This document shows, piece by piece, positions 1 through 60,975 of a DNA stretch of 60,975 bases. Where the stretch lies: assembly GCA_023256615.1 (NCBI GenBank), contig JAGDXO010000020.1:3587-64561 (forward strand), written 5' to 3'. The DNA comes from Thermoplasmata archaeon. GTDB lineage: Archaea; Thermoplasmatota; Thermoplasmata; Thermoplasmatales; GCA-001856825. The notes beneath the pieces are model-generated. The model did not search any database and was not told the origin of the DNA. It saw nothing but the letters and a program-made list of their open reading frames with translations. Each line of letters begins with the position of its first letter. Positions within the stretch are counted from its first letter, which is position 1. Position numbers and translations under genes: made by a program.

Positions 1-2
1 TT

Positions 3-251
3 TTCACGGATAGTGCAAAGCTTCTTGAAATTGGCAACTCATGTGAATCATTCGAAATAGATTCTTTCTTCTTCAAAGAAAGAGAGTTTAAAATAGACAC
101 ATCCATTAAAGGATTCATATGTGATTATTCTTCATTGAATTATGTATACGATTGTATCCATGAAAAAGATATTTTGGTTGATCAAATAGTAATTAAAAAT
201 AAAAAAGGAGATTTAATAATTGGATTGATAGAAAACTATCAGCCAATTTAG
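3..251 (+). CDS. Hypothetical protein, C-terminal part (5' end outside window)
   Basis: An open frame enters at the left edge and runs to a TAG stop, giving the last 82 residues of a protein. It ends in a basic stretch followed by a hydrophobic segment (GDLIIGLIENYQPI). I do not recognise the family. It has no visible catalytic motif or membrane segment. Its stop overlaps the stop of the convergent SSB gene by four bases, which fits two real genes meeting tail to tail. Frame openness and normal codon use are the only support. Confidence 0.55.
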   Translation, partial: FTDSAKLLEIGNSCESFEIDSFFFKEREFKIDTSIKGFICDYSSLNYVYDCIHEKDILVDQIVIKNKKGDLIIGLIENYQPI

Positions 252-673
252 TATCTTCTTCTAAAATTTCTGTTTCCGCCGCCAAAGTCCCTTCTTGGCC
301 TTCTTTCTGTTTCTTCTGCCTGATATTCCTTCTCGCTCATATCTAGGGACTCGTTTATTTCTCCCACTTCATTGTCTGATTTCTTTATGCTTCCGTATTT
401 TCCTACATTTAATCTCATGTGGCCCCTAACTAGGCTAACATATCCATTTTCGACAACTATACTGTCTCCAACTTCAACCTGACTCGCCTGTTCATTCCAT
501 AATGACATTGTTACTTTTCCTGTTTCATCGCCGAGAACTGCCTCGGTAACGCTTTTCTGTTCGCCATATCTTGTCTGTATTTGCTTTGGTTCGCCAACAT
601 TCAAAACTTTCGCCAATACGGTTACTCTCTTGGATCCCTGATTGAGATCCTTCACTTTCGTAAATTCGTCCAT
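248..673 (-). CDS. Single-stranded DNA-binding protein, OB fold
   Basis: This 141-residue protein has one OB-fold domain (about residues 5-97) of the archaeal RPA/SSB type, with the typical pattern VTVLAKVLNVGEPK, then AVLGDETGKVTMSLWN, then VGDSIVVENGYV. An acidic linker (about 98-122) leads to a short basic, aromatic and glycine-rich tail (RRPRRDFGGGNRNFRRRY). Proteins of this design coat single-stranded DNA in replication and repair. The tail is arginine-rich, unlike the acidic partner-binding tip of bacterial SSB, so it may bind nucleic acid directly (inference). It is transcribed away from the AdoMet decarboxylase gene. Function is inferred from the fold; RNA binding is possible. Confidence 0.8.
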   Translation of the reverse strand: MDEFTKVKDLNQGSKRVTVLAKVLNVGEPKQIQTRYGEQKSVTEAVLGDETGKVTMSLWNEQASQVEVGDSIVVENGYVSLVRGHMRLNVGKYGSIKKSDNEVGEINESLDMSEKEYQAEETERRPRRDFGGGNRNFRRRY

Positions 674-1047
674 ATTATACCATTCCTTTTGTCTAGAGCT
701 AAAAGCTCAAAATCCATAGCGCATACATGCTATTAATACTTTCTCTATCCTACTCCCAAAAATCACTTTTAAACTTATTTGAATAACCCATAATTTTACT
801 ACTGTAAATTCAAATTATTACAATTTTTTAATTCCAGCTTCATAAATAAATGAAATATAAATATGTAATTTATTAATTATCACCGTGTATTGAAACTTTA
901 ATTATTATATTTAATTGTTACAAATTCATAATTATTAATAAATAAGGAATTTAATTCAATTAATGTTGATTTGCATGTATAATAATTTACTTAAAATTAA
1001 TTAATTTTAAATATTAGTTATATTTATCCATAGATGGTGACGCCTGA
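674..1047. other. Long AT-rich divergent intergenic region
   Basis: This 374-base gap separates the divergent SSB and AdoMet decarboxylase genes and is the longest gene-free stretch before 60 kb. It is very AT-rich with many TAAT runs and stops in all frames. A small inverted repeat, GAGCT-aaa-AGCTC, lies at 696-708 close to the SSB start and could be an operator or chance. A TATA-like stretch near 1007-1027 and a GGTGA at 1036-1040 serve the decarboxylase. I see no RNA gene in it. Confidence 0.6.
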
Positions 1048-1437
1048 ATGTCCATAGGAATTCATATAATTGCAGATTTAAAGGGAGTAGAATCAGGGAA
1101 AATTTCCAATGTAGAGGAAGTTAGGAAGATAATGGAAGGGGCAGTAAAGGCGGGAGATTTGACCAAAATAAGATCCCACTATCATCAATTTACTCCAGAG
1201 GGGGTTAGTGGTATAATACTGATCGCTGAGTCACATTTAAGTTTCCATACATGGCCTGAATATGGACTTGTGACATTAGATATTTTTACCTGTGGTCCTA
1301 CTGAAAAGGCAGAGACCGCATTTGAATATATAATAGATAAGGTTTCCCCGCAAACTGTTGAGTATAAAGAAATAGAGAGGGGAATGGAGTATCCAAGAGG
1401 GTCACAGAAAAAGGAGCTAGAAATCGGGGCAGTATAG
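1048..1437 (+). CDS. speH: S-adenosylmethionine decarboxylase proenzyme (prokaryotic class)
   Basis: This 129-residue proenzyme supplies decarboxylated AdoMet, the aminopropyl donor for spermidine. The self-cleavage site is visible as AESHLSFHTWPE, with Glu61-Ser62 the expected cleavage pair; Ser62 becomes the pyruvoyl group. His67 and Cys82 (in DIFTCG) match the conserved processing and catalytic residues. Length is usual for the short prokaryotic class. The ATG is preceded by GGTGA at a sensible Shine-Dalgarno distance. Agmatinase and aIF5A, which depend on the same pathway, lie 2.7 kb away. In some Crenarchaeota a close paralogue is an arginine decarboxylase, and sequence reading alone cannot fully exclude that activity. 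Confidence 0.9.
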   Translation: MSIGIHIIADLKGVESGKISNVEEVRKIMEGAVKAGDLTKIRSHYHQFTPEGVSGIILIAESHLSFHTWPEYGLVTLDIFTCGPTEKAETAFEYIIDKVSPQTVEYKEIERGMEYPRGSQKKELEIGAV

Positions 1438-1484
1438 ATCTAAACTTAGTTCTAAAATTCCATATTTTTTTGAATATTATTTGT

Positions 1485-1994
1485 TTAAAAGAGATATTCT
1501 AAAAGTGACGTAAGTGGTAGTCCAGATTCCCATTTTAGAATAAATGATCCTGATTTTGTTATTTCCATCTTTGGAATTATTTCTGATAATAATCTATATC
1601 GTCCTCCAAATTCAAAACTGAATGTAAATATTCTCCACGGATCTCCTTTTACACCCTTTAATCTGAAGGCATAAAGAGGCATAATTTTTGTTCTTTTCAA
1701 GATCTCTAAATAAGATTCTGCCTGGATCTGTGACCTTTTTGAGGATGAGGAGAAATTAATAACCTTTTCTTTGGAACTTTTTATTTCCACAGGTAAACTA
1801 ATATCATCTCTTATAACAATTATATCATATCCATGACTACCGGCAGCTCTTACAACTAAAAATGGCCTTTTCAATATTCTTTCCTTCATCACTTCTGAGA
1901 GCCATCCTATAGTCCCTAATTTTTGTTCATCTCCTCCAAATATTCCCTTTAATTCTCTTTCATATATACTTCCGTTTTTGCTCAAGATCATCAA
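1485..1994 (-). CDS. hjc: Holliday junction resolvase Hjc
   Basis: This 169-residue protein is an archaeal Holliday junction resolvase, which cuts four-way DNA junctions made in recombination and fork restart. The N-terminal GSIYEREL gives the conserved Glu12, VVRAAGSHGYDIIV gives Asp57, and PVEIKSSK gives Glu70 and Lys72, together the restriction-endonuclease-like active site. It is about 30-40 residues longer than many Hjc proteins, with extra residues between the first helix and VVRAAGS. It starts two bases after the RfcS stop, so the two are probably translated from one mRNA. The call is firm; partner specificity is not visible. Confidence 0.9.
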   Translation of the reverse strand: MMILSKNGSIYERELKGIFGGDEQKLGTIGWLSEVMKERILKRPFLVVRAAGSHGYDIIVIRDDISLPVEIKSSKEKVINFSSSSKRSQIQAESYLEILKRTKIMPLYAFRLKGVKGDPWRIFTFSFEFGGRYRLLSEIIPKMEITKSGSFILKWESGLPLTSLLEYLF

Positions 1995-1996
1995 AC

Positions 1997-2950
1997 CTAC
2001 TTAATTGATTTCCCATAAAGATATCCTAAAAAACTCTCTAACTGAATTAGCTCCCTGGCGCCCTCTGAGATTCTAAAATCTATTTCGCCCAGATAATAAA
2101 GAATGTCGGCCTTCAAATCCTCTGCTATAGTCAAATCATATAAACTTCTATGAAATTGCTCAACTATGTCCTGTCCTGATATACCCTGCTTTATTACAGC
2201 GTCCTCCAGTAATGCCTTTGCTTTTGATATGTCACCCTTCAATGCAAAATTCATAACCTGAAGGGCCCATTCCTTATGAACTGTACCAGCAGCCTCATAA
2301 ATTGAGTTTACCGTTATTCTTTCTGAATAAGTTGCTGCAACCTGAAGAATATTTATAGCTTTTCTCATATCACCATAAGCCATTTCAGCTATAACCTCGA
2401 GTGATGTTTTTTCGTATTCCTTCCCTTCTTTTTTCAATATATTTTCTAATGCGTGAACCATATCCTCTCCACTTATTCCTTTAAATCTGAATATCGCAGT
2501 CCTGGATTGAATAGGTTCTATTATTTTTGATGAATAGTTACATGAAATAATAAATCGCGTAGTTTTTGTAAAATTTTCCATGGTTCTTCTTAATGCTGCC
2601 TGAGCTTCATCTGTCATATAATCAGCTTCATCAAGAAATAGTATCTTGAAACCAAGGGGATTTGATGGCATGATCCTGGAGTATTCCTTAATTGTCTCTC
2701 TAACCATCTTGATGCCTCTATCATCTGATGCATTGAGCTCAAGGAAGTTTTCTTTCCATGATTCTCCAAATAGTTCCCTAGCAAGGGCCATCGCCGTAGT
2801 TGTCTTTCCTGTCCCTGGAGGCCCAGAAAAAAGTAAATGTGGTATATTTTTTTGAGATATGTAGCTCTTCAATCTTCCTACAACTACCTGCTGTCCTATT
2901 ATTTCGTCTAGTTTTTTTGGCCTGTATTTTTCAATCCATAAATCTTCCAT
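1997..2950 (-). CDS. rfcS: Replication factor C small subunit
   Basis: This is the 317-residue AAA+ small subunit of the clamp loader that opens the PCNA ring and loads it at primer ends. Walker A is GPPGTGKT (43-50), Walker B is LFLDEAD (104-110), sensor 1 lies in IISCNYS (134-140), and the RFC-type arginine finger is in QSRTAIFRF (148-156). A C-terminal helical collar follows. Length is normal. It is the first gene of a pair with hjc, and the short AT-rich gap to the divergent L10e gene probably carries both promoters. No large subunit gene is in the window. Confidence 0.95.
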   Translation of the reverse strand: MEDLWIEKYRPKKLDEIIGQQVVVGRLKSYISQKNIPHLLFSGPPGTGKTTTAMALARELFGESWKENFLELNASDDRGIKMVRETIKEYSRIMPSNPLGFKILFLDEADYMTDEAQAALRRTMENFTKTTRFIISCNYSSKIIEPIQSRTAIFRFKGISGEDMVHALENILKKEGKEYEKTSLEVIAEMAYGDMRKAINILQVAATYSERITVNSIYEAAGTVHKEWALQVMNFALKGDISKAKALLEDAVIKQGISGQDIVEQFHRSLYDLTIAEDLKADILYYLGEIDFRISEGARELIQLESFLGYLYGKSIK

Positions 2951-3059
2951 CTGATCCAGACAATCATAATTTACGGATAAATAATCTTTTCATTTTTTGG
3001 TAAATGAAATTTGATAAGTGTTTTATATTTCGAATTGTTGTCAGTAAAAGGTAATTTCC

Positions 3060-3575
3060 ATGGTAAGAAAACCGGCCAGAATGTACAGAAGACTTGAAGG
3101 ACCTGCTTACACAAAGAGGGAATATATGGGAGGAGTTCCATCGCCCAGGATTCAGCAGTTCGTAAGCGGTAATGTTAATGGCAATTATGACGTAGAACTT
3201 AGGTTAGTAGCTGAAGAGAGTTGCCAGATTAGACACACTGCACTTGAAGCTGCAAGAATTACCTCTAACAGACAGCTAATCAAGGATTTCGGGGAAAATG
3301 GATTCTTTATGAGAATAAGACCATATCCTCATCACGTAATAAGGGAGCATAAAATGGCTACAGGAGCAGGAGCTGATCGTATATCAAGTGGTATGAGTAT
3401 GGCCTTTGGAAGACCAGTAGGAACTGCTGCAAGGGTTAAGATGGGCTCAGTAGTTATGATAATAAGAGTACCCAAATCTGGAGAGATGAAAGCTAAAGAG
3501 GCGCTTAGAAAGGCATCTCACAAAATTCCTACACCTTCGAGAATTGATACCATTTATATCAATCCTCCTTCTTAA
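3060..3575 (+). CDS. rpl10e: 50S ribosomal protein L10e (uL16)
   Basis: This 171-residue protein is the archaeal/eukaryotic L10e (uL16) of the large ribosomal subunit, near the central protuberance and tRNA-binding corridor. It begins MVRKPARMYRR and contains the family blocks GENGFFMRIRPYPHHVIREHK and GADRISSGMSMAFGRPVGTAARV. A TATA-like TTTTATATTT at 3021-3030 sits 30-39 bases before the ATG, so the leader is very short. The stop overlaps the convergent DUF835 gene by 17 bases. Length and motifs are ordinary. Confidence 0.96.
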   Translation: MVRKPARMYRRLEGPAYTKREYMGGVPSPRIQQFVSGNVNGNYDVELRLVAEESCQIRHTALEAARITSNRQLIKDFGENGFFMRIRPYPHHVIREHKMATGAGADRISSGMSMAFGRPVGTAARVKMGSVVMIIRVPKSGEMKAKEALRKASHKIPTPSRIDTIYINPPS

Positions 3576-4161
3576 AATTAATAATATTTTTTATTTCCTT
3601 CTCCAAGAAAGATATTGCTGTTTTGTCCAGTGAATCCCTATTTAGGGATATCAGGATTATACCCTTGGTTTTTAATATTCTGTCTTTAATCAGTGATATA
3701 AATTTCAACACGTTTGATTGGTTAGAATTCATCGAAATAAAATAATCAACACAATCCATATACATAACACTTTTTTCCTTAATGTTATTTAAAACAAATT
3801 CCTGTAGACGGCTGAGTTCTCCGGGATTAAAGGCACCATTAATTTCGTCAAAAGATATTAACGCATATTTAACATTTTTTAAATCCTTTATGTTATTTTG
3901 TATCTCCCTAGTTATTATTATAAGTGGATTTCCTTCTACTGCTACCTTTGATGCAATCTTCATACCTATCTCGTTACTCCTTTCATATATTAGGTATGAT
4001 TTCCCATAATCAAGCTTTAAGAGGTTATCGTTTTGCTCTGGATTTAGCTCTTTTTTAATCTGATTAATGAAGTCATCCTTATCACAATATTTCCTTGCTA
4101 AAATTAGTGCATAATTAAGGCCATCCCTGTAACCTTCCTTATAGGACCTATCTGGTGACAT
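3559..4161 (-). CDS. DUF835 family protein
   Basis: This 200-residue protein has features I associate with DUF835: GKSYLIYERSNEIGMKI, then an alpha/beta core with PLIIITREI, and a later block MYMDCVDYFISMNSNQ followed by LKFISLIKDRI. The core resembles a RecA/KaiC-like fold without an obvious Walker A motif, so it may have a binding or signalling role rather than ATPase activity. The first 35 residues are charged. It overlaps the agmatinase gene upstream by 14 bases, suggesting coexpression with agmatinase and aIF5A. The biological role of DUF835 is not established. Confidence 0.65.
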   Translation of the reverse strand: MSPDRSYKEGYRDGLNYALILARKYCDKDDFINQIKKELNPEQNDNLLKLDYGKSYLIYERSNEIGMKIASKVAVEGNPLIIITREIQNNIKDLKNVKYALISFDEINGAFNPGELSRLQEFVLNNIKEKSVMYMDCVDYFISMNSNQSNVLKFISLIKDRILKTKGIILISLNRDSLDKTAISFLEKEIKNIINFKKED

Positions 4162-4996
4162 TCATTCCACTTTCTATGGATGCTATAACTTCTTGAATAA
4201 TCCTTGCAGCTAGCATTGTTGTATTACCATTATCGTAAATGGGAGATATTTCAACGATATCGAGGCCCACTATTCTTTTCCTTATTATTTTCATTATGTC
4301 AAGAACTATATATGGATCTATTCCAAATGGTTCCGGAGTTCCAACACCGGGAGCAAATGATGGATCAAATCCATCAAAATCTATAGAGAAATAAATTGGT
4401 CCATCAGCAAAATTCTTTATTTTTTCTAGTGCCCCATCATAATTATTTCTTACTTCATAACTTGAGATATAATCCTGTGTTCCTTCTTCCTTTTCTTCTG
4501 GGGATACTGATCTGATACCTATTGACAATATGTTTTCCTTCCCAATTATTTCACTCACTCTTCGTGCAACTGAAGCGTGGGAATATTTCTCCCCCATATA
4601 TGAATCACGGAAATCAGTATGTGCATCGATAAAAATGACCTTGCTCTTGATTTTCCTTAAAGCACCTGTTGATATACTGTGCTCCCCTCCTATCATAATT
4701 GGGAATTTTTTATCTGTTGTAATCTGATCTACTATCCCATACACTTCATCCAGCATTCCTTGTGGATCGTGGTAATCTGATATATCTCCTAAATCAAATA
4801 TTCCTGCATCCTTCACGTTATAATCGTGAAATAGAGAATAGCTTTCTATATTGTACGAACTTTCTCTGATCCGGTTAGGAGCCAATTTTTCTCCCGGTCT
4901 AAATGATACAGTAGCATCAAAAGGTACCCCAAAAAGTACGTATTTTGAGGAGTCATAGTCCTCGGAGGAATCACAGAACTTCAAGTTTGAAGGCAT
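4148..4996 (-). CDS. speB: Agmatinase (ureohydrolase family)
   Basis: This 282-residue enzyme is predicted to hydrolyse agmatine to putrescine and urea using two Mn2+ ions. Metal-binding motifs are clear: GGEHS (103-107), DAHTD (124-128) and SIDFDGFDP (204-212), followed by APGVGTPEP, typical of agmatinase rather than arginase. Its ATG follows immediately after the aIF5A stop (no gap), so the two are one transcription unit. This places putrescine supply beside the protein whose hypusine modification needs spermidine. Formiminoglutamase is a less likely alternative. Confidence 0.9.
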   Translation of the reverse strand: MPSNLKFCDSSEDYDSSKYVLFGVPFDATVSFRPGEKLAPNRIRESSYNIESYSLFHDYNVKDAGIFDLGDISDYHDPQGMLDEVYGIVDQITTDKKFPIMIGGEHSISTGALRKIKSKVIFIDAHTDFRDSYMGEKYSHASVARRVSEIIGKENILSIGIRSVSPEEKEEGTQDYISSYEVRNNYDGALEKIKNFADGPIYFSIDFDGFDPSFAPGVGTPEPFGIDPYIVLDIMKIIRKRIVGLDIVEISPIYDNGNTTMLAARIIQEVIASIESGMNVTR

Positions 4997-5383
4997 TTAT
5001 ACCCTCATTAACTTCCTCTTTCCCATAGATTCCCAATATTCTACTTCTGTCCCGCTCTTTATTTTATCCCTGAACTCCTCAGGTATTTCAAGATTGAATT
5101 GCTCGTATGTTTCCATATCCATGAATAGACCTTCATTCTGAGATATACTAAGAACCTGAGCTGTCTTCTTTTCTATTATTGGAACCTTGACCTTATGTTT
5201 TGTAGGATAAACAACGCTTCTTTTCTGACCATCAAATACACCTATTGCTACTATTCTGGCTTTAGCTTCACCATGCTTCCCTGGTTTGGATGTTGTAATT
5301 TCGACTATTTTGCACGGCTCCTCATCTATCAGTATATATTTATTCTCTTTTAATTCTCTAACTTCTTGATCTTGCCATGTCAT
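4997..5383 (-). CDS. eif5a: Translation initiation factor aIF5A
   Basis: This 128-residue factor binds the ribosome and rescues stalled peptide-bond formation, the archaeal counterpart of eIF5A. The N-terminal SH3-like barrel carries the loop [12 protein letters not shown], where Lys36 is the expected site of deoxyhypusine/hypusine modification made from spermidine. The C-terminal half is the OB-fold domain. Length is normal. The gene is followed without a gap by agmatinase, a link that makes metabolic sense. A short gap separates it from the osmC-like gene. Confidence 0.95.
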
Positions 5384-5414
5384 GATTTCTCCTAGGTAAA
5401 ATTTAGTGGTTTAT

Positions 5415-5834
5415 TTAACTTTGTTGCTTAATGACCTTTCTTATATCAAACTTTACTCCTGCCCTTTTGAGAGTTATAGAAATATTGCAGTATTTTTCCT
5501 GGGACAGATCTATGGCCTTTTGGAAGTTATCGGGATTTACATCGCCGTATACCACATATTCAAGTGTTATATCCGTTATTACCTTTGGATGTTCTGTTGC
5601 CCTTATACCTATTGCGTTAACTTCAAAACCTTTTACTGGTTCTTTCATTTTCTGGAGAATAGAGATTACATCCATTCCGGTGCAACCACAGAGTGCTTGA
5701 AGTAATAATTCAGTAGGCGCAGGCCCTATGGAATTCTTTTCAGATGTACTCGAATCCATAACAATTGCATGGCCTGACCCTGATTTAGAGATAAAAGTCA
5801 GTCCTTCAACCCATTTTAAGTTGGCTTCCATCAT
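5415..5834 (-). CDS. OsmC family protein
   Basis: This 139-residue protein belongs to the OsmC/Ohr superfamily of thiol-dependent (hydro)peroxide-detoxifying proteins. The two family cysteine regions are visible: ALCGCTGMDV (Cys49 and Cys51) and EKYCNIS (Cys116). The arrangement CTGMDV with YCNIS matches the OsmC/YhfA-like branch better than Ohr. The start could be Met1 or Met2; the difference is one residue. It precedes aIF5A on the same strand by about 30 bases but has no obvious functional link to it. Peroxidase activity is inferred. Confidence 0.85.
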   Translation of the reverse strand: MMEANLKWVEGLTFISKSGSGHAIVMDSSTSEKNSIGPAPTELLLQALCGCTGMDVISILQKMKEPVKGFEVNAIGIRATEHPKVITDITLEYVVYGDVNPDNFQKAIDLSQEKYCNISITLKRAGVKFDIRKVIKQQS

Positions 5835-5910
5835 TCCAGATAAATTTTAGGTATTTAGTAATTTTTTTTAATAACAGTAATAGTTAATATTTAAATTTCA
5901 ATGACCCCGC

Positions 5911-7374
5911 GTGAGTTTGATAGATTTACTGATATACTTAATAATCGCTTGGATTATTGTATATTACATATTAATCAAGAAGGTCAAAAAATATTTCGCA
6001 CCTTATGGTCCTGCCTTACTGATTAAGACGCAAGCAGGTGTAAAAACAATTGATAAGGTCTCTAGAACAAAGTTCTGGGATTATTTTGTTACTTTTTTCT
6101 ATTATGCAATGCCTATATTTGGAATACTGACAGTAGTTCTATTAATCTGGGAGGCTTTTCTCATATTATCAATTCCCAAGAGTGCTGCCCCGCCACTTTC
6201 ATATGCACTTGCCCTACCTGGTATAAACCCCGTGATACCTGTAGGTTTCGGAATAGTGGGACTGATAATTGCAGTGGCTTTACATGAGGCCGCACATGGT
6301 ATTGCAGCAAGGAGATTCAATATACCAGTTAGAAGCACTGGTTTACTGTGGTTCATTATTCCTGTAGGAGCATTTGTAGAACCCGATGAAAATGTTATGA
6401 AAGAAAGAGATTCTAAAACAAGGGGGAAAATATTTGCCGCTGGCCCTGGAATGAATGTTACTCTAGCTGTCATTTTTCTTATCCTTGCAATAGTGCTCGC
6501 ATACTCATTTACACCGGTATCGGGTGCTCCTGTTCAGTCTTCTCTTTCCCCCTCAATACTCCCAGGAGATATTATAGAAAAGGTAGGTAACATAAATATT
6601 GTGAATGTAAGTACTTTCTCATTACTTTCATTTACTCCTGGAACAAATGTTTCTGTGCTTCTAAACAGAGATGGTAACCTTATAAAGGAGAATGTTACAT
6701 ATGGTGTATACATTACAGGTGTTGTAGCTGGTTATCCTGCCCAGCAGGCTGGAATTAAGACGGGAAGTATTATTTTGAGCGTAAATGGAAAAGAAATAAC
6801 CAATATCACAAATTTTGAGAATATTCTTTCAGGATACCAGGCAGGACAAACAATTTTTGTTAAAACATTTTATAAAAATTCTATATATTCTTATAATGTT
6901 ACTCTGGCTTCCAAATATTCTTATTTGATATCAGCGGGTGATAGTTCACCGGGAATTTCAAAAAGTTACCCTTTCATGGGAATCGATGTTTCTATTATGG
7001 GATTGTCTCTATTCGATCAGTATTCTTATATCAGCTTATTGAGAAATCCATTTTCTTCTGGCCTGCTTGGCTTTTTCGTCTATCTGGGACTGCCTTTCCA
7101 CTATGAGCTCCCCCTGCCTGCCGTATTACAGAGTTCATTCAATGCCAATATAATAGTCTTAAATATGGAGTATCTATTTTACTGGTTATTCTGGCTCAAT
7201 TTCGCTCTTGGACTTACCAACATACTTCCATTGGTTCCTCTTGATGGAGGATATGTATTATTAAACATGCCCTCCCTTCAGAAAAACCAAAAATTGAGGA
7301 ATGCAATAGTTGCAGTAATAGGCCTCTCCGTATTATTCCTTATATTATGGCAATTAATTATTCCTCGAATTTAA
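5911..7374 (+). CDS. Site-2-protease-like M50 metallopeptidase with PDZ domain
   Basis: This 487-residue intramembrane zinc protease has an N-terminal membrane segment, the zinc-binding HEAAH (125-129) in a hydrophobic helix, a central PDZ region (about 205-310, with GVVAGYPAQQAGIKTGSIILSV broken only by loops), and a C-terminal membrane region with NILPLVPLDGG, where Asp445 is the third zinc ligand. Such proteases cut membrane-bound substrates, often anti-regulators. The GTG at 5911 is chosen because an upstream ATG is in another frame. The tail overlaps the convergent cysteine-rich gene by 17 bases. The substrate is unknown. Confidence 0.9.
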   Translation: MSLIDLLIYLIIAWIIVYYILIKKVKKYFAPYGPALLIKTQAGVKTIDKVSRTKFWDYFVTFFYYAMPIFGILTVVLLIWEAFLILSIPKSAAPPLSYALALPGINPVIPVGFGIVGLIIAVALHEAAHGIAARRFNIPVRSTGLLWFIIPVGAFVEPDENVMKERDSKTRGKIFAAGPGMNVTLAVIFLILAIVLAYSFTPVSGAPVQSSLSPSILPGDIIEKVGNINIVNVSTFSLLSFTPGTNVSVLLNRDGNLIKENVTYGVYITGVVAGYPAQQAGIKTGSIILSVNGKEITNITNFENILSGYQAGQTIFVKTFYKNSIYSYNVTLASKYSYLISAGDSSPGISKSYPFMGIDVSIMGLSLFDQYSYISLLRNPFSSGLLGFFVYLGLPFHYELPLPAVLQSSFNANIIVLNMEYLFYWLFWLNFALGLTNILPLVPLDGGYVLLNMPSLQKNQKLRNAIVAVIGLSVLFLILWQLIIPRI

Positions 7375-7582
7375 TCAGTGTCTGTTGAAGGGTATCCCCA
7401 TCACCCTTATTTATTTTCAGATCAAAATAGTTTATTGGTAATTTCTCGCTATTAGCGTATGAAATGCTTTCTTTCTTGAAGGATATAAAGTTAGGACAGA
7501 GATTGCATTCGGAAGGATCATTCCTCAAAAAGTAGCATTTTCCTTTATCGTAATAAAAGCAAAATCTGCCAACAGATTCCAT
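7358..7582 (-). CDS. Small four-cysteine protein, unknown function
   Basis: This 74-residue protein has four cysteines in its first 30 residues (Cys8, Cys16, Cys26, Cys29), spaced like a zinc or iron-sulfur binding site, followed by a polar C-terminal half without cysteines. I do not recognise the family. It lies 29 bases downstream of the membrane-protein gene on the same strand and ends inside the protease gene. Metal binding is inference from cysteine spacing only. Confidence 0.6.
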   Translation of the reverse strand: MESVGRFCFYYDKGKCYFLRNDPSECNLCPNFISFKKESISYANSEKLPINYFDLKINKGDGDTLQQTLIKFEE

Positions 7583-7611
7583 GTTCAGATATTAGGTCTA
7601 TGGATTTATTT

Positions 7612-8352
7612 CTATCCTATAAGCCTGCTATTTCTTGATATTAAAGAGTTGGTAATTACGATTATTATTATACCTACTATTGATGTTAGCATAGTTATAA
7701 TTAAAGGGACATACGAGTTTTCATAAAATAGGTATATGTTCACAGACCCCGATTCAACCACTAACTCATAATATCCATCTGGAAGTGATTGATTCAATAC
7801 AATATTACCATTTACGTCAATCTGATTTATTGGGACAGAACTCCCATTCTGATATATAATTACATTTCCTCCGCCATTAAATCCTATACTTTTGATTGTT
7901 CTGGCCGCAAAATCATAGCTATTTGCAAAATAGATCACATCTCCCTGATGTAATGATCTTTCTGAGACGTTCGTAGAATTGAATGGCAGAAATGTTATAA
8001 CTGATATTACCAGTATAATTATAAAAATAATAATGAAATTTTTCGACCTTTTCCTGGCCCTTACAAAAATCCTTTTTTTAATTCCTATATAATTAGATTC
8101 TCTGGCTTCCTTTAAATCTATTATTTGGAATACCGAATAATAAAGTATAAACCATAATGTTATGGAAAAAATCACAAGCGATAGAGGGAAAAAATTACTA
8201 TTAAATGATAATCCCTCTGAGATTATTAAAAAAATTATAAATGCGATTTCAAGCACTAACCCAACCAATACTGTTATAAAGCCTGCAGATCTTATTTTAA
8301 GGCGTTGATTTATTTTCTGTATTAATTCAAGGTCTATCTCCAGAGAACCCAT
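7612..8352 (-). CDS. Membrane protein with a surface-exposed beta domain, unknown
   Basis: This 246-residue protein has hydrophobic segments at about 22-45, 55-77, 106-125 and 215-238. Between the third and fourth lies a stretch of about 90 residues rich in Asn, Ser and Gly with several N-glycosylation sequons (NST, NGS, NQS), which looks like an extracytoplasmic beta domain. A basic run between the second and third segments suggests a cytoplasmic loop. It follows purB on the same strand by 12 bases. No family is recognised. Confidence 0.65.
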   Translation of the reverse strand: MGSLEIDLELIQKINQRLKIRSAGFITVLVGLVLEIAFIIFLIISEGLSFNSNFFPLSLVIFSITLWFILYYSVFQIIDLKEARESNYIGIKKRIFVRARKRSKNFIIIFIIILVISVITFLPFNSTNVSERSLHQGDVIYFANSYDFAARTIKSIGFNGGGNVIIYQNGSSVPINQIDVNGNIVLNQSLPDGYYELVVESGSVNIYLFYENSYVPLIITMLTSIVGIIIIVITNSLISRNSRLIG

Positions 8353-8364
8353 CTGAATGTATAA

Positions 8365-9711
8365 TTATTGGTTAGGTTTAACTTTTTTCCTACCATTCAG
8401 CCTTTCAAATCTTTTTAATATCTTCTCAGTAATCGCGATAGAATTTCCTGTGTAATCTAAAGGATTAATGTCATCCAATCTTTTTCCTGTCTTCTCTTCA
8501 ATGAGATCCTTAAGCTTCATTCCTGTCTTCCTAGATTTCATAGATGCTTCCCTAACAATTTCATGAGCTTCCTGCCTTCCATAACCCAATCTTACTAGGT
8601 TCATTATGTATGCTTCGCCCAAAACCAATTCATCATTCAATAAGTTCTCAAGCATTTTTTTCTCATTTACCTTAAGCCCCTCAAAAACATTTGACATCTT
8701 GTTCAATATATCATCTATGAGAACAGATGTATATGGAATAATGAATCTCTCTGAGGCACTGTTTGTTAGGTCCCTCTCGTGCCAGAGTATTGATGATTCA
8801 TGCATTGGGTTTAGAAATCCTCTTATTATTCTTGCCAAAGAAGATATATTTTCGGAAACAACAGGATTTACCTTTTGAGCCATTGTGCTTGAGCCAACCT
8901 GCTTATCTTCATCAAATGGTTCCTGTACTTCATCTATCTCTGGTCTCTGCAGATTCCTTACTTCTGTTGAAAATTTTTCAAGAGAAGTTGCTATGGAGGA
9001 TAATATGGATACATATTCAACATATCGGTCCCTATCTACAAGCTGAGTTGGTCCCTCTTCATATCCTATTTCAAGCTTTCTCATTACAATTTCCTGTATT
9101 TCAATTGTTTTCTCCCCTAAGGCTGCACCTGTCCCTACAGCCCCCATAAATTTCCCAACAATTACCCTTTTCCTTGATTCCCTTACCCTTTCAATGTGTC
9201 TCATTATCTCATTCAGATACACCGATATTTTCAACCCAAAAGTTATAGGTAGTGCATGTTGTCCATGCGTTCTTCCCATCATTGGAGTTTTCTTATATTT
9301 ATATGCAAGTGTACTTAATGATTTCCCCAATCTAAATAAATCTTCTTCTAAAATATAATAAAAATCCTTCAGCTGAAGTGCGGTGGCTGTGTCATTAATG
9401 TCATTTGATGTTGCACCCAAATGGACAAATGCCCCACTCTGGCCTGAGACTTCCGCTAGTACCTTTACCATTGCCATGACATCGTGTCCTATCTGTTTCT
9501 CTAATTTCTTAACTTCTTTTATATCCACAAATTTAGTGTTAGCATACTTTGCAATATTTTTTGCATCCTTTTTTGGAATAATTCCAAGTTCCCCTTCAGC
9601 TTCAGCTATAGCGCCTTCCACCTTCAGCATATATGATAGTCGAGCTTCCTCAGAAAAAATTTTTTTCACTTCATCCCGGCCATATCTGTAATCTATTGGT
9701 GAAATTATCAC
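8365..9711 (-). CDS. purB: Adenylosuccinate lyase
   Basis: This 448-residue enzyme of the fumarase/aspartase superfamily cleaves SAICAR and adenylosuccinate in purine synthesis. The signature loop GSSTMAQKVNPVVSE is present, along with HLGATSNDINDTA and GRTHGQHALPITFG, which carry the catalytic His residues. The start MIISPIDYRYGRDEV is typical. The ordinary motif is GSSxMPxKxNP; Ala replaces Pro here (STMAQKVNP), a small variation. It is the first gene of a two-gene unit with the membrane protein downstream. Confidence 0.95.
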   Translation of the reverse strand: MIISPIDYRYGRDEVKKIFSEEARLSYMLKVEGAIAEAEGELGIIPKKDAKNIAKYANTKFVDIKEVKKLEKQIGHDVMAMVKVLAEVSGQSGAFVHLGATSNDINDTATALQLKDFYYILEEDLFRLGKSLSTLAYKYKKTPMMGRTHGQHALPITFGLKISVYLNEIMRHIERVRESRKRVIVGKFMGAVGTGAALGEKTIEIQEIVMRKLEIGYEEGPTQLVDRDRYVEYVSILSSIATSLEKFSTEVRNLQRPEIDEVQEPFDEDKQVGSSTMAQKVNPVVSENISSLARIIRGFLNPMHESSILWHERDLTNSASERFIIPYTSVLIDDILNKMSNVFEGLKVNEKKMLENLLNDELVLGEAYIMNLVRLGYGRQEAHEIVREASMKSRKTGMKLKDLIEEKTGKRLDDINPLDYTGNSIAITEKILKRFERLNGRKKVKPNQ

Positions 9712-9749
9712 ATATGTTAATTACATTAAATATTCAAAACCTTCCTTAT

Positions 9750-10946
9750 CTATGGTAAGAATGAAATTATTCCTGCGGCTATTGATCCAATGAGTATTAG
9801 GTATAGCAGACTTTTTCTGAGATTTGTTATAACATATTTACCCATAATAGATTTGGATGATGATATCTTTATTACTGCCATCAGTGGAAATGCCAGGACT
9901 ATTGCATTTATCACCATTATGCTGAGGGCAATCTGAATAAAGTCATTGAAGAAGAGGACAATAATTGCCCCCGGTATTATCTCAAACAGATATATATTAT
10001 AGAAAAGTCTATTTTCTTTATATTTTGAATTGAAACTCCCTCCAATTTTCAATGCATCACTCACTGAATAACTCATGCTCATAGATATGACCATTAAGGC
10101 CAGTAAACTGGCTACAATAAGGCCCATGGCAAATAAGAAAGGTCCTGTTGGGCCCATAATAGAATAGAGATAAGCTCCCACAGCACCTACAGGGTTATTT
10201 GAATCAAAATGACTCTCTGAAATCTTCCATGCGAATATTACAATAGAAACCATTAGAATTTCAGAAACTGCTGCACCTATTATTGTCCCCTTAGTTTCTC
10301 TTCTCATATTAGAAAGGTTAATTCCCCTGTCTACATCAGCAGCCTGATGGTAGAATAACATCCATGGCATCAGTACTGCACCTAGATTTGCTGCCATTAG
10401 GAAAATGAAATTCTTGTTATATACTATTGGATTCATGCCAGAAACTACATTTCTTTCTGGATGCACGAATAGATCAAGTATTGCAAATATGAAGAGTACG
10501 AATGAAAGAGATACGAGTATAACTTCAATTTTATTATATTTACCAGAAAATAATATGATTGAATGCACTATAAGTATCACAATGATTGTTATAATTACTG
10601 GAATCCCAAGAAGAACACTCGCAGCTGCAGCACCTGCGAATTCACCAACATAGGCTGAAAAATCTATTATTGCCGTGGAAGCAACAGCAAATACTGTCCA
10701 CCTATGGCCGAAATTCTCCGTTATTATTTTTCCAAGGGACTTCCCTGTTACTGCCCCTATTCTTGAAGCGGTATCCTGGACTAGGAATAAAGGAAATGCG
10801 AGAAATAGCAGAAAAACTATTAGGTGCCCCTGGTATTGAGCGCCTGATTGGGCAGCAGTTATTATTGATGGAGAATCCAGATCGGCCATCATCACTACCC
10901 ATCCTGGCCCAAGGATTGGAAGGAGTTTTAGGATCTTCCTATTCAT
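9750..10946 (-). CDS. Nramp-family divalent metal transporter
   Basis: This 398-residue protein has about eleven membrane segments and Nramp hallmarks. The TM1 region reads GPGWVVMMADLDSPSIITAAQ, so the classical DPGN metal-binding motif is replaced by D22-L-D24-SPS. The TM6 motif reads GAVLMPWMLFYHQ, retaining the Met-Pro but with Trp-Met in place of His-Asn. This pattern fits a divergent prokaryotic clade rather than classical MntH. The gene shares one base with the stop of the DtxR/IdeR regulator upstream, so the two form an operon. Mn2+ or Fe2+ import is likely; Mg2+ or another ion cannot be excluded. Confidence 0.85.
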   Translation of the reverse strand: MNRKILKLLPILGPGWVVMMADLDSPSIITAAQSGAQYQGHLIVFLLFLAFPLFLVQDTASRIGAVTGKSLGKIITENFGHRWTVFAVASTAIIDFSAYVGEFAGAAAASVLLGIPVIITIIVILIVHSIILFSGKYNKIEVILVSLSFVLFIFAILDLFVHPERNVVSGMNPIVYNKNFIFLMAANLGAVLMPWMLFYHQAADVDRGINLSNMRRETKGTIIGAAVSEILMVSIVIFAWKISESHFDSNNPVGAVGAYLYSIMGPTGPFLFAMGLIVASLLALMVISMSMSYSVSDALKIGGSFNSKYKENRLFYNIYLFEIIPGAIIVLFFNDFIQIALSIMVINAIVLAFPLMAVIKISSSKSIMGKYVITNLRKSLLYLILIGSIAAGIISFLP

Positions 10947-11566
10947 TATTTAGTCACCCTGATACCTCTTGCGAGATATTTGTCCATTTTAATTTCCCCA
11001 TTTTGTCCTAAAATGATTAAATATTCATCATTTCTTTCAATCTTGACTCTTTCTCCTGGCTTAGAACCAGAATCCGCAATTTTCTTTAGAAAATCCCTAT
11101 CCTCATATACAATCCTTTCAATTTCGTATGATCCATCTCTAACATTTGTTAAATCTTCTTCACTGAGTAAATCCATAACATTAATAGGATTGCCGTGAGG
11201 ACATTTCTTAGGAAAGCCCATATTTTTGTATAAAGTTTCCAGCATTTTCCCAGTAAATCCATGCTCAAGATACATAACAGCCTCGTGTGATTCTTCCCAC
11301 GGAACTTCCAAGAATGAGTATGCAAAATATTCTGTTATTCTATGGGTCCTCATTGTATTGGCGGCGATTATTTTACCCTTCGGAGTGAAAGATATGCCGC
11401 TCCTTCCTATTGTAAGTAAATTTTCATCTGATAGTTTATGCAAGGCCTCCCAAGCAGTTGGTAGGGAGACATTTAATCTTGAAGCTACATCCTTTTCATT
11501 CACCTTTCCGAAACTTTCTTCAATTTCCCAGACTGCTAGAATGTAATCGTCAGGGTTGTTTTTCAT
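10946..11566 (-). CDS. DtxR/IdeR/MntR-family metal-dependent repressor
   Basis: This 206-residue regulator has an N-terminal winged helix (about 5-65, VNEKDVASRLNVSLPTAWEAL), a metal-binding dimerisation domain with MRTHRITEYF, a Glu/His cluster (EESHEAVMYLEHG), the hallmark CPHGNPI, and a C-terminal FeoA/SH3-like domain (GERVKIER to MDKYLARGIRV). It should bind DNA when loaded with Fe2+ or Mn2+. It overlaps the Nramp gene by one base. A perfect palindrome seven bases before its start codon is probably its own operator, giving negative feedback on both genes. Confidence 0.92.
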   Translation of the reverse strand: MKNNPDDYILAVWEIEESFGKVNEKDVASRLNVSLPTAWEALHKLSDENLLTIGRSGISFTPKGKIIAANTMRTHRITEYFAYSFLEVPWEESHEAVMYLEHGFTGKMLETLYKNMGFPKKCPHGNPINVMDLLSEEDLTNVRDGSYEIERIVYEDRDFLKKIADSGSKPGERVKIERNDEYLIILGQNGEIKMDKYLARGIRVTK

Positions 11567-11573
11567 TGATCGG

Positions 11574-11593
11574 TAATTAGGTCTCCCTAATTA
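11574..11593 (-). promoter_or_regulatory. Palindromic operator of the IdeR-Nramp operon
   Basis: TAATTAGG and CCTAATTA form a perfect 8-base inverted repeat separated by TCTC. The sequence resembles the known DtxR/IdeR box, which is built on TTAGG...CCTAA half-sites. It lies seven bases upstream of the regulator start codon, where a short-leader transcript would begin, and abuts the AT-rich TATA-like stretch near 11590-11600. A repressor bound here would block the promoter. Confidence 0.7.
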
Positions 11594-11601
11594 ATATTTG
11601 C

Positions 11602-12495
11602 TCATTCATCATAGACAGATCTCAACGCCTTATAAATTGCAGAGAAATCTAGCTTTCCCAATCCCTTTTTTGACGCTATTTCATAAATTTGGGATATTTC
11701 TGATGTTATTATCAGTGGAAAAGTAGAACTCTTGGCCATCTCCATTGCATAGTTTAAATCTTTCATTTCATGTTCCAGATTGAACATTGGAGGAAATTCA
11801 TTTTTTATTATGTTTTCCTTTTTTATATCCATGACCTTGGAATATGCAGATCCTGTAGAAAGAACTCTGAATTGAAGTTCAGGATCAATTCCGTTTGCTT
11901 CCCCCAATAATATGGCCTCAGAAAGAATTGCCATGTTTGCTCCAAGTATTATATTGTTTATCATCTTCATTTTCAGACCGTATCCGTTTGAGCCAATATA
12001 TATTATATTTTTACCCATTGATGATAGAAGCTTCTTTGTCTTTTCAAAAGTTTCGAATTTTCCTCCAACCATAATAGTCAGTTCAGCTTTTTCAGCAGCT
12101 GGAACTGAACCTGTAACAGGTGCATCTATCATTTCTGCATTTTTAGATTCAACCATTTTTGCCAATTCAATTGATACTTGCGGAGAAATTGTACTCATAT
12201 CTATGAATATTTTACCTGGTCCGAGGGCATTTAGAATTCCATCCTGCCCATAAAATACAGATTTAACGGCTTCTGAATCTGTTAACATTGTTATGGTATA
12301 TTTACTGAATTCAACAACTTCCCTGGGATTCTTGGCTATATTCACGCCGTTCTTCTTAAACTGTTCAGTTTTATCTTTTGACCTATTGTAGACAATTATA
12401 TCATAACCTGAATTCATAATGTTCTTAACCATCGGGATACCCATCTTGCCTAAGCCGATAAAACCAACATTTTCCATATCTCCGTATTTATTCAT
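11602..12495 (-). CDS. 3-hydroxyisobutyrate dehydrogenase-family NAD(P) oxidoreductase
   Basis: This 297-residue beta-hydroxyacid dehydrogenase has the N-terminal nucleotide-binding motif GFIGLGKMG (about 11-19), the substrate-binding block DAPVTGSVPAAE and the catalytic lysine region NGYGLKMKMINN. The family includes 3-hydroxyisobutyrate, tartronate-semialdehyde and glyoxylate/succinate-semialdehyde reductases; substrate cannot be read from sequence. The true start may be Met7 (MENVGFIG), since Met1 adds six residues before the Rossmann fold. It ends 35 bases upstream of the metal-regulator gene but does not look functionally tied to it. Confidence 0.85.
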   Translation of the reverse strand: MNKYGDMENVGFIGLGKMGIPMVKNIMNSGYDIIVYNRSKDKTEQFKKNGVNIAKNPREVVEFSKYTITMLTDSEAVKSVFYGQDGILNALGPGKIFIDMSTISPQVSIELAKMVESKNAEMIDAPVTGSVPAAEKAELTIMVGGKFETFEKTKKLLSSMGKNIIYIGSNGYGLKMKMINNIILGANMAILSEAILLGEANGIDPELQFRVLSTGSAYSKVMDIKKENIIKNEFPPMFNLEHEMKDLNYAMEMAKSSTFPLIITSEISQIYEIASKKGLGKLDFSAIYKALRSVYDE

Positions 12496-12513
12496 TATTT
12501 ATAAGACCATTCC

Positions 12514-12531
12514 CATTTTCTTTAGAAAATG
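12514..12531. promoter_or_regulatory. Palindrome in the divergent promoter of the riboflavin reductase gene
   Basis: CATTTTCT and AGAAAATG form a perfect 8-base inverted repeat with a TT spacer. It is immediately upstream of TTTTAATAT, the likely TATA box of the riboflavin reductase gene, and 27 bases before that gene's GTG. The 8-mer TTAGAAAA within it recurs upstream of ribB at almost the same distance from the start codon, suggesting a shared riboflavin regulator site. Confidence 0.45.
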
Positions 12532-12558
12532 TTTTAATATTTACTTACATATTTCTTG

Positions 12559-13191
12559 GTGAGGCCTTATATCCACATTAATTTTGCATGCTCATTAGAT
12601 GGTAAGATTGCACTCGAAGGAGGTATTCCATACAAATTTTCTAATATTTTGGACCTCCAAAGAGTACACAAGTTGCGATCAGAATCCGATGCAATACTGG
12701 TTGGGATAAACACCATCAATAATGACGATCCAAAGCTTGTGGTTAATCCAAAATACTTTGAATCTTCAAATATTCCGGATGCAATAGTATTGGATTCAAA
12801 GTTAAGAATTAATGCTTCCGCGAGAATATTCAACTATAAGAGAAAAGTCGTCATAATTACGGGAATTGGCACTCCTGATAGGCCATTACCTGAAAATTCG
12901 GTGGCAGAGATCATCATAAGAAGATGCAATTCTCCCAGGCCAGATATGGAATGTTTGATGAGAAATATTAATGAAATGGGTTATACAAAGGTTCTCATTG
13001 AGGGAGGAAAATCTGTACTTACTTCCTTTATAAATTCAGAATTCTGGGATGAAATCACAATATTCTATTCACCTGTATTTGTAGGAGACAAGGGAATTTC
13101 AATGATGGAGGGGATTGATAAAGTGATAAAAACAAAGCTTGGTGATGTGGAGAAATTAGGTGACGGTTTCCTGTTGACAATAAAAAGATAA
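12559..13191 (+). CDS. arfC: 2,5-diamino-6-(ribosylamino)pyrimidinone 5'-phosphate reductase
   Basis: This protein of about 210 residues is a RibD-C/RIB7-type NAD(P)H reductase that reduces the ribosyl group of the riboflavin precursor to ribityl. It has the opening block HINFACSLDGKIA, the central SDAILVGINTINNDDPKL and the late LIEGGKSVLTSFI, all typical. I place the start at GTG 12559, giving MRPYIHINF, the common beginning in this family; an in-frame TTG lies one codon earlier. It lies apart from the ribB-ribC-ribH operon at 30.7-32.3 kb. It is followed closely by the adenosylhomocysteinase gene. Confidence 0.88.
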   Translation: MRPYIHINFACSLDGKIALEGGIPYKFSNILDLQRVHKLRSESDAILVGINTINNDDPKLVVNPKYFESSNIPDAIVLDSKLRINASARIFNYKRKVVIITGIGTPDRPLPENSVAEIIIRRCNSPRPDMECLMRNINEMGYTKVLIEGGKSVLTSFINSEFWDEITIFYSPVFVGDKGISMMEGIDKVIKTKLGDVEKLGDGFLLTIKR

Positions 13192-13216
13192 TTAATAATT
13201 GAAATTATTGTCTTAT

Positions 13217-14428
13217 ATGAGTGGAAAGGATAAGATAGAATGGGCGATCCAGTGGATGCCTGTTCTCAATAGTATAAAAAGGGATTTTGCTGAGAATAAA
13301 CCCTTCAAGGGAATGAAAATTTCAATGGCTCTTCATCTGGAGGCCAAAACTGCAGCTCTAGTACTTGCGCTCAAGGAGGGAGGCGCCAATGTCAGGATAG
13401 CTGGATGCAACCCTCTCAGCACTGATGATGAAGTTGCAGAATCATTAAAGAACGATTATGGAGTTGAAGTCTTTGCTAAAAGAGGCCTTAACACTAATGA
13501 GTACTATGAATATCTGAATAAGGTGCTTGACCAGCAACCCGATTTAATAATTGATGATGGCGGGGATTTGACTACCCTAGCACACAATCATGCAGATAGA
13601 TCTGAAAATATAATCGGAGGCAATGAAGAAACAACCACGGGGGTAGTTAGACTAAAGAATATGGAAAAAGCTGGAGCCTTGAAATTTCCCATGTTCGATG
13701 TAAATGACGCAATGATGAAACATTTATTCGATAATAGGTATGGGACTGGCCAGAGCACCGTTGATGGGGTAATAAATTCAACAAATCTTGTGCTGGCAGG
13801 GAAGAAAATAGTAGTTGCGGGTTATGGATGGTGCGGAAGAGGTATTGCGACCAGAATGAGGGGTATGGGTGCGATTGTTAGTGTGACGGAGATAGATCCT
13901 ATCAAGGCAATAGAGGCACATATGGACGGTTTCGATGTTCATCCTATGAGAAAGGCTATCAAAAATGCTGATCTTGTTATAACTGCAACTGGAATGAAAG
14001 ATGTTGTCACGCTCGATGATCTGAAGAATGCTAAAGATGGGATAATTCTGGCAAATGCTGGACACTTTAATAACGAAATAGCTATGAATCAGATAGAAGG
14101 GACTTCTATTGGAAGGGAGGTCAGAAGAAATGTAAAGGTTCATGAGCTATTTGGAAAGAAGGTGTATGTTCTTGCAGATGGAAGATTAGTCAACCTTGCG
14201 GCTGGGCAGGGCCATCCTGTGGAGATAATGGATTTATCATTTGCAATACAGGCCCTTACAGCAGAATATATTGTAAAAATGAGACCAAAAGAAAGAAGAG
14301 TATTTCCTGTGCCGTCTGAAATAGATAAAAAAGTAGCAGAGATTTACCTCAAATCCTATGACATTAACATAGATCATTTGACAGAAGAACAGATAAGATA
14401 TCTCAATTCATGGGATGAAGGTACGTGA
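13217..14428 (+). CDS. ahcY: Adenosylhomocysteinase (S-adenosyl-L-homocysteine hydrolase)
   Basis: The enzyme of about 403 residues removes the product inhibitor S-adenosylhomocysteine formed by methyltransferases, giving homocysteine and adenosine. NAD-binding motif VVAGYGWCGRGIA and the substrate blocks DDGGDLTT, GGNEETTTGVVRL and NAGHFNNEI are present, as is the C-terminal LVNLAAGQGHPVEIMDLSFA. I prefer ATG 13217 (MSGKDKIEWA); an in-frame TTG at 13199 would add six residues. Length suits the shorter archaeal form. A weak inverted repeat (AGGGAA/TTCCCT) follows the stop. Confidence 0.95.
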   Translation: MSGKDKIEWAIQWMPVLNSIKRDFAENKPFKGMKISMALHLEAKTAALVLALKEGGANVRIAGCNPLSTDDEVAESLKNDYGVEVFAKRGLNTNEYYEYLNKVLDQQPDLIIDDGGDLTTLAHNHADRSENIIGGNEETTTGVVRLKNMEKAGALKFPMFDVNDAMMKHLFDNRYGTGQSTVDGVINSTNLVLAGKKIVVAGYGWCGRGIATRMRGMGAIVSVTEIDPIKAIEAHMDGFDVHPMRKAIKNADLVITATGMKDVVTLDDLKNAKDGIILANAGHFNNEIAMNQIEGTSIGREVRRNVKVHELFGKKVYVLADGRLVNLAAGQGHPVEIMDLSFAIQALTAEYIVKMRPKERRVFPVPSEIDKKVAEIYLKSYDINIDHLTEEQIRYLNSWDEGT

Positions 14429-14517
14429 GAAGGGAAAGAGGTGAAGCATAAAACCTTCCCTCTTCGTACATCAATATCTGCATGTTTGGGAAACGATAAA
14501 TAATTGAAATTACATAT

Positions 14518-15582
14518 GTGCTTGTGCCATTTGAAAAATTAACAGAGATGATATTACCCCGTGACGTAATTGGCGGTCATGGGGCAATTGATAAAATTTA
14601 CGAAGTGTTCAAAAGGATAACTGATGCAGATAGGGCTATGATTGTGACCGGAGAGAAAACCTACGAAATGGCTGGAAAGAAGACCCACGATATACTAGAA
14701 GAGAATGGTATAAAGACTAATGTAATTATAACTGGAGATGCCACTGAAGAAAATGTTGAGTATGTAAAAGAAGAAACGAAGAAATTTGGAGCCAAAGTAA
14801 TCATAGGAGTGGGTGGGGGGACAAAGATAGATATTGCAAAGAAAAGTGCATTTGATCTTAATCTTTATTTCATTTCAGTTCCAACTTCTGCCAGTCACGA
14901 TGGAGTTGCCAGCCCAAGAGCATCGATTAAAAAAGGAGAGATTTCAGTAAGTATGGAAGCAACAATGCCCGTTGCCATAGTGGCAGACACAGAAATAATG
15001 GTAAAATCACCCTTCAGGTTTCTGGCATCTGGGGCAGCTGATGTTTTATCGAATTTGACCGCTGTAAAGGACTGGAGCTTAGCCCATAGATTGAAGGGTG
15101 AAAAAATTAGCAGTTCCGCTTATATGATAGCTGAATTTGCAGCTAAGGAAATAATAAATAATGCTTCACAGATAAAACCAAACTTGGAAGAGAGTGTATG
15201 GTTTGTCATGAAACAAATAGCTTTTTCAGGCATTGCTATGAGTGTTGCCGGCTCATCCAGGCCGGCCTCAGGCTCCGAGCACATGTTTGCGCATGCTGTA
15301 GATGCAATAAAAAAAGGAAATGGCTTACATGGTGAATTGTGTGGGATAGGAACCATAATATCTATGTATTTACATGGGGGAGACTGGATTCTTGTGAGAG
15401 ACACTTTGAGGAGGATCGGTGCCCCCGTGAAGATAGATCAGGTTGGATTGAATGAGGAGGATGCCATTCAAGCCTTAATGATGGCTCATAAAATAAGGCC
15501 AGATAGGTATACCATTCTGGGGGAGAATGGATTGAGTGAGAATGCTGCCAGGGAGGCTTTAAGAATAACAGGGGTTTTATAA
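14518..15582 (+). CDS. egsA: sn-Glycerol-1-phosphate dehydrogenase
   Basis: This 354-residue NAD(P)-dependent zinc dehydrogenase makes sn-glycerol-1-phosphate, the backbone that sets the stereochemistry of archaeal ether lipids. It starts near the block LPRDVIGGHGAI, has GVGGGTKIDIAKKSA for nucleotide binding, VPTSASHDGVASPRAS, and the metal-binding residues in SSRPASGSEHMFAHA and LHGELCGIG. Length is typical. It starts with GTG; the ATG two bases upstream is in another frame. The next gene (UPF0179) begins at the base after its stop, so they are cotranscribed. Confidence 0.96.
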   Translation: MLVPFEKLTEMILPRDVIGGHGAIDKIYEVFKRITDADRAMIVTGEKTYEMAGKKTHDILEENGIKTNVIITGDATEENVEYVKEETKKFGAKVIIGVGGGTKIDIAKKSAFDLNLYFISVPTSASHDGVASPRASIKKGEISVSMEATMPVAIVADTEIMVKSPFRFLASGAADVLSNLTAVKDWSLAHRLKGEKISSSAYMIAEFAAKEIINNASQIKPNLEESVWFVMKQIAFSGIAMSVAGSSRPASGSEHMFAHAVDAIKKGNGLHGELCGIGTIISMYLHGGDWILVRDTLRRIGAPVKIDQVGLNEEDAIQALMMAHKIRPDRYTILGENGLSENAAREALRITGVL

Positions 15583-16005
15583 ATGATAATTACACTGGTT
15601 CCTAAATATCTTAACAAAGAAGGATCGACCTTCCAGTTCATTTCCCCACTTAAAGAATGCAGTACCTGTAATCTCAGAAATGTTTGCTATAATCTTAATG
15701 TGAACTCTTATTACAAGGTGACAAAAATCAGGGGAAAGGAGCATAATTGTTTTATTCATGAGGGTAACAAAGTATATACTGTAGAGGTACAGGAAGAGAA
15801 GAAACCTATAATGATTCAAAGAAAGATGGCCAAAGAGGGTGCAATAATAACCTACAAACATACTAAATGTGATTATTATGAGTGTCCTTTTGCAGATGAG
15901 TGTATTTTAAATTTAGTGAAGGATGAAAGCAAGATAAAGGTTCTATCAGTTAGAGCAAATAAATGTCCCAGGGGTTATGACCTTGTTGAGGCAGATATAG
16001 AATGA
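15583..16005 (+). CDS. UPF0179 family cysteine-rich protein
   Basis: This 140-residue protein matches the archaeal UPF0179 pattern: CSTCNLRNVC (near residues 25-34), a KGKEHNC-type segment, CDYYECPFADEC and a final CPRGYDLVEADIE. The eight or so cysteines suggest zinc or iron-sulfur binding. The molecular function of the family is not known to me. It begins at the base after the egsA stop and overlaps the following GTPase gene by four bases (ATGA), forming a tight three-gene operon. Confidence 0.85.
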   Translation: MIITLVPKYLNKEGSTFQFISPLKECSTCNLRNVCYNLNVNSYYKVTKIRGKEHNCFIHEGNKVYTVEVQEEKKPIMIQRKMAKEGAIITYKHTKCDYYECPFADECILNLVKDESKIKVLSVRANKCPRGYDLVEADIE

Positions 16006-17189
16006 GTATGCTTGTAGGCATCATAGGAAAACCGAATGTTGGAAAGAGTACCTTTTTTTCTGCATTAACAGAAAATCAGGTAGAGATAGGGAATTACCCC
16101 TTTACCACAATAGAATCGAATAAGGGAGTCACATATGTCAGATCAAAATGCCCCCATGTGGAAATAGGTAGGAAATGTTCTCCCAAATTTGGAAAATGCA
16201 ACGAAGGAGTAAGGATGGTTCCTGTTGAGATAATAGATGTTGCTGGACTGGTGCCAGGTGCCCACGAGGGAAAAGGATTGGGGAATAAATTTCTCGACGA
16301 CCTTAGGCGAGCGGACGGATTTATTCAGGTTATAGATGGTACTGGATCTCTTGACAGAAATGGTAATTTTGTAGGACATGGAAAGTTCGACCCTCTTGAT
16401 GATTCTAATTTCGTTCACGAGGAAATAGTTCTTTGGTTATCATCAATTATTTCCGACGGATTGATAAAAGGACTTAGGAAGATTGAAAGCGAAGGTGGCA
16501 AAATTGAAACATTTATTGCTACCAAGGTTTCCGGGCTCGGAATAGATGAAAAAACAGTTTCTGTTGCATTGAAAAGGGCAGGTGTGCCTTCCAACCTCAG
16601 GGAATGGAATGATGACTCAACAAAAAATTTGGCAGAAGAGCTTATTTCTCTGTCAAAACCAGGCATCATTGTCGCAACGAAGGGAGATAAAATGACTCCT
16701 GATGAAAGAAAAAAACTTACTGAGAAAGGGGTTATAGTAGTTTCTGGGGATTATGAACTTGTTTTAAGAAGGGCAGCAAAGGCTGGCCTTATCGAGTATA
16801 ATCCAGGAGATAAAGATTTCAGGATACTGAAAGAGGATAAACTGAATAAAGAACAGATTAATGCTCTTGAAGCAGTAAGATCATACATAAGGGAGAATAA
16901 TGGCACAGGTGTTCAGGAGGCCATTGAAAAGCTAGTGTATAACGTACTGAAGATGATAGTGGTATACCCAGTTGAAGATGAGACACATTGGACGGATAAA
17001 GCTGGTAATGTTCTTCCAGATGCATTATTGATGAGGGATGGTTCCACTGCACTTGATCTGGCGTTTAAGATTCATACAGATTTGGGAAATAATTTCATAA
17101 GGGCAATAAATGGAAGAAGTAAGCGTATTCTTGGGAAGGAATATATTTTAAAAGATAATGATATAATAAAGATTATTTCATCCCATTGA
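16002..17189 (+). CDS. YchF/Obg-like GTPase (archaeal, TGS domain)
   Basis: This 395-residue TRAFAC GTPase/ATPase has G1 GKPNVGKS (9-16), a switch region with NYPFTTIESNKG, G3 DVAGLVPGA, a helical insertion, the G4-type ATKGD and a C-terminal TGS domain ending LGKEYILKDNDIIKII. The layout matches the archaeal YchF/OLA1-like branch, thought to act on ribosomes or translation stress. Cysteines in the stretch CPHVEIGRKCSPKFGKC after G1 are typical of the archaeal form. Its start overlaps UPF0179 by four bases and its end overlaps ksgA by 17 bases, tail to tail. Confidence 0.92.
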   Translation: MSMLVGIIGKPNVGKSTFFSALTENQVEIGNYPFTTIESNKGVTYVRSKCPHVEIGRKCSPKFGKCNEGVRMVPVEIIDVAGLVPGAHEGKGLGNKFLDDLRRADGFIQVIDGTGSLDRNGNFVGHGKFDPLDDSNFVHEEIVLWLSSIISDGLIKGLRKIESEGGKIETFIATKVSGLGIDEKTVSVALKRAGVPSNLREWNDDSTKNLAEELISLSKPGIIVATKGDKMTPDERKKLTEKGVIVVSGDYELVLRRAAKAGLIEYNPGDKDFRILKEDKLNKEQINALEAVRSYIRENNGTGVQEAIEKLVYNVLKMIVVYPVEDETHWTDKAGNVLPDALLMRDGSTALDLAFKIHTDLGNNFIRAINGRSKRILGKEYILKDNDIIKIISSH

Positions 17190-17868
17190 AATCATAATAT
17201 AAAGAAAGTATATCTTCAATGGTAAGTTCTTCCGGTCTATTATCTTTGAATCTTTCTGTATTTATTATATTTTTAATTTTTTTCCTTCTTTGGGAGAATA
17301 AAACTTTCAAAAATTCTGGAAATCCATCATCTATTTTCACAATTTTTTTTCTTAGAGTTAAAACTGTACTCTGAACTTTGGGAGGCGGGCTGAATTTATT
17401 AGGGGGTATTTCAAATTTTTTATCTATCTCAAATTTAAGCTGCATCATTACACTCAATTTTGAATAATCCTTGGAATTCGGTTTTGCTATCAACCTGTCT
17501 GCTACCTCTTTCTGCACAGTTATAACTGCCATCTGGAAATCCATATTCCATAATTTTTCCAGAAGGGGCGAGGTAATCTTGTAAGGCATATTGCTTATAA
17601 AAATATCAAATGGAGGCCAATTTTCCTTCAACGCATCCCCGATTATCAATACTGCATCTGGAAATTTATTTCTCAGATAAGCTTCAAATGTCTTTTCTTT
17701 TTCTATAAGATATAATTTTTTATAATTCTTTATGTGGGCTGTGATAGCCCCACGTCCTGGACCAATTTCCAAAACATCCTTATTGTGGACATCTGCCAGT
17801 GAAACCATCCTTTCAGCCAATTCAGAATCAACAAGAAAATGTATGCCCGTTGTTTTTCCTGTTCTCAT
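17173..17868 (-). CDS. ksgA: rRNA small subunit adenine dimethyltransferase KsgA/Dim1
   Basis: This 231-residue AdoMet enzyme dimethylates two adjacent adenines at the 3' end of 16S rRNA late in ribosome assembly. Motif I is LEIGPGRGAIT, the acidic loop LIEKE follows, and the catalytic motif IV is NMPYKITSP, where the usual residue after Asn is Leu. It opens MRTGKTTGIHFLVD, a short form of the usual GQNFL block. It is shorter than the bacterial enzyme at the C-terminus. It closes the proteasome-exosome operon, following DUF655 by 27 bases. Confidence 0.93.
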   Translation of the reverse strand: MRTGKTTGIHFLVDSELAERMVSLADVHNKDVLEIGPGRGAITAHIKNYKKLYLIEKEKTFEAYLRNKFPDAVLIIGDALKENWPPFDIFISNMPYKITSPLLEKLWNMDFQMAVITVQKEVADRLIAKPNSKDYSKLSVMMQLKFEIDKKFEIPPNKFSPPPKVQSTVLTLRKKIVKIDDGFPEFLKVLFSQRRKKIKNIINTERFKDNRPEELTIEDILSLYYDFNGMK

Positions 17869-17895
17869 ATATTATGTTCCTTATGATTTTTCTTC

Positions 17896-18465
17896 CTATA
17901 ATGCAACGAATAACCTATGTTTTTCATCCTTATTCTTCAATTCTCTTAATATTCTTTCAGTAATCATTTTTTCGGGATCCCTTAAACCTTTGACCCTGGT
18001 CTTCAGATCCTGGAAATCTTTAAAAGGACCCTTCTTCCTCTCATCTATTATTTCCCACATTAAACTTTTCCCTATTCCATACAGAAGATCCAACTGATGT
18101 AATCTCGTTGTTATTGGCTGTGCTGTATTGAAGAAATTCACGAATCTCTGCTGGTTTGATTCTATAATTGATTTAATTATATATTCAAGCTCATTCTGAG
18201 CTCCTGGAGTCAATTCTTCATATGATATTCTCCTTCTCACGCTCATTATTTTATCTCTCTTGTCGAGATCCTTTCCAATGTATACCCTGTCACCTATTGT
18301 CATTACTGCGCCTTGCTTTGGAACAAGTTCGAAAAGTTTAAGTTCATTTTCTCCCAGAGCAAGAGCTAGCGGGACTCTCTTGAAAGCCTTTTCTTCCATT
18401 CTACCCTGTGGAAGAATGTCCAGAATGTATGCATATTCCTCCAACGGATCACCTGAACTTTCCAA
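17896..18465 (-). CDS. DUF655 family protein (OB and helix-hairpin-helix)
   Basis: This 189-residue protein is an archaeal DUF655 member. It starts with EEYAYILDILPQGR, has an OB-like region (about 15-75, with GDRVYIGKD) and ends with a helix-hairpin-helix-like stretch (LDLLYGIGKSLMWEIIDERKKGPFKDFQDL), so nucleic-acid binding is likely. It is consistently near rpoF, L21e and ksgA in archaea and probably acts in RNA or ribosome metabolism. It overlaps the rpoF gene by 17 bases. The exact role is unknown. Confidence 0.85.
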   Translation of the reverse strand: MESSGDPLEEYAYILDILPQGRMEEKAFKRVPLALALGENELKLFELVPKQGAVMTIGDRVYIGKDLDKRDKIMSVRRRISYEELTPGAQNELEYIIKSIIESNQQRFVNFFNTAQPITTRLHQLDLLYGIGKSLMWEIIDERKKGPFKDFQDLKTRVKGLRDPEKMITERILRELKNKDEKHRLFVAL

Positions 18466-18763
18466 TTGCTTCCAGAATTTTGTTAGCTATTTCGTTATCC
18501 AGATTCTGAATACCTGGATAAACTATTGATCTTAATTCATCTATATTTGCAGGGAGAATATCAACAATTTTAGCAGCCATCTGTTCCGATAGACCGTATG
18601 AAATTATTTCTTCCTGAAGCGCTACCGCCTTTTCAGCTGGTAACTTTGAAAATTTGGTTGCGTGATTTAAAGCTGATTTCTGCAGTTCTGTAAGTTCCCT
18701 CTTCTTAGATTCCGATTCTAACAATTCCTTTGCCTTTGATAGAGGGATGTAATTTACTTTCAT
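18449..18763 (-). CDS. rpoF: DNA-directed RNA polymerase subunit Rpo4 (RpoF)
   Basis: This 104-residue subunit is the archaeal Rpb4 homologue that pairs with Rpo7 to form the stalk of RNA polymerase. It is mostly helical and shows the family pattern LSKAKELLES, then LNHATKFSKLPAEKAVAL, then the HRDC-like part MAAKIVDILPANIDELRSIVYP. Length is normal. It lies between L21e (9-base gap) and DUF655 (17-base overlap), its usual archaeal setting. Confidence 0.92.
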   Translation of the reverse strand: MKVNYIPLSKAKELLESESKKRELTELQKSALNHATKFSKLPAEKAVALQEEIISYGLSEQMAAKIVDILPANIDELRSIVYPGIQNLDNEIANKILEAIGKFR

Positions 18764-18772
18764 AATTTTAAT

Positions 18773-19063
18773 TCACGCTCTCTTCAGATGAATGGGATGT
18801 GAAATTACAACTTTCTCCTTATCCTTATCATTTATTTTTATAACGTAATTAGTTCCCCTTGTACCCTCTACGACTCCAGTCATTCCCTGGAACCTCTTGA
18901 AAGGCATTCCATTATGATATGAAGGTTCAATGTCTATGGCTACCCTGTCCCCTACTTCAAATACCTTAACTAGCCTATTCACAGGTATGGGCCCCTTTTC
19001 ACTATGTTTCTTTCGCATCTTATATCTTGTCTTGGCTCTCGGGCCATGCGACATTTTTGCCAT
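18773..19063 (-). CDS. rpl21e: 50S ribosomal protein L21e
   Basis: This 96-residue protein is archaeal/eukaryotic L21e of the large ribosomal subunit. It begins MAKMSHGPRAKTRYKMRKK, where the second Met may also serve as start, and contains FEVGDRVAIDIEPSYHNGMPFKRFQG split across the SH3-like core. It lies between pus10 and rpoF in the minus-strand operon. Motifs and length are ordinary. Confidence 0.95.
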   Translation of the reverse strand: MAKMSHGPRAKTRYKMRKKHSEKGPIPVNRLVKVFEVGDRVAIDIEPSYHNGMPFKRFQGMTGVVEGTRGTNYVIKINDKDKEKVVISHPIHLKRA

Positions 19064-19075
19064 TTTTATCCTCCC

Positions 19076-20143
19076 TTAATTAACTTCTAATACATTAAGA
19101 TATTCTATTTGAATATTTACACCTAGCATTTCACTCATACTCGGTTTTGTTCTACCATTATCGCCTGTTATAAATTCCTTTATATATGTTCCAGCCTCTG
19201 CCTTTATAATCAATACCAATCTTTTTCCTTCATTTTTCAGTATATTTACTTCATATATTCTCCTTTTCCTTAATTTATCTTTTCTTATTCCAAGGACGCG
19301 GTTCGGGGTTTGTTGTTCAATTTCTATATTTCTAATTTTATCAAGAATTTCATCAATAGATTTTTCCTCTTTTTCCAATGATATTCCAACTTCGTATACC
19401 TTGTCATACTTTGAATTTTTTAACTCCTCTATTTCTTCTTTAGAAGCTAGATGAAGCCCTATAACTTCTATTCCATTCCTGGAATATTCTTTAATTGAAG
19501 TTTCAAGTTCTTTCAAATCTGCTGATCTTATCAATGGTTTTGAAATTTCCACATAAAAAGGTCTTCCATTGCCAAGCATCAGAGCATCCACATCCTCTCT
19601 TCCAGACGCAAAGAAATTATAGTCTTTTGCTCTGAATAATTTCAAAGCTGAAATTCCTATATATTCAGAGATTGATTTTTCACCTTCACGTCCTTTTGCA
19701 GAATTTATCCATGGGGACTGTGGGATGCCTCTTCTCATTTTCTTGTATCTTCCTGCTATGTAAATAGGCTTTATCCATATACTATAATCCCCTGTTTCCT
19801 GATTTATTTTGAATGTTAATTCTGGTTCCTTGAAATCTACTTTCTTGCCTAAAACTTCTTCTATGCGCCCACCAAGCTGAAATGTGAACTCCTGTTTGAA
19901 ATTTCTGCATTCTGGGCAAAGATTAGCAACAGTTTGCAAGTCCCTTTTAAAACATTCATCAATAGTTTCAACGCCAAGAAGAAATTTTGAAAATTCTATT
20001 TCCTTTGTTTCATTTAAAAAAATATTAAAATAGTCATTTATATGGTTTAGAAGGCCACAACATAATTCACAATTTTCAGCGTCTAAAGTTATTATGTCCT
20101 CTTCAAGCCTCAATCTTTTCTGGCAATTTTTGCAGACGTTCAT
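19076..20143 (-). CDS. pus10: tRNA pseudouridine synthase Pus10
   Basis: This 355-residue archaeal Pus10 makes pseudouridine 54 and 55 in the T-loop of tRNAs. The N-terminal CKNCQKR and CELCC cysteines form the zinc site, followed by a THUMP-like region. The catalytic loop is FASGREDVDALMLG, with the Asp of REDVD as nucleophile, and GRPFYVEISKP follows. Length is slightly short compared with some archaeal forms. Its ATG directly follows the Rpo12 stop codon (TGA then ATG), so translation is probably coupled. Confidence 0.94.
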   Translation of the reverse strand: MNVCKNCQKRLRLEEDIITLDAENCELCCGLLNHINDYFNIFLNETKEIEFSKFLLGVETIDECFKRDLQTVANLCPECRNFKQEFTFQLGGRIEEVLGKKVDFKEPELTFKINQETGDYSIWIKPIYIAGRYKKMRRGIPQSPWINSAKGREGEKSISEYIGISALKLFRAKDYNFFASGREDVDALMLGNGRPFYVEISKPLIRSADLKELETSIKEYSRNGIEVIGLHLASKEEIEELKNSKYDKVYEVGISLEKEEKSIDEILDKIRNIEIEQQTPNRVLGIRKDKLRKRRIYEVNILKNEGKRLVLIIKAEAGTYIKEFITGDNGRTKPSMSEMLGVNIQIEYLNVLEVN

Positions 20144-20275
20144 TCATTTAACTTCTATGGTTTTAACTATATTAGCGGGTATTCTAACGAACACTTTAGA
20201 CCCGCATTCGCATTCAAATTGTGCGGTATCATTTTCATCCTTCAGTTCCCTACCGCACCTTATGCATTTAAACAT
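20144..20275 (-). CDS. rpoP: DNA-directed RNA polymerase subunit Rpo12 (RpoP)
   Basis: This small gene encodes 43 residues, beginning MFKCIRCGREL and containing a second pair, ECECGSKVFVRIP. The four cysteines (4, 7, 22, 24) fit the zinc ribbon of Rpb12/RpoP, although the second pair is CxC where CxxC is usual. It overlaps the end of L37Ae by eight bases and abuts pus10 with no gap. L37Ae-rpoP-pus10 is a known archaeal gene order, which supports the call. It is short enough to be missed by ORF callers. Confidence 0.88.
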   Translation of the reverse strand: MFKCIRCGRELKDENDTAQFECECGSKVFVRIPANIVKTIEVK

Positions 20276-20525
20276 TCTCCAGATTCACCTTCTTGAATTC
20301 TTTATCAACCTCTGGTGAGTATGCATCACCCACAAATTCAAATCCACATTTTCTGCACTGCCAAATACCTGAATGCTCCCTCTTAACCGATACATGATGG
20401 CATCTTGGGCACATATACGTGTCTTTTCTGAGGTTTTCCATTTCCAGCCATCTTTTCTTGACTGTGGAACCATATCTTGGCCCGAACCTGCCAGCGCTTC
20501 CTACCTTCTTAGTTCTCTTTGTCAT
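20268..20525 (-). CDS. rpl37ae: 50S ribosomal protein L37Ae
   Basis: This protein of 85 residues is the zinc-ribbon ribosomal protein L37Ae. It starts MTKRTKKVGSAGRFGPRYG, the standard beginning of the family, and carries the zinc site CPRC...CRKC. An in-frame ATG five codons upstream (20540) would overlap rrp42, but homology supports the inner start. It overlaps rpoP by eight bases at its end. It belongs to the exosome-ribosome operon. Confidence 0.95.
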   Translation of the reverse strand: MTKRTKKVGSAGRFGPRYGSTVKKRWLEMENLRKDTYMCPRCHHVSVKREHSGIWQCRKCGFEFVGDAYSPEVDKEFKKVNLENV

Positions 20526-20529
20526 GGAA

Positions 20530-21330
20530 TCATCTCCCAAATACTCTCTTCCTAAAATCTTTTCCTATTTCTATAGATGTATCGACTGCCTTAAATATTT
20601 CCTCTACAGTAAATGATCCACTCAGACCTTTCTGCATTGCCACCAGATCACCATTCTCATCTGTAGCAACTGAGATTCTTGCTGTTGCAACCTCTTCCTC
20701 TTCAAGACTAGGATCCACCATTATATTAGAACCTATTTTGGCCATCGTTACCATTACGGGTATGTGATTTATTGGAAGCTGGAAATCCTCCTGACCAACT
20801 TTTGAAGCTGGAACTTTTGCTTCTAGCAGAGCTGAAACTGCACCGATTGTACTTGCATCTATCAGATTTCCATCATAATCTAGAACGTGGATATCAATGA
20901 ATACGACCCATACCTTCTCTCCTGGAGTTATTACCAGCTTATCCAGGTCTATCATTTTTGATTCCCTGATGGCCCTGTCAACAACTCTTGCAAGCTCAAT
21001 TGAATCTTCATTCGGCGGTCCGGATTCAAATGTAGGAGACGCCATTGGAATCAGTTCAGCATTCGTTGTTAGAATTCCACTGTTAGGAGTATCTGGGAAT
21101 GGCTCACCCTGCTCTATCTTAACACCAACTAGAACTCTCGTGTTTCCAAGTCTAACATCAGCAGATCCCTCTGCCCTCGTGACAAAGTTTGTCGTGATCT
21201 TTATTTCTCTGTATTCATCAAATTTCCTTCCATCTATTCTATTTCCCCCGGAAGATATCTTCTCGAGATAGTCTCTCTTTAAACCATACACAATTTCATC
21301 CGAACTTCTACTCATGATCATCATCTCCAT
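20530..21330 (-). CDS. rrp42: Exosome core subunit Rrp42 (RNase PH-like)
   Basis: This 266-residue RNase PH-fold protein forms the hexameric ring of the archaeal exosome with Rrp41; Rrp42 itself is not the catalytic subunit. Family blocks are [33 protein letters not shown] and [14 protein letters not shown]. Several Met codons crowd the start (1, 3, 4, 6); the inner [11 protein letters not shown] at 21315 may be the true start, which would cut the overlap with rrp41 from 23 to 8 bases. It degrades or tails RNA from the 3' end together with Rrp4. Confidence 0.95.
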
Positions 21331-22102
21331 GATTTTCCTGCTCTGCTTCCTCCTTTACTTCTTCCTTCTCCTCCGGTCTTGAATATTTAGCCAGAAGAGC
21401 CTCCTTCTGCAGGTTTGAAATAAATAAAGCGGCTTTCTTTGACATTTCTATAGCCTGCTCAAACTCTTCTCTTGTCAGGTTTCCATCCATTTGCAATAGT
21501 ACAACTTCCTGTGTCCTTGGTATTATTGCAAGTGGAACATCTGCCTGTCCATAATTATCCTCTTCCTTATTCAGGTCGAGGACTATCTTACCATCAACCT
21601 TTCCAGATGCGCATCCAACAATCATATCCTTCATTGGAATACCTGCATCTGCAAGAGCTACTGAAGCTGCCGTAAGACCCGCAATTCTTGTTCCAGCATC
21701 AGCCTGTAGGACCTCTATATAGACATCTATGCTTGTCCTTGGATATTGTTCTACAAAAATTGCAGACTCTAGAGCCTCACCTATAATTTTGCTTATCTCT
21801 ATTGCTCTCCTATCCGGTCCAGGTCTCTTTCTCTCATCCACCGAGAAAGCTGCCATATTATACCTGGCATTAACTATTGCTCTGGAAGGATTTTGAGTGT
21901 GCTTTGGAAATGCTTCTCTTGGACCGTAAACGGCAACAATTATTTTATTTCCGCCCCACTCTATATAAGCGGAACCGTCTGCTCTGTTAAGCACACCTAC
22001 TTCTATTTTTATTGGTCTTAACTCATTAAATTTCCTTCCATCAATTCTTAACCCATTCTCATCAATTAGTTTTATATTACTAACCATACTCATACTTTTC
22101 AC
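21308..22102 (-). CDS. rrp41: Exosome core subunit Rrp41 (catalytic)
   Basis: This 264-residue RNase PH-fold subunit carries the phosphorolytic active site of the archaeal exosome. It shows [36 protein letters not shown] split over the core, [19 protein letters not shown], and [13 protein letters not shown] with the catalytic Asp. A glutamate-rich C-terminal tail ends the protein. It overlaps rrp4 by four bases (ATGA), and the tail overlaps the start of rrp42. Length and order are standard. Confidence 0.95.
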
Positions 22103-22773
22103 CTCGCCTTTTCCAAAATTTCCTTAACTCTTTCTGTAAGCCCGCTTGTATGGGCCTGATCCTCTATAAATTTAAGGATTTTAATAACTAATAAAACTTT
22201 GTCTGGTTCTCCGTCAATCCATACTATTCCGTTCTGACCAAGCTGTATTTTAACACCCGTGATTTCTTTGATCATATTGACCATCGAGCCACCTTTTCCT
22301 ATGATCCTCGATACCTTTGTTGGCTGCACAGAAACTATATGCCCTCCTTCAAGTTTTCTTAGTCCATTATCTTTCAGTGATAGCCATATTTGCTTTGATT
22401 CTGTTATTTCATTAACCTTTGCGAATACGGTATCTCCCGTGTTCATTATTTTATTCAATTCTCCGCTTCCAGATTTCCATGGGGTATCATTGATGTGTAA
22501 GAACCCTGGATATGGTCCCTTTATATCTAGAATCCAGAAAGATGGTGCAATATCAATTACCTTCCCAATTACTTTGTCATTCTTTACTGGATAATATTTC
22601 CCGCTTAACGGTATAAGGTTTACATAATTATTATAGAATTGGAGCATCCCTAACTGATATGCATAATATTTCCCATTTTCATGGTAAATTCCATTTCCCT
22701 GCTTCATTCCCTGTAAATCTATCTCTTCACCTGGTAATACAATTTTTTTTGTTGTCGTATCCAAATATCTCAC
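22099..22773 (-). CDS. rrp4: Exosome RNA-binding cap protein Rrp4
   Basis: This 224-residue protein forms the RNA-binding cap of the exosome. An N-terminal barrel (KIVLPGEEI start) is followed by an S1 domain (about 60-125, VGKV-type pattern [18 protein letters not shown]) and a KH domain with [17 protein letters not shown]. It starts one base after the SBDS stop region and overlaps rrp41 by four bases. Together with rrp41 and rrp42 it supplies a complete nine-subunit exosome. Confidence 0.95.
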
Positions 22774-22774
22774 C

Positions 22775-23470
22775 TCATTTTAATAATTTAATATCGGCAT
22801 TTCCCTTTGTCTTCTTATTTACGAAATCATAAAGCTCATCCTGAATTCCTGCAGGAATTTCTATCAATGCAGTGTAACTTCCATCGTTTCCCCATTCTTC
22901 CTTGTGAATCTGCCCTAGTTTTGTTAATTCAGAATAAACTTTTCCGTAATCTTCTCCCGGTACCTTAATTTGCATCTTTACATGCTCAAATTTTATAGGT
23001 AGTAGGACCCTTATTGCCTTTAGGACTTCTTGAACCTGTTCCTCAGCGCTCTTGAAAGGATCGACCCTTACCTTTGCTTCCTCCATTGCTTTTTCAATCC
23101 TCTGTGGAGGATGTGGAGCACCTGTTTGCGGATTCATTGATTCCCTGGATATTATTTCGATAATCTGCCTCTTCTTTTCTTCAAGCATTTTTCTTCTCTG
23201 CTCTGTTGTAAGTTGAACCTGACCCTTCTTGATTATTTCTTTAACTATTGTCTCCAGGTCGTCAGTACCAAATACTTCCTTAATGACCTCCGCGCTGGCT
23301 TTGTCTCCTTTGCTGCTGTCTTTGAAAATTACATCGGCTGCAAGATATTCTTCAACATTCACATCCTTTCCTGATTTTATAAGGTCAACTAATTTCTGAT
23401 CTATAAGGATCTCAAACCTGTGACCTCTTGTTTCATATCTTGCAACCAGTGCGTCCTCTACCTTAACCAT
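22775..23470 (-). CDS. sdo1: Ribosome maturation protein SBDS
   Basis: This 231-residue protein is the archaeal SBDS (Sdo1) homologue, which helps release aIF6 and matures the large ribosomal subunit. It has the N-terminal FYSH domain (ARYETRGHRFEILIDQKLV), the central helical domain with MLEEKKRQIIEIISRESMNPQTGAPHPPQRIE, split by its normal loops, and a C-terminal ferredoxin-like domain ending in DIKLLK. It sits between psmA and rrp4, a classic archaeal order. Confidence 0.95.
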   Translation of the reverse strand: MVKVEDALVARYETRGHRFEILIDQKLVDLIKSGKDVNVEEYLAADVIFKDSSKGDKASAEVIKEVFGTDDLETIVKEIIKKGQVQLTTEQRRKMLEEKKRQIIEIISRESMNPQTGAPHPPQRIEKAMEEAKVRVDPFKSAEEQVQEVLKAIRVLLPIKFEHVKMQIKVPGEDYGKVYSELTKLGQIHKEEWGNDGSYTALIEIPAGIQDELYDFVNKKTKGNADIKLLK

Positions 23471-23478
23471 TTATTTCC

Positions 23479-24189
23479 TCACCGAGAGCCTATAAGATCC
23501 TTGGTTTCTTCAGGAGAAAGGATCTTGAACTTCTCATCCCTTGTTACAAGACCAACACTTAGATTGCCAAGGGATTGCCCCTGTTCAAGTCCGGCCTTCA
23601 ATGCCTTGATTGCTAAATCTACAGCTTCGTTTAGGTTCATGTTGTCCTTATATTCCTTCTCAAGTATTTCCATCGCTGCATCTCTTCCGAATCCTATTGC
23701 GTCCGCCTTATAACCTGTTGAAAGACCAGAGGGATCTGTTTCAAATAACCTAACACCTGTTTCATCAATTCCTGCAATTAACAAGGATGCACCAAACGGT
23801 CTTACTCCACCGTACTGGGTATATTGCTGTAAAAGATCACACACCTTTTTAACCAAAGATTCAACCGTTATTTCCTGTCCATAAGTGACTTTTTCAGATT
23901 GAGCTTGTACTCGAGCAAAATCAATCAATATCCTTGCGTCACCTATTAATCCGGAGGTAGCAGCACCTACGTGCCCATCAATAAGGAATATTTTTTCAAT
24001 ACTTCTATCATCTACCAAACCACTCTTTATCCTCTTGTCTGCCATTAATAGTGCTCCATCCTTGTATGTTATTCCAATGGCTGTAGTTCCTCTCTTAACT
24101 GCTTCTCTTGCATATTCTACCTGGAACAATCTGCCATCGGGAGAAAACACCGTTATGGCCCTGTCATACGCCATCTGTGCTGACTGCAT
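23479..24189 (-). CDS. psmA: Proteasome alpha subunit
   Basis: This 236-residue subunit forms the outer rings of the 20S proteasome that gate substrate entry. The start MQSAQMAYDRAITVFSPDGR and VEYAREAVKRGTTAIGI are signatures. The N-terminal tail would form the gate and the C-terminal helices are regular. It is the first gene of the superoperon reaching down to ksgA. A GGTGA Shine-Dalgarno four bases before the ATG and a TATA element upstream support this start. Confidence 0.96.
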   Translation of the reverse strand: MQSAQMAYDRAITVFSPDGRLFQVEYAREAVKRGTTAIGITYKDGALLMADKRIKSGLVDDRSIEKIFLIDGHVGAATSGLIGDARILIDFARVQAQSEKVTYGQEITVESLVKKVCDLLQQYTQYGGVRPFGASLLIAGIDETGVRLFETDPSGLSTGYKADAIGFGRDAAMEILEKEYKDNMNLNEAVDLAIKALKAGLEQGQSLGNLSVGLVTRDEKFKILSPEETKDLIGSR

Positions 24190-24193
24190 AATT

Positions 24194-24232
24194 TCACCTA
24201 CTTTACTCGTATATGCTAATAAAGTTATAAAT
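24194..24232 (-). promoter_or_regulatory. Promoter and RBS of the proteasome-exosome operon
   Basis: Reading on the minus strand, ATTTATAA (24225-24232) is a TATA-like box 36 bases upstream of the psmA start. GGTGA (24194-24198) is a Shine-Dalgarno motif four bases before the ATG. A leader of about 10 bases is therefore expected, unlike the leaderless look of several other genes here. No closer promoter is apparent for the downstream genes, which are separated by very short gaps or overlaps. Confidence 0.55.
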
Positions 24233-24256
24233 CTTTATGATAAATTTTTAATCCTA

Positions 24257-24982
24257 TTAAAAATTGAAAATTGACAAATTCTCTTCTTCCTGAAAATGCA
24301 GGTCCCCTGGAATAACAATTGTAAGTGGAGGTTTCAAACCACTTTCTGATAGCAGTCTTTCCATTGTGCTGAATTTTATGGTTTCCTCAGGCATACCAAG
24401 GCAGCTAATTACTCCAATCTTTGTGGTTGAATTAAATAACCCTTCTTTCATTTCCTTTTCCAACAATAGTAACTCCTCTAATGCTTCATTTATGGTCATA
24501 GGCGGTGATATATCCAGTAATATTATTGTGTGAAGTTTCATTTCTTTATTTCTTTTTATTTTTTCATAAGGAGAGGTGGGATGAAATTTCTCTGAGAATC
24601 TCGGAAGAGAAACTACTGGCCCTATCTTGTATAATTGAAGGCCCAGCCTTGTTGCTGCAAGTGGGACTATTGTCGCATTGTGAAATACTTTAACTTCCAG
24701 ATTTCTCTTGACTGCTTCAGAGTAAATATTAAAATGAGTTGTTGCTGAAAATGAATCGCCTGATATTATTATTGCTATTCGGCCTTCCAGTTGAAATATC
24801 CATTCATAATTTTCCAGCTTCTCACGATCTGCAAATATCAGATCCCTATTTTTATAACTTTTTAAATAGAATGGGGAAGTAAACGTATCAACGATTATTT
24901 TATCGCTTGAATCAAGGAAATCTATTTCTTCCATTGTTAGTGAAGCTGGAGGATTGAATCCTGCAGAGATGAAACCTATCAC
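24257..24982 (-). CDS. dphB: Diphthine synthase
   Basis: This 241-residue tetrapyrrole-methylase-fold enzyme transfers methyl groups from AdoMet during diphthamide formation on elongation factor 2. Family features are MIGFISAGFNPP at the start, VDTFTSPFY, IIISGDSFSATTHFNI and the late FHPTSPYEKIKRN with LHTIILLDIS. It is somewhat divergent at the N-terminus (the usual form has GLGLYD). Its start overlaps the phosphoesterase gene by four bases. Call is firm at family level. Confidence 0.88.
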   Translation of the reverse strand: MIGFISAGFNPPASLTMEEIDFLDSSDKIIVDTFTSPFYLKSYKNRDLIFADREKLENYEWIFQLEGRIAIIISGDSFSATTHFNIYSEAVKRNLEVKVFHNATIVPLAATRLGLQLYKIGPVVSLPRFSEKFHPTSPYEKIKRNKEMKLHTIILLDISPPMTINEALEELLLLEKEMKEGLFNSTTKIGVISCLGMPEETIKFSTMERLLSESGLKPPLTIVIPGDLHFQEEENLSIFNF

Positions 24983-25692
24983 GAAAGGTCACCAACTGTT
25001 CCAAGGTCAATGATTCCGTAAGAATCCCATAATCCATAAACCTTTCCGTCTTTCAATTGCACTTTCTTGAGAACTGGAGAGGATATCTCATTTTTAAGGA
25101 TATCTGATCCACCTGCATATATGGATAGCGCTGGAAGAACTATCAGCCCTTCTTTCCTGAAATATAGAAAGCATGGGAGCTTTATCACTGAATCAACTGA
25201 ATCTCTTAGGCCTATTGCAGGATGCTCATTTCCTATCACAGCTTTGTCAGTCCATTCAAATTTTTTGTGGCCATGATGAAATGTATATCTTCCATCAGAA
25301 TATATATCGAACACTTCTAAATTCAATTTGGTTGCAATATTAGCTATGAAATTATCATGATTGCCTTTTACAACAATGGGTTTGGTTCTTCTGGATATTC
25401 TTGATAATAATTCAAGCACGTCACTCCATTCTTGAGGAGTATTGTGTGAAAATTCATGTTTCAGGTCACCATTTATTATCAATTTTTCAGGGCTGTATCT
25501 GTCTATTATTTTGTCAATGGTTTCATAAATTATTTTCGACTGGACTCTTGGAAGGAATATTCCATTTTTTGCAAGAACGTCCTCGTATCCCATATGTATA
25601 TCGGATATAGCTACTGCTCCTATATCTTCAAAGTAGGCTGCACCATATTTAGTGAAATATATATTATTATCTACTTCAATTTCTTCCAACAC
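24979..25692 (-). CDS. Metallophosphoesterase, archaeal COG1407 type
   Basis: This 237-residue calcineurin-like phosphoesterase shows ISDIHMGYED (metal site 1), INGDLKHEF (site 2), VKGNHDNFI (site 3) and FHHGHKKFE (site 4). This order matches the ICC-like archaeal phosphoesterases often found near DNA-repair or helicase genes. The substrate is unknown and could be a nucleotide or nucleic acid. It overlaps dphB by four bases, so the two are cotranscribed. Confidence 0.85.
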   Translation of the reverse strand: MLEEIEVDNNIYFTKYGAAYFEDIGAVAISDIHMGYEDVLAKNGIFLPRVQSKIIYETIDKIIDRYSPEKLIINGDLKHEFSHNTPQEWSDVLELLSRISRRTKPIVVKGNHDNFIANIATKLNLEVFDIYSDGRYTFHHGHKKFEWTDKAVIGNEHPAIGLRDSVDSVIKLPCFLYFRKEGLIVLPALSIYAGGSDILKNEISSPVLKKVQLKDGKVYGLWDSYGIIDLGTVGDLS

Positions 25693-25730
25693 TTGATAAT
25701 TATTTTTACTTAATCTAATTATCTTTAAGT

Positions 25731-26606
25731 ATGAAGATAAGTGAATTAGGTGAGAGAGAACTCATTGCCGAGATCTGGAGATTATTTGGCGAAGAAAATG
25801 AGGACGAGGATGTCCACTTTGTCGATTTAAATGATTATTATATTATACTTGGGATGGACACAATAAATGAGAATTATCATTTTAAGAAAGACTGGGATCC
25901 AAAAAAAATTGGGAAATTCATTGTTGACATTAATTTGAGCGATGTTGTGTCCAAAAATGGAACTGGCTTGGATTTCATGGTCTCCATGTCTTTTCCCTCT
26001 CATACTGAAAAGGAATATGTTCTGAGATTAGCAGAGGGTATAAAGGAAGAATGCAAAAGATTCAATCTCAAGTTCTCTGGAGGAGATTTGAAGGAAAGTG
26101 ATAGCATCTCGATCACAGGTCTTGTTATTGGCAGAGTTGATAAAGGGAAGGAATTCAGGAGGAACGGTGCACGCCCTGGAGATTACGTGTATATAACAGG
26201 AAAGATAGGAAAAAATGAGGATGCCATAATGAAAATGAGAAAAAATATTGAGAGTGGTGAAAAAGTTCTCGATATAATGCCAAGAATAGGGGAACTTAAG
26301 GAAATGAATAAATATCGCATAACTTCTTGCATAGACAACTCAGATGGAATTTACAAGTCACTGGGTTTAATTTCAAAGCTAAGTGGTGTCTGTATCAGAA
26401 TAAAGGAAAACGTTTGTGAGCTGGATGGCGATGACAGCCTGAGGAAGGAATGTTATAGACTCGGAGGAGACTACGAACTGATATTCACTTCGCCTGATAA
26501 GATAGATGATTTTTATTTCCTGGGCACAGTAGAAGAAGGGAGTGGAGTTTATGATTTGGACAATACTCCTGTAACATCTGCGGGGTATGATCATTTCAAG
26601 AGATGA
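25731..26606 (+). CDS. thiL: Thiamine-monophosphate kinase-like protein
   Basis: This 291-residue protein of the PurM/ThiL superfamily begins MKISELGERELIAEIW, a typical ThiL start, and contains GMDTINENYHFKKDW, then INLSDVVSKNG, FSGGDLKES and CIDNSDGIYKSLG, with Asp residues for metal and ATP. ThiL phosphorylates thiamine monophosphate to the active pyrophosphate. The substrate loop DMLVEGVHF of bacterial ThiL is altered here to DTINENYHF. No other thiamine gene is nearby, so substrate assignment is by family. Confidence 0.82.
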   Translation: MKISELGERELIAEIWRLFGEENEDEDVHFVDLNDYYIILGMDTINENYHFKKDWDPKKIGKFIVDINLSDVVSKNGTGLDFMVSMSFPSHTEKEYVLRLAEGIKEECKRFNLKFSGGDLKESDSISITGLVIGRVDKGKEFRRNGARPGDYVYITGKIGKNEDAIMKMRKNIESGEKVLDIMPRIGELKEMNKYRITSCIDNSDGIYKSLGLISKLSGVCIRIKENVCELDGDDSLRKECYRLGGDYELIFTSPDKIDDFYFLGTVEEGSGVYDLDNTPVTSAGYDHFKR

Positions 26607-26726
26607 AAAAATCCATTCCATCAATTATAAATTTATTATAATGACCTGAGTACCATAAACATTTTGTCACAAAGTATTCCATAAAATTTTATTTCATAAC
26701 ATTATACTGTAAATGGGCTGATTCTG

Positions 26727-27305
26727 TTGGTCAGAAGAGTAATACTGATGCGTCATGGAGAAAGCATAGCAAATGTAATGAATATTATAACAGAAGATCC
26801 AGATGAGCACCCGCTCACAGAAAGGGGAATTGAACAGGTCCTTTTCTCCGCTGAACAGATGAAAGGGCTCAAATTTGATGGAGTTATCTCCAGCCCAATA
26901 TTGAGGGCTAGACAGACCGCCAAAACTGTCGCTGATGTACTCAATCTTGAAATAAAAACAGATAAGAGGATAAGGGAGTCAGGGCTTGGGCCATATAATA
27001 AATACAGGATTGAGGATATTCCTAAAATGAACAGGGAAGACCTAGGTATGGAACCTTGGGATGCGCAGGTAAAAAGGATGAGAAATGCATTGAATGATAT
27101 TGATGGTTGTTATATTTTGGTAAGTCACGCCTTACCCATAAGAGCTGTAACAGCTAGTTTTCTGGAAATGGATGAAAAGGAAAGCTACGGTATAGATATT
27201 AAGCATGCATCAATGACTGCAATAGATTTAGATAAAAACAAGTTACTATCTATAGGAACATTGCTTTTAACAGATAGAATAAAAAAACTTTTCTCAGAAT
27301 GCTAG
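26727..27305 (+). CDS. Histidine phosphatase / phosphoglycerate mutase-like protein
   Basis: This 192-residue protein has the RHG motif LMRHGESIAN near its start, a later SSPILRARQTA and the second histidine in VSHALPIRA, the catalytic set of the histidine phosphatase superfamily. Thermoplasma is known to use a cofactor-dependent phosphoglycerate mutase of this superfamily, so a glycolytic role is possible, but a broad phosphatase is equally possible. The start is TTG 26727; no better start gives the full MRHG strand. It ends tail to tail with a DUF296 gene. Confidence 0.8.
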   Translation: MVRRVILMRHGESIANVMNIITEDPDEHPLTERGIEQVLFSAEQMKGLKFDGVISSPILRARQTAKTVADVLNLEIKTDKRIRESGLGPYNKYRIEDIPKMNREDLGMEPWDAQVKRMRNALNDIDGCYILVSHALPIRAVTASFLEMDEKESYGIDIKHASMTAIDLDKNKLLSIGTLLLTDRIKKLFSEC

Positions 27306-27718
27306 TCAAAATTCAATTCATTAAGACCTGTAGCCTCATTTTTTTCTCTTTTCAGAACAATCTCTTCCAGTCTAAGTATGTACAGCTCCATTAGAGGATC
27401 TGCCTTTCCACTAAAGAAGTGACCTCCCTTTATAACGTGGTCAGAAAGAGCTACAGCTGCATGCAAATGAAGTTTTGGATCATTGGACGTTATAGAACCG
27501 TGGAACGATACTAGCTCTCCCGCCTCCTTCATTTTTTCCTTTACGTATTCATTCCCATTCCAGTAACCAATTTCAAGATCCTTGATCATACCGATTCCAA
27601 AAACAACCAATCCAGAGAATATTGCATAATCTTCAATAACTTGATTTAGACTTTCCTCAATGTCTTCACCCTTTTCTATTTTAAGAATGATATAATTTTT
27701 CTCGATATCAGATATCAT
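27302..27718 (-). CDS. PPC/DUF296 domain protein
   Basis: This 138-residue protein consists of a single PPC (DUF296) domain, visible as YIILKIEKGEDIEESLNQVI, then FGIGMIKDLEIGYW, then ELVSFHGSITSNDPKLHLHAAVALSDH, the last carrying the conserved histidines and GG of VIKGGHF. In plants this domain is linked to AT-hook DNA binding; in prokaryotes it occurs alone and its role is unclear. It overlaps the zinc-ribbon gene upstream by 11 bases. Confidence 0.85.
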   Translation of the reverse strand: MISDIEKNYIILKIEKGEDIEESLNQVIEDYAIFSGLVVFGIGMIKDLEIGYWNGNEYVKEKMKEAGELVSFHGSITSNDPKLHLHAAVALSDHVIKGGHFFSGKADPLMELYILRLEEIVLKREKNEATGLNELNFD

Positions 27719-28082
27719 GATTCATCAATTTGAAACTATATATTAATGGTTTCCCATCTCTTAACGAGTCGAATTTACACTTCCTGCACCTATACCCGAG
27801 TACCCTTTTTTTACCTTCCAGTGTCATTCCCTTATATGGGAAAAGTTTGCTTCCGCATACAGGACATTTTTTCTTAATAATTTTCCATTTTTTTGAAAAC
27901 TGAACACTCACTTCTATCTGAGGAATATCATATATTATTTTCCTTAATCGAAAAGGAGTTATTCTGATGCCTTTCTCTTTAAGTTTTCTTAATAGATTGA
28001 TTTCTCCTTTAATTTCCCCTTCATTTTTCAATATCTCATAGAGGTAAAGTATGACCTCTGATTGATTAGCTCTTTTTGGCAT
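27708..28082 (-). CDS. Zinc-ribbon protein with N-terminal helical domain
   Basis: This 124-residue protein has a helical N-terminal half resembling a winged helix (SEVILYLYEILKNEG to TPFRLRKIIYDI) and a C-terminal zinc ribbon with CPVCGSKLFPYKG and CRKCKFDS. That combination suggests nucleic-acid binding. I do not recognise a named family. It lies 33 bases from the valS start on the same strand and overlaps the DUF296 gene by 11 bases. Confidence 0.7.
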   Translation of the reverse strand: MPKRANQSEVILYLYEILKNEGEIKGEINLLRKLKEKGIRITPFRLRKIIYDIPQIEVSVQFSKKWKIIKKKCPVCGSKLFPYKGMTLEGKKRVLGYRCRKCKFDSLRDGKPLIYSFKLMNHDI

Positions 28083-28115
28083 CGTTTTTATAACATCTTC
28101 TAAGATTAATATTTA

Positions 28116-30668
28116 TCATATGCTAATAGAGACACAGAAATAATTGCCGCAGGAGACGTTTATGCCTTCAACACTATATTTCTTAACTGATGAAATTTTG
28201 TCTGTTTCTATCTTCATGCCCTCATAAAATATCTCTTTCTGTTTTAATAAATATAAATTATTCAGGAGATATTCTTGGAATGATGATGCTTTATCCCTAA
28301 GTTTTGTATAAATTTCTGGGGATAACTTAATGGATATTATTTCCTCATTTATCCTTTTGTTAATAACTTTAAGCTCTTTAGCTCTTATTGTATTTTTAAC
28401 ATCTTCCGCATCCAGTTCATAATTCCCTATAGGATAAACTGTTGCCTCTGATATTTCGAGACTCAGTGGAATTCTGTTTTCCACTTTCAGGCTTCTGATT
28501 AATGATATTGCCTCTATTGTACTCTCACCTTTAATTGCCTCTTGTTCATTGTAAGTCTCAATACCTGGCCATAATTCATCAAAAATGCTCTTCTTATTCC
28601 TCTTTTCTCTGAATACCCTCTGGTAAGAGTCTTCAGATATGAAAGGGAATATCGGAGCTATCATTATGATTGATGATAACAATACTTTGGACACTATGTT
28701 ATAAGCTATCTTCTGATTCATCCTGTGTTTTACCGCCTCTATGTAGTTATCGGCAAATTTATGCCATATGAAATCCTCCAGCTTTTTGATAGCGAGATCA
28801 TACTGGTAATTTGCCATATGTTCGTCAGCTTCATTTATAGTCGAATCAAGCTCCCTGATTATCCAATGGTCAACAGGCCTTATTTCTCCCTCTTCTGTCT
28901 GTTTCTTATCATAAAATTCAAGGAAATTCACAAGATTGTGGATTTTATTCACGAATCTCTGCCCCCTGATAAGGTCTCTTTCTTTAAATGGCGTATCTTC
29001 ACCCAGAGAGCATTGCGCTGTAAAGTAACGGAAAGGATCTGCGCCATACTTATCTAAAAGAACCAGTGGGTCAATAACATTACCCCAGGATGCGTGCATC
29101 GGTCTGCCATCAGGGGACATAATATTACCATCTACCATTATCTCCTCCCAGGGATTTCTGTCAGTAAGAAGCCTGGATCTCAATATGCTGTAGAATGCCC
29201 ATGTTCTTATTATATCCTGACCCTGCGGTCTTAGATTCATAGGATAAAGTTTCTTGAAGAGTTTCTCATCACTCTCATAAAATGTGTTGAATAGGGGGGA
29301 AATGGACGAATCCATCCATGTATCAAAAACTTCATCACTACCTTTAAGGTTTGATCCACAAATAGGGCATTTTTCAGATGGAGGAGCATCAATTAGAGGA
29401 TCGACATAGCATTGTTCTTCGTTCGCAACTATATCGTGACCATTTTCGCAGGTCCAAACAGGTATAGGCGTTGCAAAATATCTCTGTCTTGATATAACCC
29501 AGTCCCATGATAGAGAGTCTATCCAGTCGTCCAGTCTCCTCTTCATAAACAAGGGATGCCATTTCAGTTCATTGGCCCATTTTTTCATATCTTCCTTAAA
29601 TTCAACAGTTTTTACAAACCATTGTTCCTTTTGCAAAAATTCAAGCGGAGAACCGCATCTCCAGCAAGTACCGACGTTATGTGATATCTTCTTAGAGCCA
29701 ATGAATAATTCCTCTTTCTTAAGTTCCTCTATTATCTGTTTCCTTGCCTCTTTAGAATCTAATCCGGCGTATTTCCCTGCAATCTCTGTTAATTTTCCCC
29801 TTTCGTCTATGCTCTTCATGAAAGGGAGTGAATGCCTGTAGATCATCTTCAAATCGTCCTTATCTCCTACAGAGCATACCATTTCAGCGCCTGTTCCGAA
29901 ATCAGTAAGGACGTCCTGGTCTGCGATAATTTTTACTTTCCTTCCGAAAATTGGTATTTCAACTTCCTTACCAACTATATTTGAATACCTTTTGTCATGA
30001 GGATTAACTGCTATGGCCAGACACGCTGGTAAGAGTTCAGGTCTTGTAGTTGCAATAATTATATCAAAATCATCGCCTTTGAATATTATTTCATTTAAAT
30101 CCACATCCCTTTCTTCATAAACAATCTCTGATTCTGCAATCGCTGTTTCACACCTTGGACACCAGTTAACCGGATGCGTACCTTTATATATTAAACCCTT
30201 TTTATACATTTTTATGAATGAAATTTGAGTCAGCTTCCTATAATATTCACCATCTGTTCTATAATAAAGCGATGGGTCAGCATTTACTCCTAAGAGTTTA
30301 AACTGATTTGTCATTGCATCTATATTCTCATCTGCAAACTTTTCGCAGAGCTTAACAAATTCTTCCCTTGGATAATCCCTCATCCTTATCCCATATTTTT
30401 TTTCCACATTGACTTCAATGGGCATCCCATTTACATCAAAGCATAATGGAAAATACACTTCATTGCCCTTCAGTCTCTTGTATTTAGCAACAAAGTCCAT
30501 GTGACTGTAATGGAATGCATGTCCGATATGAAGTTTTCCTGAAGCATATCTTGGAGGAGTATCAAGACTGAAAGTTGGTCTATCAGAATAAAAATTATAC
30601 TCGAATATTTTCTCCTTCGCCCAGTAATCCCGCCATTTTTCCTCGCTTTCCTTTATATTATATGGCAT
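28116..30668 (-). CDS. valS: Valyl-tRNA synthetase
   Basis: This 850-residue class I synthetase charges tRNA-Val. HIGH is at 47-50 (SGKLHIGH), the editing domain has ATTRPELLPACLAIAV, and the GQDIIRTWAFY and DPFRYF blocks agree with archaeal ValRS. The expected KMSKS loop reads PMHAS (523-527, in DGRPMHASWGNVIDP), lacking both lysines, although the following GNVIDP is intact. Zinc-like cysteine pairs (CPRC, CWRC, CPIC) are present. Length is normal. It may still be active if other residues stabilise the transition state. Confidence 0.93.
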   Translation of the reverse strand: MPYNIKESEEKWRDYWAKEKIFEYNFYSDRPTFSLDTPPRYASGKLHIGHAFHYSHMDFVAKYKRLKGNEVYFPLCFDVNGMPIEVNVEKKYGIRMRDYPREEFVKLCEKFADENIDAMTNQFKLLGVNADPSLYYRTDGEYYRKLTQISFIKMYKKGLIYKGTHPVNWCPRCETAIAESEIVYEERDVDLNEIIFKGDDFDIIIATTRPELLPACLAIAVNPHDKRYSNIVGKEVEIPIFGRKVKIIADQDVLTDFGTGAEMVCSVGDKDDLKMIYRHSLPFMKSIDERGKLTEIAGKYAGLDSKEARKQIIEELKKEELFIGSKKISHNVGTCWRCGSPLEFLQKEQWFVKTVEFKEDMKKWANELKWHPLFMKRRLDDWIDSLSWDWVISRQRYFATPIPVWTCENGHDIVANEEQCYVDPLIDAPPSEKCPICGSNLKGSDEVFDTWMDSSISPLFNTFYESDEKLFKKLYPMNLRPQGQDIIRTWAFYSILRSRLLTDRNPWEEIMVDGNIMSPDGRPMHASWGNVIDPLVLLDKYGADPFRYFTAQCSLGEDTPFKERDLIRGQRFVNKIHNLVNFLEFYDKKQTEEGEIRPVDHWIIRELDSTINEADEHMANYQYDLAIKKLEDFIWHKFADNYIEAVKHRMNQKIAYNIVSKVLLSSIIMIAPIFPFISEDSYQRVFREKRNKKSIFDELWPGIETYNEQEAIKGESTIEAISLIRSLKVENRIPLSLEISEATVYPIGNYELDAEDVKNTIRAKELKVINKRINEEIISIKLSPEIYTKLRDKASSFQEYLLNNLYLLKQKEIFYEGMKIETDKISSVKKYSVEGINVSCGNYFCVSISI

Positions 30669-30706
30669 CTGACTCTTATAAATAATAATTAAAAAAGATT
30701 TCCTTA

Positions 30707-31129
30707 TTATTTTTTGATATTTCTTATGGATTTCAATGCCCTTAGCATTTTTACAAGTGATTCTACAGCTCTAGATGAGTATTCCTCCATCCTAGCAACA
30801 GCCTGTTCGTGTGTTGCTCCAGGTCCTATTATGCCAAGAGTTACCGGTTTGCTGTAACTATCGGAATAGTCCACAAGTTTCCTTACGGCCTGATTTATTA
30901 CGAGATCGTCATGTTTTGTTTCGCCCTTTATTACAGCTCCGATTACAGCCACTCCATCAATATCCCTTCTCTCCAATAGAAATTTCACTGCAAGTGGTGT
31001 GTCAAATACGCCCGGTACTTTTACTACCTCTGTTTCAGCCCCAAGTAATTCAGCATGTTCTTGGGCCTTCTTTTCCATTAAATATGTAATATCGTAGTTA
31101 AATTCTGATACTACTATTCCAAGTTTCAT
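30707..31129 (-). CDS. ribH: 6,7-dimethyl-8-ribityllumazine synthase
   Basis: This 140-residue enzyme joins the pyrimidine and the four-carbon unit to form lumazine. It starts [15 protein letters not shown] and has the substrate motif [11 protein letters not shown] and the catalytic region [12 protein letters not shown]. The inner ATG at 31129 is chosen because the family starts here and it leaves a four-base gap after ribC; an earlier ATG would overlap ribC by 29 bases. It is the last gene of the ribB-ribC-ribH operon. Confidence 0.93.
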
Positions 31130-31133
31130 AATA

Positions 31134-31604
31134 TCATTCCTCTTCCAGGATAGATCCCGCATTATTATATCCTTGTCTTAGTCCCTTACCCGCATTTGGT
31201 GTGAGGGCATCCCCCCCGAATTTTACTAACTTTACCAGATTTATTGCGTGCTTTGTAGCTCTGTCCTTCGCAAGCGAGAACAGCTTTTCCTCTTCTACTT
31301 CGTCCTCATGAATTGTAACATCCATTATGTGTTTATGATTCAAGATTTGGGCCTGTATTAAACCAATGCTGGTTGCAAGGTAACTGTATTTGTCTAACTT
31401 TGTTTTACCTACCCATCCCAGTGTAATCACGCCCTCACAACCCATATCAAATAATTTTACTGCACCTGCAGGCAGGTCTTTTATTCCAGGGACAGTATAC
31501 CTTACTATCTCTACATCTGGATCCTCCTTTCTTATCGAATCAATAGCGATCCTACCCATATCTACCCTAGAAAATGTTGTATCAACTACCCCGAGTTTTA
31601 CCAT
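31134..31604 (-). CDS. ribC: Riboflavin synthase, archaeal type
   Basis: This 156-residue enzyme dismutates two lumazines to riboflavin. It is the archaeal form, a paralogue of lumazine synthase, not the bacterial two-domain type. The start [43 protein letters not shown] and the ending [15 protein letters not shown] are family features. It lies directly after ribB (no gap) and four bases before ribH. Confidence 0.93.
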
Positions 31605-32270
31605 TTACAGTAACCCCTTTATCAAGTCTTCTCCCTCTACAAATTTTAATTCCCTTACCTTTGCAAGCTTCTCGGCCTTTTCCCTTGAAAGACTCTTCCC
31701 ATTATCTAGCATTTCCGCAATGACCATAGATCTAGGCAGATTCAATTTGTCAGCCAATGCAGTCACCAGTTCTGTATGCCCTTTCCTGTTTTCAAGCCCT
31801 CTAGAGGCAAGAACCGGAACATGTCCTGGTGCATAGAAATTATTCAGGAAATAGTTCATCTTGTTTCCATCCTTCATTTCTATTAATTTGTGGAGTTCTC
31901 TTATTGTTTTGGCCCTGTCAATATCATTTATACCTGTACCAACACTTATGTGGTTCACCCATATTGTAAACGAAGGATAATCACCATAGGCTGGTCTTTT
32001 TATTAATTTTGAATAAACCGGATGATCTCTCCATTCATCAGTTAGAAACTTCAATCCTATTTCATTGGCCTCTTCACTTCCAGTAACATAACATATAAGG
32101 CCACCGGCATCCCTCCTGAGTATATTTATAGATTCCCATGTCACCGCACCGCCGTAAAAGACCATATCGGTCTCTTCTTCCCTCCCCTTGAAATCATACA
32201 TCACTATAGGTTTTCCATTCAATAGATCCATTTTAATATCCGAAAGTGATAACTGCATAAGTTCTCTCAT
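31605..32270 (-). CDS. ribB: 3,4-dihydroxy-2-butanone-4-phosphate synthase
   Basis: This 221-residue enzyme makes the four-carbon precursor of riboflavin from ribulose 5-phosphate. It has the acidic Mg2+-binding loop GREEETDMV, the phosphate-binding block FTIWVNHISVGTGINDIDRAKTI split by normal loops, and the late block GRGxTE-like RKGHTELVTALA. The start MRELMQLSLSD could also be Met5. It leads the riboflavin operon, and a TTAGAAAA motif lies 30 bases upstream of its start. Confidence 0.92.
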   Translation of the reverse strand: MRELMQLSLSDIKMDLLNGKPIVMYDFKGREEETDMVFYGGAVTWESINILRRDAGGLICYVTGSEEANEIGLKFLTDEWRDHPVYSKLIKRPAYGDYPSFTIWVNHISVGTGINDIDRAKTIRELHKLIEMKDGNKMNYFLNNFYAPGHVPVLASRGLENRKGHTELVTALADKLNLPRSMVIAEMLDNGKSLSREKAEKLAKVRELKFVEGEDLIKGLL

Positions 32271-32300
32271 ACTCCCTGATTGAAAGATGATATTTTAATG

Positions 32301-32308
32301 TTTTCTAA
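32301..32308 (-). promoter_or_regulatory. TTAGAAAA motif upstream of ribB
   Basis: On the minus strand TTAGAAAA lies 30 bases upstream of the ribB start, followed by the TATA-like CATTAAAATAT. The same 8-mer is found 29 bases upstream of the riboflavin reductase start at 12522-12529, also followed by a TATA-like run. Matching spacing in two genes of one pathway suggests a shared regulator half-site or a strong BRE. Confidence 0.4.
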
Positions 32309-32329
32309 TTATTTGGATTTACCAATAAT

Positions 32330-33277
32330 TTAGTAAAATACCATACCTATAAAAATCCCTAGCAACATGAATGACAGTAAAAATAAAAATTGCCAACCCT
32401 TATTTTTCAAGATCAAAATTCCTGTTATGAAAGAAAACACAGACGTTAGAATTATTGCAATCGATCCATTTCTATCTATTAGCCACCTTGTAAACAATAT
32501 TCCAATAATAGGATAGAATGTTGCAAAAAGAACTTCCTCTCCTATCAATGCCCCAATAGCCAAATTTATTTTCCCTTTGAAGGCCCAAATTACTGCGTTC
32601 ATAGTCTCCGGGAGTATCGTCCCTATTGGTATTAACAAAATTGAAACAACCTCGGCATCTATTCTGTAGGAAATAGAAATCGAATTAATGGTCTTGATAA
32701 GTAGGTCTGAACCAATCAATAGAATGATGAAGCCTATTGATAGCTTAATTAATGTAGAGAAAGTTTTTTCCCTCTTCTCACTTTCCTCTGAAATATTCGT
32801 TCCTTTCTTTCTATAATAAGAGAGAAGCAAGATATATATCAAGGCTAATAAAATTGAAGAGAATATTTTGGAAAATAAACCATGAAAATAAACTGGAATA
32901 AGCATTATAGGAAACACAATTGATAGAACAATAAAAGTTCTGGAAAAAACATTATCCAGTTTGATAGACTTAAAATTATTCCTCCCTATAATGTAAGATA
33001 GCGATAACAGAAAGAATCCTAAAGATGAAACCATAAATGGCTCTCCTATAATCGTACCAGATGCGATATCGGATCCCTGCCCACCCCCAACAATTACAAT
33101 CGATATTATTATTACCACCAATTCTGGTACAGAGGTGAAAAGAGGGCTGATGATTGCACCTGTAAAACTGTGTGCAAAGTTGAGAGAGTTTCCAATCTGT
33201 TCTACTGACTCGGTGAATAGCATTGAGGATATTATCAAAAGGACCAGTGATAGGATAAGATCCAGTATTATATACAC
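32330..33277 (-). CDS. Sodium/calcium exchanger-family transporter
   Basis: This 315-residue membrane protein has about ten hydrophobic segments arranged as two inverted halves of the CaCA family. The alpha-1 motif reads ISPLFTSVPELVVI and the alpha-2 motif LIPIGTILPETMNAV, each with the conserved acidic residue of SVPE and LPET. It should exchange a cation such as Ca2+ against Na+ or H+; ion choice is not readable. The basic loop between the halves (YYRKKGTNISEESEKREK) faces the cytoplasm. It is alone on its strand next to a divergent helicase gene. Confidence 0.82.
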   Translation of the reverse strand: MYIILDLILSLVLLIISSMLFTESVEQIGNSLNFAHSFTGAIISPLFTSVPELVVIIISIVIVGGGQGSDIASGTIIGEPFMVSSLGFFLLSLSYIIGRNNFKSIKLDNVFSRTFIVLSIVFPIMLIPVYFHGLFSKIFSSILLALIYILLLSYYRKKGTNISEESEKREKTFSTLIKLSIGFIILLIGSDLLIKTINSISISYRIDAEVVSILLIPIGTILPETMNAVIWAFKGKINLAIGALIGEEVLFATFYPIIGILFTRWLIDRNGSIAIILTSVFSFITGILILKNKGWQFLFLLSFMLLGIFIGMVFY

Positions 33278-33346
33278 AACAAGTTATATTTCATTAGTAG
33301 AAAATATTTGGGGAATTGATTTTTAAGCAAGAACCAATATTGATAT

Positions 33347-34867
33347 GTGAATACATTTTCATCTATTTTAAGGGATGAACTAATAGAGCAAAGGGATTAT
33401 CAAATAAATATTGCTACAACCGCAATAAAAAAGAATACGTTAATAATAATTCCAACAGCTCTTGGAAAAACAATAATTACCATAATGGCTCTTTCAAAAA
33501 TTATAGAAGACGGAGGAAAAGCAATATTTCTGGCCCCAACAAAACCGCTGGTTAGACAGCATCTATTGAGCCTCAGGAAATTTCTAAAAATGAGAGAAGA
33601 TGATATAGTTGAAGTTACAGGTGAAACTAGGAAAGAGGATAGATTTGAAATATACCAAAATGGAAAGATAATAGTTTCAACTCCGCAGGTAATAGAGAAT
33701 GATCTTGATATGTTCTCTGAGATAAAAAAAGATATAAAGGTTGTAATCTTTGATGAAGCTCATAGGGCAGTTGGGGATTATTCCTATGTCACTATAGCTA
33801 AGTACTTTTCGCCTTATTCAAGGATAATTGCAACTACTGCATCTCCCGGTGGTGAGAAAGAAAGAATTGACGAGATAATTAAGAATCTTTCAATAGAAGC
33901 CCTCGAAATTAGGGATGAAAATTCTCCGGATGTTATGGAATATATAAAGGGAATTGAAATAAAATGGATTAGACTTGATATGCCGCCAGAATTAAAAGAC
34001 ATAGTATCTGACCTGAGGGAACTATATGACAGGATTATTAACAAAATTAAAAATTATTTCCCTGGTATTAGCGGCAGATCAAGAAAGGAAATCATATCTC
34101 TAAATGAGTTAATATCTCAGCAGATAAAACAGGGGAATAAGGTATACTATTCTGTGGCCAGACTCAGAAGTCAGGCTATTATTTTGGATTATCTTCTGGA
34201 ATTCATAGAAACCCAAGGAGTACTTCCCTTTATCAAATATATAGATGAGTTGAGGTCTGAGGAAAAGAATTCGCTTAAATTCATCAATGATTCTGAATTT
34301 TCTTTATTAAAGGAGAGGGCATTGAAATTGATGAATCAACCAATGCGGATTCATACTCCTAAGATGTATAAGATTTTAGAGATTCTTAAGGAGTTGGATT
34401 ATCAAAAATCGATAATTTTTTGTCACTTCAGAATAACTGCCTCGATCCTTGAAAATACTCTGAAGGAGAATGGTTTTTCATGCGAGAAATTTATTGGACA
34501 GAGTTCGAGGGGCGAGGAGCATGGAATGTCCCAGAGTGAGCAATCAAACATTATTGGGAAATTCAGGAGTGGGGAAATAAAAATATTAGTCGCAACGCAG
34601 GTGGGTGAGGAGGGTTTGGATATACCTGCTGCAGATCTTGTAATTTTTTATGAACCTGTACCCAGTGAGATCAGATCAATTCAAAGACGTGGAAGAACAG
34701 GGAGGTTCAGTAAGGGACTCGCCGTAATTCTTGTTATGAATGATTCCAGAGATGTCTCTTATCTCTATATTTCTGGGAAGAAGGAAAAAGCGATGAAAAA
34801 CATACTTAAGGATAAGAAATCTGGCGAATCGCAAACCACTTTTGATAAATTCGTTACTGATGATTGA
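33347..34867 (+). CDS. Hef-like DEAH helicase lacking the XPF nuclease domain
   Basis: This 506-residue superfamily 2 helicase shows IIPTALGKTI (Walker A), APTKPLVRQH, STPQVIENDL, FDEAHRAVGDY (DEAH box), TTASPG (motif III) and RRGRTGR (motif VI), with the insert between helicase lobes seen in Hef, Mph1 and FANCM. Archaeal Hef normally continues into an XPF-type nuclease and HhH domain, but this protein stops after the helicase part with a short basic tail. It probably remodels stalled forks. The start is GTG 33347. Its end overlaps the TPR gene by 14 bases, tail to tail. Confidence 0.88.
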   Translation: MNTFSSILRDELIEQRDYQINIATTAIKKNTLIIIPTALGKTIITIMALSKIIEDGGKAIFLAPTKPLVRQHLLSLRKFLKMREDDIVEVTGETRKEDRFEIYQNGKIIVSTPQVIENDLDMFSEIKKDIKVVIFDEAHRAVGDYSYVTIAKYFSPYSRIIATTASPGGEKERIDEIIKNLSIEALEIRDENSPDVMEYIKGIEIKWIRLDMPPELKDIVSDLRELYDRIINKIKNYFPGISGRSRKEIISLNELISQQIKQGNKVYYSVARLRSQAIILDYLLEFIETQGVLPFIKYIDELRSEEKNSLKFINDSEFSLLKERALKLMNQPMRIHTPKMYKILEILKELDYQKSIIFCHFRITASILENTLKENGFSCEKFIGQSSRGEEHGMSQSEQSNIIGKFRSGEIKILVATQVGEEGLDIPAADLVIFYEPVPSEIRSIQRRGRTGRFSKGLAVILVMNDSRDVSYLYISGKKEKAMKNILKDKKSGESQTTFDKFVTDD

Positions 34868-37145
34868 ATAACTTCCTTGTTGAATTATATATATTCATCA
34901 GTCCAGTAAAGGAAGTAATGAAACTCTTTCCTTCTACTCCACTTATAATCGCCCTTCCAAGTTCATAATAAAATGCACTGTTAAGAGCGAGAAGTTCCTT
35001 TTCAGAAATATTGTAATCTATTTCTTTCCTCAAATATCTTATGACTATCTTGAGAGCGTTTATATCTGAAAGTTTAGAATCTATATGGAGAATGTCTTCC
35101 CTGTATATTTTTCCATTTAGAAGCATTTCATAAAGATTAAGACGGATGCCATCCTCAAGTAATATTGCCTTGTTACCTGAGGATTCTATATCCTTGAACG
35201 ATTTCGTAACAAATTTTTTTGCATTTTCTATATCGCCTTGATAAAATGCCAGCTCAGATTCCCAGTACGAATATTCCTCTGAATATTTGTCTCCATACAT
35301 TCTTGCAGTTTCTACTTCAAGGGTTGGATCCTGCCCAATGATAATTTTCAAGATTGCAAGCTTGAATAAAAATGAAGAAATTTCATAATTATTCAATTTC
35401 TCCAAAGAATAATTTATACCTCTCATCAAATATTCCATAGCCTCAGATATTTCACCTCTTTTAAGGTATATATCTGCAATGCTGTAATAGGCATTAGATA
35501 GGGCTATACTATCCCTGTTAAACCTTGGAACTGATTCAATCTCTTTAAGCAGTTTAAATGAAAGATCCTCGTCACCCATCTCCATTGCAAGAGGTATCAT
35601 ATTTGCAGTAGTTATCGAATACCCCGAATAATCCTTTATTTCAAGCGCGTATTTCCTTGATTCGTCGAAATATTTTAGACCTTCAGTTATTTTTAAATCA
35701 TGGGAATATAATATCCCTATGTTATTTACGGCCTTAGCCATTAATCCAAAATCTTCTATCTCTTTTGCGATATCAAAACTTTTCTTATAATGAGAAAGTG
35801 CAGATTTCAAATCCTTTCTCATCAAGCATAGATTACCTCTTAATCTTTCATATTCACACTGCACTTTTTTCCCCTTTCCAAGATTTTCCTCTGCTTTCTG
35901 TAGCAGATAATCTACATGAGCCTCATCCCCTTCATTGATTGATATTGCAGATAGATCCAGATATAAATTCCCAAGGCTTTCTTTAGTCATTCTGTTTGAA
36001 TAATTTTCTATTATTTTTGTAGCTTTTTCAAAACCATTTCTATAAAAAATTATTTTTATATATTCTGCAATATCATCCGGATTTTTTTCAAAATAATCTG
36101 TCTGTATCAGGGCATCGAAAATCTTTAGGGCCCTTCTTGTATTTCCAACGTAATTTAAAGATACTGCATAAACATAATTATCCCTATCTGTAAGCTCCGA
36201 TATTTTCATAAGTGTTTCCATTGTGTTGATTATATCAAGGTAATCCTTCTTCCTGAAGAGATCATTAATAACAAATCTGAGGGAAGAGGCACTCTCGTTC
36301 CATACCCCAGCTTTATAATAGAGTATGCCCGACAGTATCTTGTTTTTTAACTTGGAATCAGCTTCTCTTGAATAAGAAATCATAAGATTTTTTCCTTTGT
36401 CTGTCAATCTTTTACCAAACACAGCCAATATTTCAGCATCTATGGGAGTTAGGTTGTATGTATCTTCCTTAAAAATTCCTCTTTTAACAAGATCGTACAT
36501 CCTCTTGTATGCTGCAGGATAATTGCCCTTTATAAATGAAGATGGAATTATATATAAAAATTCCCTTGTTTCCTCAATAGTTTCCACTTCTTCTTCTGTT
36601 AGATTGTTAAGAATATCATCTCTTTCCACGATATCCCTTGGAATGACGTTGAACTTAACGTCTCCCTTGTTTCCTGAAATGCTATGGATAAAGGAAATCG
36701 GGTAGAAATTCTCTCCTTGTTTACCATAATATTCTATCTCAAAACCAAGATTTACAATTTCAACTATTGATTTAGAATTCTTGAGAATCCCCTCGACTGT
36801 CGAAGATGCAAGAACATGATGACCTCCCTGTGTACCATAGATTCTGAGGACTTTGAGGGACTCACTGTCTATAAATTGGATATCTTGTATGTAAATGGTC
36901 TTGAATTCTGAGCTAAGCTTATCTGCTATATTTTCAGGACTTATGTTATCTTCCATATACTTCAGATTATACAGAAAAGAGTTAAAGCAGGAAAGAGGTA
37001 TAGTCTGCAATTCATTGTTTAGTGATATATAAAGTGACTTTTTTTTATTAGATTCGTAGTTTTTTCTTAATATTTTATTTCGTATGGTGTCATCGGAAAT
37101 AAATAGCACTGATTTATTTTGGGTAAATTCCTGCTCTTGAATCAT
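34854..37145 (-). CDS. TPR-repeat protein with degenerate STAND/AAA domain
   Basis: This 763-residue protein has an N-terminal region (about 10-180) resembling the AAA domain of STAND proteins. A Walker B-like TIYIQDIQFIDSESLKVLR (83-101) and a sensor-like HHVLASST are present, but the P-loop position (KSVLFISDDTIRNK) has no GxxxxGKT. A winged-helix-like part may follow, then many tetratricopeptide-type repeats (about 260-700), for example ALSHYKKSFDIAKEIEDFG and EAMEYLMRGINYSLEKL. It is probably a scaffold or signalling protein that has lost nucleotide binding. Partners are unknown. Confidence 0.65.
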   Translation of the reverse strand: MIQEQEFTQNKSVLFISDDTIRNKILRKNYESNKKKSLYISLNNELQTIPLSCFNSFLYNLKYMEDNISPENIADKLSSEFKTIYIQDIQFIDSESLKVLRIYGTQGGHHVLASSTVEGILKNSKSIVEIVNLGFEIEYYGKQGENFYPISFIHSISGNKGDVKFNVIPRDIVERDDILNNLTEEEVETIEETREFLYIIPSSFIKGNYPAAYKRMYDLVKRGIFKEDTYNLTPIDAEILAVFGKRLTDKGKNLMISYSREADSKLKNKILSGILYYKAGVWNESASSLRFVINDLFRKKDYLDIINTMETLMKISELTDRDNYVYAVSLNYVGNTRRALKIFDALIQTDYFEKNPDDIAEYIKIIFYRNGFEKATKIIENYSNRMTKESLGNLYLDLSAISINEGDEAHVDYLLQKAEENLGKGKKVQCEYERLRGNLCLMRKDLKSALSHYKKSFDIAKEIEDFGLMAKAVNNIGILYSHDLKITEGLKYFDESRKYALEIKDYSGYSITTANMIPLAMEMGDEDLSFKLLKEIESVPRFNRDSIALSNAYYSIADIYLKRGEISEAMEYLMRGINYSLEKLNNYEISSFLFKLAILKIIIGQDPTLEVETARMYGDKYSEEYSYWESELAFYQGDIENAKKFVTKSFKDIESSGNKAILLEDGIRLNLYEMLLNGKIYREDILHIDSKLSDINALKIVIRYLRKEIDYNISEKELLALNSAFYYELGRAIISGVEGKSFITSFTGLMNIYNSTRKLFNHQ

Positions 37146-37254
37146 TATTCATATATCACTCCCAATACTTAAAATATTTCCTTTTATCCCCAATAAAAAA
37201 AATAAATTTTAATCAATTTAATTTTACATAATTTACATTTACGATGACGTAATT

Positions 37255-38025
37255 TTGAAAAGAATGATAAAAAAAGAGAATGAATATAAAATGATTGAAA
37301 AAATACTTGATATTATTATGGATGGGAAGATGATAACAAAGCTTTTCCTAGATTACGATGGGACACTGGTTCCTCTGGTCAGTTCTCCTGAACTTGCCAA
37401 GGCAGATGATTATCTTATAACATTACTCGATAGGTTGAAAAAAATATTTCCTTTATATATTATTACAGGAAGAGACCTTAATGATCTATTAGGCTTACTT
37501 GGGGGAGGCTACAATGTAATAGCCATGCATGGAGCTGAATTTGTGGATGAGAACGGAAGCATAAAAAATATTGAAAATTTTGATTATTATGTTAAAAAGT
37601 CATCGATGATTGCACAAAAATATTCATTTTTATCGGAAAAATTCCCCGGCGTGAGAGTTTATGACAAGAGAGGTGGGGTGCAATTCCATTATTTCAATAT
37701 TAGGAGGGACTTGATTGAGAGTTTCCAGGAATACATGAAAAAATTGAATGAAGAAGATTTTGAATTATATAGCGGGAAATATGTTTTTGAATTCAGGATC
37801 AAGGGCGTGAATAAGGGAAAAGCGATCCTGGAACGGATAGACAAGGATGACTATATACTATTTGCAGGGGATGATAACACCGACGAGGAGGCATTTGCTT
37901 TATTAAATGACCATATCACGATAAAAGTGGGAGACGGTGTTACAAAGGCAAAGTACAGGTTGACTTCCTATATTGAATTTAGGGAACTCCTTAAATTTAT
38001 TGCAGATAAATACGGAGGTAAGTGA
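37255..38025 (+). CDS. otsB: Trehalose-6-phosphate phosphatase
   Basis: This 256-residue HAD-superfamily enzyme removes phosphate from trehalose 6-phosphate. Motif I is FLDYDGTLVPL, motif II region IITGRDLNDL, the lysine lies in GVNKGKAIL, and motif III/IV is FAGDDNTDEEAF, all typical. The start is TTG 37255 or, more plausibly, ATG 37264. No synthase (OtsA) is in the window. The next gene begins four bases after its stop, so the UDG gene is cotranscribed. Confidence 0.9.
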   Translation: MKRMIKKENEYKMIEKILDIIMDGKMITKLFLDYDGTLVPLVSSPELAKADDYLITLLDRLKKIFPLYIITGRDLNDLLGLLGGGYNVIAMHGAEFVDENGSIKNIENFDYYVKKSSMIAQKYSFLSEKFPGVRVYDKRGGVQFHYFNIRRDLIESFQEYMKKLNEEDFELYSGKYVFEFRIKGVNKGKAILERIDKDDYILFAGDDNTDEEAFALLNDHITIKVGDGVTKAKYRLTSYIEFRELLKFIADKYGGK

Positions 38026-38028
38026 CTG

Positions 38029-38706
38029 ATGAAATTTTCCTCAATTGAAGAAATGAATAATCAGATGATTAATTGTAAATTGTGCCCGAGAATTGTAAAA
38101 TTTAGAGAGGAAGTAGCCAGAAGACCTGGAAGATTTTATGGAGAAGATTTCTGGAGTAAACCTGTCCCGGGATTCGGTTCTCCTGATGCGAAATTACTTA
38201 TCCTGGGCCTAGCCCCTGCAGCGACCGGAGGTAACAGAACAGGAAGAATATTTACAGGTGACAGAACGGCTTCATTTCTAATTTCTTCTTTGTATGCTGT
38301 CGGGTTGAGTAATAAACAGGATTCTGTATCAAAGAATGATGGTTTGGTTATAGAAGATACTTATTTAACTGCAGCCTTAAAATGTGTACCCCCAGGAGAT
38401 AAACCAAAAAGAGAGGAACTACTTAATTGTTCCAGATATCTATATTTCGAACTCGATAACTTAAAAAATTTGCTTGCAGTTTTGGTTCTTGGCAAAATTG
38501 CTTTTGATTCTTATATAGGTTATCTCAAATATAAGGGCTACAACACGAGGGATATAAAATTCGGTAATGGATTATTTTATGACATAGGAGGAATAAGATT
38601 GTTTTGTTCCTATCATCCAAGCCCCAGGAATGTAAATACCGGAGTACTAAAAAGAGAAGAATTCATAAAAAATTTAAATGAAATAAAAGTTTATATCAAC
38701 CGCTAA
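38029..38706 (+). CDS. Uracil-DNA glycosylase, family 5 (UDGb)
   Basis: This 225-residue iron-sulfur glycosylase removes uracil and related deaminated bases from DNA. Motif 1 is GLAPAATGGNRTGRIFTGD, in the form seen in UDGb where the usual catalytic Asp is absent, and motif 3 is CSYHPSPRNV. Cysteines in CKLCPR near the start, KCVPPGD and NCSRYL make up the 4Fe-4S site. The gene overlaps the M61 peptidase tail by 11 bases. High uracil formation in hot acid makes this a plausible core repair enzyme. Confidence 0.9.
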   Translation: MKFSSIEEMNNQMINCKLCPRIVKFREEVARRPGRFYGEDFWSKPVPGFGSPDAKLLILGLAPAATGGNRTGRIFTGDRTASFLISSLYAVGLSNKQDSVSKNDGLVIEDTYLTAALKCVPPGDKPKREELLNCSRYLYFELDNLKNLLAVLVLGKIAFDSYIGYLKYKGYNTRDIKFGNGLFYDIGGIRLFCSYHPSPRNVNTGVLKREEFIKNLNEIKVYINR

Positions 38707-40417
38707 CCAGTTTCTTCAATATTTCTGTATCTTCTTTCTTATTTGCTGTTAACCACATTGGTTCTTCTTCAGCTATCATCTCAAATTCTTTCAGTGTATT
38801 TCTCCTGAAAATGTGAATTTTAACTTTCTCATCAGGCTTAATTTCCTTTAAATCTTCTATCTTCACCTGTTTCATTTCCTTTGAAAAATCCCTCATGAAA
38901 AATTCTGAAAAACGTTCATTATTAACTGCAACTATTTCATCGCCTGCTAATATACCAGATTTGAAAGCTGGAGAATCTTCGAGAACATACCTGATCATAA
39001 TCTTTCCATTACTATTCTGAAGCACCATTCCTGTAAATCCTCTTGGAATATTCCTACCATCGGTATAGGAAAAATGAATCTCATAACCGAGTTCTTTCAA
39101 TTGATCGCAGAATTTTTCATTTTCTGTCTTGTTAACAAGCCTTTCAAGAATCTTAGATACTCTGGGCGAGGATATGTCTGAGACCTTTTTCAGAAGCTCT
39201 GAAAAACTAATTCCTTTACCGTCACCCTTGAAATCATTATACAGCGATTTGAAAACGTCGTCCAGGCTTTTATTGAAACCTGTATCCTTTATAATCTCAT
39301 TGTTTATTGCGAATGCAATAAGTTCTCCTTTCAAATAATAAGATATATAATTATTTATAAGGTCTCCGTCAGGCTTGTAAAGTTTTATCCATGTATTGAA
39401 AGATGATGATGAAGCAGATCTTTTTTTATGACCAGGCTGGAAATTGTAATAGTTTATCATCTCAATTATATGGTCCACGTATTCTTTCTCGGTAACAATT
39501 CCCGCCCTTAGAAGTACGAGCCATTCATAATAAGACGTAAACCCTTCACTAAACCATAAAAGGTCTGTATAAACTTCCTTGGTATAATCAAAAGGACCCA
39601 GTTCTTTCGGCCTGATCCTTTTAACATTCCATGTGTGGAAAAATTCGTGCGAAACTGTTGACAGGAAAAGCTTGTATTCAAATTCATTGAAAAGCCTGTG
39701 TTCATTAGAGATTATTAATGTGGAGTTCTTGTGTTCCAGTCCACCTCCAAGGTCGTCAGTTACAAGAACAATCATAAAAATGTATTTTTTGTAAGGTAAT
39801 TCCCCAAATATTTTCTCTTCTTCTATTACTATTTTTCTGAAATCATCCAATACATTTTCTTCAGGCTTGAGCATTTTTCCATAATAGGATATAAAATGTT
39901 CTTTCCCTGAGACTTTGAATTTCAAAACTTTTATATTGCCATACATAAAAGGTGAGTCAGCTAAAGTGTCATAATTTTCAGCAACGAATTCCTCGCCTTC
40001 CATTGGGAGCCCGCTTATAGGTTCACCTTTTGCCTTATTTGAGAAAATTACACGATATTCCTCTTCCTTCCGACCTTCCACATAAAAAAATACAGAACTT
40101 CCATTTATGATAACAAGTGAATCGTCAGCATAGGATGTCTGGACAGAGAGTTCATCACAGTATACTTCATATCCAACTTTTACTACATCGTCTTCAGATG
40201 AAATTTCCCAGGATGCCTTATCGAGCTGAGTTATTCTACCATTGAGAGCATATATATTAGAGATGTGTCTTGAAAAATCCCTTACAAGATATGAACCTGG
40301 TGCCCATACCGGCATCGATATTTTCTCCTTTATTCCCTTTTTCAAGGGAATTGACATTTCCACCTTCAGCATTCTTGTAGAAGAACCCGAAAGATCGACG
40401 TTGAATTTTATTGCCAT
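38696..40417 (-). CDS. M61-family metallopeptidase with PDZ domain
   Basis: This 573-residue protein has an N-terminal beta region, a zinc peptidase core with SHEFFHTWNVKRIRP (HExxH) and WFSEGFTSYYEW carrying the third ligand Glu, and a PDZ domain near 455-545 (GFTGMVLQNSNGK, then AFKSGILAGDEIVAVN). This is the M61 glycyl-aminopeptidase pattern. No signal peptide is visible, so it acts in the cytoplasm, probably on peptides released by the proteasome or other proteases. Length is normal for the family. Confidence 0.9.
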   Translation of the reverse strand: MAIKFNVDLSGSSTRMLKVEMSIPLKKGIKEKISMPVWAPGSYLVRDFSRHISNIYALNGRITQLDKASWEISSEDDVVKVGYEVYCDELSVQTSYADDSLVIINGSSVFFYVEGRKEEEYRVIFSNKAKGEPISGLPMEGEEFVAENYDTLADSPFMYGNIKVLKFKVSGKEHFISYYGKMLKPEENVLDDFRKIVIEEEKIFGELPYKKYIFMIVLVTDDLGGGLEHKNSTLIISNEHRLFNEFEYKLFLSTVSHEFFHTWNVKRIRPKELGPFDYTKEVYTDLLWFSEGFTSYYEWLVLLRAGIVTEKEYVDHIIEMINYYNFQPGHKKRSASSSSFNTWIKLYKPDGDLINNYISYYLKGELIAFAINNEIIKDTGFNKSLDDVFKSLYNDFKGDGKGISFSELLKKVSDISSPRVSKILERLVNKTENEKFCDQLKELGYEIHFSYTDGRNIPRGFTGMVLQNSNGKIMIRYVLEDSPAFKSGILAGDEIVAVNNERFSEFFMRDFSKEMKQVKIEDLKEIKPDEKVKIHIFRRNTLKEFEMIAEEEPMWLTANKKEDTEILKKLVSG

Positions 40418-40511
40418 GTGATCCTTAATTTACCGAATGATAAAACGGTTTTGTACATAATTTGTATATAATTTTGAAAAATGGTATTTACTCTCATCTA
40501 CATCAATAACC

Positions 40512-42065
40512 ATGAACAAAGCGATATATGTGATACCGATTGTTGCTCTCTTGATTATTTCGGGAGCTTTGGCTTTCGGATACGTGAACTCGCAATCTCA
40601 GCTCAGCGCAAAAAATTCTCAAAACTCTGTCCTTTCCACAGAACTCAACAAGACACTTTCAAATTATTCAGTTCTTCAGAGCAATTATTTATCCCAGCAG
40701 AACTCGATCAAATCTTATGAGTCTAATATACAGACACTGAAATCTGAATTGTCAAGAAACCAAACTCAGGTTGTACTCAATGATGCCTTCACACACTGGG
40801 ATTATATATCAATCGAGAACATTTCTCTTGTCATGTCCCAGTATTCCAATAATGCAACTCTCAAATGGATTGGAGGCCCTCTCTCCGGAATATACACTGG
40901 GGTTAATAACATATCTGTTACCTGGAGTAAATTCTTCTCACTCTGGAGCGCTGTATGGTTTTACACACCTTTTACACCGACTGTCAGTATAAATGGAAAT
41001 TCCAGTTCTGTTATTTCAACAGTTCAATTCGTTCTGACCTCTTACAAAACTCCTCTGGAAGTGGATTATCTCAATATAAGCTATTCTCTGGGATTTGTGT
41101 ATTCAAATGGGGGCTGGTTTATAAATAATGAGACCTGGGACATTAAATCGCATGGAATTATATCATACAGTTACGCAGAATATTCATCCCTGATATTGAA
41201 CAAAATAATGAATTATTCGTTTTCACACTGGGACTATATTGCAATTGAGAATGTATCTCTACTAGTTCCGCAGTACAATAACAACGCAACTTTGGTATGG
41301 GTCGGAGGCCCGCTATCAGGAGTGCATACCGGAATTCAGAATATTACAGCAACGTGGAATAAATTCTTCTCCCTCTGGAGTGCAGTTTGGTTCTACACTC
41401 TATCCCCCCCGACACTATCAGTCATAAATAATGAATATTACATCAATGCGCAGGTCCAATGGGTACTAACATCTGCGGAAACTCCTTTGCAGGTTAATTC
41501 AATTCTCACCAATTACACCATTGAATTCTCTTATGTTAACGGTACCCCTCTGATAATGAAGGAGATCTGGCATATTAGCAGTGCAGGTTTCATATCCTAT
41601 ACTGCGAAGGAGTATGAAAATCTTCAGGCTCAGGCATTACTGAATGCATCCTTCTCACACTGGAATAATATTGCAATAGAGAATATTTCCCTTGTGATGT
41701 CTCAGTATCACCAAAATTCAACACTTTCCTGGATAGGGGGCAAACTTGCAGGAAACTACACTAATTATTCAGAAATACAGAGTACTTGGGGTAAATTCTT
41801 TAATGCTTGGTCAGCAATCTGGTTCTATTCAGAGACTCCTCCTATGATAAATGTCAACATTTCTGGTGGGGAGATTACATCCGGCACAGTAACAGCTGAT
41901 ATACAGTTTATAGTGCAAAGTTCTTCAAATTCTTCTGTCTTTGATTACATCAATGTTTTATATACAATAGATTTCAATGTTTCAAACAATAACTTCTACA
42001 TCACCAATGAAATATTTGATAACGTAGGTTCAGGACCATTATCACAAGTGGGACCGTTTACATGA
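40512..42065 (+). CDS. Surface protein with coiled coil and three tandem NTF2/SnoaL-like domains
   Basis: This 517-residue protein has an N-terminal signal anchor (about 5-24), a heptad-like coiled coil (about 28-88) and three repeats of about 140 residues starting near 90, 233 and 376. Each repeat opens with a variant of FSHWDYIAIENISLVM, continues with NATLxWxGGxLxG and ends in a WxKFFSLWSAVWFY block, a pattern like NTF2/SnoaL folds. Many N-glycosylation sequons point to an extracytoplasmic location. It overlaps the winged-helix gene by four bases. A binding or sensing role is inference. Confidence 0.75.
   Translation: MNKAIYVIPIVALLIISGALAFGYVNSQSQLSAKNSQNSVLSTELNKTLSNYSVLQSNYLSQQNSIKSYESNIQTLKSELSRNQTQVVLNDAFTHWDYISIENISLVMSQYSNNATLKWIGGPLSGIYTGVNNISVTWSKFFSLWSAVWFYTPFTPTVSINGNSSSVISTVQFVLTSYKTPLEVDYLNISYSLGFVYSNGGWFINNETWDIKSHGIISYSYAEYSSLILNKIMNYSFSHWDYIAIENVSLLVPQYNNNATLVWVGGPLSGVHTGIQNITATWNKFFSLWSAVWFYTLSPPTLSVINNEYYINAQVQWVLTSAETPLQVNSILTNYTIEFSYVNGTPLIMKEIWHISSAGFISYTAKEYENLQAQALLNASFSHWNNIAIENISLVMSQYHQNSTLSWIGGKLAGNYTNYSEIQSTWGKFFNAWSAIWFYSETPPMINVNISGGEITSGTVTADIQFIVQSSSNSSVFDYINVLYTIDFNVSNNNFYITNEIFDNVGSGPLSQVGPFT
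40779..42041 (+). repeat. Threefold internal coding repeat (three units of about 410 bases)
   Basis: Units run about 40779-41186, 41208-41618 and 41637-42041. Units 1 and 2 are the closest pair, sharing the FFSLWSAVWFYT block and NNATL; unit 3 is more diverged (FFNAWSAIWFYS). Two successive duplications are the simplest reading. The repeat is at protein level; DNA identity is moderate. Confidence 0.8.
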
Positions 42066-42472
42066 ATGATTTTAATTTTTTTGATTCATTATTTTCAACT
42101 TTTTATACTTTTAAAGGTTTAACTAATCATTACAAAATGCCAAAAAGGATAGCATTTGATGAAGTCAATATCGAGGATATTCATATTAGAAGATTATTTT
42201 ATTGGCTATTTTTTGCATCAAAGGGAGGGAAAACCAGACTAAGAATTATAAAGGAACTTCTTAATTCGCCAATGAACAAAAATGAGCTGAGCAAAAGTTT
42301 AACCTTAAATTATAGAACAGTGGAACATCACATAAAGGTGCTTTTGGAGAACAATATATTGGAAGGAGATGAAAGAAAATATGATTCTATTTTTTACATT
42401 AAGGAGAATATGAAGATGTTTATAAATAAAATAGTGGAAAAATATAATTCAGATGCAGGGGGAGAGATATGA
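42062..42472 (+). CDS. Winged-helix transcriptional regulator (ArsR-like)
   Basis: This 136-residue protein has a winged helix in its second half: KTRLRIIKELLNSPMNKNELSKSL, then the recognition helix LNYRTVEHHIKVLLENNIL and a wing. The first 50 residues are less conserved and include a hydrophobic aromatic stretch (RRLFYWLFFAS). Its ATG overlaps the stop of the surface-protein gene and its stop overlaps the next membrane gene, so the three form a strict operon. It probably regulates this operon or the convergent one. Confidence 0.8.
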   Translation: MNDFNFFDSLFSTFYTFKGLTNHYKMPKRIAFDEVNIEDIHIRRLFYWLFFASKGGKTRLRIIKELLNSPMNKNELSKSLTLNYRTVEHHIKVLLENNILEGDERKYDSIFYIKENMKMFINKIVEKYNSDAGGEI

Positions 42473-42756
42473 TAGGTATTATGTGGATTGCCAATATTTT
42501 AATAGGTGTCATAGACCTCGTACTATTCATCCAAATAGCTTCAGTAATCTTAAGGGACTATAAAAATACCAAAGCCAAAATGATGAAAAATTTACTCATA
42601 TTTTCAATATTCATGGTGGTTTATGCACTTTCCTCAATAATTAGCAGCATTTATCTTTCAATGAGTTTCGGATACAATGTTGCTTTACCGTTGCTTGTTG
42701 TAAATATTATCTCAGTAGCTGGCTTTATATTGCTGTATAATGTAATAAGAACATAA
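42469..42756 (+). CDS. Small three-helix membrane protein
   Basis: This 95-residue protein has three hydrophobic segments (about 5-28, 40-64 and 71-92) with a basic loop between the first two (RDYKNTKAKMMKN). It overlaps the winged-helix gene by four bases. Small membrane proteins beside ArsR-like regulators may hold the regulator at the membrane; that is inference here. No family is recognised. Confidence 0.65.
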   Translation: MIGIMWIANILIGVIDLVLFIQIASVILRDYKNTKAKMMKNLLIFSIFMVVYALSSIISSIYLSMSFGYNVALPLLVVNIISVAGFILLYNVIRT

Positions 42757-42777
42757 ATTCTTATTTTTTAAGATGTT

Positions 42778-43770
42778 CTATATCACTTTTTTAAATCCTG
42801 AATAGATTAGAAAAATTAGTCCTGATACTGCCAGGAAGTCACTGATTATTGTTCTGTTGAAAGTCCCAAATAACAACAAGACTGCGTTGAAAGTAGAATA
42901 AAAAAGAAGCAAGCTTCTGTGGTTATTAATATCAGGATTCATATAATGAAAAAATATATAAAAATATATTACGCATATGACCAAAAAAATTGTAACTGGT
43001 CCGAGCAGCCATGATACTCTGTTCCCTACTATGATTGGAACGCCCAGAGCAATGGCCCACATAATTAGTGATATATCAATTCCTGGTACCCATATGCTTC
43101 CAACTTTGTTTTTGAGAATATGATTTCTTTTATCTAAAAATGCGGCCACCGTTAAAAATGTTGTAATCAATAATAAAATTATCAAAGATATTGGTTCTGG
43201 GGTTCTTCCAGCCTTTATTGAGCCGTAAATGAAGGTATAATAGATTATTCCCAATGAAAGGAGCATTATTGTATAGGTAGTGGCATTTAGAAATGGTTCT
43301 CTTAATGTATCTTCTGAAATTATGTGAACGATTACAATTGTAGAGCATACAGTTATAATTGCATGGAAGAGCATTATGTAAATAGTCCAGGTAACATTGA
43401 GACCAATTAATGAAAGCCATAAAGTGTGCGTTGCTGTAGATTCCATTGTAAATAATGCAAAACCTTCCTCTAAAATTCCATAAATCAATCCTAGCAGGTA
43501 TATCGTTCCGAAGTTCAGTTTAAACCTGATTGAAATATCCGCTATAATTGATACCTGAAATCCATAAAAAATTATTCCTTCTATTGCAGAAATTGGATAC
43601 TTTAAAATACCCTCTACACTCGTTGACCCAGTTAAAATTTCTGCCCCAAAATAACTTATTAAGGAGAAAAGAAAAATATTAACCAACATCATTCTTCTGC
43701 TGTATTTCTTTACTGATAGATTTTCGGGATAAATTTCTTCGCAATAATCAGCTGTCTCAGTCTCCTGCAC
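42778..43770 (-). CDS. Polytopic membrane protein, unknown
   Basis: This 330-residue protein has about ten hydrophobic segments after a charged N-terminus. GLIYGILEEGFALF and MLFHAIITVCS lie inside the membrane and resemble the EE and H motifs of CPBP/abortive-infection-type intramembrane proteases, but the Arg that follows EE in that family is absent. It is convergent with the surface-protein operon, 21 bases apart. I would not assign a function. Confidence 0.6.
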   Translation of the reverse strand: MQETETADYCEEIYPENLSVKKYSRRMMLVNIFLFSLISYFGAEILTGSTSVEGILKYPISAIEGIIFYGFQVSIIADISIRFKLNFGTIYLLGLIYGILEEGFALFTMESTATHTLWLSLIGLNVTWTIYIMLFHAIITVCSTIVIVHIISEDTLREPFLNATTYTIMLLSLGIIYYTFIYGSIKAGRTPEPISLIILLLITTFLTVAAFLDKRNHILKNKVGSIWVPGIDISLIMWAIALGVPIIVGNRVSWLLGPVTIFLVICVIYFYIFFHYMNPDINNHRSLLLFYSTFNAVLLLFGTFNRTIISDFLAVSGLIFLIYSGFKKVI

Positions 43771-43926
43771 TTTTAAATTATGTTAAAATTATATTTAAAT
43801 TTACTTATGAAATAAAATTTGTATGAGAATTTTATTTATATAATATTATCCTATCTGTAATTTATTACTTTCATCCTTGCTGTATGATATTTAAAAATAA
43901 TTTTAATACATTTTTTATCTTACCAT

Positions 43927-44856
43927 TTAATCCTTGAGTTCTTCCATCACCATTGAGTTATGACCATCAATGAGTAGGAGAATTGATTTATCCTTGTGCT
44001 CAAACAGCAATGACCATATTGGAATATGTACGAGGAACACATCTGATATATCCACATTTACTTCTGCTGAAAGAAATCCATGAATTCTTTTTTGAAGTCT
44101 TCTTATCTCCCACTGCTGTAACCTTATTTTACCCTCTACTCTGGCTTTTTCCTCACCTATGTATCCATTTAAGAGCTTTACTGGACCAGAGATGTCGCTA
44201 GAATTCAGTTCCCTCCTTGCTGTAAGATTAAATATGTAATCTGGAGGCTGATACTGATTGAGGCTTTCTACGGCAATGACTGGATATTTTACTTCCCCTA
44301 CATCAGTTCCTGATTCCACTACGGTTTGGAAGTTAACAGTTGGGCCTGCAAATCCACCTCTCCCCCCCATTCCTACACCTATGAAACCTCCTGGTTGCGC
44401 TTCCTCTCTCTTGAATCTATATTGTGCAGTATATCCTGCATCTATAATCCAGTAAGGAACATTCATTAACTCTATTTTTTTGAGTGTACTTTTTTCAAAG
44501 AGATGTTTATGCAGAATACTCCTGTCAAGGAAATTTCTTGCAACATTTTCTGCATCTTCCTTCATTTTTACCTTTAAGTCTAGTATAAAATGCTTGTTAA
44601 TTTTCGACCAGCCAGCCGAGCCAAGAGAAATGGATGTGCCACAATACTGGCATACTACCATCGCTTCTCCAGCTTGTGGACTCAGTGGAGCTCCACAGCT
44701 AGGACATTTCATATCTTTTAGAATTTGATCCTGCCCGACATTTGAAACCTGTGCATCCCCCTGGTTAGATTGAGGGTTTGACTGTTGTGGTGCACCACAT
44801 TTAGGACAGAATAATGAATCATCTGGAATTTGCGCTCCGCATTTTCTGCAATACAT
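43927..44856 (-). CDS. Double zinc-ribbon protein (third gene of SPFH cassette)
   Basis: This 309-residue protein begins with two zinc ribbons, CRKCGAQIPDDSLFCPKCG (3-21) and CPSCGAPLSP...CQYCG (about 51-73). A soluble region follows with two P-W half motifs, VPYWIIDAGY and HIPIWSLLF, the second followed by SILLLIDGHNS, a pattern seen in zinc-ribbon proteins with a paired beta domain. No membrane segment is visible. Its ATG follows the SPFH gene stop with no gap. It is comparable in position to YdjG in the Bacillus ydjFGHI operon, though the YdjG membrane part is missing. Confidence 0.7.
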   Translation of the reverse strand: MYCRKCGAQIPDDSLFCPKCGAPQQSNPQSNQGDAQVSNVGQDQILKDMKCPSCGAPLSPQAGEAMVVCQYCGTSISLGSAGWSKINKHFILDLKVKMKEDAENVARNFLDRSILHKHLFEKSTLKKIELMNVPYWIIDAGYTAQYRFKREEAQPGGFIGVGMGGRGGFAGPTVNFQTVVESGTDVGEVKYPVIAVESLNQYQPPDYIFNLTARRELNSSDISGPVKLLNGYIGEEKARVEGKIRLQQWEIRRLQKRIHGFLSAEVNVDISDVFLVHIPIWSLLFEHKDKSILLLIDGHNSMVMEELKD

Positions 44857-46017
44857 TTATACCACCTTCTCACCGCAGTTAGGACAGAATTTAGCCCCTG
44901 CCGGTATTTCTGTACCGCACTTTGGGCATTTCTGGCTTAACGGTTTTCCGCATTCAGGACAGAATTTTGAATTTTTTGGTATATCCTTACCGCAGTATGG
45001 ACATTTCATAGTTTCGCCCGAAGAAAAATTATATCCGCATTCAGGACAGAATTTAGCGTTTTGATCGACTGTAGCTCCGCATTTAGGGCATTTTTTCCCA
45101 CCCTGATTTTGCTGAGGTGCCTGATTTATTCCCTGAGATATATTTGATGCCATTGGATAAGCCATACCTGCTCCAGCTCCCAGACCCATCCCTATTCCAA
45201 CTCCAGCCCCTGCAGCACCCGATGTATTTTTAGCTGCGTCCACCATTGCCTGGCCCGCCTGGAATTGAAGGTAATTCACCCCGAGGACCTGCATGCTTGA
45301 TCTTGCATCTACTGCCTTTTGGACTTCATCAGGTAAAGAGATGTTAAGCCCAGAAATCTTGTTGATTTCTATCCCATATTGATCAAAAGATGATTTGGAA
45401 TTTGCCAGAACTGCTTCCTCTATATTGATGAGATTTGACGGTAGATCTAGAACGGAAATACCCTGATCTTTCATCTTGCCCAGTATACTGTAAATTAACA
45501 ATACAACCTGCTCTCTTATCCTTTCCTCTACGTCTGCACTGGTTTCAGCAGCAAATGTTCCTACAAACTGATTTATAAAAATCGATGGATCGGAAATTCT
45601 GTACCTCATTTCTCCGAATATTCTTAACATTACAACACCGAAATCTTTGTCCCTAAAGGCATAAGGTTCCTTTGAGCCAAATTTTCCGTCAAATATTCTC
45701 CTTTGAATATAGTAAACTTCTGCCTGTTGCTGAATACCTGTAAGGAGTTTTACTATTTCTCCCACAATTGGGGCATTCAAATCTGTAAGAGCAAATCTTC
45801 CAGGTTTATCAAGGTATGCTATAGCCTTTCCATCCCTGTAAAAAACGGCAGTTTCATCTTCTCTAACAACTATATTGTCGTTTAGCCTTATAAGTCTTGG
45901 AACTTTCCACATTATATTTCCCTGCTTGAACTGATCTTCCCATTCCATCGTTATGGAACCGAAAACGCTTCCTCCATTAGGTGGAATTCCGCCGGGATTG
46001 TTTTTCTTAAAAACCAT
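44857..46017 (-). CDS. SPFH-domain protein with three C-terminal zinc ribbons (COG4260/YdjI-like)
   Basis: This 386-residue protein has an SPFH (stomatin/prohibitin-like) domain at about 20-255 (VVREDETAVFYRDGKAI, then ERIREQVVLLIYSILG), an Ala/Gly-rich linker (about 265-295) and three zinc ribbons: CPKCG...CPECG near 310, CPYCG...CPECG near 339 and CPKCG...CPNCG near 364. It has no membrane anchor, like YdjI of Bacillus, which is recruited to stressed membranes. It lies between two partner genes with zero-base spacing on both sides. A membrane-stress scaffold is the best inference. Confidence 0.8.
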   Translation of the reverse strand: MVFKKNNPGGIPPNGGSVFGSITMEWEDQFKQGNIMWKVPRLIRLNDNIVVREDETAVFYRDGKAIAYLDKPGRFALTDLNAPIVGEIVKLLTGIQQQAEVYYIQRRIFDGKFGSKEPYAFRDKDFGVVMLRIFGEMRYRISDPSIFINQFVGTFAAETSADVEERIREQVVLLIYSILGKMKDQGISVLDLPSNLINIEEAVLANSKSSFDQYGIEINKISGLNISLPDEVQKAVDARSSMQVLGVNYLQFQAGQAMVDAAKNTSGAAGAGVGIGMGLGAGAGMAYPMASNISQGINQAPQQNQGGKKCPKCGATVDQNAKFCPECGYNFSSGETMKCPYCGKDIPKNSKFCPECGKPLSQKCPKCGTEIPAGAKFCPNCGEKVV

Positions 46018-46539
46018 TTAAACCCCTCCATAAAGTAACTTTTCTCTTGAATCGTTGACTGTCTTAATATTTGATAGAGTATTCATTATCTGAGATACTG
46101 AGTCCGGATTTACTACCCCGCCCATTGCATCTTGATAAAATTTATTGGCAAGTTCGTTAAGATTAACTATCTGTTGAAATATCTGCATATCAAGATCATA
46201 TAATGAGGAAATTTTATTTGCATTGACCCTGATAGGTGCTGATATTCCAGAATATCCAGCAGTATGATGCTTTATGTCAGCTGCAAGCATCTGTATTTCA
46301 GACCTTATTTTTCCAACTGACTCCAAAGCCTTGAAGTTTGCACTTGAAACCAGACCTGCCTCACCATTCTTTATAATATCTATTATGGATAGCATTTTTT
46401 TATAAAGTTCATCCTTTAAATATATATCCGCGTCCCGGAGATCTTCATTTACCCTGTAACCGTGATAACCGGGGAATATAAGCTGCAGCCTTTTTATTGT
46501 CCCCCGGTCATCTACAATTTGATCTCTAATATCTGACAT
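46018..46539 (-). CDS. Helical protein, first gene of SPFH cassette
   Basis: This 173-residue protein is predicted mostly helical, with long amphipathic stretches (LYKKMLSIIDIIKNG, then FKALESVGKIRSEIQMLAADI, then QIFQQIVNLNELANKF) and no membrane segment or cysteine. I do not recognise the family. It occupies the place that PspA (YdjF) holds in the Bacillus ydjFGHI operon but is shorter and not clearly related. Its stop abuts the start of the SPFH gene. It shares a divergent AT-rich promoter region with the malic enzyme gene. Confidence 0.65.
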   Translation of the reverse strand: MSDIRDQIVDDRGTIKRLQLIFPGYHGYRVNEDLRDADIYLKDELYKKMLSIIDIIKNGEAGLVSSANFKALESVGKIRSEIQMLAADIKHHTAGYSGISAPIRVNANKISSLYDLDMQIFQQIVNLNELANKFYQDAMGGVVNPDSVSQIMNTLSNIKTVNDSREKLLYGGV

Positions 46540-46623
46540 TGATTATGGAAATGTTTTTTATTTAAATATTTTCCCTAATATGACAATAGACAATATTTAA
46601 CAACTTTCTTTTAATTCAGGGGT

Positions 46624-47961
46624 ATGAGAAACGAGGGTGAGAGTGGGGGAGAAATTTATAATGACCTAGCTTTAAAAAATTCGAAATATTTTCAAGGGAA
46701 AATACAAACTCTACCTAAGGTTCCTATAACCAGTCTTGACGATTTCTCCATATGGTATACTCCAGGAGTTGCTGCTGTTTCCAATAAAATAGCTCAGGAT
46801 AAAGACCTATCTTTCGAGATGACTTGGAGATGGAATACAGTCGCAATTATAACTGATGGTACAAGGGTTCTCGGACTCGGGAACATTGGTCCTGAAGCTT
46901 CTTTACCTGTGATGGAGGGGAAGGCACTAATATTCAAATATCTCGGAGGAGTAGATGCAATACCCGTCCCCATTAATGTTCATGAAAAGGAAAAAATGGT
47001 AGAAGTCGCAAGAGCTCTTGAACCTGCCTTTGGGGGCATAAATTTGGAAGATATAGAATCTCCAAAATGTTTTTACCTTCTCGAGACACTGAGAGAGAGC
47101 ATGAATATCCCTGTGTGGCACGATGATCAGTTAGGAACCGCAGGAGCTACACTTGCAGGAGCGTTTAACGCATTAAAAATCACAGGAAGAACACCGAAGG
47201 ATTCAAAAATTGTTTTCTTTGGATCTGGGGCAGCAAATGTAGCGACAGTAAAGTTGTTCAAGGCTGCAGGATTTGATTTAAACAATATAATAATGGTGGA
47301 CTCAAAGGGGATTTTACATCCAGAAAGGGAGGATATGGATAATCTTATGATCACCAATCCGTGGAAATATGAACTTGGTATCCAGACCAATGCTGAAAGA
47401 AGGAAGGGAAATATAGAGAATGCACTGGAAGGAGCTGATTTATTGGTAGCCGCTTCACATCCTGGCCCAGGTGTGATAAAGGGTGAATGGATAAGAAAAA
47501 TGAATAAGAGGGCAATAGTGTTTGCACTTGCCAACCCTGTACCGGAAATATGGCCAAGCGAAGCAAAGGAAAATGGTGCTGAGATAGTTGCAACTGGGAG
47601 ATCGGATTTCCCGAATCAGGTAAATAATAGCTTAGTTTTCCCAGGAGTATTCAGGGGAGCTCTTGATTCAAGAACAAGGAAAATTAATGAGGACATGATT
47701 GTCAAAGCATCCCAGGAACTTGCAAATTTTGCAGCGGAAAGGGGGCTTAATTCAAATTATATCATACCGACTATGGAAGATTGGGAGGTTTTCCCCAGGG
47801 TTGCTGCAACAATTGCAGATAGTGCTGTAAAGGAAAATTTTGCTAGAATCAAATTATCTAAGAATGAATTTCTTGAAAGGGCAAGGGAGATTATTTCCAA
47901 GAACAGGATGATGATAGAAAAACTCATGAAAGACGAATTAATAGAGGTGATGGTGAAATGA
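46624..47961 (+). CDS. maeB: Malic enzyme (oxaloacetate-decarboxylating malate dehydrogenase)
   Basis: This 445-residue enzyme oxidatively decarboxylates malate to pyruvate, producing NAD(P)H. It has the catalytic block SIWYTPGVAAVS, the metal region WHDDQLGTAGATLAGAFNAL split by normal spacing, the Rossmann motif VFFGSGAANVAT, and FALANPVPEIWP. It lacks the phosphotransacetylase-like extension of bacterial MaeB, the common short form. The GNAT gene overlaps its end by four bases. Confidence 0.94.
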   Translation: MRNEGESGGEIYNDLALKNSKYFQGKIQTLPKVPITSLDDFSIWYTPGVAAVSNKIAQDKDLSFEMTWRWNTVAIITDGTRVLGLGNIGPEASLPVMEGKALIFKYLGGVDAIPVPINVHEKEKMVEVARALEPAFGGINLEDIESPKCFYLLETLRESMNIPVWHDDQLGTAGATLAGAFNALKITGRTPKDSKIVFFGSGAANVATVKLFKAAGFDLNNIIMVDSKGILHPEREDMDNLMITNPWKYELGIQTNAERRKGNIENALEGADLLVAASHPGPGVIKGEWIRKMNKRAIVFALANPVPEIWPSEAKENGAEIVATGRSDFPNQVNNSLVFPGVFRGALDSRTRKINEDMIVKASQELANFAAERGLNSNYIIPTMEDWEVFPRVAATIADSAVKENFARIKLSKNEFLERAREIISKNRMMIEKLMKDELIEVMVK

Positions 47962-48434
47962 GTATGGAAATAAAGATTAGAGAAATAAAGGAAGAAGATG
48001 TTAGAGAGGCTGCGAATTTGATTGTAAGACTTAAAAAATTCAATTCAGAACACGATCCACTTTTTTCATTGAATGAAAAAATAGAGGAATCTGTGGTATC
48101 ATATCTGAAAAGTGCAATAAAACTCGAGACAAGGGATGCTATGATAGCAGAAAGTTCAAATAAGATAGTTGGAATTGTAATGGCAGATGTTAATGATAGG
48201 ATATTCTATGAACCTCTAAAGGAGGTAAGAATAACTGAACTATATGTTCTACCGGAGTTCAGAAAAGGTGGCTTGGGGAGAAAATTAATTGATGCCATAG
48301 TTGAGAAGGAGAAAAAGAAAGGATGCTCTGTACTCACTGTTGAATTCCCCACAGAGAATCTTGTAGCTCATAAATTCTATACAGGACTGGGAATGAGAAG
48401 CATAATATCTGTATATGGGAAGAAAATAAACTAA
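47958..48434 (+). CDS. GNAT-family N-acetyltransferase
   Basis: This 158-residue protein has the GNAT fold: a beta strand ending ITELYVLPEFRKGGLGRKLID, with the acetyl-CoA loop RKGGLG, and a later FYTGLGMRSI strand-helix. The acceptor is not visible; peptide N-termini, amino acids or polyamines are all possible. Its ATG overlaps the malic enzyme stop and the next gene starts two bases after its own stop, so it is the middle gene of a three-gene unit. Confidence 0.88.
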   Translation: MSMEIKIREIKEEDVREAANLIVRLKKFNSEHDPLFSLNEKIEESVVSYLKSAIKLETRDAMIAESSNKIVGIVMADVNDRIFYEPLKEVRITELYVLPEFRKGGLGRKLIDAIVEKEKKKGCSVLTVEFPTENLVAHKFYTGLGMRSIISVYGKKIN

Positions 48435-48436
48435 GC

Positions 48437-49387
48437 ATGAAAGCTGTAGTCATTAGGGAGCCAGGCGGGCTAATAAATACGAGGATAGAGGATATAGATG
48501 AACCTAGGAATGGAATAATCGTAAAGGTGGCATATGCAGGTCTTAATCCTGTGGACATAAATACAATCAGGGGGAAGACAAATTATAAATTAAATCCATA
48601 CCCTCATATCCCTGGGGCAGAATTTGTTGGTACTATAAGCGATCCTGGAAAATCCGAAAAATTCAAAAAGGGAGAGAGAGTTATTATTTTTCCAAGAATA
48701 TTTGATGGAACATGTGATAAATGCCTTGAAGGCAAAGAAGAATTATGCAGAAATGGCGGTATAATAGGCGTCACTTCCAATGGCGGCTTTGCAGAATACT
48801 TTTCCACAGACGAGGAACATCTGATCAGAATACCTGATGGCATGAGTTTTGAAGATGCAGTATCCTTGCCTGTAGGCGGATTGACATCTTATCATGCTTT
48901 AAAGCTTGCAAACTTAAAGAGTAATGAGCGTATTTTGGTAGTAGGTGCATCCGGCAATACTGGGATATATGGACTGATGATCGCGAAATATTTGGGAGCA
49001 AGGGTTTACTACATTTCTAGAAAGGAGTGGCTGAAGGACCTTGGTGCCGAGCCATGGAATGGAGAGACTGTAGATGTTATCTTAAATTCACTTGGTTCGG
49101 AGTTCTGGGATAAATACCTGGGTTATATGGATGCAGGTGGGAGGCTGGTTACTTTCGGCACATTCACTGGAGTTGAAGGAAAGCTCAACATTGCATATCT
49201 GTATACAGGCGAGAGATCAATAATTGGATCAACAGGTGGGACAAGGAAAGAAATGTTAGAACTTATAAATATAGTATTAAAAAATAATATGAAAAGCAAA
49301 ATATGGAAAATTTACAAATTAGAAGAATACGAAAAGGCAATAGAAGAATATGACAAAAAAGATGGGCGTATTTTGCTAAAGTTATAA
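48437..49387 (+). CDS. Medium-chain dehydrogenase/reductase (alcohol dehydrogenase-like)
   Basis: This 316-residue MDR protein has the N-terminal GroES-like domain (AYAGLNPVDINTIRG, PGAEFVGTI), a cysteine cluster CDKCLEGKEELC like the structural zinc loop, and the nucleotide-binding motif VVGASGNTGIYG. The catalytic zinc cysteine after the first strand is replaced (GLNPVD), so it may act as a quinone or enoyl reductase-type enzyme. Three rather than four cysteines are seen in the zinc loop. It is slightly shorter than usual. Substrate unknown. Confidence 0.85.
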   Translation: MKAVVIREPGGLINTRIEDIDEPRNGIIVKVAYAGLNPVDINTIRGKTNYKLNPYPHIPGAEFVGTISDPGKSEKFKKGERVIIFPRIFDGTCDKCLEGKEELCRNGGIIGVTSNGGFAEYFSTDEEHLIRIPDGMSFEDAVSLPVGGLTSYHALKLANLKSNERILVVGASGNTGIYGLMIAKYLGARVYYISRKEWLKDLGAEPWNGETVDVILNSLGSEFWDKYLGYMDAGGRLVTFGTFTGVEGKLNIAYLYTGERSIIGSTGGTRKEMLELINIVLKNNMKSKIWKIYKLEEYEKAIEEYDKKDGRILLKL

Positions 49388-49414
49388 ACAACCTAGAGTT
49401 TTAGTCTTACTAAC

Positions 49415-49494
49415 GCGGGGAGAGGGAATCGAACCCTCGATCCCATAGGGAAACGGCTTAGCAGGCCGTCGCCTTACCGCTCGGCTATCCCCGC
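49415..49494 (-). tRNA. tRNA-Ser (anticodon GCT)
   Basis: On the minus strand the sequence folds as GCGGGGA/TCCCCGC acceptor, ACGGC/GCCGT anticodon stem with loop CTGCTAA (anticodon GCT), a long variable arm with CCC/GGG stem, and GAGGG/CCCTC T-arm with TTCGATT. The long variable arm and GCT anticodon define tRNA-Ser for AGC/AGU. CCA is not encoded. The 5' end directly touches the stop codon of a small ORF, with no TATA box at the expected distance, so it is probably cut out of a longer transcript. Confidence 0.97.
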
Positions 49495-49656
49495 TTATAT
49501 TTTACCGAAACGGTCGGACATTTCGGTCGCGAGTTGCTCAAGTATTTCTTCCAGTTCATCACCTTCAAGTATGAGCTCGTCTCCATTGGGATTAGTAATT
49601 ACCACCTTAAAAGATTCACCATCATGATATACGTCAACTTCTGCCAACTTTTGCAT
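49495..49656 (-). CDS. Small acidic protein (53 aa) directly upstream of tRNA-Ser
   Basis: An ATG-to-TAA frame encodes 53 residues, beginning MQKLAEVDVYHDGESFKVV and continuing NPNGDELILEGDELEEILE. The pattern of two beta strands, an acidic turn and a long amphipathic helix looks like a real small domain. It is too short for usual callers. The TAA is immediately followed by the first base of tRNA-Ser. A 7-base hairpin (ACCGAAA/TTTCGGT, 49504-49527) covers its last codons. No family is recognised. Confidence 0.6.
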   Translation of the reverse strand: MQKLAEVDVYHDGESFKVVITNPNGDELILEGDELEEILEQLATEMSDRFGKI

Positions 49657-49772
49657 GTTTATCAAATGGTCATATCTACTATTTATTAATTTTTTTGCTG
49701 TAACTAGGTTAAATATTCGTAGTTTTGATAATTACTAAAAGTTAATCATTTTATGAGAGTCATATTCATTTA

Positions 49773-50294
49773 ATGAATGAAGCATATCCAAATGTAAGGG
49801 TACCTAAGTACAGGGCTATCGCGACCTTTCTTAAAATACCACTGGAGGACGAAAAATTTGAAACATTGATTAAACAGGTAAATGAAAATAAGGAAGATGG
49901 AATAGTTATGATAAAAATTGGGGATAGGGAAGTATGTTCCTTAAGGATTGAGGGAAAAAAGGTCTTCATCAATGAGATCATAGATGAGACCAAAAATGAA
50001 CTTGATGTTATCAATCAATTTCCAGTAAGCCATAGGGTGGTATTGAGGTCATTGATAATGAAGTATATTGAATCTCTCCAGGAAGATATCATTGAAGACT
50101 CTGATTTCCTCAAATTGGTAAAGGGAGATAATAAAGAGATTGATGAGGACAATCTTAAGTTTATACTTAATGTATGGGGAAGATTCTGGGAAGTTAGAAC
50201 CAGGTTCAGAGGAGATTCAAATGACGGGATATATATAATAAGAGAGAGGGATGTGTATGATGAAAATGATAAAAATACATTAAATATTCATTAA
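49773..50294 (+). CDS. Hypothetical protein, charged alpha/beta
   Basis: This 173-residue protein is rich in Glu, Asp, Lys and Ile with no cysteine, no membrane segment and no motif I recognise. Strands such as VMIKIGDREVCSLRIEGKKVFI and a helical part RVVLRSLIMKYIESL suggest a compact fold, ending with a tryptophan-containing segment (LNVWGRFWEVRTRF). It overlaps the convergent HMG-CoA reductase gene by four bases. It could be a Thermoplasmatales-specific protein. Confidence 0.6.
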   Translation: MNEAYPNVRVPKYRAIATFLKIPLEDEKFETLIKQVNENKEDGIVMIKIGDREVCSLRIEGKKVFINEIIDETKNELDVINQFPVSHRVVLRSLIMKYIESLQEDIIEDSDFLKLVKGDNKEIDEDNLKFILNVWGRFWEVRTRFRGDSNDGIYIIRERDVYDENDKNTLNIH

Positions 50295-51553
50295 TTTTTG
50301 TTCCTTATTCCGTTTAATATTTCTAATGCAACATCTGCTCTGATTGCCTTTCTTTTAATCATCTCTTCAGCTACTTTGTCTATTTCACTACCAGTAGCGC
50401 CAGCAGATATAGCAACGTTTCTTGCGTGAAGTTCCATATGGCCTTTTTGGATTCCTTCCATTGCGAGAGCTCTTATAGCTGCAAAGTTCTGTGCTAATCC
50501 TACTGAAGCCAGTACATTGGAGAACTCCTTTGCCGAGTCAACCCTTAAAATTTTTCTCATTATTTTAGCCTTTGGATGCGATGCAGTGGCTCCTCCAACT
50601 ATCCCCACTGCCATTGGTATTTCTATTGAGCCTACAAGATCACCATCTTCATTCTTTTCCCATTTTGTAATAGATGTATAACCATTCAATGCAGCATAGG
50701 CATGAGCACCAGCCTCTATGGCCCGCCAGTCGTTAGCAGTAGCCACCAAGACTGCATCAATACCATTCATTATGCCTTTATTGTGAGTTGTTGCCCTGTA
50801 AGGATCCAGAATTGCAAATTTATATGCTTCAATTATGCCGTTGACTGCGTCCTCACCTCCAATAGTTTCCTTATCGAATATGGCATAAGCTCTTGCTATC
50901 CTGTATGTAGCTAAATTGCTCAATATTCTCAATCTAACTTTTCCTTTTGATATCTGGGATATATATGGAGCAAGTGTTTCAGCCATTGTATTGACTGCAT
51001 TTGCGCCCATTGCATCCCTAACGTCGACAAGAAGATGTACAACTATCATTGGTTCCTTTTCATCCAGTACTCTTACTTCTATGTCTTTAGCGCCTCCTCC
51101 CAATTTTACAAGTACTGGATCCTGTCTGTTGGCTATTTCAATTAGGTCCTTTTTCTTCTCCAAAATCCTGAACTTGGCCCCAAAAGGATCGCTCATGCCG
51201 CTAACCTCTATCTGACCGATCATTATGGGTTCTGATGATACCGCCTTGAATCCTCCTTTAACTCGTGCCATCTTTGCGGCATTGGAAGCTGCGGCAACTA
51301 CACTTGGTTCCTCTATTGCCATAGGTATAAGATAATCCTTATCATTTATCAGAAAATTAACGGCAATTCCTATCGGTATCTCCATTACGCTTATGACGTT
51401 TTCAATCATGTGGTCTGCAAGATTCTCTCCTAGACCTCCCATATTCCTTAGTAGTGAAATTTCCTCCTCTGTTAGATCTGAGAATTTCTTAAGGAACTCT
51501 CTCCTTTCCTCAAGATTTAATTTATAAAATCCAGGTATATTTGATCCTGTCAT
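50291..51553 (-). CDS. mvaA: Hydroxymethylglutaryl-CoA reductase, class II
   Basis: This 420-residue enzyme reduces HMG-CoA to mevalonate for isoprenoid lipid synthesis. It opens IPGFYKLNLEERREFL, has ENVISVMEIPIGIAVNF with the catalytic Glu, DAMGANAVNTMAE, ATANDWRAIEAGAHAYA with Asp region, and GHMELHARN with the catalytic His. These are class II (bacterial, Pseudomonas mvaA-type) features, not the class I enzyme of most archaea. Thermoplasmatales and a few other archaea are known to have replaced class I by class II through transfer. Cofactor preference is not readable. Confidence 0.94.
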   Translation of the reverse strand: MTGSNIPGFYKLNLEERREFLKKFSDLTEEEISLLRNMGGLGENLADHMIENVISVMEIPIGIAVNFLINDKDYLIPMAIEEPSVVAAASNAAKMARVKGGFKAVSSEPIMIGQIEVSGMSDPFGAKFRILEKKKDLIEIANRQDPVLVKLGGGAKDIEVRVLDEKEPMIVVHLLVDVRDAMGANAVNTMAETLAPYISQISKGKVRLRILSNLATYRIARAYAIFDKETIGGEDAVNGIIEAYKFAILDPYRATTHNKGIMNGIDAVLVATANDWRAIEAGAHAYAALNGYTSITKWEKNEDGDLVGSIEIPMAVGIVGGATASHPKAKIMRKILRVDSAKEFSNVLASVGLAQNFAAIRALAMEGIQKGHMELHARNVAISAGATGSEIDKVAEEMIKRKAIRADVALEILNGIRNKN

Positions 51554-51609
51554 ACTTTCATTATGAAGGATTTGAATAAAGATTTATCTAAAAATAATAT
51601 AACAATAAA

Positions 51610-52095
51610 ATGATTTCCTCTACACCCCTAATAGTTCATAAAAATGAGGATGATCCGAAGAAATGCACAGCGAGAAAGTTAAAGAGACTTAATCTTGCTG
51701 AATTTATAGGGTTTATACCTAGAAGTGCCATAGTTCTTTATCCTGATTCAGAGATCAGGATTTCTAAGAATGATTCTTCCTTCAGGTATCTTCTAGCAAT
51801 GGATGTTTCCTGGAAAAATATAGAAAATTATTCATTTAAGGGATATCAGGTAAGGTCTCTTCCTTACCTTTTAGCTGCCAACCCGGTTAATTATGGAAAA
51901 CCTTATAAATTATCTACTGCCGAGGCTATAGCAGCTGCATATTACATTATGGACATGAAAGAAATTTCCTTGAAAATTTTAAATGTTTTTTCATGGGGCA
52001 TCCAGTTCCTGAATCTAAATAGAAACCCGCTAGAGGATTATGCTAAAGCTAGTAATTCAGATGAGATTAAAAAAATTGAATTGGAATATATCTAA
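51610..52095 (+). CDS. tsr3: 16S rRNA aminocarboxypropyltransferase Tsr3
   Basis: This 161-residue enzyme transfers an aminocarboxypropyl group from AdoMet to a small-subunit rRNA nucleotide during ribosome maturation. Family blocks are DPKKCTARKLKRL near the start, ALDxSWKN-like AMDVSWKNIE, and RSLPYLLAANPVNYGKPYKL followed by STAEAIAAAYYI. The ATG at 51610 gives the standard start and length. It overlaps the convergent PP-loop gene by four bases. Confidence 0.93.
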   Translation: MISSTPLIVHKNEDDPKKCTARKLKRLNLAEFIGFIPRSAIVLYPDSEIRISKNDSSFRYLLAMDVSWKNIENYSFKGYQVRSLPYLLAANPVNYGKPYKLSTAEAIAAAYYIMDMKEISLKILNVFSWGIQFLNLNRNPLEDYAKASNSDEIKKIELEYI

Positions 52096-53471
52096 TTCCA
52101 TTCTCCATTCTTTAATTTCGTGATTCCGTTTGTATAATGCTTCATTATATTCATCAATTTATCTTTAAAATCTTCTGGAATATAATTAGAATCGCAACAT
52201 TCAATGCAGTCATGAATTTTCTCAATGTGTTCATGAGGTTTTCCCACTTTCCCATTGCTCAATTTAAACATTGAGTGTTCTCTTTCATCATCATCCAGTC
52301 TATACAGCCTGTCCTTGTAATTATTTTTAAAATCATCTATATCCTCTTTTTTGTATTTAATAAGTGCAGGATCTATTGAGTTTGCTAGTAAGAATAGGAG
52401 AACTCCGTTGCATTTGCTGCATTTTCCACACGGTACTATATTGCCGCCCTCATAATGGCAACTGTGACATGATCTTTGAAGGGCAGCTATTTCTGGATAT
52501 CTGCTGAAAAGGATTCTCTCTTCCACATATCCGGATATGCCCCTGACCGCTGAAAAAAATATGGTGTTAAATTCCTTTATCTTGAAATATTCTGTGATCT
52601 TTTTATCAAATTCCATAGTCTGATCATATATACCGTAGAAATGCCTTATACCATTTTCTGGTTTCATATTTCTGGGATCGTCAAATTCATCTCCTTTCAT
52701 AACGTAAGAAATTCTTAACGCTCGAATATATGGCAATATTGTAAATATGTATACTGGAAATATAAACAATTGGATGGGGTATGTATCCGACCACATTTTT
52801 AATGCTCTTTCATTTAGCGCACTCACCCTTAGGTTCATTTCTCTATAGAATCGGTCTACCGTAGTCCAAGCTCTAATGGTATTCGGATCATTTTTCATCA
52901 TGTAATCATAAGCGGTTTTTGCAGTTCTCCAATGACCACCTGACTCATTTACATATATTGGAAAAACTTCTGATCCTATTTCTTTCATCATACCGTAGGT
53001 AAGAAGACTTTCCTTTCCTCCACTTGATAAAATTGCAACAGATCCGCCACCTTTTATCGGTTTTTTAACATCTGAAAATTTGAACTTCATATTAGGGATA
53101 TATTCTGCCTCTTCTTTATCAGGTTTATCTGGTAATAATTCTTTCTTGAAAAATTCAGGCCTCTTTATTAGCTTGTTTACGTATACCTCCGTGCTGTTAA
53201 TTCTCATCATTTCTTGAAAAAAATTATAGTCTTCCTTGTCAACTGGAAATTCAGCCTCTATTTCTCTGGTAAAAAGGGAATAATTAACCAGTGGCGCTAT
53301 TGAAATCAATCTTGCATCCTCTACTTCTATATCCAAAGGTCTTGAATATTTGATGAGTAGCTCACTAATTTCCCCATCAACCACATAACTTATTTTTATT
53401 TTACTCTTTGATATTTCTGGTTCCTTGATTGTAATATTGTTTATTGATACATACTTCCCTTCTTTATTCAA
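52092..53471 (-). CDS. PP-loop ATP-pyrophosphatase-fold protein, MurL-like
   Basis: This 459-residue protein has an N-terminal beta-rich part (about 1-135), a PP-loop SSGGKES (149-155) inside VAILSSGGKESLLTYGM, and a cysteine cluster C335xxC338...C348xxC351xxC354 (PCGKCSKC). The PP-loop binds ATP and releases pyrophosphate while activating a carboxylate or base. The domain order resembles MurL, which epimerises a glutamate residue in Xanthomonas peptidoglycan precursors, and more distantly QueC. It overlaps the DUF1611 gene by eight bases. In a cell-wall-less archaeon the substrate must differ. Family placement is moderate. Confidence 0.6.
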   Translation of the reverse strand: MNKEGKYVSINNITIKEPEISKSKIKISYVVDGEISELLIKYSRPLDIEVEDARLISIAPLVNYSLFTREIEAEFPVDKEDYNFFQEMMRINSTEVYVNKLIKRPEFFKKELLPDKPDKEEAEYIPNMKFKFSDVKKPIKGGGSVAILSSGGKESLLTYGMMKEIGSEVFPIYVNESGGHWRTAKTAYDYMMKNDPNTIRAWTTVDRFYREMNLRVSALNERALKMWSDTYPIQLFIFPVYIFTILPYIRALRISYVMKGDEFDDPRNMKPENGIRHFYGIYDQTMEFDKKITEYFKIKEFNTIFFSAVRGISGYVEERILFSRYPEIAALQRSCHSCHYEGGNIVPCGKCSKCNGVLLFLLANSIDPALIKYKKEDIDDFKNNYKDRLYRLDDDEREHSMFKLSNGKVGKPHEHIEKIHDCIECCDSNYIPEDFKDKLMNIMKHYTNGITKLKNGEWN

Positions 53472-54501
53472 TCTTTTCCACCACTTCAGCCAATTTTGTT
53501 ATTTCATTAAGTGGCTCAATAACAGGTATTCCATATTTGGTTTCATATTCTTTCTTGATTTTATCTATTTCATTCTTTGTCATTTTTTCAGTGTTCAAGG
53601 TTATTGCTACTACCTTTTTCCCAGAAAGTAATTGTAATATTGTAATTACCCTTCCCACATCAGGCATGGGATAATTTTCAAATCCATCAAGGAACTTCCT
53701 TCCAGGGGCGTCTTGAAGTATAATTGCATCTGGTCTTCCTGCTGCAATTATTTCGAAGCTGCCTGGATAGGCTGGATGAACAACGGAGCCCTGACCTTCC
53801 AGCAGAATGAAATCTGGTCTCCTTTCCTCCCAGGCCCTAACTACTTCGTGCTCTATTGCTCCTGCTACGAAATCATTAATTGTTGCATCTATAACAGTTC
53901 CATATTCAACTCCCTGCATCCATGCTGTCTGTCCAGTTCCAATCATTTCTGCCTTTTTTCCACGTTTTTGAAGCTCTTTCCACAGCAGAATAGTAGTGGT
54001 CCTCTTTCCAATTGCACTGTCAGTCCCGAGAATTGCTATTTTTTTAGCTCTTACTTCCTCTATTTTACCCGTGAATGGGAACTTCCTGTCTCTGAAAATT
54101 TTTCTGACATCTATTAATTCTACTCCTTTTTCATTCGCTAATTTTGAAATTTCAGGGTCCTCAGATAGAAATTCATGCAGACCGTTTACCACACCGAGAC
54201 CTTTGTTTATCGCATCTATGATAATTTTCCTGTATTCTGGAGGCAAATAACCGCCATCTGTTGCTGCCCCTATCGCAATGTATTTTGGTGAATAGATCAT
54301 TGCCTCTTCTAGCTTTGTAACTATGGGAATATTCTTTTTCCTTCCCTCAAGAAATTCTCCTGCGTCTCTTCCAGCCAGCTTGGAATCGATGACAGCAACT
54401 ACCTGATATCTCCCAGAATACCTCACCAGACCATGAGCAGTTTTACCATAAGTGCTCCCAAATACACCTTCTGCGAGTACCACTATCTTATCCATTATCA
54501 A
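53464..54501 (-). CDS. DUF1611 family P-loop protein (DgcN-like)
   Basis: This 345-residue protein has an N-terminal Rossmann-like domain (VVLAEGVFGSTYGKTAHGLVR) and a C-terminal P-loop domain with GTDSAIGKRT (159-168), ILLEGQGSVVHPAYPG and LQDAPGRK. These are DUF1611 features. A proteobacterial and haloarchaeal member, DgcN, acts as a D-glutamate N-acetyltransferase in D-glutamate breakdown; others are placed with dipeptide epimerases. It overlaps both neighbours (4 and 8 bases). With the MurL-like protein it suggests glutamate-stereochemistry or amino-acid modification. Confidence 0.75.
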   Translation of the reverse strand: MIMDKIVVLAEGVFGSTYGKTAHGLVRYSGRYQVVAVIDSKLAGRDAGEFLEGRKKNIPIVTKLEEAMIYSPKYIAIGAATDGGYLPPEYRKIIIDAINKGLGVVNGLHEFLSEDPEISKLANEKGVELIDVRKIFRDRKFPFTGKIEEVRAKKIAILGTDSAIGKRTTTILLWKELQKRGKKAEMIGTGQTAWMQGVEYGTVIDATINDFVAGAIEHEVVRAWEERRPDFILLEGQGSVVHPAYPGSFEIIAAGRPDAIILQDAPGRKFLDGFENYPMPDVGRVITILQLLSGKKVVAITLNTEKMTKNEIDKIKKEYETKYGIPVIEPLNEITKLAEVVEKIE

Positions 54502-55442
54502 GCCCTGCCAGTTATTACCGCAACATATAAATTTTCCTCAGGAAATTTTATTGTGTTCTTAATTGCCTCAAGAGGCGCTGTACTAGCTGGAAGCACGTTC
54601 AATCCTATTTCTTTTTTTATCAGGCGTTTGTAGTATATCATTTTGTTATCTGAAATATATTCCGCAAATCCATTTGATTCCCTTATTGCCTTTAACCCTA
54701 TTTCACCATCATATGCATGAGATGCAATTAACGGTTCATTTATTGATGACTCGACAAGACTCTCAGGTTTCAGGTCCCTCAATTGAGACTTATCCTTGAA
54801 GGCCTTGACGATAGGATTACCACCAGTAGTGCTGGCACCTAACATCCTAGGGATTTTGTCTGTGAGACCAGCCTTTTTTAAATTTAGGAAACCTATGTAT
54901 ATGCCTGCAAGCGTTGTTCCATTTCCTACCGGAACTGCCACAGCATCTGGAGCCCTGCCGAATTGCTGAAATAACTCGTAAGAGATCCTTGAATATGCTT
55001 CATAGCTGAGGTCTGTAGTTGCGTTTCCAGGATTTGCGTCATACCAGTTGTTGTCATGGGCAATATCTCTGCTCATTTCCACTGCATCTTCGTATGCCCC
55101 TGATACCTCATTGACAATGGCCCCATTTTGCCTCATCACTTCAACCTTTGGAGTATGGTATCTCTCGGGGACAAATACTTCTGCCTTCAAACCAAAAAGT
55201 CTTGAATAATAGGACATAGCAATTCCATAGTTACCGCAAGTACCTATCGATACTGTATCATACCCTTTCTCAATTGCATACTTCACATGTCTTAAGGCAG
55301 CCCTATCCTTATGAGTACCTGATGGGTTTACACCTTCAAATTTCAAAAAAATTTTCTTGAAGGAGAAGAGCTGCTCTAAATACTTGGCACGGAAAACAGG
55401 CGTGCCACCTGGATCAGAATCTTCGCTCGCTTCTTCCATCAA
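54498..55442 (-). CDS. PLP-dependent fold-type II enzyme, threonine synthase-like
   Basis: This 314-residue enzyme has the PLP lysine in SGTHKDRAAL (Lys45), the loop TCGNYGIAMS, and the glycine-rich phosphate site VPVGNGTTLAG. The pattern is closest to threonine synthase, but it is short, lacking about 40-90 residues relative to most threonine synthases, and related folds include cysteate synthase and diaminopropionate or serine/threonine lyases. It is the first gene of the three-gene cassette with DUF1611 and the PP-loop protein. Substrate is open. Confidence 0.75.
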   Translation of the reverse strand: MMEEASEDSDPGGTPVFRAKYLEQLFSFKKIFLKFEGVNPSGTHKDRAALRHVKYAIEKGYDTVSIGTCGNYGIAMSYYSRLFGLKAEVFVPERYHTPKVEVMRQNGAIVNEVSGAYEDAVEMSRDIAHDNNWYDANPGNATTDLSYEAYSRISYELFQQFGRAPDAVAVPVGNGTTLAGIYIGFLNLKKAGLTDKIPRMLGASTTGGNPIVKAFKDKSQLRDLKPESLVESSINEPLIASHAYDGEIGLKAIRESNGFAEYISDNKMIYYKRLIKKEIGLNVLPASTAPLEAIKNTIKFPEENLYVAVITGRA

Positions 55443-55593
55443 ATTTACCTAGTCCTCCTTAGAGGTCAAGGCTATGAGTTAATTATTCTATAAAAATATT
55501 TTGAATGTAGAATTTTCAAGATCCCGGAATTTCCAGTGGAAAATGATGTAATTCAATTGTATGGGAAAAAGATATGTGTTACAATAAAATAAT

Positions 55594-56031
55594 GTGTTAA
55601 TGTTTGAAATCCTCGTCAGACTGAAAAACTCACCCTCTGGTCAGGACCTCGACCTTACCCTTTTTGAGTTCCTATCTGATATTGGCTATATAGAAGAAAG
55701 AGGAAGTAATCTTTATCCAGGGATAAAACAAAGTATACCGTTCAGGCTTTTCAAGGAATGCTTTCTAGAGAGGTCCGATAAGGTTTGGCCCGTTAATGAA
55801 CTGCTTGTCTATCTGAATACTTCTAAACCAACTTTATACAGATATCTTAACCGGCTAAAGTCTCTGGATATAATACAGGAAGTTCAGCTTGGTAAAGAAA
55901 AAGGTTATGTTTTAAGATACAATTCACTTTCCCTAGCCTGGAATTTCGTGGAGTCAAATGTAAAGATTGCCATGGACAATTACAGGAGGACTATTGAAAG
56001 TATACAGAAAATGGTTGGTGAAAAAAAATGA
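55594..56031 (+). CDS. Winged-helix regulator
   Basis: This 145-residue protein carries a winged helix in its middle: WPVNELLVYLNTSKPTLYRYLNRLKSLDIIQ, with the recognition helix KPTLYRYLNRL, and a C-terminal helix that may dimerise. The N-terminal 50 residues are not recognised. The start may be GTG 55594 or ATG 55600 (MFEILVRLK). It overlaps the next gene by four bases and is divergent from the PLP/DUF1611/PP-loop cassette, so it may control that cassette (inference). Confidence 0.78.
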   Translation: MLMFEILVRLKNSPSGQDLDLTLFEFLSDIGYIEERGSNLYPGIKQSIPFRLFKECFLERSDKVWPVNELLVYLNTSKPTLYRYLNRLKSLDIIQEVQLGKEKGYVLRYNSLSLAWNFVESNVKIAMDNYRRTIESIQKMVGEKK

Positions 56032-56285
56032 TTACTCAATTGACAAAAGGCTCAAGATATAAAATTATTTCAGCAAGTTCAACAGATGAGAATTTTACGA
56101 CAGAGGGTATTTTGGAAGGTTTTATAACTATGGGTGAAGAACCAGCACTTCTAATCAGTATGACAGATGAGGAAAAGAGGAAGCTGAGAATAATTCCAGT
56201 TAATGCAATTCTTATGATAGATATAATAGAGCATAACGAAGAAAAAGAGAAAGAGGATAAAGGGGATACAAGTTATATAAGTTGA
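56028..56285 (+). CDS. Small beta-barrel (Sm/SH3-like) protein
   Basis: This 85-residue protein has a run of short beta strands: GSRYKIISAS, then TTEGILEGFITMGEEPALLISM, then RIIPVNAILMIDIIE, with a charged Glu/Lys tail. The pattern resembles an Sm-like or SH3-like barrel, for example the GxLxGF block, but the Sm2 motif is not clear. It is overlapped by the winged-helix gene (ATGA), so the pair probably works together. Nucleic-acid binding is a guess. Confidence 0.6.
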   Translation: MITQLTKGSRYKIISASSTDENFTTEGILEGFITMGEEPALLISMTDEEKRKLRIIPVNAILMIDIIEHNEEKEKEDKGDTSYIS

Positions 56286-56782
56286 AATTTCTTCAACTCT
56301 TCATAAATAGGTCCCTTCGGAGTGAGGATTGATTTAAAAAGGGAAAAATGGTCTACTTTCTGTTTTAAGAAGTATTTATTTTTGTATTCGTCAATAATAT
56401 TCTTCAGATCTGCGTAATTTCTGATTCTTAATAAAGTAATATGGGGAGTGAATGGATGATCCCTGCTTATTTCCTTTGTAGCTATGTCTGTTTCATCTGC
56501 AAGGCTACTAAGAATATCTTCAGGAAAAGCCCTTAAAAATAATATTCTCGCTTTTCTTTCATTTGGGAATGCACCCATTCCCCGAAGTTCAAGATCAAAG
56601 CTTTTAAATTTTATTAATTCCAGGGAGCTTATAATTTTGCTTGGATCCATAACTTCACCTAAAAATTTTAGAGTTAAATGTATATTTTCCACCCCTACAG
56701 CTTTTCCATAGGTTCCCAATTTAGATAATATATCGTATAATTCAGGGTTAGGAACTATTTTTATTGCAATGAATAGACGCAT
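56273..56782 (-). CDS. thpR: RNA 2',3'-cyclic phosphodiesterase ThpR
   Basis: This 169-residue 2H phosphoesterase has both catalytic HxTx motifs, HLTLKFLGEV and HITLLRIR, as expected for the archaeal LigT/ThpR family that opens 2',3'-cyclic phosphates on RNA. The start MRLFIAIKI is typical. Its end overlaps the small barrel gene by 13 bases, tail to tail. It shares a short divergent promoter region with gcvH. Confidence 0.92.
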   Translation of the reverse strand: MRLFIAIKIVPNPELYDILSKLGTYGKAVGVENIHLTLKFLGEVMDPSKIISSLELIKFKSFDLELRGMGAFPNERKARILFLRAFPEDILSSLADETDIATKEISRDHPFTPHITLLRIRNYADLKNIIDEYKNKYFLKQKVDHFSLFKSILTPKGPIYEELKKFQLI

Positions 56783-56821
56783 AATATATGATAGAAACGT
56801 ATAGCAAAATTTTTTTCCTCA

Positions 56822-57214
56822 ATGTTATTCACAATTATGATCGTGAAAGATGGTCTCTTCTACACAAAAACTCACGAGTGGGTAAAGCTTGAGGGAGACG
56901 TAGCTACAATAGGAATCACTGATTTTGCCCAGAACCAGCTTACAGATATTGTATATGTTGATCTTCCTAAGATAGGAGCCATGCTTAAAGCTGGAGATGT
57001 TGCTGGAACAGTTGAAAGTGTTAAATCGGCTGAGGATTTTTATTCTCCTTTAACCGGCAAAGTCACTGATGTCAATAAAACCCTCGAAAAAACCCCCGAA
57101 GCCATAAACAAGGATGCTTACTCTGCTTGGCTTTACAAAATGAAAGTCAGTAATCCCTCTGAAGTCAATTCCATGATGAAGAAGGAGGATTACGAGAAAT
57201 TTATTAAAAAATGA
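56822..57214 (+). CDS. gcvH: Glycine cleavage system H protein
   Basis: This protein of about 125-130 residues is the lipoyl carrier of the glycine cleavage system. It has FYTKTHEWVKLEGD, GITDFAQNQLTDIVYVDLP and the lipoylation site ESVKSAED, with the central Lys as acceptor. The first ATG (56822) adds a hydrophobic pentapeptide; the ATG at 56837 (MIVKDGLFY) is equally plausible. No T or P protein gene is in the window. It may also serve other lipoate functions. Confidence 0.93.
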   Translation: MLFTIMIVKDGLFYTKTHEWVKLEGDVATIGITDFAQNQLTDIVYVDLPKIGAMLKAGDVAGTVESVKSAEDFYSPLTGKVTDVNKTLEKTPEAINKDAYSAWLYKMKVSNPSEVNSMMKKEDYEKFIKK

Positions 57215-57219
57215 AGTAG

Positions 57220-57819
57220 ATGTCCTGGATCCAGAAAAGAAGATCTGATTCGTACTATCAGAAAGCAAAAAAAGAGGGATTTAGAAGTAGGGCTTCATAT
57301 AAATTGATACAGATAAACGAGAAGTTTAATTTAATCAAGAATGGAAGGAAAATACTGGATCTGGGTGCTTCTCCAGGAGGTTGGAGCCAAGTAATTGCTT
57401 CTCTAAATCAGGATGGTTTAAATGTAGCGGTGGATATTATACCAATGCCCCCTCTCTCCGGAGTTATTTTTTTAAAAGCGGACATATTTTCACCTGATAT
57501 TGGAGAAAAATTGTTAAATAAATCAGAATTTGGCTATGACCTGATATTATCAGATATTCTTATGCATACCTCTGGTGACAAGTCAATTGATCACGCAAAC
57601 TCGTATTTTATATTGAAAAGAATTTTAGAAATTAGCAACATGGTCCTAAATGAGAATGGGAAAGTACTTGCCAAAATGCTGCAAGGTGATCTAACTGAAA
57701 ATATAAAGCAGGAATATTCAAAGCAATTCAGGAGGGTTAGAATAACTAAGCCCCCATCATCTTTGCCTAGTTCTCCTGAAATTTATATTCTGGCAGAAGG
57801 GTTTTCAAAAAAGCAGTAA
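57220..57819 (+). CDS. rlmE: 23S rRNA 2'-O-methyltransferase RlmE (FtsJ)
   Basis: This 199-residue AdoMet methyltransferase modifies a uridine ribose in 23S rRNA. It has RSRASYKLIQINEKF with the catalytic Lys, the AdoMet motif LDLGASPGGWSQV, the Asp of LILSDILMH and a late KMLQ Lys; this gives the K-D-K-E set of the family. Length is normal. It starts five bases after gcvH. Its end overlaps the convergent gene by 53 bases, which is unusually long for this window. Confidence 0.93.
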   Translation: MSWIQKRRSDSYYQKAKKEGFRSRASYKLIQINEKFNLIKNGRKILDLGASPGGWSQVIASLNQDGLNVAVDIIPMPPLSGVIFLKADIFSPDIGEKLLNKSEFGYDLILSDILMHTSGDKSIDHANSYFILKRILEISNMVLNENGKVLAKMLQGDLTENIKQEYSKQFRRVRITKPPSSLPSSPEIYILAEGFSKKQ

Positions 57820-58402
57820 CTCCATTCAATCTTTCAACATCTATTATAACTATTGTATCTATATTCAAATTTTTTACAATAGCTTCAGCCATGAATTTCT
57901 CTCTCTCCCTTTCCATTTTAAGGTAACCTCTTCTATTAACATACTTATCCCAATCATTACTGAATGATTCGGGATCTGAGAGATTCCATCTCCTCTTGAT
58001 CAATCTTTTCTTTTTTAGACTCAGCAATATAATATCAAAAATACTCACATTTTCAACAAATAGATCTTCATATTGACCTGATGGTATATCTATCCCCCTG
58101 ATTATCAGGTTATTATTATCTGCATATTCAATAGCTTTTATAAATGCCTCTGGTGGGATAGATGTTTCCCCAAAATTTCTCATATGATATTCATAAATAA
58201 TTTCGATATCATCCATCTCAATTTCGTAAGGATGTTTCAAGAAGTCCCTGAGACCTTCTACCTCCTCGTCAGTAATTGATATCAAAATTTGTTTGAAATT
58301 ACCTTTTTTAATCTCTTCCTCAACTATTTCACCATAATTTTTTAATCCCTTTACAATTCCGACTATTTCGAGCGTGAATTGCCCTTCAATCTTTAGCTTC
58401 AA
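57767..58402 (-). CDS. Hypothetical protein
   Basis: This 211-residue protein has alternating strands and helices (FTLEIVGIVKGLKNYG, ILISITDEEVEGLRDFL, then IPPEAFIKAIEYADNNNLIIRGIDIPSGQ) and a C-terminal stretch IDTIVIIDVERLNGV. The IPPEA-to-DIP block vaguely recalls TraB-like proteins, but other TraB features are not seen. It overlaps the HTH gene by four bases, so the two are an operon, and its 3' end overlaps rlmE by 53 bases. Confidence 0.55.
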   Translation of the reverse strand: MKLKIEGQFTLEIVGIVKGLKNYGEIVEEEIKKGNFKQILISITDEEVEGLRDFLKHPYEIEMDDIEIIYEYHMRNFGETSIPPEAFIKAIEYADNNNLIIRGIDIPSGQYEDLFVENVSIFDIILLSLKKKRLIKRRWNLSDPESFSNDWDKYVNRRGYLKMEREREKFMAEAIVKNLNIDTIVIIDVERLNGVTAFLKTLLPEYKFQEN

Positions 58403-59343
58403 ATGATTCTTCTCTCCCTTATAACTTCCTTCATTTCCTCTTTATCCTGGAATTCTTCTAGCTCTGAATAATAAATTATTGGTATATCTCTCTGAACTAT
58501 TTTATTCTTTGAACTTTTAACAATGATAAAACTTTCCCTCTCCATCATCTCTGATAGTTTTCTCATATATTCCATCCTTCTATTGATCCGCATTGTTTCT
58601 TCCTCAATACCTCCAAGGAATACGGACTCACTATCTTCCATCAGGAAATTCATTATTGATTTTTTGAATGGATATATGGAGAAACCTTTCCTCTGTATCT
58701 CGAAATTAACCAGTCTCTCAAATTCCCTCATTTTCTTATATGCTGGTGCTATATTTTCTTCCTCCAGTTTCCACAAAAATGATACTCTGCTCATTATTTC
58801 TTCGTCAAGAAATTCCTCCATTTTCAAGGCTGTATCAACAGATGCCGACATACCGGCTTCATACATCAAAATGGCCCGTCTGGATGTCCCAACGGCATTG
58901 GCTATATCCCCAAGTGACAACATTTTCTCTTCCCTGATTTTCCTAAGTTTTTCAGAGTCAAGATTTACATAGAAACCTCCTGGTCCCGCTTTAACTAAAG
59001 GTTCCTCTTCGTTCTCTATATATGAAATGAATGTGCTAGGTGATACAACAGGCAATGCGTGCCTTGTATATACTACGCCATCTTCTATCTTCTCGTTCCT
59101 GTTGTATAGGCTTATAACCAGTGGATAGGCGTTGGTATATTTTGCTAGCGCAGTTAAGGCATTGGAAACCTCTTCAGTGAGAAGCCCTACATTTGGTATT
59201 ATTTTAATTAAAAGTATCTTTTCTTTCATTCTCAAAACCAAATCAAATGAGTAAGAAAGTTCTGGATCTGTACATAGTAATCTGTATCCCTGTCTATCTA
59301 CAGATTTCTTTATAGAATTAAGAATTAAGATCCTCTGATCCAC
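58399..59343 (-). CDS. HTH-type regulator with N-terminal nuclease-like fold (COG1395)
   Basis: This 314-residue protein has an N-terminal region (about 1-95) with alternating strands like a restriction-endonuclease-type fold (DLVLRMKEKILLIKIIPN) but no full catalytic triad, a Cro/C1 HTH (LRKIREEKMLSLGDIANAVGTSRRAILMYEAG, about 132-163) and a C-terminal helical part. This matches archaeal COG1395 regulators. Its target is unknown. It is cotranscribed with the hypothetical protein downstream. Confidence 0.82.
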   Translation of the reverse strand: MDQRILILNSIKKSVDRQGYRLLCTDPELSYSFDLVLRMKEKILLIKIIPNVGLLTEEVSNALTALAKYTNAYPLVISLYNRNEKIEDGVVYTRHALPVVSPSTFISYIENEEEPLVKAGPGGFYVNLDSEKLRKIREEKMLSLGDIANAVGTSRRAILMYEAGMSASVDTALKMEEFLDEEIMSRVSFLWKLEEENIAPAYKKMREFERLVNFEIQRKGFSIYPFKKSIMNFLMEDSESVFLGGIEEETMRINRRMEYMRKLSEMMERESFIIVKSSKNKIVQRDIPIIYYSELEEFQDKEEMKEVIRERRII

Positions 59344-59366
59344 ACGGTATAAGGAAAAATAAATAT

Positions 59367-59885
59367 TTAAATACTACCCTTTTTAACATCTTTTATATTG
59401 ACAAGACTAAATAATTCTATACCTTCCTGTTCAAGATTCTCTCTGGCACCTTCCTGTCTATCTACGACCACAACAACTCTATCAGTTCTGACACCCTTTT
59501 CTTTAAGCCTTGTAACTGCTTTTAAAATGGTTGAGCCCGTGGTTGTCACGTCTTCAACAAATGTTATTATCTCACCATAAACTAATTCTCCTTCTACCAT
59601 TTTTTCAAGTCCATATTCCTTCTTTTCCTTTCTTACAATTATTAGATTTTTGCCAGTTTCCATTGAAACTGCAACTCCAAAAGGAACAGCCCCAAGTTCG
59701 ACAGCCGCCACTTTGTCCCCTGTAATTAACTGTGCAGCTTTCCTTGACACAATTTTCAAGAAATAGGGATTTAGTAAGGCAGACTTTACATCTACATAGA
59801 AATCAGAAGTGGCACCTGACGAAAGTGTGAATTTACCGAACTTTATGTTTCCATTCTTTACCAAAAAATCAGCTATTTCATCCAT
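59367..59885 (-). CDS. pyrE: Orotate phosphoribosyltransferase
   Basis: This 172-residue enzyme makes orotidine 5'-phosphate from orotate and PRPP. The PRPP-binding loop is FVEDVTTTGSTILKAV, and FTLSSGATSDFYVDVK is the orotate-binding block; RKEKKEYG carries the mobile-loop lysines. Length and motifs are standard for archaeal PyrE. The neighbouring tRNA-Asn gene is divergent. Confidence 0.95.
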   Translation of the reverse strand: MDEIADFLVKNGNIKFGKFTLSSGATSDFYVDVKSALLNPYFLKIVSRKAAQLITGDKVAAVELGAVPFGVAVSMETGKNLIIVRKEKKEYGLEKMVEGELVYGEIITFVEDVTTTGSTILKAVTRLKEKGVRTDRVVVVVDRQEGARENLEQEGIELFSLVNIKDVKKGSI

Positions 59886-59933
59886 ATCGGTATATTGATT
59901 ATCCCTATTTTTTTCTTGTCATCACTTAATAGC

Positions 59934-59944
59934 AAATATTTTTA
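59934..59944 (+). promoter_or_regulatory. TATA box of tRNA-Asn
   Basis: AAATATTTTTA lies 24-34 bases upstream of the first base of tRNA-Asn, the correct distance for a TATA/box A element driving this single tRNA gene. Confidence 0.6.
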
Positions 59945-59967
59945 ATGATGTATCATTTTCCCTATTA

Positions 59968-60040
59968 GCCGCCGTAGCTTAGTCGGTAGAGCACCCGGCT
60001 GTTAACCGGGAGGTCACCGGTTCGAGCCCGGTCGGCGGCG
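59968..60040 (+). tRNA. tRNA-Asn (anticodon GTT)
   Basis: The sequence folds with GCCGCCG/CGGCGGC acceptor stem and G discriminator, D-arm with AGTCGGTAGA, anticodon stem CCCGG/CCGGG around loop CTGTTAA (anticodon GTT), and T-arm with GGTTCGAGCCC. CCA is not encoded. A change in base composition and an integrase remnant begin right after its 3' end, so this tRNA is the probable attachment site of an integrated element. Confidence 0.97.
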
Positions 60041-60046
60041 TATGGT

Positions 60047-60638
60047 TCATAGCAGTTTCACCTCCGCTAGAAAAAAGTCCGGCTGCTTCTTCCGGAACAC
60101 CTCCAGAGCGTCTTTCTGATCAACCTGCATATATCTCTTGGTTGTGTCCAGTTTCTCATGTCCCAGGATCAGGCGGATGACCTCCAGATCATATCCCTGC
60201 TGATACAGAAAGCGGGCATAGAACCTCCTTGCCATGTGCGGTGAGAAGTGTACCCCTGCCCTCTTTGACAGCTGATAGACATCGACCCTCAAGCCATCGT
60301 ATGTGAGCGGTTCTCCGTACATATTGGTGAACAGGGCATTCACTCCCGGTTTTGTTCTGCGAACCCTGAGGTACTCGGGAAGCGTACCCCTCCTTATGCT
60401 CTCCGGGAGATAGACATCCCTGGTCTTCTGGCCCTTTCCTGTGACCCTGAGGACGTCGTCATGGATATCATCCAGTGTTATCTTCCTCAGTTCATTTATC
60501 CTTATGCTTCCCCAGTATCCCCATTATCTCCTTTAGCTGGTAGAATCGTCCGCCGTAGTAGGGGAAAGTTGATAGCATTATTGTCGAAATGACAATCATT
60601 TCCTCGCATATAACTATTTTTGATTGCCGAATCAGAAA
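60047..60638 (-). pseudogene. Tyrosine recombinase/integrase, frameshifted and N-terminally truncated
   Basis: The C-terminal frame (60047 to about 60515) encodes a full catalytic domain: GSIRINEL with the first Arg, GKGQKTRDV with Lys, HMARRF (HxxR), LGHEKLDTT and KRYMQV with the Tyr nucleophile. Upstream, a second frame (60492-60638) encodes EEMIVISTIMLSTF and FYQLKEIMGILG. Removing one G from a GGGG run (60510-60513 on the plus strand as CCCC) joins them as GILGSIRINEL. The N-terminal core-binding domain is missing; a TGA precedes the remnant. A sequencing error at the G run would leave only the truncation. Confidence 0.75.
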
Positions 60639-60669
60639 TCATTATGCACCTCAGTTGCATATATATACG

Positions 60670-60945
60670 ATGGATCCCTTGAAGGTCCTGGAGAAGCAGT
60701 CCGGATTCCTGAGATTACTGGTCTATCTCTCTGACAAGAAGGAGAAGGTCCTGACGGAGATCCTGGACGAGACGGATATACCGGTGCACCAGCTCTACTC
60801 AAGCATTGAGAAGGCGAAGGAGCTGGGATTGGTGAAGACCAGGATGGACAGCAGGAAGTATCCTCCGAGGAATATGGTTTCCTTGACGGCCAAGGGCAGG
60901 AAGTTCTCGAGGAAGTTAGGGGAATTGATCGGGATAATTGGCTGA
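60670..60945 (+). CDS. Winged-helix DNA-binding protein of the integrated element
   Basis: From ATG 60670 this encodes 91 residues, MDPLKVLEKQSGFLRLLVYLS, with a winged helix (KVLTEILDETDIPVHQLYSSIEKAKELGLV) and a basic wing (RMDSRKYPPRNMVSLTAKGRKF). A longer reading from 60589 would add 27 residues of poor composition, so the inner start is preferred. GC-rich codon use matches the integrase and not the chromosome. It probably regulates the element; the family resembles MarR/PadR-like small regulators. Confidence 0.75.
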   Translation: MDPLKVLEKQSGFLRLLVYLSDKKEKVLTEILDETDIPVHQLYSSIEKAKELGLVKTRMDSRKYPPRNMVSLTAKGRKFSRKLGELIGIIG

Positions 60946-60975
60946 TCCCGCAGAGCTTGGTTTTTGCCTCTCTCA

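What the first reader, a model, noticed from the sequence alone, without database searches (positions are those of the whole stretch)
43927..46539. Zero-gap helical / SPFH-zinc-ribbon / double-zinc-ribbon cassette, possible archaeal membrane-stress module
Both gene junctions have no spacing at all (stop directly followed by ATG). The middle protein is a COG4260/YdjI-like SPFH protein with three zinc ribbons and no membrane anchor; the third has two zinc ribbons; the first is an all-helical protein in the place PspA occupies in the Bacillus ydjFGHI operon. The helical protein does not look like PspA. The set could be a reduced and so far undescribed version of the bacterial envelope-stress scaffold, adapted to a tetraether membrane.
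Basis: partly seen in the sequence, partly recalled or inferred. Interest (0 to 1): 0.7.

Follow-up and report, generated by a model that had tools for sequence, protein, structure and literature searches.

The report
Archaeal SPFH scaffold with helical partner
Three back-to-back archaeal genes encode a membrane-scaffold-type (SPFH) protein, an undescribed small helical protein that accompanies it in almost every archaeon examined, and a zinc-binding accessory protein, which suggests that many archaea build this scaffold with a partner different from the one known in bacteria.

Summary
The three-gene cassette is real: H (173 aa, helical), S (386 aa, SPFH plus three zinc ribbons) and Z (309 aa, two zinc ribbons plus a YpeB/PepSY-like domain), with zero-base junctions. 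The junctions are ordinary: each Shine-Dalgarno sequence sits in the upstream gene's end, and spacing varies in relatives. The linkage is the real finding. In 389 Thermoplasmatota genomes H occurs in 122 and S in 118; 112 have both and 111 in tandem H-S. Four 'H-only' genomes proved to hold a divergent S beside H. The pair also occurs in Halobacteriota and widely in Thermoproteota; the own genome has a second H-SPFH pair. H is not PspA: no PspA/Snf7 match, a compact helical bundle, and PspA is in 3 of 389 genomes. All 78 H proteins resemble a bacterial family of unknown function (LIMLP_15305). Z resembles the described architecture of Bacillus YdjG without its membrane helix. Best explanation: a YdjI-type soluble SPFH scaffold with a dedicated helical partner (H) and a YdjG-like accessory (Z), at the membrane inner face. 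Stable conserved linkage is shown; complex formation, membrane binding and stress function are inferred. The tetraether-adaptation idea has no support.

The parts
46018..46539 (-). H: 173-aa all-helical protein, first gene; dedicated neighbour of the SPFH gene
   Evidence: AlphaFold2 pLDDT 82.8, helices 4-21, 35-65, 72-90, 107-139, 145-170; full-length match to NCBIfam NF047596 E 6.6e-8, 32.6 bits against a cut-off of 210
44857..46017 (-). S: 386-aa SPFH/Band_7_1 protein with three C-terminal zinc ribbons, no TM helix (YdjI/COG4260-like)
45286..45891 (-). SPFH (Band_7_1, PF13421) domain of S, residues 43-244
   Evidence: E 1.1e-37
45160..45216 (-). glycine-rich, glycine-zipper-like stretch of S (AAGAGVGIGMGLGAGAGMA), possible membrane-contact or oligomer element
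   Evidence: the segment after the SPFH domain has a GxxxGxxxG motif in 101 of 104 S proteins; hydropathy 1.26, below the TM threshold used
44863..45096 (-). three zinc ribbons of S, residues 308-385
   Evidence: PF13240, PF12773
43927..44856 (-). Z: 309-aa protein, two zinc ribbons plus YpeB/PepSY-like domain
44632..44853 (-). two zinc ribbons of Z (residues 2-23 and 48-75)
43930..44610 (-). Z C-terminal domain (residues 83-309)
   Evidence: pLDDT 88.5; best structural match YpeB C-terminal domain 5boi, Z 7.2, rmsd 2.1, 67 residues, 22% identity
46023..46029 (-). Shine-Dalgarno-like GGAGGGG for S, inside the end of the H gene
44862..44868 (-). Shine-Dalgarno-like AAGGTGG for Z, inside the end of the S gene
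46560..46569 (-). TATA-box-like ATATTTAAAT 21-30 nt before the H start (would give a near-leaderless transcript)
   Evidence: sequence shown; read by eye, not tested

Best explanation
The cassette encodes an SPFH-based scaffold of the soluble YdjI type with its own partners. S probably forms a ring or cage, as other SPFH proteins do, at the inner face of the membrane, touching it through its glycine-rich stretch or through partners, and offers its zinc ribbons as docking tags. H is a small helical partner that works with the SPFH protein, most likely as a stoichiometric subunit or cap, in the role of dedicated partner that PspA has in Bacillus but with a different protein. Z, two zinc ribbons plus a YpeB/PepSY-like domain, is the counterpart of YdjG and probably docks through like zinc ribbons. 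Likely job: organising or protecting the membrane, or membrane-protein quality control. Shown: gene structure, domains, predicted folds, conserved H-SPFH and Z linkage, near absence of PspA. Inferred: complex formation, membrane location, ring assembly, function.
For: H-S tandem in 111 of 389 phylum genomes, in 76 of 80 other loci, the remaining four being truncated or frame-extended cases, and in most of 40 loci from Halobacteriota and Thermoproteota, where 35 of 36 neighbouring ORFs match PF13421, the exception (L261) having a Band_7 gene on its other side. Other neighbours are conserved in at most 11 of 80 loci. Independent second H-SPFH pair in the own genome, zero gap, S E 1.5e-16 to PF01145. 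Z-like proteins near 63 of 80 and beside SPFH genes on Paracoccus and Vibrio plasmids. H itself carries an N-terminal zinc ribbon in six loci. Published frame: YdjI, YdjG/H and PspA are mutually needed for membrane localisation in B. subtilis (PMC8581546); YdjG as two ZnRs plus YpeB-related domain plus TM (PMC11237479); flotillins bind membranes without a TM helix (PMC12624060).
Against: No direct evidence of H-S binding; tandem genes can share a process without a complex. Lone H paralogues exist without an SPFH neighbour (C60 of the own genome, L067-L070, L252, L253, L262), so H has uses apart from SPFH. No TM protein in this trio. H-S distance correlation r 0.66 is what shared descent alone would give. 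No expression or stress data.
Confidence: 0.55

Rival explanations
1. H is a highly diverged PspA/ESCRT-III-like protein, so the cassette is a true phage-shock system.
For: It stands first in the operon like pspA, is all-helical, and PspA is nearly absent from the phylum. Snf7 and H are negatively associated in 81 relatives (2 of 14 Snf7 genomes have H, against 40 of 67 others, phylogenetically confounded).
Against: No PspA or Snf7 Pfam match for any of 78 H members; the model is a compact bundle with longest helix about 33 residues, unlike the long PspA hairpin (general knowledge); PDB structure matches are at the helical-bundle background.
Confidence: 0.07
2. Membrane-protein quality control: the SPFH unit modulates a membrane protease, as HflKC does FtsH, with H and Z as client or protease adaptors.
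For: An M48/HtpX-type protease gene (PF01435 E 9.8e-39) lies near the unit in L091, L109, L119, L147, L149 and L150; HflKC-FtsH precedent (PMC12624060).
Against: The protease is near in only 6 of 80 loci, on the opposite strand, and is not beside the cassette in this window; no FtsH or NfeD link seen.
Confidence: 0.2
3. A soluble, non-membrane assembly: S makes a cytosolic cage, vault-like, with H as an internal subunit; zinc ribbons bind nucleic acid or other proteins.
For: No TM helix in S, H or Z; the vault is an SPFH assembly without membrane association (PMC12624060).
Against: Many relatives add TM/zinc-ribbon proteins and small 3-4-TM proteins to the unit; the glycine-rich stretch is conserved.
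Confidence: 0.15

Closest known systems
Bacillus subtilis pspA-ydjGHI operon (PMC8581546, PMC11237479)
   Same: Soluble SPFH protein with C-terminal zinc ribbons (YdjI); an accessory of two zinc ribbons plus a YpeB-like domain (YdjG); a helical protein encoded first
   Different: H is not PspA; Z lacks the TM segment here; no YdjH/TPM gene in the trio; gene order H-S-Z, not PspA-G-H-I; wide distribution in several archaeal phyla
Methanobacteriales Meth_adaptin ESCRT loci with an SPFH/coiled-coil/zinc-ribbon protein (PMC10936438)
   Same: Archaeal SPFH protein with zinc ribbon in a membrane-remodelling context
   Different: That system has Vps4 and ESCRT-III; here no Snf7 or PspA was found in the own genome and the partner is H
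NCBIfam NF047596, LIMLP_15305 family (Leptospira; function unknown)
   Same: Full-length profile similarity to H in all 78 members scanned
   Different: All scores far below the curated cut-off of 210 bits; bacterial gene context could not be examined
SPFH-NfeD operons and the soluble SPFH8/SPFH9 subfamilies (PMC2636767)
   Same: Dedicated small partner gene beside an SPFH gene; two prokaryotic SPFH subfamilies lack TM helices
   Different: NfeD is a membrane/beta-barrel protein; H is a soluble helical bundle

Membership tests
YdjI-type (Band_7_1, COG4260) soluble SPFH proteins, for S | Band_7_1 SPFH domain | tested here: met
   PF13421 E 1.1e-37, 130 bits, cut-off 24
YdjI-type (Band_7_1, COG4260) soluble SPFH proteins, for S | C-terminal zinc ribbons and no N-terminal TM anchor | tested here: met
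Bacillus-type psp/ydj operon | PspA (PF04012) encoded with the SPFH gene | tested here: not met
   no PspA in the trio or own genome; 3 of 389 phylum genomes
Bacillus-type psp/ydj operon | Membrane protein with TPM domain (YdjH) | tested here: not met
   no TM segment or TPM match in the three proteins; rest of genome not searched
PspA/ESCRT-III, for H | PF04012 or PF03357 profile match | tested here: not met
   for H; for 78 members
PspA/ESCRT-III, for H | Long alpha1-alpha2 hairpin fold | tested here: inconclusive
   model is a compact bundle; no direct alignment to PspA made
YdjG-like, for Z | Two N-terminal zinc ribbons | tested here: met
YdjG-like, for Z | YpeB-related domain | tested here: inconclusive
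   top structural match YpeB 5boi, Z 7.2 over 67 residues, below the tool's caution line of 8; no PDB sequence-profile match to YpeB; published YdjG description PMC11237479
YdjG-like, for Z | TM segment | tested here: not met
   present in Halobacteriota and some Thermoproteota relatives
LIMLP_15305 family (NF047596), for H | Score above curated cut-off (210 bits) | tested here: not met
   32.6 bits, E 6.6e-8; homologous but outside the equivalog

The most novel reading that the evidence does not exclude
H is the founding member of an archaea-wide family of dedicated SPFH partners: a PspA/ESCRT-III-independent co-scaffold that caps or tethers soluble SPFH cages, so that a main membrane-scaffolding system of archaea has so far gone unrecognised, with a bacterial branch (LIMLP_15305 family).
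Probability: 0.35. Interest if true: 0.8.

Novelty: new variant of a known kind. Interest (0 to 1): 0.6.

Why it matters
SPFH scaffolds are found in all domains of life, yet the known prokaryotic partners are NfeD, FtsH and PspA. A small helical protein encoded beside an SPFH gene across several archaeal phyla would be a new partner class. It gives a concrete, testable entry into membrane organisation and stress handling in archaea that lack PspA.

Tried and rejected
H as PspA or Snf7: no profile match; Foldseek and VIA-align gave only helical-bundle background (top IncA, Z 12.5, where helical models typically reach 14), and no ESCRT-III/PspA chain appeared in the list, which is not evidence of absence. 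Profile search of H against PDB sequences gave only designed or coiled-coil helices. Zero gap as a functional peculiarity: explained by embedded Shine-Dalgarno sequences. Defence system: no PADLOC match beyond a weak zinc-ribbon hit to Cas12f. Sigma-70 promoter scan at shuffle level and not suited to archaea. H on plasmids by tblastn: none. The f36 ORF after H (L197, L200) looks like a diverged SPFH by eye ('KPNEACAIIxDGK') but hhalign gave probability 4%, so it was not counted. S3 against S: hhalign probability 77%, and Pfam matches directly.

Full report
What is there. On the minus strand at 46539-43927 lie three abutting ORFs, H (173 aa), S (386 aa) and Z (309 aa), exactly as described. A malic-enzyme gene starts 85 bases away on the other strand. 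The zero-base junctions come with GGAGGGG and AAGGTGG motifs embedded at the end of the preceding gene; relatives keep the motif but vary the spacing (-4, 0, +1 to +16 and more). The zero gap therefore shows only close, probably coupled, translation.

S. It is a Band_7_1 SPFH protein with three zinc ribbons and no TM helix. Its SPFH domain is strongly conserved (mean column identity 65% over 35 diverse archaeal sequences). Between SPFH domain and ribbons lies a glycine-rich stretch with a glycine-zipper motif, present in 101 of 104 relatives; a membrane or oligomer role for it is inference.

H. It has no Pfam match. AlphaFold2 with 78 homologues gives a compact helical bundle, pLDDT 82.8; PDB comparison is uninformative. 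All 78 members match NCBIfam NF047596 (LIMLP_15305, Leptospira) over nearly full length but far below its cut-off; the same family also rings weakly in Thermotoga maritima and a Bacteroides control genome. Conserved residues cluster in an N-terminal PG-Y-x-x-Y-R/D-x-R-x-x-D motif and a central H-x-x-x-G-Y-x-G motif.

Z. Behind two zinc ribbons lies a 227-residue domain predicted at pLDDT 88.5. Its best structural match is the C-terminal PepSY region of YpeB (5boi, Z 7.2, rmsd 2.1, 67 residues), followed by a PepSY-like lipoprotein and a vibriolysin propeptide. This agrees with the published description of Bacillus YdjG as two zinc ribbons, a YpeB-related domain and a TM segment (PMC11237479), but the match covers only part of the domain and Z has no TM segment here. 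The Z profile also finds zinc-ribbon/TM proteins beside SPFH genes on Vibrio and Paracoccus plasmids.

Linkage. In one sample of 389 Thermoplasmatota genomes H was found in 122 and S in 118; 112 have both and 111 have H directly before S on the same strand. Four of the 'H-only' genomes proved to have a divergent S next to H that the S profile had missed. In 80 further loci, H-S tandems were found in all where the contig allowed, one needing correction for an over-extended ORF, while no other neighbour recurred in more than 11 loci apart from Z-like genes in 63. Named hosts include Thermoplasmata, Methanoperedens, Methanocorpusculum, Methanomassiliicoccales and Nitrososphaerales MAGs. H also occurs in 10 of 139 genomes of the phylum holding Methanoperedens and in 73 of 131 of the phylum holding a Thaumarchaeota MAG. 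In 40 loci from those two samples 32 show the immediate tandem, 4 have SPFH close by in another arrangement, 1 is cut by the contig end and 3 (lone H paralogues) have none; 35 of 36 tested neighbour ORFs match PF13421, and in the remaining locus the SPFH gene lies on the other side. The own genome has three SPFH genes, two of them paired with an H gene, the second pair again with zero gap.

Variation. Many relatives add zinc-ribbon proteins with TM helices and a small 3-4-TM protein to the unit, so the fuller version elsewhere has built-in membrane anchors that this one lacks. In one lineage H itself carries a zinc ribbon. PspA occurs in 3 of 389 genomes of the phylum, so PspA is not the usual partner. 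Snf7 is absent from the own genome and tends not to co-occur with H among 81 relatives (confounded by kinship).

Interpretation. Established: an ancient, tightly linked H-SPFH pair with frequent Z-type accessories, in a YdjI/YdjG-like domain framework without PspA. Inferred: a physical complex, peripheral membrane location and a role in membrane organisation, stress or quality control, by analogy with YdjI, which PspA needs for membrane recruitment (PMC8581546), and with SPFH cages generally (PMC12624060). An ESCRT-linked SPFH/zinc-ribbon protein in Methanobacteriales was noted before (PMC10936438). No paper describing the H-SPFH pair was found in the held library; subscription papers and supplements were not searchable, so the novelty claim is limited to that.

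Limits. Only single-chain prediction was available. Co-occurrence statistics are not corrected for phylogeny. Many genomes are MAGs. The bacterial relatives of H could not be examined in context.

Noticed in passing
L187 (own genome, contig C24) 1355-2734: Second H-SPFH tandem with zero gap: H-like 160 aa followed by a 298-aa SPFH protein without zinc ribbons, flanked by two zinc-ribbon/multi-TM proteins.
   Followed up: partly
L186 4001-4507 (own genome C60); L067-L070: A lone H paralogue in the same conserved neighbourhood across the family, with no SPFH or zinc-ribbon gene beside it.
   Followed up: partly
L091, L109, L119, L147, L149, L150: M48/HtpX-type protease gene near the H-S unit on the opposite strand, in five of these with a Z-like zinc-ribbon gene beyond it.
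   Followed up: partly
L149 9406-9861; L090: Arrestin-fold protein (Arrestin_N E 1.5e-8) right after the H-S-Z genes, recalling the adaptin/arrestin links of archaeal ESCRT loci.
   Followed up: no
L178 5959-8112 (Vibrio coralliilyticus plasmid): SPFH gene and Z-like zinc-ribbon/TM gene lie near a TIR-domain gene and a TRAFs-binding-domain gene; possible bacterial conflict context.
   Followed up: no
window 40512-42065: 517-aa protein with an N-terminal TM/coiled-coil segment and three tandem copies of a domain with an 'HW-Y-IENISLVMSQY' motif, possibly NTF2/SnoaL-like; no Pfam match.
   Followed up: no
L197 2399-3694, L198, L200: H followed by a 410-431-aa protein that looks like a very diverged SPFH plus coiled coil plus zinc ribbon; profile comparison did not confirm it.
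   Followed up: partly

Follow-up and report, generated by a model that had tools for sequence, protein, structure and literature searches.

We describe a conserved three-gene cassette in archaea that may invert the alpha carbon of an amino acid, free or C-terminal in a small peptide, by way of an N-acyl intermediate. This reading draws on sequence and gene order, and we give it close to an even chance of being right. The cassette encodes a PP-loop protein, a DUF1611 protein and a PLP enzyme, and was found in a 60,975-nucleotide stretch of a Thermoplasmata archaeon genome (contig JAGDXO010000020.1, assembly GCA_023256615.1), referred to below as the window. The PP-loop family is nameless, with no Pfam entry and no assigned function, yet in several phyla of archaea it is carried alongside the partner genes. 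At present, NCBIfam labels the PLP enzyme a threonine synthase, and DUF1611 stands for a domain of unknown function. If the family epimerises N-acyl amino acids with ATP, this annotation has missed a route by which archaea make or remove D-amino acids.

A conserved gene unit

The three genes lie head-to-tail at 52092-55442 on the minus strand (Table 1), and all three open reading frames were confirmed. Each feature that an earlier note had read from this DNA was found in them: the overlaps, the SSGGKES motif and cysteine cluster of the PP-loop protein, GTDSAIGKRT in the DUF1611 protein and Lys45 in the PLP enzyme. With the TTG starts, the PP-loop and DUF1611 genes overlap by 8 bases and the DUF1611 and PLP genes by 4 bases.

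Table 1 Genes of the cassette and its immediate surroundings in the window
Gene	Position	Strand	Remarks
Tsr3-like	51610-52095	+	convergent; 4-base overlap with the PP-loop gene
PP-loop	52092-53471	-	459 aa; TTG start
DUF1611	53464-54501	-	345 aa; TTG start
PLP	54498-55442	-	314 aa; TTG start
Winged-helix-like	55594-56031	+	divergent; neighbour in the window's clade (L106-L116, L140)

The arrangement recurs well beyond the window. Across 80 named loci, DUF1611 was paired with the PP-loop gene in 74, and in 59 the PLP gene was joined to both, in the Thermoplasmatales and in other archaea. Hosts comprise Thermoplasmatales, Thermoplasmatota from sediments, Bathyarchaeota and Korarchaeota, with Thermoplasma and Acidiplasma among the cultured ones; one myxobacterial MAG carries part of the cassette. 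Gene order is preserved in nearly all loci, inside Thermoplasmatota and outside, and the median intergenic distances are -4 and -1 bases. Among 293 genomes, DUF1611 was present in 55 of the 56 with the PP-loop gene, and the PLP gene in 53 of these 56 compared with 2 of the 237 that lack the PP-loop gene, the associated P values being inflated by kinship among the genomes. The DUF1611 and PP-loop genes remain paired where the PLP gene is absent or located elsewhere. The trio is a real unit, beyond chance.

The earlier note had connected the cassette with the lack of peptidoglycan in its host. Wall-lessness as a common factor was ruled out by the occurrence of the cassette in Bathyarchaeota, in Korarchaeota and, partly, in the myxobacterial MAG; the cassette is therefore not tied to it. 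A search of viral contigs recovered no relatives of the PP-loop protein, and neither did plasmid tblastn searches with this protein and with a paralogue from family f24. In the I-plasma clade, relocated PLP genes seemed to contain in-frame stops, but these proved to be the normal ends of slightly shorter genes.

A QueC-type fold and a remote relationship to MurL

The PP-loop protein carries SSGGKES at residues 149-155 and a cysteine cluster, C335-x2-C338-x9-C348GKC351SKC354. In the family, C335, C348, C351 and C354 are invariant within a predicted CxxC-x9-CGxCxKC metal site. A Pfam search with the window protein gave no match, and PDB sequence searches with the protein, its profile and a paralogue returned nothing meaningful. 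The structure model (pLDDT 90) has a fold of the QueC, QatC and Cap9 type, these being the best structural matches. The SGGxDS-type loop of QueC takes the form SSGGK[ED]S here, and 73 of 77 family members fit the pattern used.

Such a fold is also what would be expected of a QueC/QatC-like ligase or amidase, which would join an adenylated carboxylate to ammonia, an amino acid or a protein N-terminus with no epimerisation, the acid or amine being supplied by the DUF1611 protein and the PLP enzyme. QueC and Cap9 activate a carboxylate with ATP, and members of the QueC family conjugate carboxylates to amines (PMC13279940). QueC, QatC and Cap9 (PF06508) have in common with the PP-loop family the fold, the PP-loop and the CxxCxxC metal motif, and the PADLOC QueC model matched 5 of 23 PP-loop members weakly (best E 0.017). 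However, the signature motifs YxQxHxxE, VPxRN and YPDC of QueC (PMC13329287) were each missing from all 77 members, and the family lies under the PF06508 gathering score and has extra N- and C-terminal regions. As to the C-x8-CxxCxxC zinc site of QueC, the family has CxxCxxC with its first invariant cysteine 12 residues upstream (73/77); a second cysteine, C338, gives a 9-residue spacing and is missing in family f23. No queuosine, Qat or CBASS genes were seen among the conserved cassette neighbours. NCBIfam gave no sequence match to its thiolation and QueC families; the match was to MurL, and racemases alternate as DUF1611 partners elsewhere (see below). We thus consider a ligase or amidase unlikely, while giving it appreciable weight. 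A grouping with QueC had been named in the earlier note as an outcome that would speak against its reading: the fold is indeed QueC-like, but the QueC catalytic motif is absent.

MurL, a peptide epimerase, was the only NCBIfam family matched by the PP-loop members of Korarchaeota (L169, E 6.2e-6) and Thermoproteota (L182, E 1.7e-4), whereas its model did not match the window protein itself. Weak matches to MurL were obtained for 9 of 23 members (E up to 10; best 0.0037). The similarity amounts to 15-25 bits restricted to about 100 residues, and the best member reached 25 bits against an equivalog cut-off of 700 bits. A paralogue matching MurL (5e-6) aligned with the PP-loop profile at E 5e-16. 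Over the 293 genomes the MurL model gave weak matches only, with none in 14 controls. The kinship with MurL suggested in the earlier note is thus borne out, in remote form, by family members and the paralogue; these matches support viewing the family, rather than the window protein alone, as a remote MurL relative at the superfamily level.

MurL and the cassette protein share a PP-loop and a Cys-rich C-terminal region, the weak match falling at MurL positions 231-355. They differ in partner, DUF1611 instead of MurD2, and in the archaeal hosts of the cassette. No MurD-like gene was noticed among the genes that recur within some 7 kb of the cassette, and a literature search yielded no paper linking MurL with DUF1611. 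According to PMC8788868, MurL produces AMP from ATP and acts on a substrate whose terminal residue is an N-acylated amino acid with its alpha-carboxylate free. We propose the PP-loop protein as a putative epimerase that would use ATP and act on an N-acylated amino acid.

DUF1611 and its alternative partners

The DUF1611 protein combines a Rossmann-like N-terminal domain with a C-terminal P-loop domain that holds GTDSAIGKRT (101 and 216 bits, both above the Pfam cut-offs). Against the NCBIfam DgcN equivalog it scored 171.5 bits, far under the cut-off of 480. We propose it as a putative amino-acid N-acyltransferase of the DgcN superfamily. The dgcN pathway is known from marine bacteria and halophilic archaea, according to work cited in PMC12363236. 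In DgcN-DgcA (NF041892, NF042940), an acyltransferase of the DUF1611 family is coupled to a C-alpha-inverting enzyme, as would be the case in the cassette; here, the inverting partner would be a PP-loop ATPase and not an enolase-superfamily racemase, and the DUF1611 protein differs from DgcN in its low score. No DgcA-type enolase racemase adjoins the window cassette; in 9 other loci, an enolase-type gene is found close to the cassette.

Where the genome has no PP-loop gene, DUF1611 was found near a C-alpha-inverting enzyme in 9 of 20 loci, comprising seven enolase-superfamily epimerases and two ornithine racemases (Orr; 415 and 407 bits). Within family f24, the PP-loop arrangement occurs as well as the one with Orr. 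An enolase epimerase and the cassette stand side by side in some genomes, and the two are therefore not strict substitutes. The theme of altered stereochemistry raised in the earlier note is strengthened by these partners, together with the D-residue neighbours described below. Glutamate, one of the substrates that it had put forward, is not established; one of the alternative partners is an ornithine racemase.

The PLP enzyme

The PLP enzyme (PALP in Pfam, 187 bits, over the cut-off) is of fold-type II and belongs to the PRK06381 subfamily, labelled "threonine synthase" in NCBIfam (404 bits against a cut-off of 266). Its closest solved relatives are threonine synthases, with which it shares the fold family, Lys45 and the asparagine loop. 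Nearly all strong PRK06381 matches in the phylum are the cassette's own PLP enzyme. The score and the solved relatives would suit a unit for amino-acid biosynthesis, in which a true threonine synthase acts on a substrate activated by the DUF1611 and PP-loop proteins, which could, for example, stand in for homoserine kinase. However, the enzyme fell below the NCBIfam ThrC model TIGR00260 (105.6 against 167.1 bits), and it differs from threonine synthases in a CGNYG loop that is invariant in its subfamily (56/56). Ser155, Arg160 and Thr88 of the Thermus enzyme, which we take to be phosphate-binding, align with Ala, Ser and Tyr. The window genome is 84% complete, and whether the enzyme is the sole threonine synthase was judged in a complete relative (G050), where two others exceed their own cut-offs; the earlier note had named a sole enzyme as an outcome that would undermine its reading. 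The DUF1611 and PP-loop genes are, moreover, coupled even without a neighbouring PLP gene. We find a threonine-producing unit improbable. The best reading of the sequence is a diverged threonine-synthase-like enzyme, proposed to act on the same metabolite as the DUF1611 and PP-loop proteins.

A possible route to amino-acid inversion

In the scheme that we favour, the DUF1611 protein would first N-acylate the amino acid, as DgcN does with D-glutamate. The PP-loop enzyme would then use ATP to adenylate the alpha-carboxylate of the N-acyl amino acid, which would acidify the alpha-hydrogen, for instance via an oxazolone-like state. Reprotonation on the opposite face and hydrolysis of the adenylate would follow, as proposed for MurL, whose substrate likewise terminates in an N-acylated glutamate. 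The PLP enzyme would take the amino acid that is set free or supplied and carry out an elimination or a replacement at its beta or gamma carbon. What we observed is the order and co-occurrence of the genes, their families, the remote similarity to MurL, the QueC-type fold and the alternative racemase partners of DUF1611; each catalytic step, the substrate, the direction and any need for a deacylase are inferred. As to direction, removal of D-residues is slightly preferred. A fold-type II PLP enzyme is no obvious member of an epimerisation pathway, which counts against the scheme.

The broader picture, a widespread archaeal amino-acid inversion that pairs the N-acyltransferase DUF1611 with an epimerase from the MurL superfamily that is driven by ATP and so possibly one-way, is one that we favour tentatively, at somewhat below even chances. 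If correct, the reach of ATP-dependent peptide epimerases would widen from the synthesis of bacterial cell walls to the metabolism of amino acids, and the role of a MurL relative away from peptidoglycan synthesis would be explained. DUF1611 would then combine, as a module, with C-alpha-inverting enzymes of three unrelated kinds.

Neighbouring genes

Nine loci, spread over two phyla, have an L-Ala-D/L-Glu-epimerase-like gene (DxD motif) next to the cassette, together with a flanking carboxypeptidase-like protein with HSDE...HH motifs. Such loci would fit the scavenging of D-amino acids or murein peptides, with the PP-loop protein serving as a peptide epimerase or ligase in concert with two others, one a dipeptide epimerase of the enolase type and one resembling a zinc carboxypeptidase. 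These flanking genes are missing from the surroundings of most loci, as they are in the window. For the carboxypeptidase-like protein, searches of Pfam, NCBIfam and the PDB gave no match and the structure model was poor (pLDDT 55); we therefore name it only the HxxE...HH protein. We regard scavenging as quite improbable.

Directly upstream of the cassette, and on its strand, 27 loci carry a D-aminoacyl-tRNA deacylase gene. We downgraded this adjacency from strong to weak evidence because the deacylase is near-universal (265 of the 293 genomes) and further neighbours, Tsr3 and a RimI-like GNAT, are translation genes. This translation cluster, and the PP-loop fold that RNA-modifying enzymes share, could instead indicate that the PP-loop protein modifies tRNA or another translation component. 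Yet the NCBIfam thiolation and QueC matches are lacking, DUF1611 and PLP proteins are metabolite enzymes, and the neighbours vary by lineage around a constant core, leaving RNA modification very improbable.

The Tsr3-like gene is a frequent housekeeping neighbour in Thermoplasmatales and probably does not belong to the unit. The winged-helix gene at 55594 is kept as a neighbour solely in the window's small clade (13 loci), alongside unrelated neighbours, and is possibly a local regulator.

Conservation and spread of the three-gene unit

In the window, which lies on contig C61 of a 1.2 Mb assembly that is 84% complete, genes for a PLP enzyme, a DUF1611 protein and a PP-loop protein are arranged head-to-tail between 55442 and 52092; neighboring genes overlap by 4 and 8 bases, which confirms the strict unit described in an earlier note.

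Coordinates of the cassette genes and of related features in other genomes (L-numbers denote individual loci)
Feature	Position	Strand or orientation	Remark
PLP enzyme	54498-55442	-	PALP domain far above Pfam cut-off
DUF1611 protein	53464-54501	-	DUF1611 domain far above Pfam cut-off
PP-loop protein	52092-53471	-	PP-loop; Pfam search gave no family match
Tsr3-like gene	51610-52095	convergent to PP-loop gene	4-base overlap with PP-loop gene
PLP-gene remnant, I-plasma clade	L110:5762-5908; L112:5762-5923; L109:4653-4778; L114:2748-2936		upstream of DUF1611
PP-loop gene with convergent GNAT, Myxococcales MAG	L129:6941-9071		38% identity
DUF1611 with Orr directly after it	L215:159-2302; L216:1070-3250		Orr, 415 and 407 bits
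Second, shorter PP-loop family	L034:2916-4151; L035:437-1855		MurL E 5e-6 and 5e-4
HSDE...HH protein	L054:7119-8495 and relatives		450 residues

The PP-loop protein was matched in 57 of 293 sampled genomes of the phylum (56 after setting aside one genome that holds a paralogue only). The trio also proved to be conserved elsewhere: the order PLP, DUF1611, PP-loop is kept in almost all of the first 31 loci, 30 of which hold the PP-loop gene, and of 20 wider loci, within the phylum and beyond. A scan of GTDB genomes with the PP-loop protein returned 242 relatives. The best 80 of these come from Thermoplasma, Acidiplasma, Cuniculiplasma, the I-plasma group and sediment Thermoplasmatota and, beyond that phylum, from Bathyarchaeota, MCG-6, Candidatus Methanodesulfokora (Korarchaeota), another Thermoproteota and one Myxococcales MAG. 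In these 80 loci, the PP-loop gene adjoins DUF1611 in 74 and DUF1611 adjoins the PLP gene in 59; the median spacings are -4 and -1 bases, respectively. Among the 56 genomes with the PP-loop gene, 55 have DUF1611 and 53 a strong PRK06381-type PLP gene (versus 2 of the 237 without it). These figures are inflated by shared ancestry, although losses and relocations also occur.

The I-plasma clade has an intact PLP gene located elsewhere in the genome, more divergent in those checked, and several of its loci retain a remnant of the gene's first 42-58 codons upstream of DUF1611. The Myxococcales contig, where neither DUF1611 nor a PLP gene lies within 7 kb of the PP-loop gene, would reflect either transfer or mis-binning.

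The PP-loop protein family

An alignment of 23 relatives revealed invariant or near-invariant SSGGKES, NESGGHWxTA, W(T/S)xxDRFY, G(S/D)EFDD, YDQ and QRSCH...PCGxCxKC motifs; in a broader alignment C335, C348, C351 and C354 are invariant and C338 is not. The AlphaFold2 model, a confident one (pLDDT 90), has QatC, Cap9 and QueC as its closest matches in the PDB. This fold favors the main alternative, a QueC-like ligase, which we consider less likely than inversion. The published QueC signatures (PMC13329287) were present in none of 77 members checked. The PADLOC QueC model matches five members, at E 0.017 or worse.

By sequence, the nearest named relative is MurL. The kinship proposed in the earlier note appears in relatives, nine of 23 members matching weakly (best E 0.0037), but the window protein by itself gives no match. 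The Korarchaeota member (E 6.2e-6) and the Thermoproteota member (E 1.7e-4) hit MurL and no other family. The protein thus belongs with QueC and MurL in one branch of the PP-loop enzymes and stands slightly closer to MurL, although by the equivalog cut-off it is not a MurL.

A paralogue from sediment Thermoplasmatota hits MurL with E 5e-6; against the profile of the PP-loop family it aligns across 227 columns (E 5e-16). This second family (L034, L035) has no DUF1611 neighbor in the stretch read.

Partners of DUF1611 and a proposed reaction chain

The window DUF1611 protein keeps the motifs common to three solved structures and belongs to the DgcN superfamily (171.5 bits, under the 480-bit DgcN equivalog cut-off). 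NCBIfam describes DgcN as the N-acetyltransferase of a D-glutamate pathway, and the dgcN pathway is cited in PMC12363236. In 20 DUF1611 loci from genomes that lack the PP-loop gene, several of them cut by contig ends, an enolase-superfamily epimerase occurs in seven (five directly adjacent on one strand, two with one gene between) and the ornithine racemase Orr lies beside DUF1611 in two, both in Thermoplasmatota; the best match of the enolase-type partners among three NCBIfam models scanned was L-Ala-D/L-Glu epimerase or DgcA. One family, f24, holds both the PP-loop and the Orr arrangement. The DUF1611-Orr pairing is apparently unreported so far.

Three unrelated kinds of protein thus take turns in the slot beside DUF1611: two invert C-alpha and the third is the MurL relative. 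This is our main argument that the PP-loop enzyme would invert a C-alpha center. The glutamate that MurL epimerises is C-terminal and carries an acylated amino group; the reaction runs in one direction and converts one ATP to AMP, with an adenylate as proposed intermediate (PMC8788868). An acyltransferase followed by a MurL-like enzyme makes chemical sense because the smallest molecule resembling the end of the MurL substrate is an N-acyl amino acid. The DUF1611 protein would acylate the amino acid, the PP-loop enzyme would adenylate, invert and release it, and the PLP enzyme would draw on the product or the same pool. By analogy with these families and from the observed gene context, we favor this chain tentatively, at slightly short of an even chance. 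Acylation plus inversion is already known as a kind of chemistry; the center here is a PP-loop protein family without a name. Our literature search found no paper treating MurL and DUF1611 together, and MurL goes unmentioned in a recent survey of the QueC family (PMC13329287).

The PLP enzyme

PRK06381 (NCBIfam) labels the PLP enzyme threonine synthase, but nearly every strong match of this model in the phylum is the PLP enzyme of the cassette itself, which does not reach the ThrC cut-off. That it might be the only threonine synthase of its genome was ruled out in a complete relative (G050), which has two others, both above their own cut-offs. The CGNYG loop is invariant in the subfamily (56/56). 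In the alignment with Thermus threonine synthase, positions that we take to be phosphate-binding are changed, and the substrate is probably not O-phosphohomoserine.

Other neighbors

At nine loci in two phyla, the cassette is flanked by a dipeptide-epimerase-like enolase (motifs KxK, DAN, ADE and DLD) and an HSDE...HH protein. The latter, beside the enolase in 9/9 loci and without a match in Pfam and NCBIfam searches, may represent a new family of zinc carboxypeptidases or deacylases. About 26 loci have a RimI-like GNAT gene convergent to the cassette. In 27 loci the gene immediately upstream, on the same strand, encodes a D-aminoacyl-tRNA deacylase, an adjacency that counts little alone because the deacylase is found in 265/293 genomes. 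The divergent winged-helix gene at 55594, previously suggested as a possible regulator, is a conserved neighbor only in the window's clade and along with unrelated genes. Deoxyhypusine-synthase-like genes, identified by eye, lie no more than a few kb from the cassette at L117, L122, L182 and L032, in Bathyarchaeota, another Thermoproteota and family f23.
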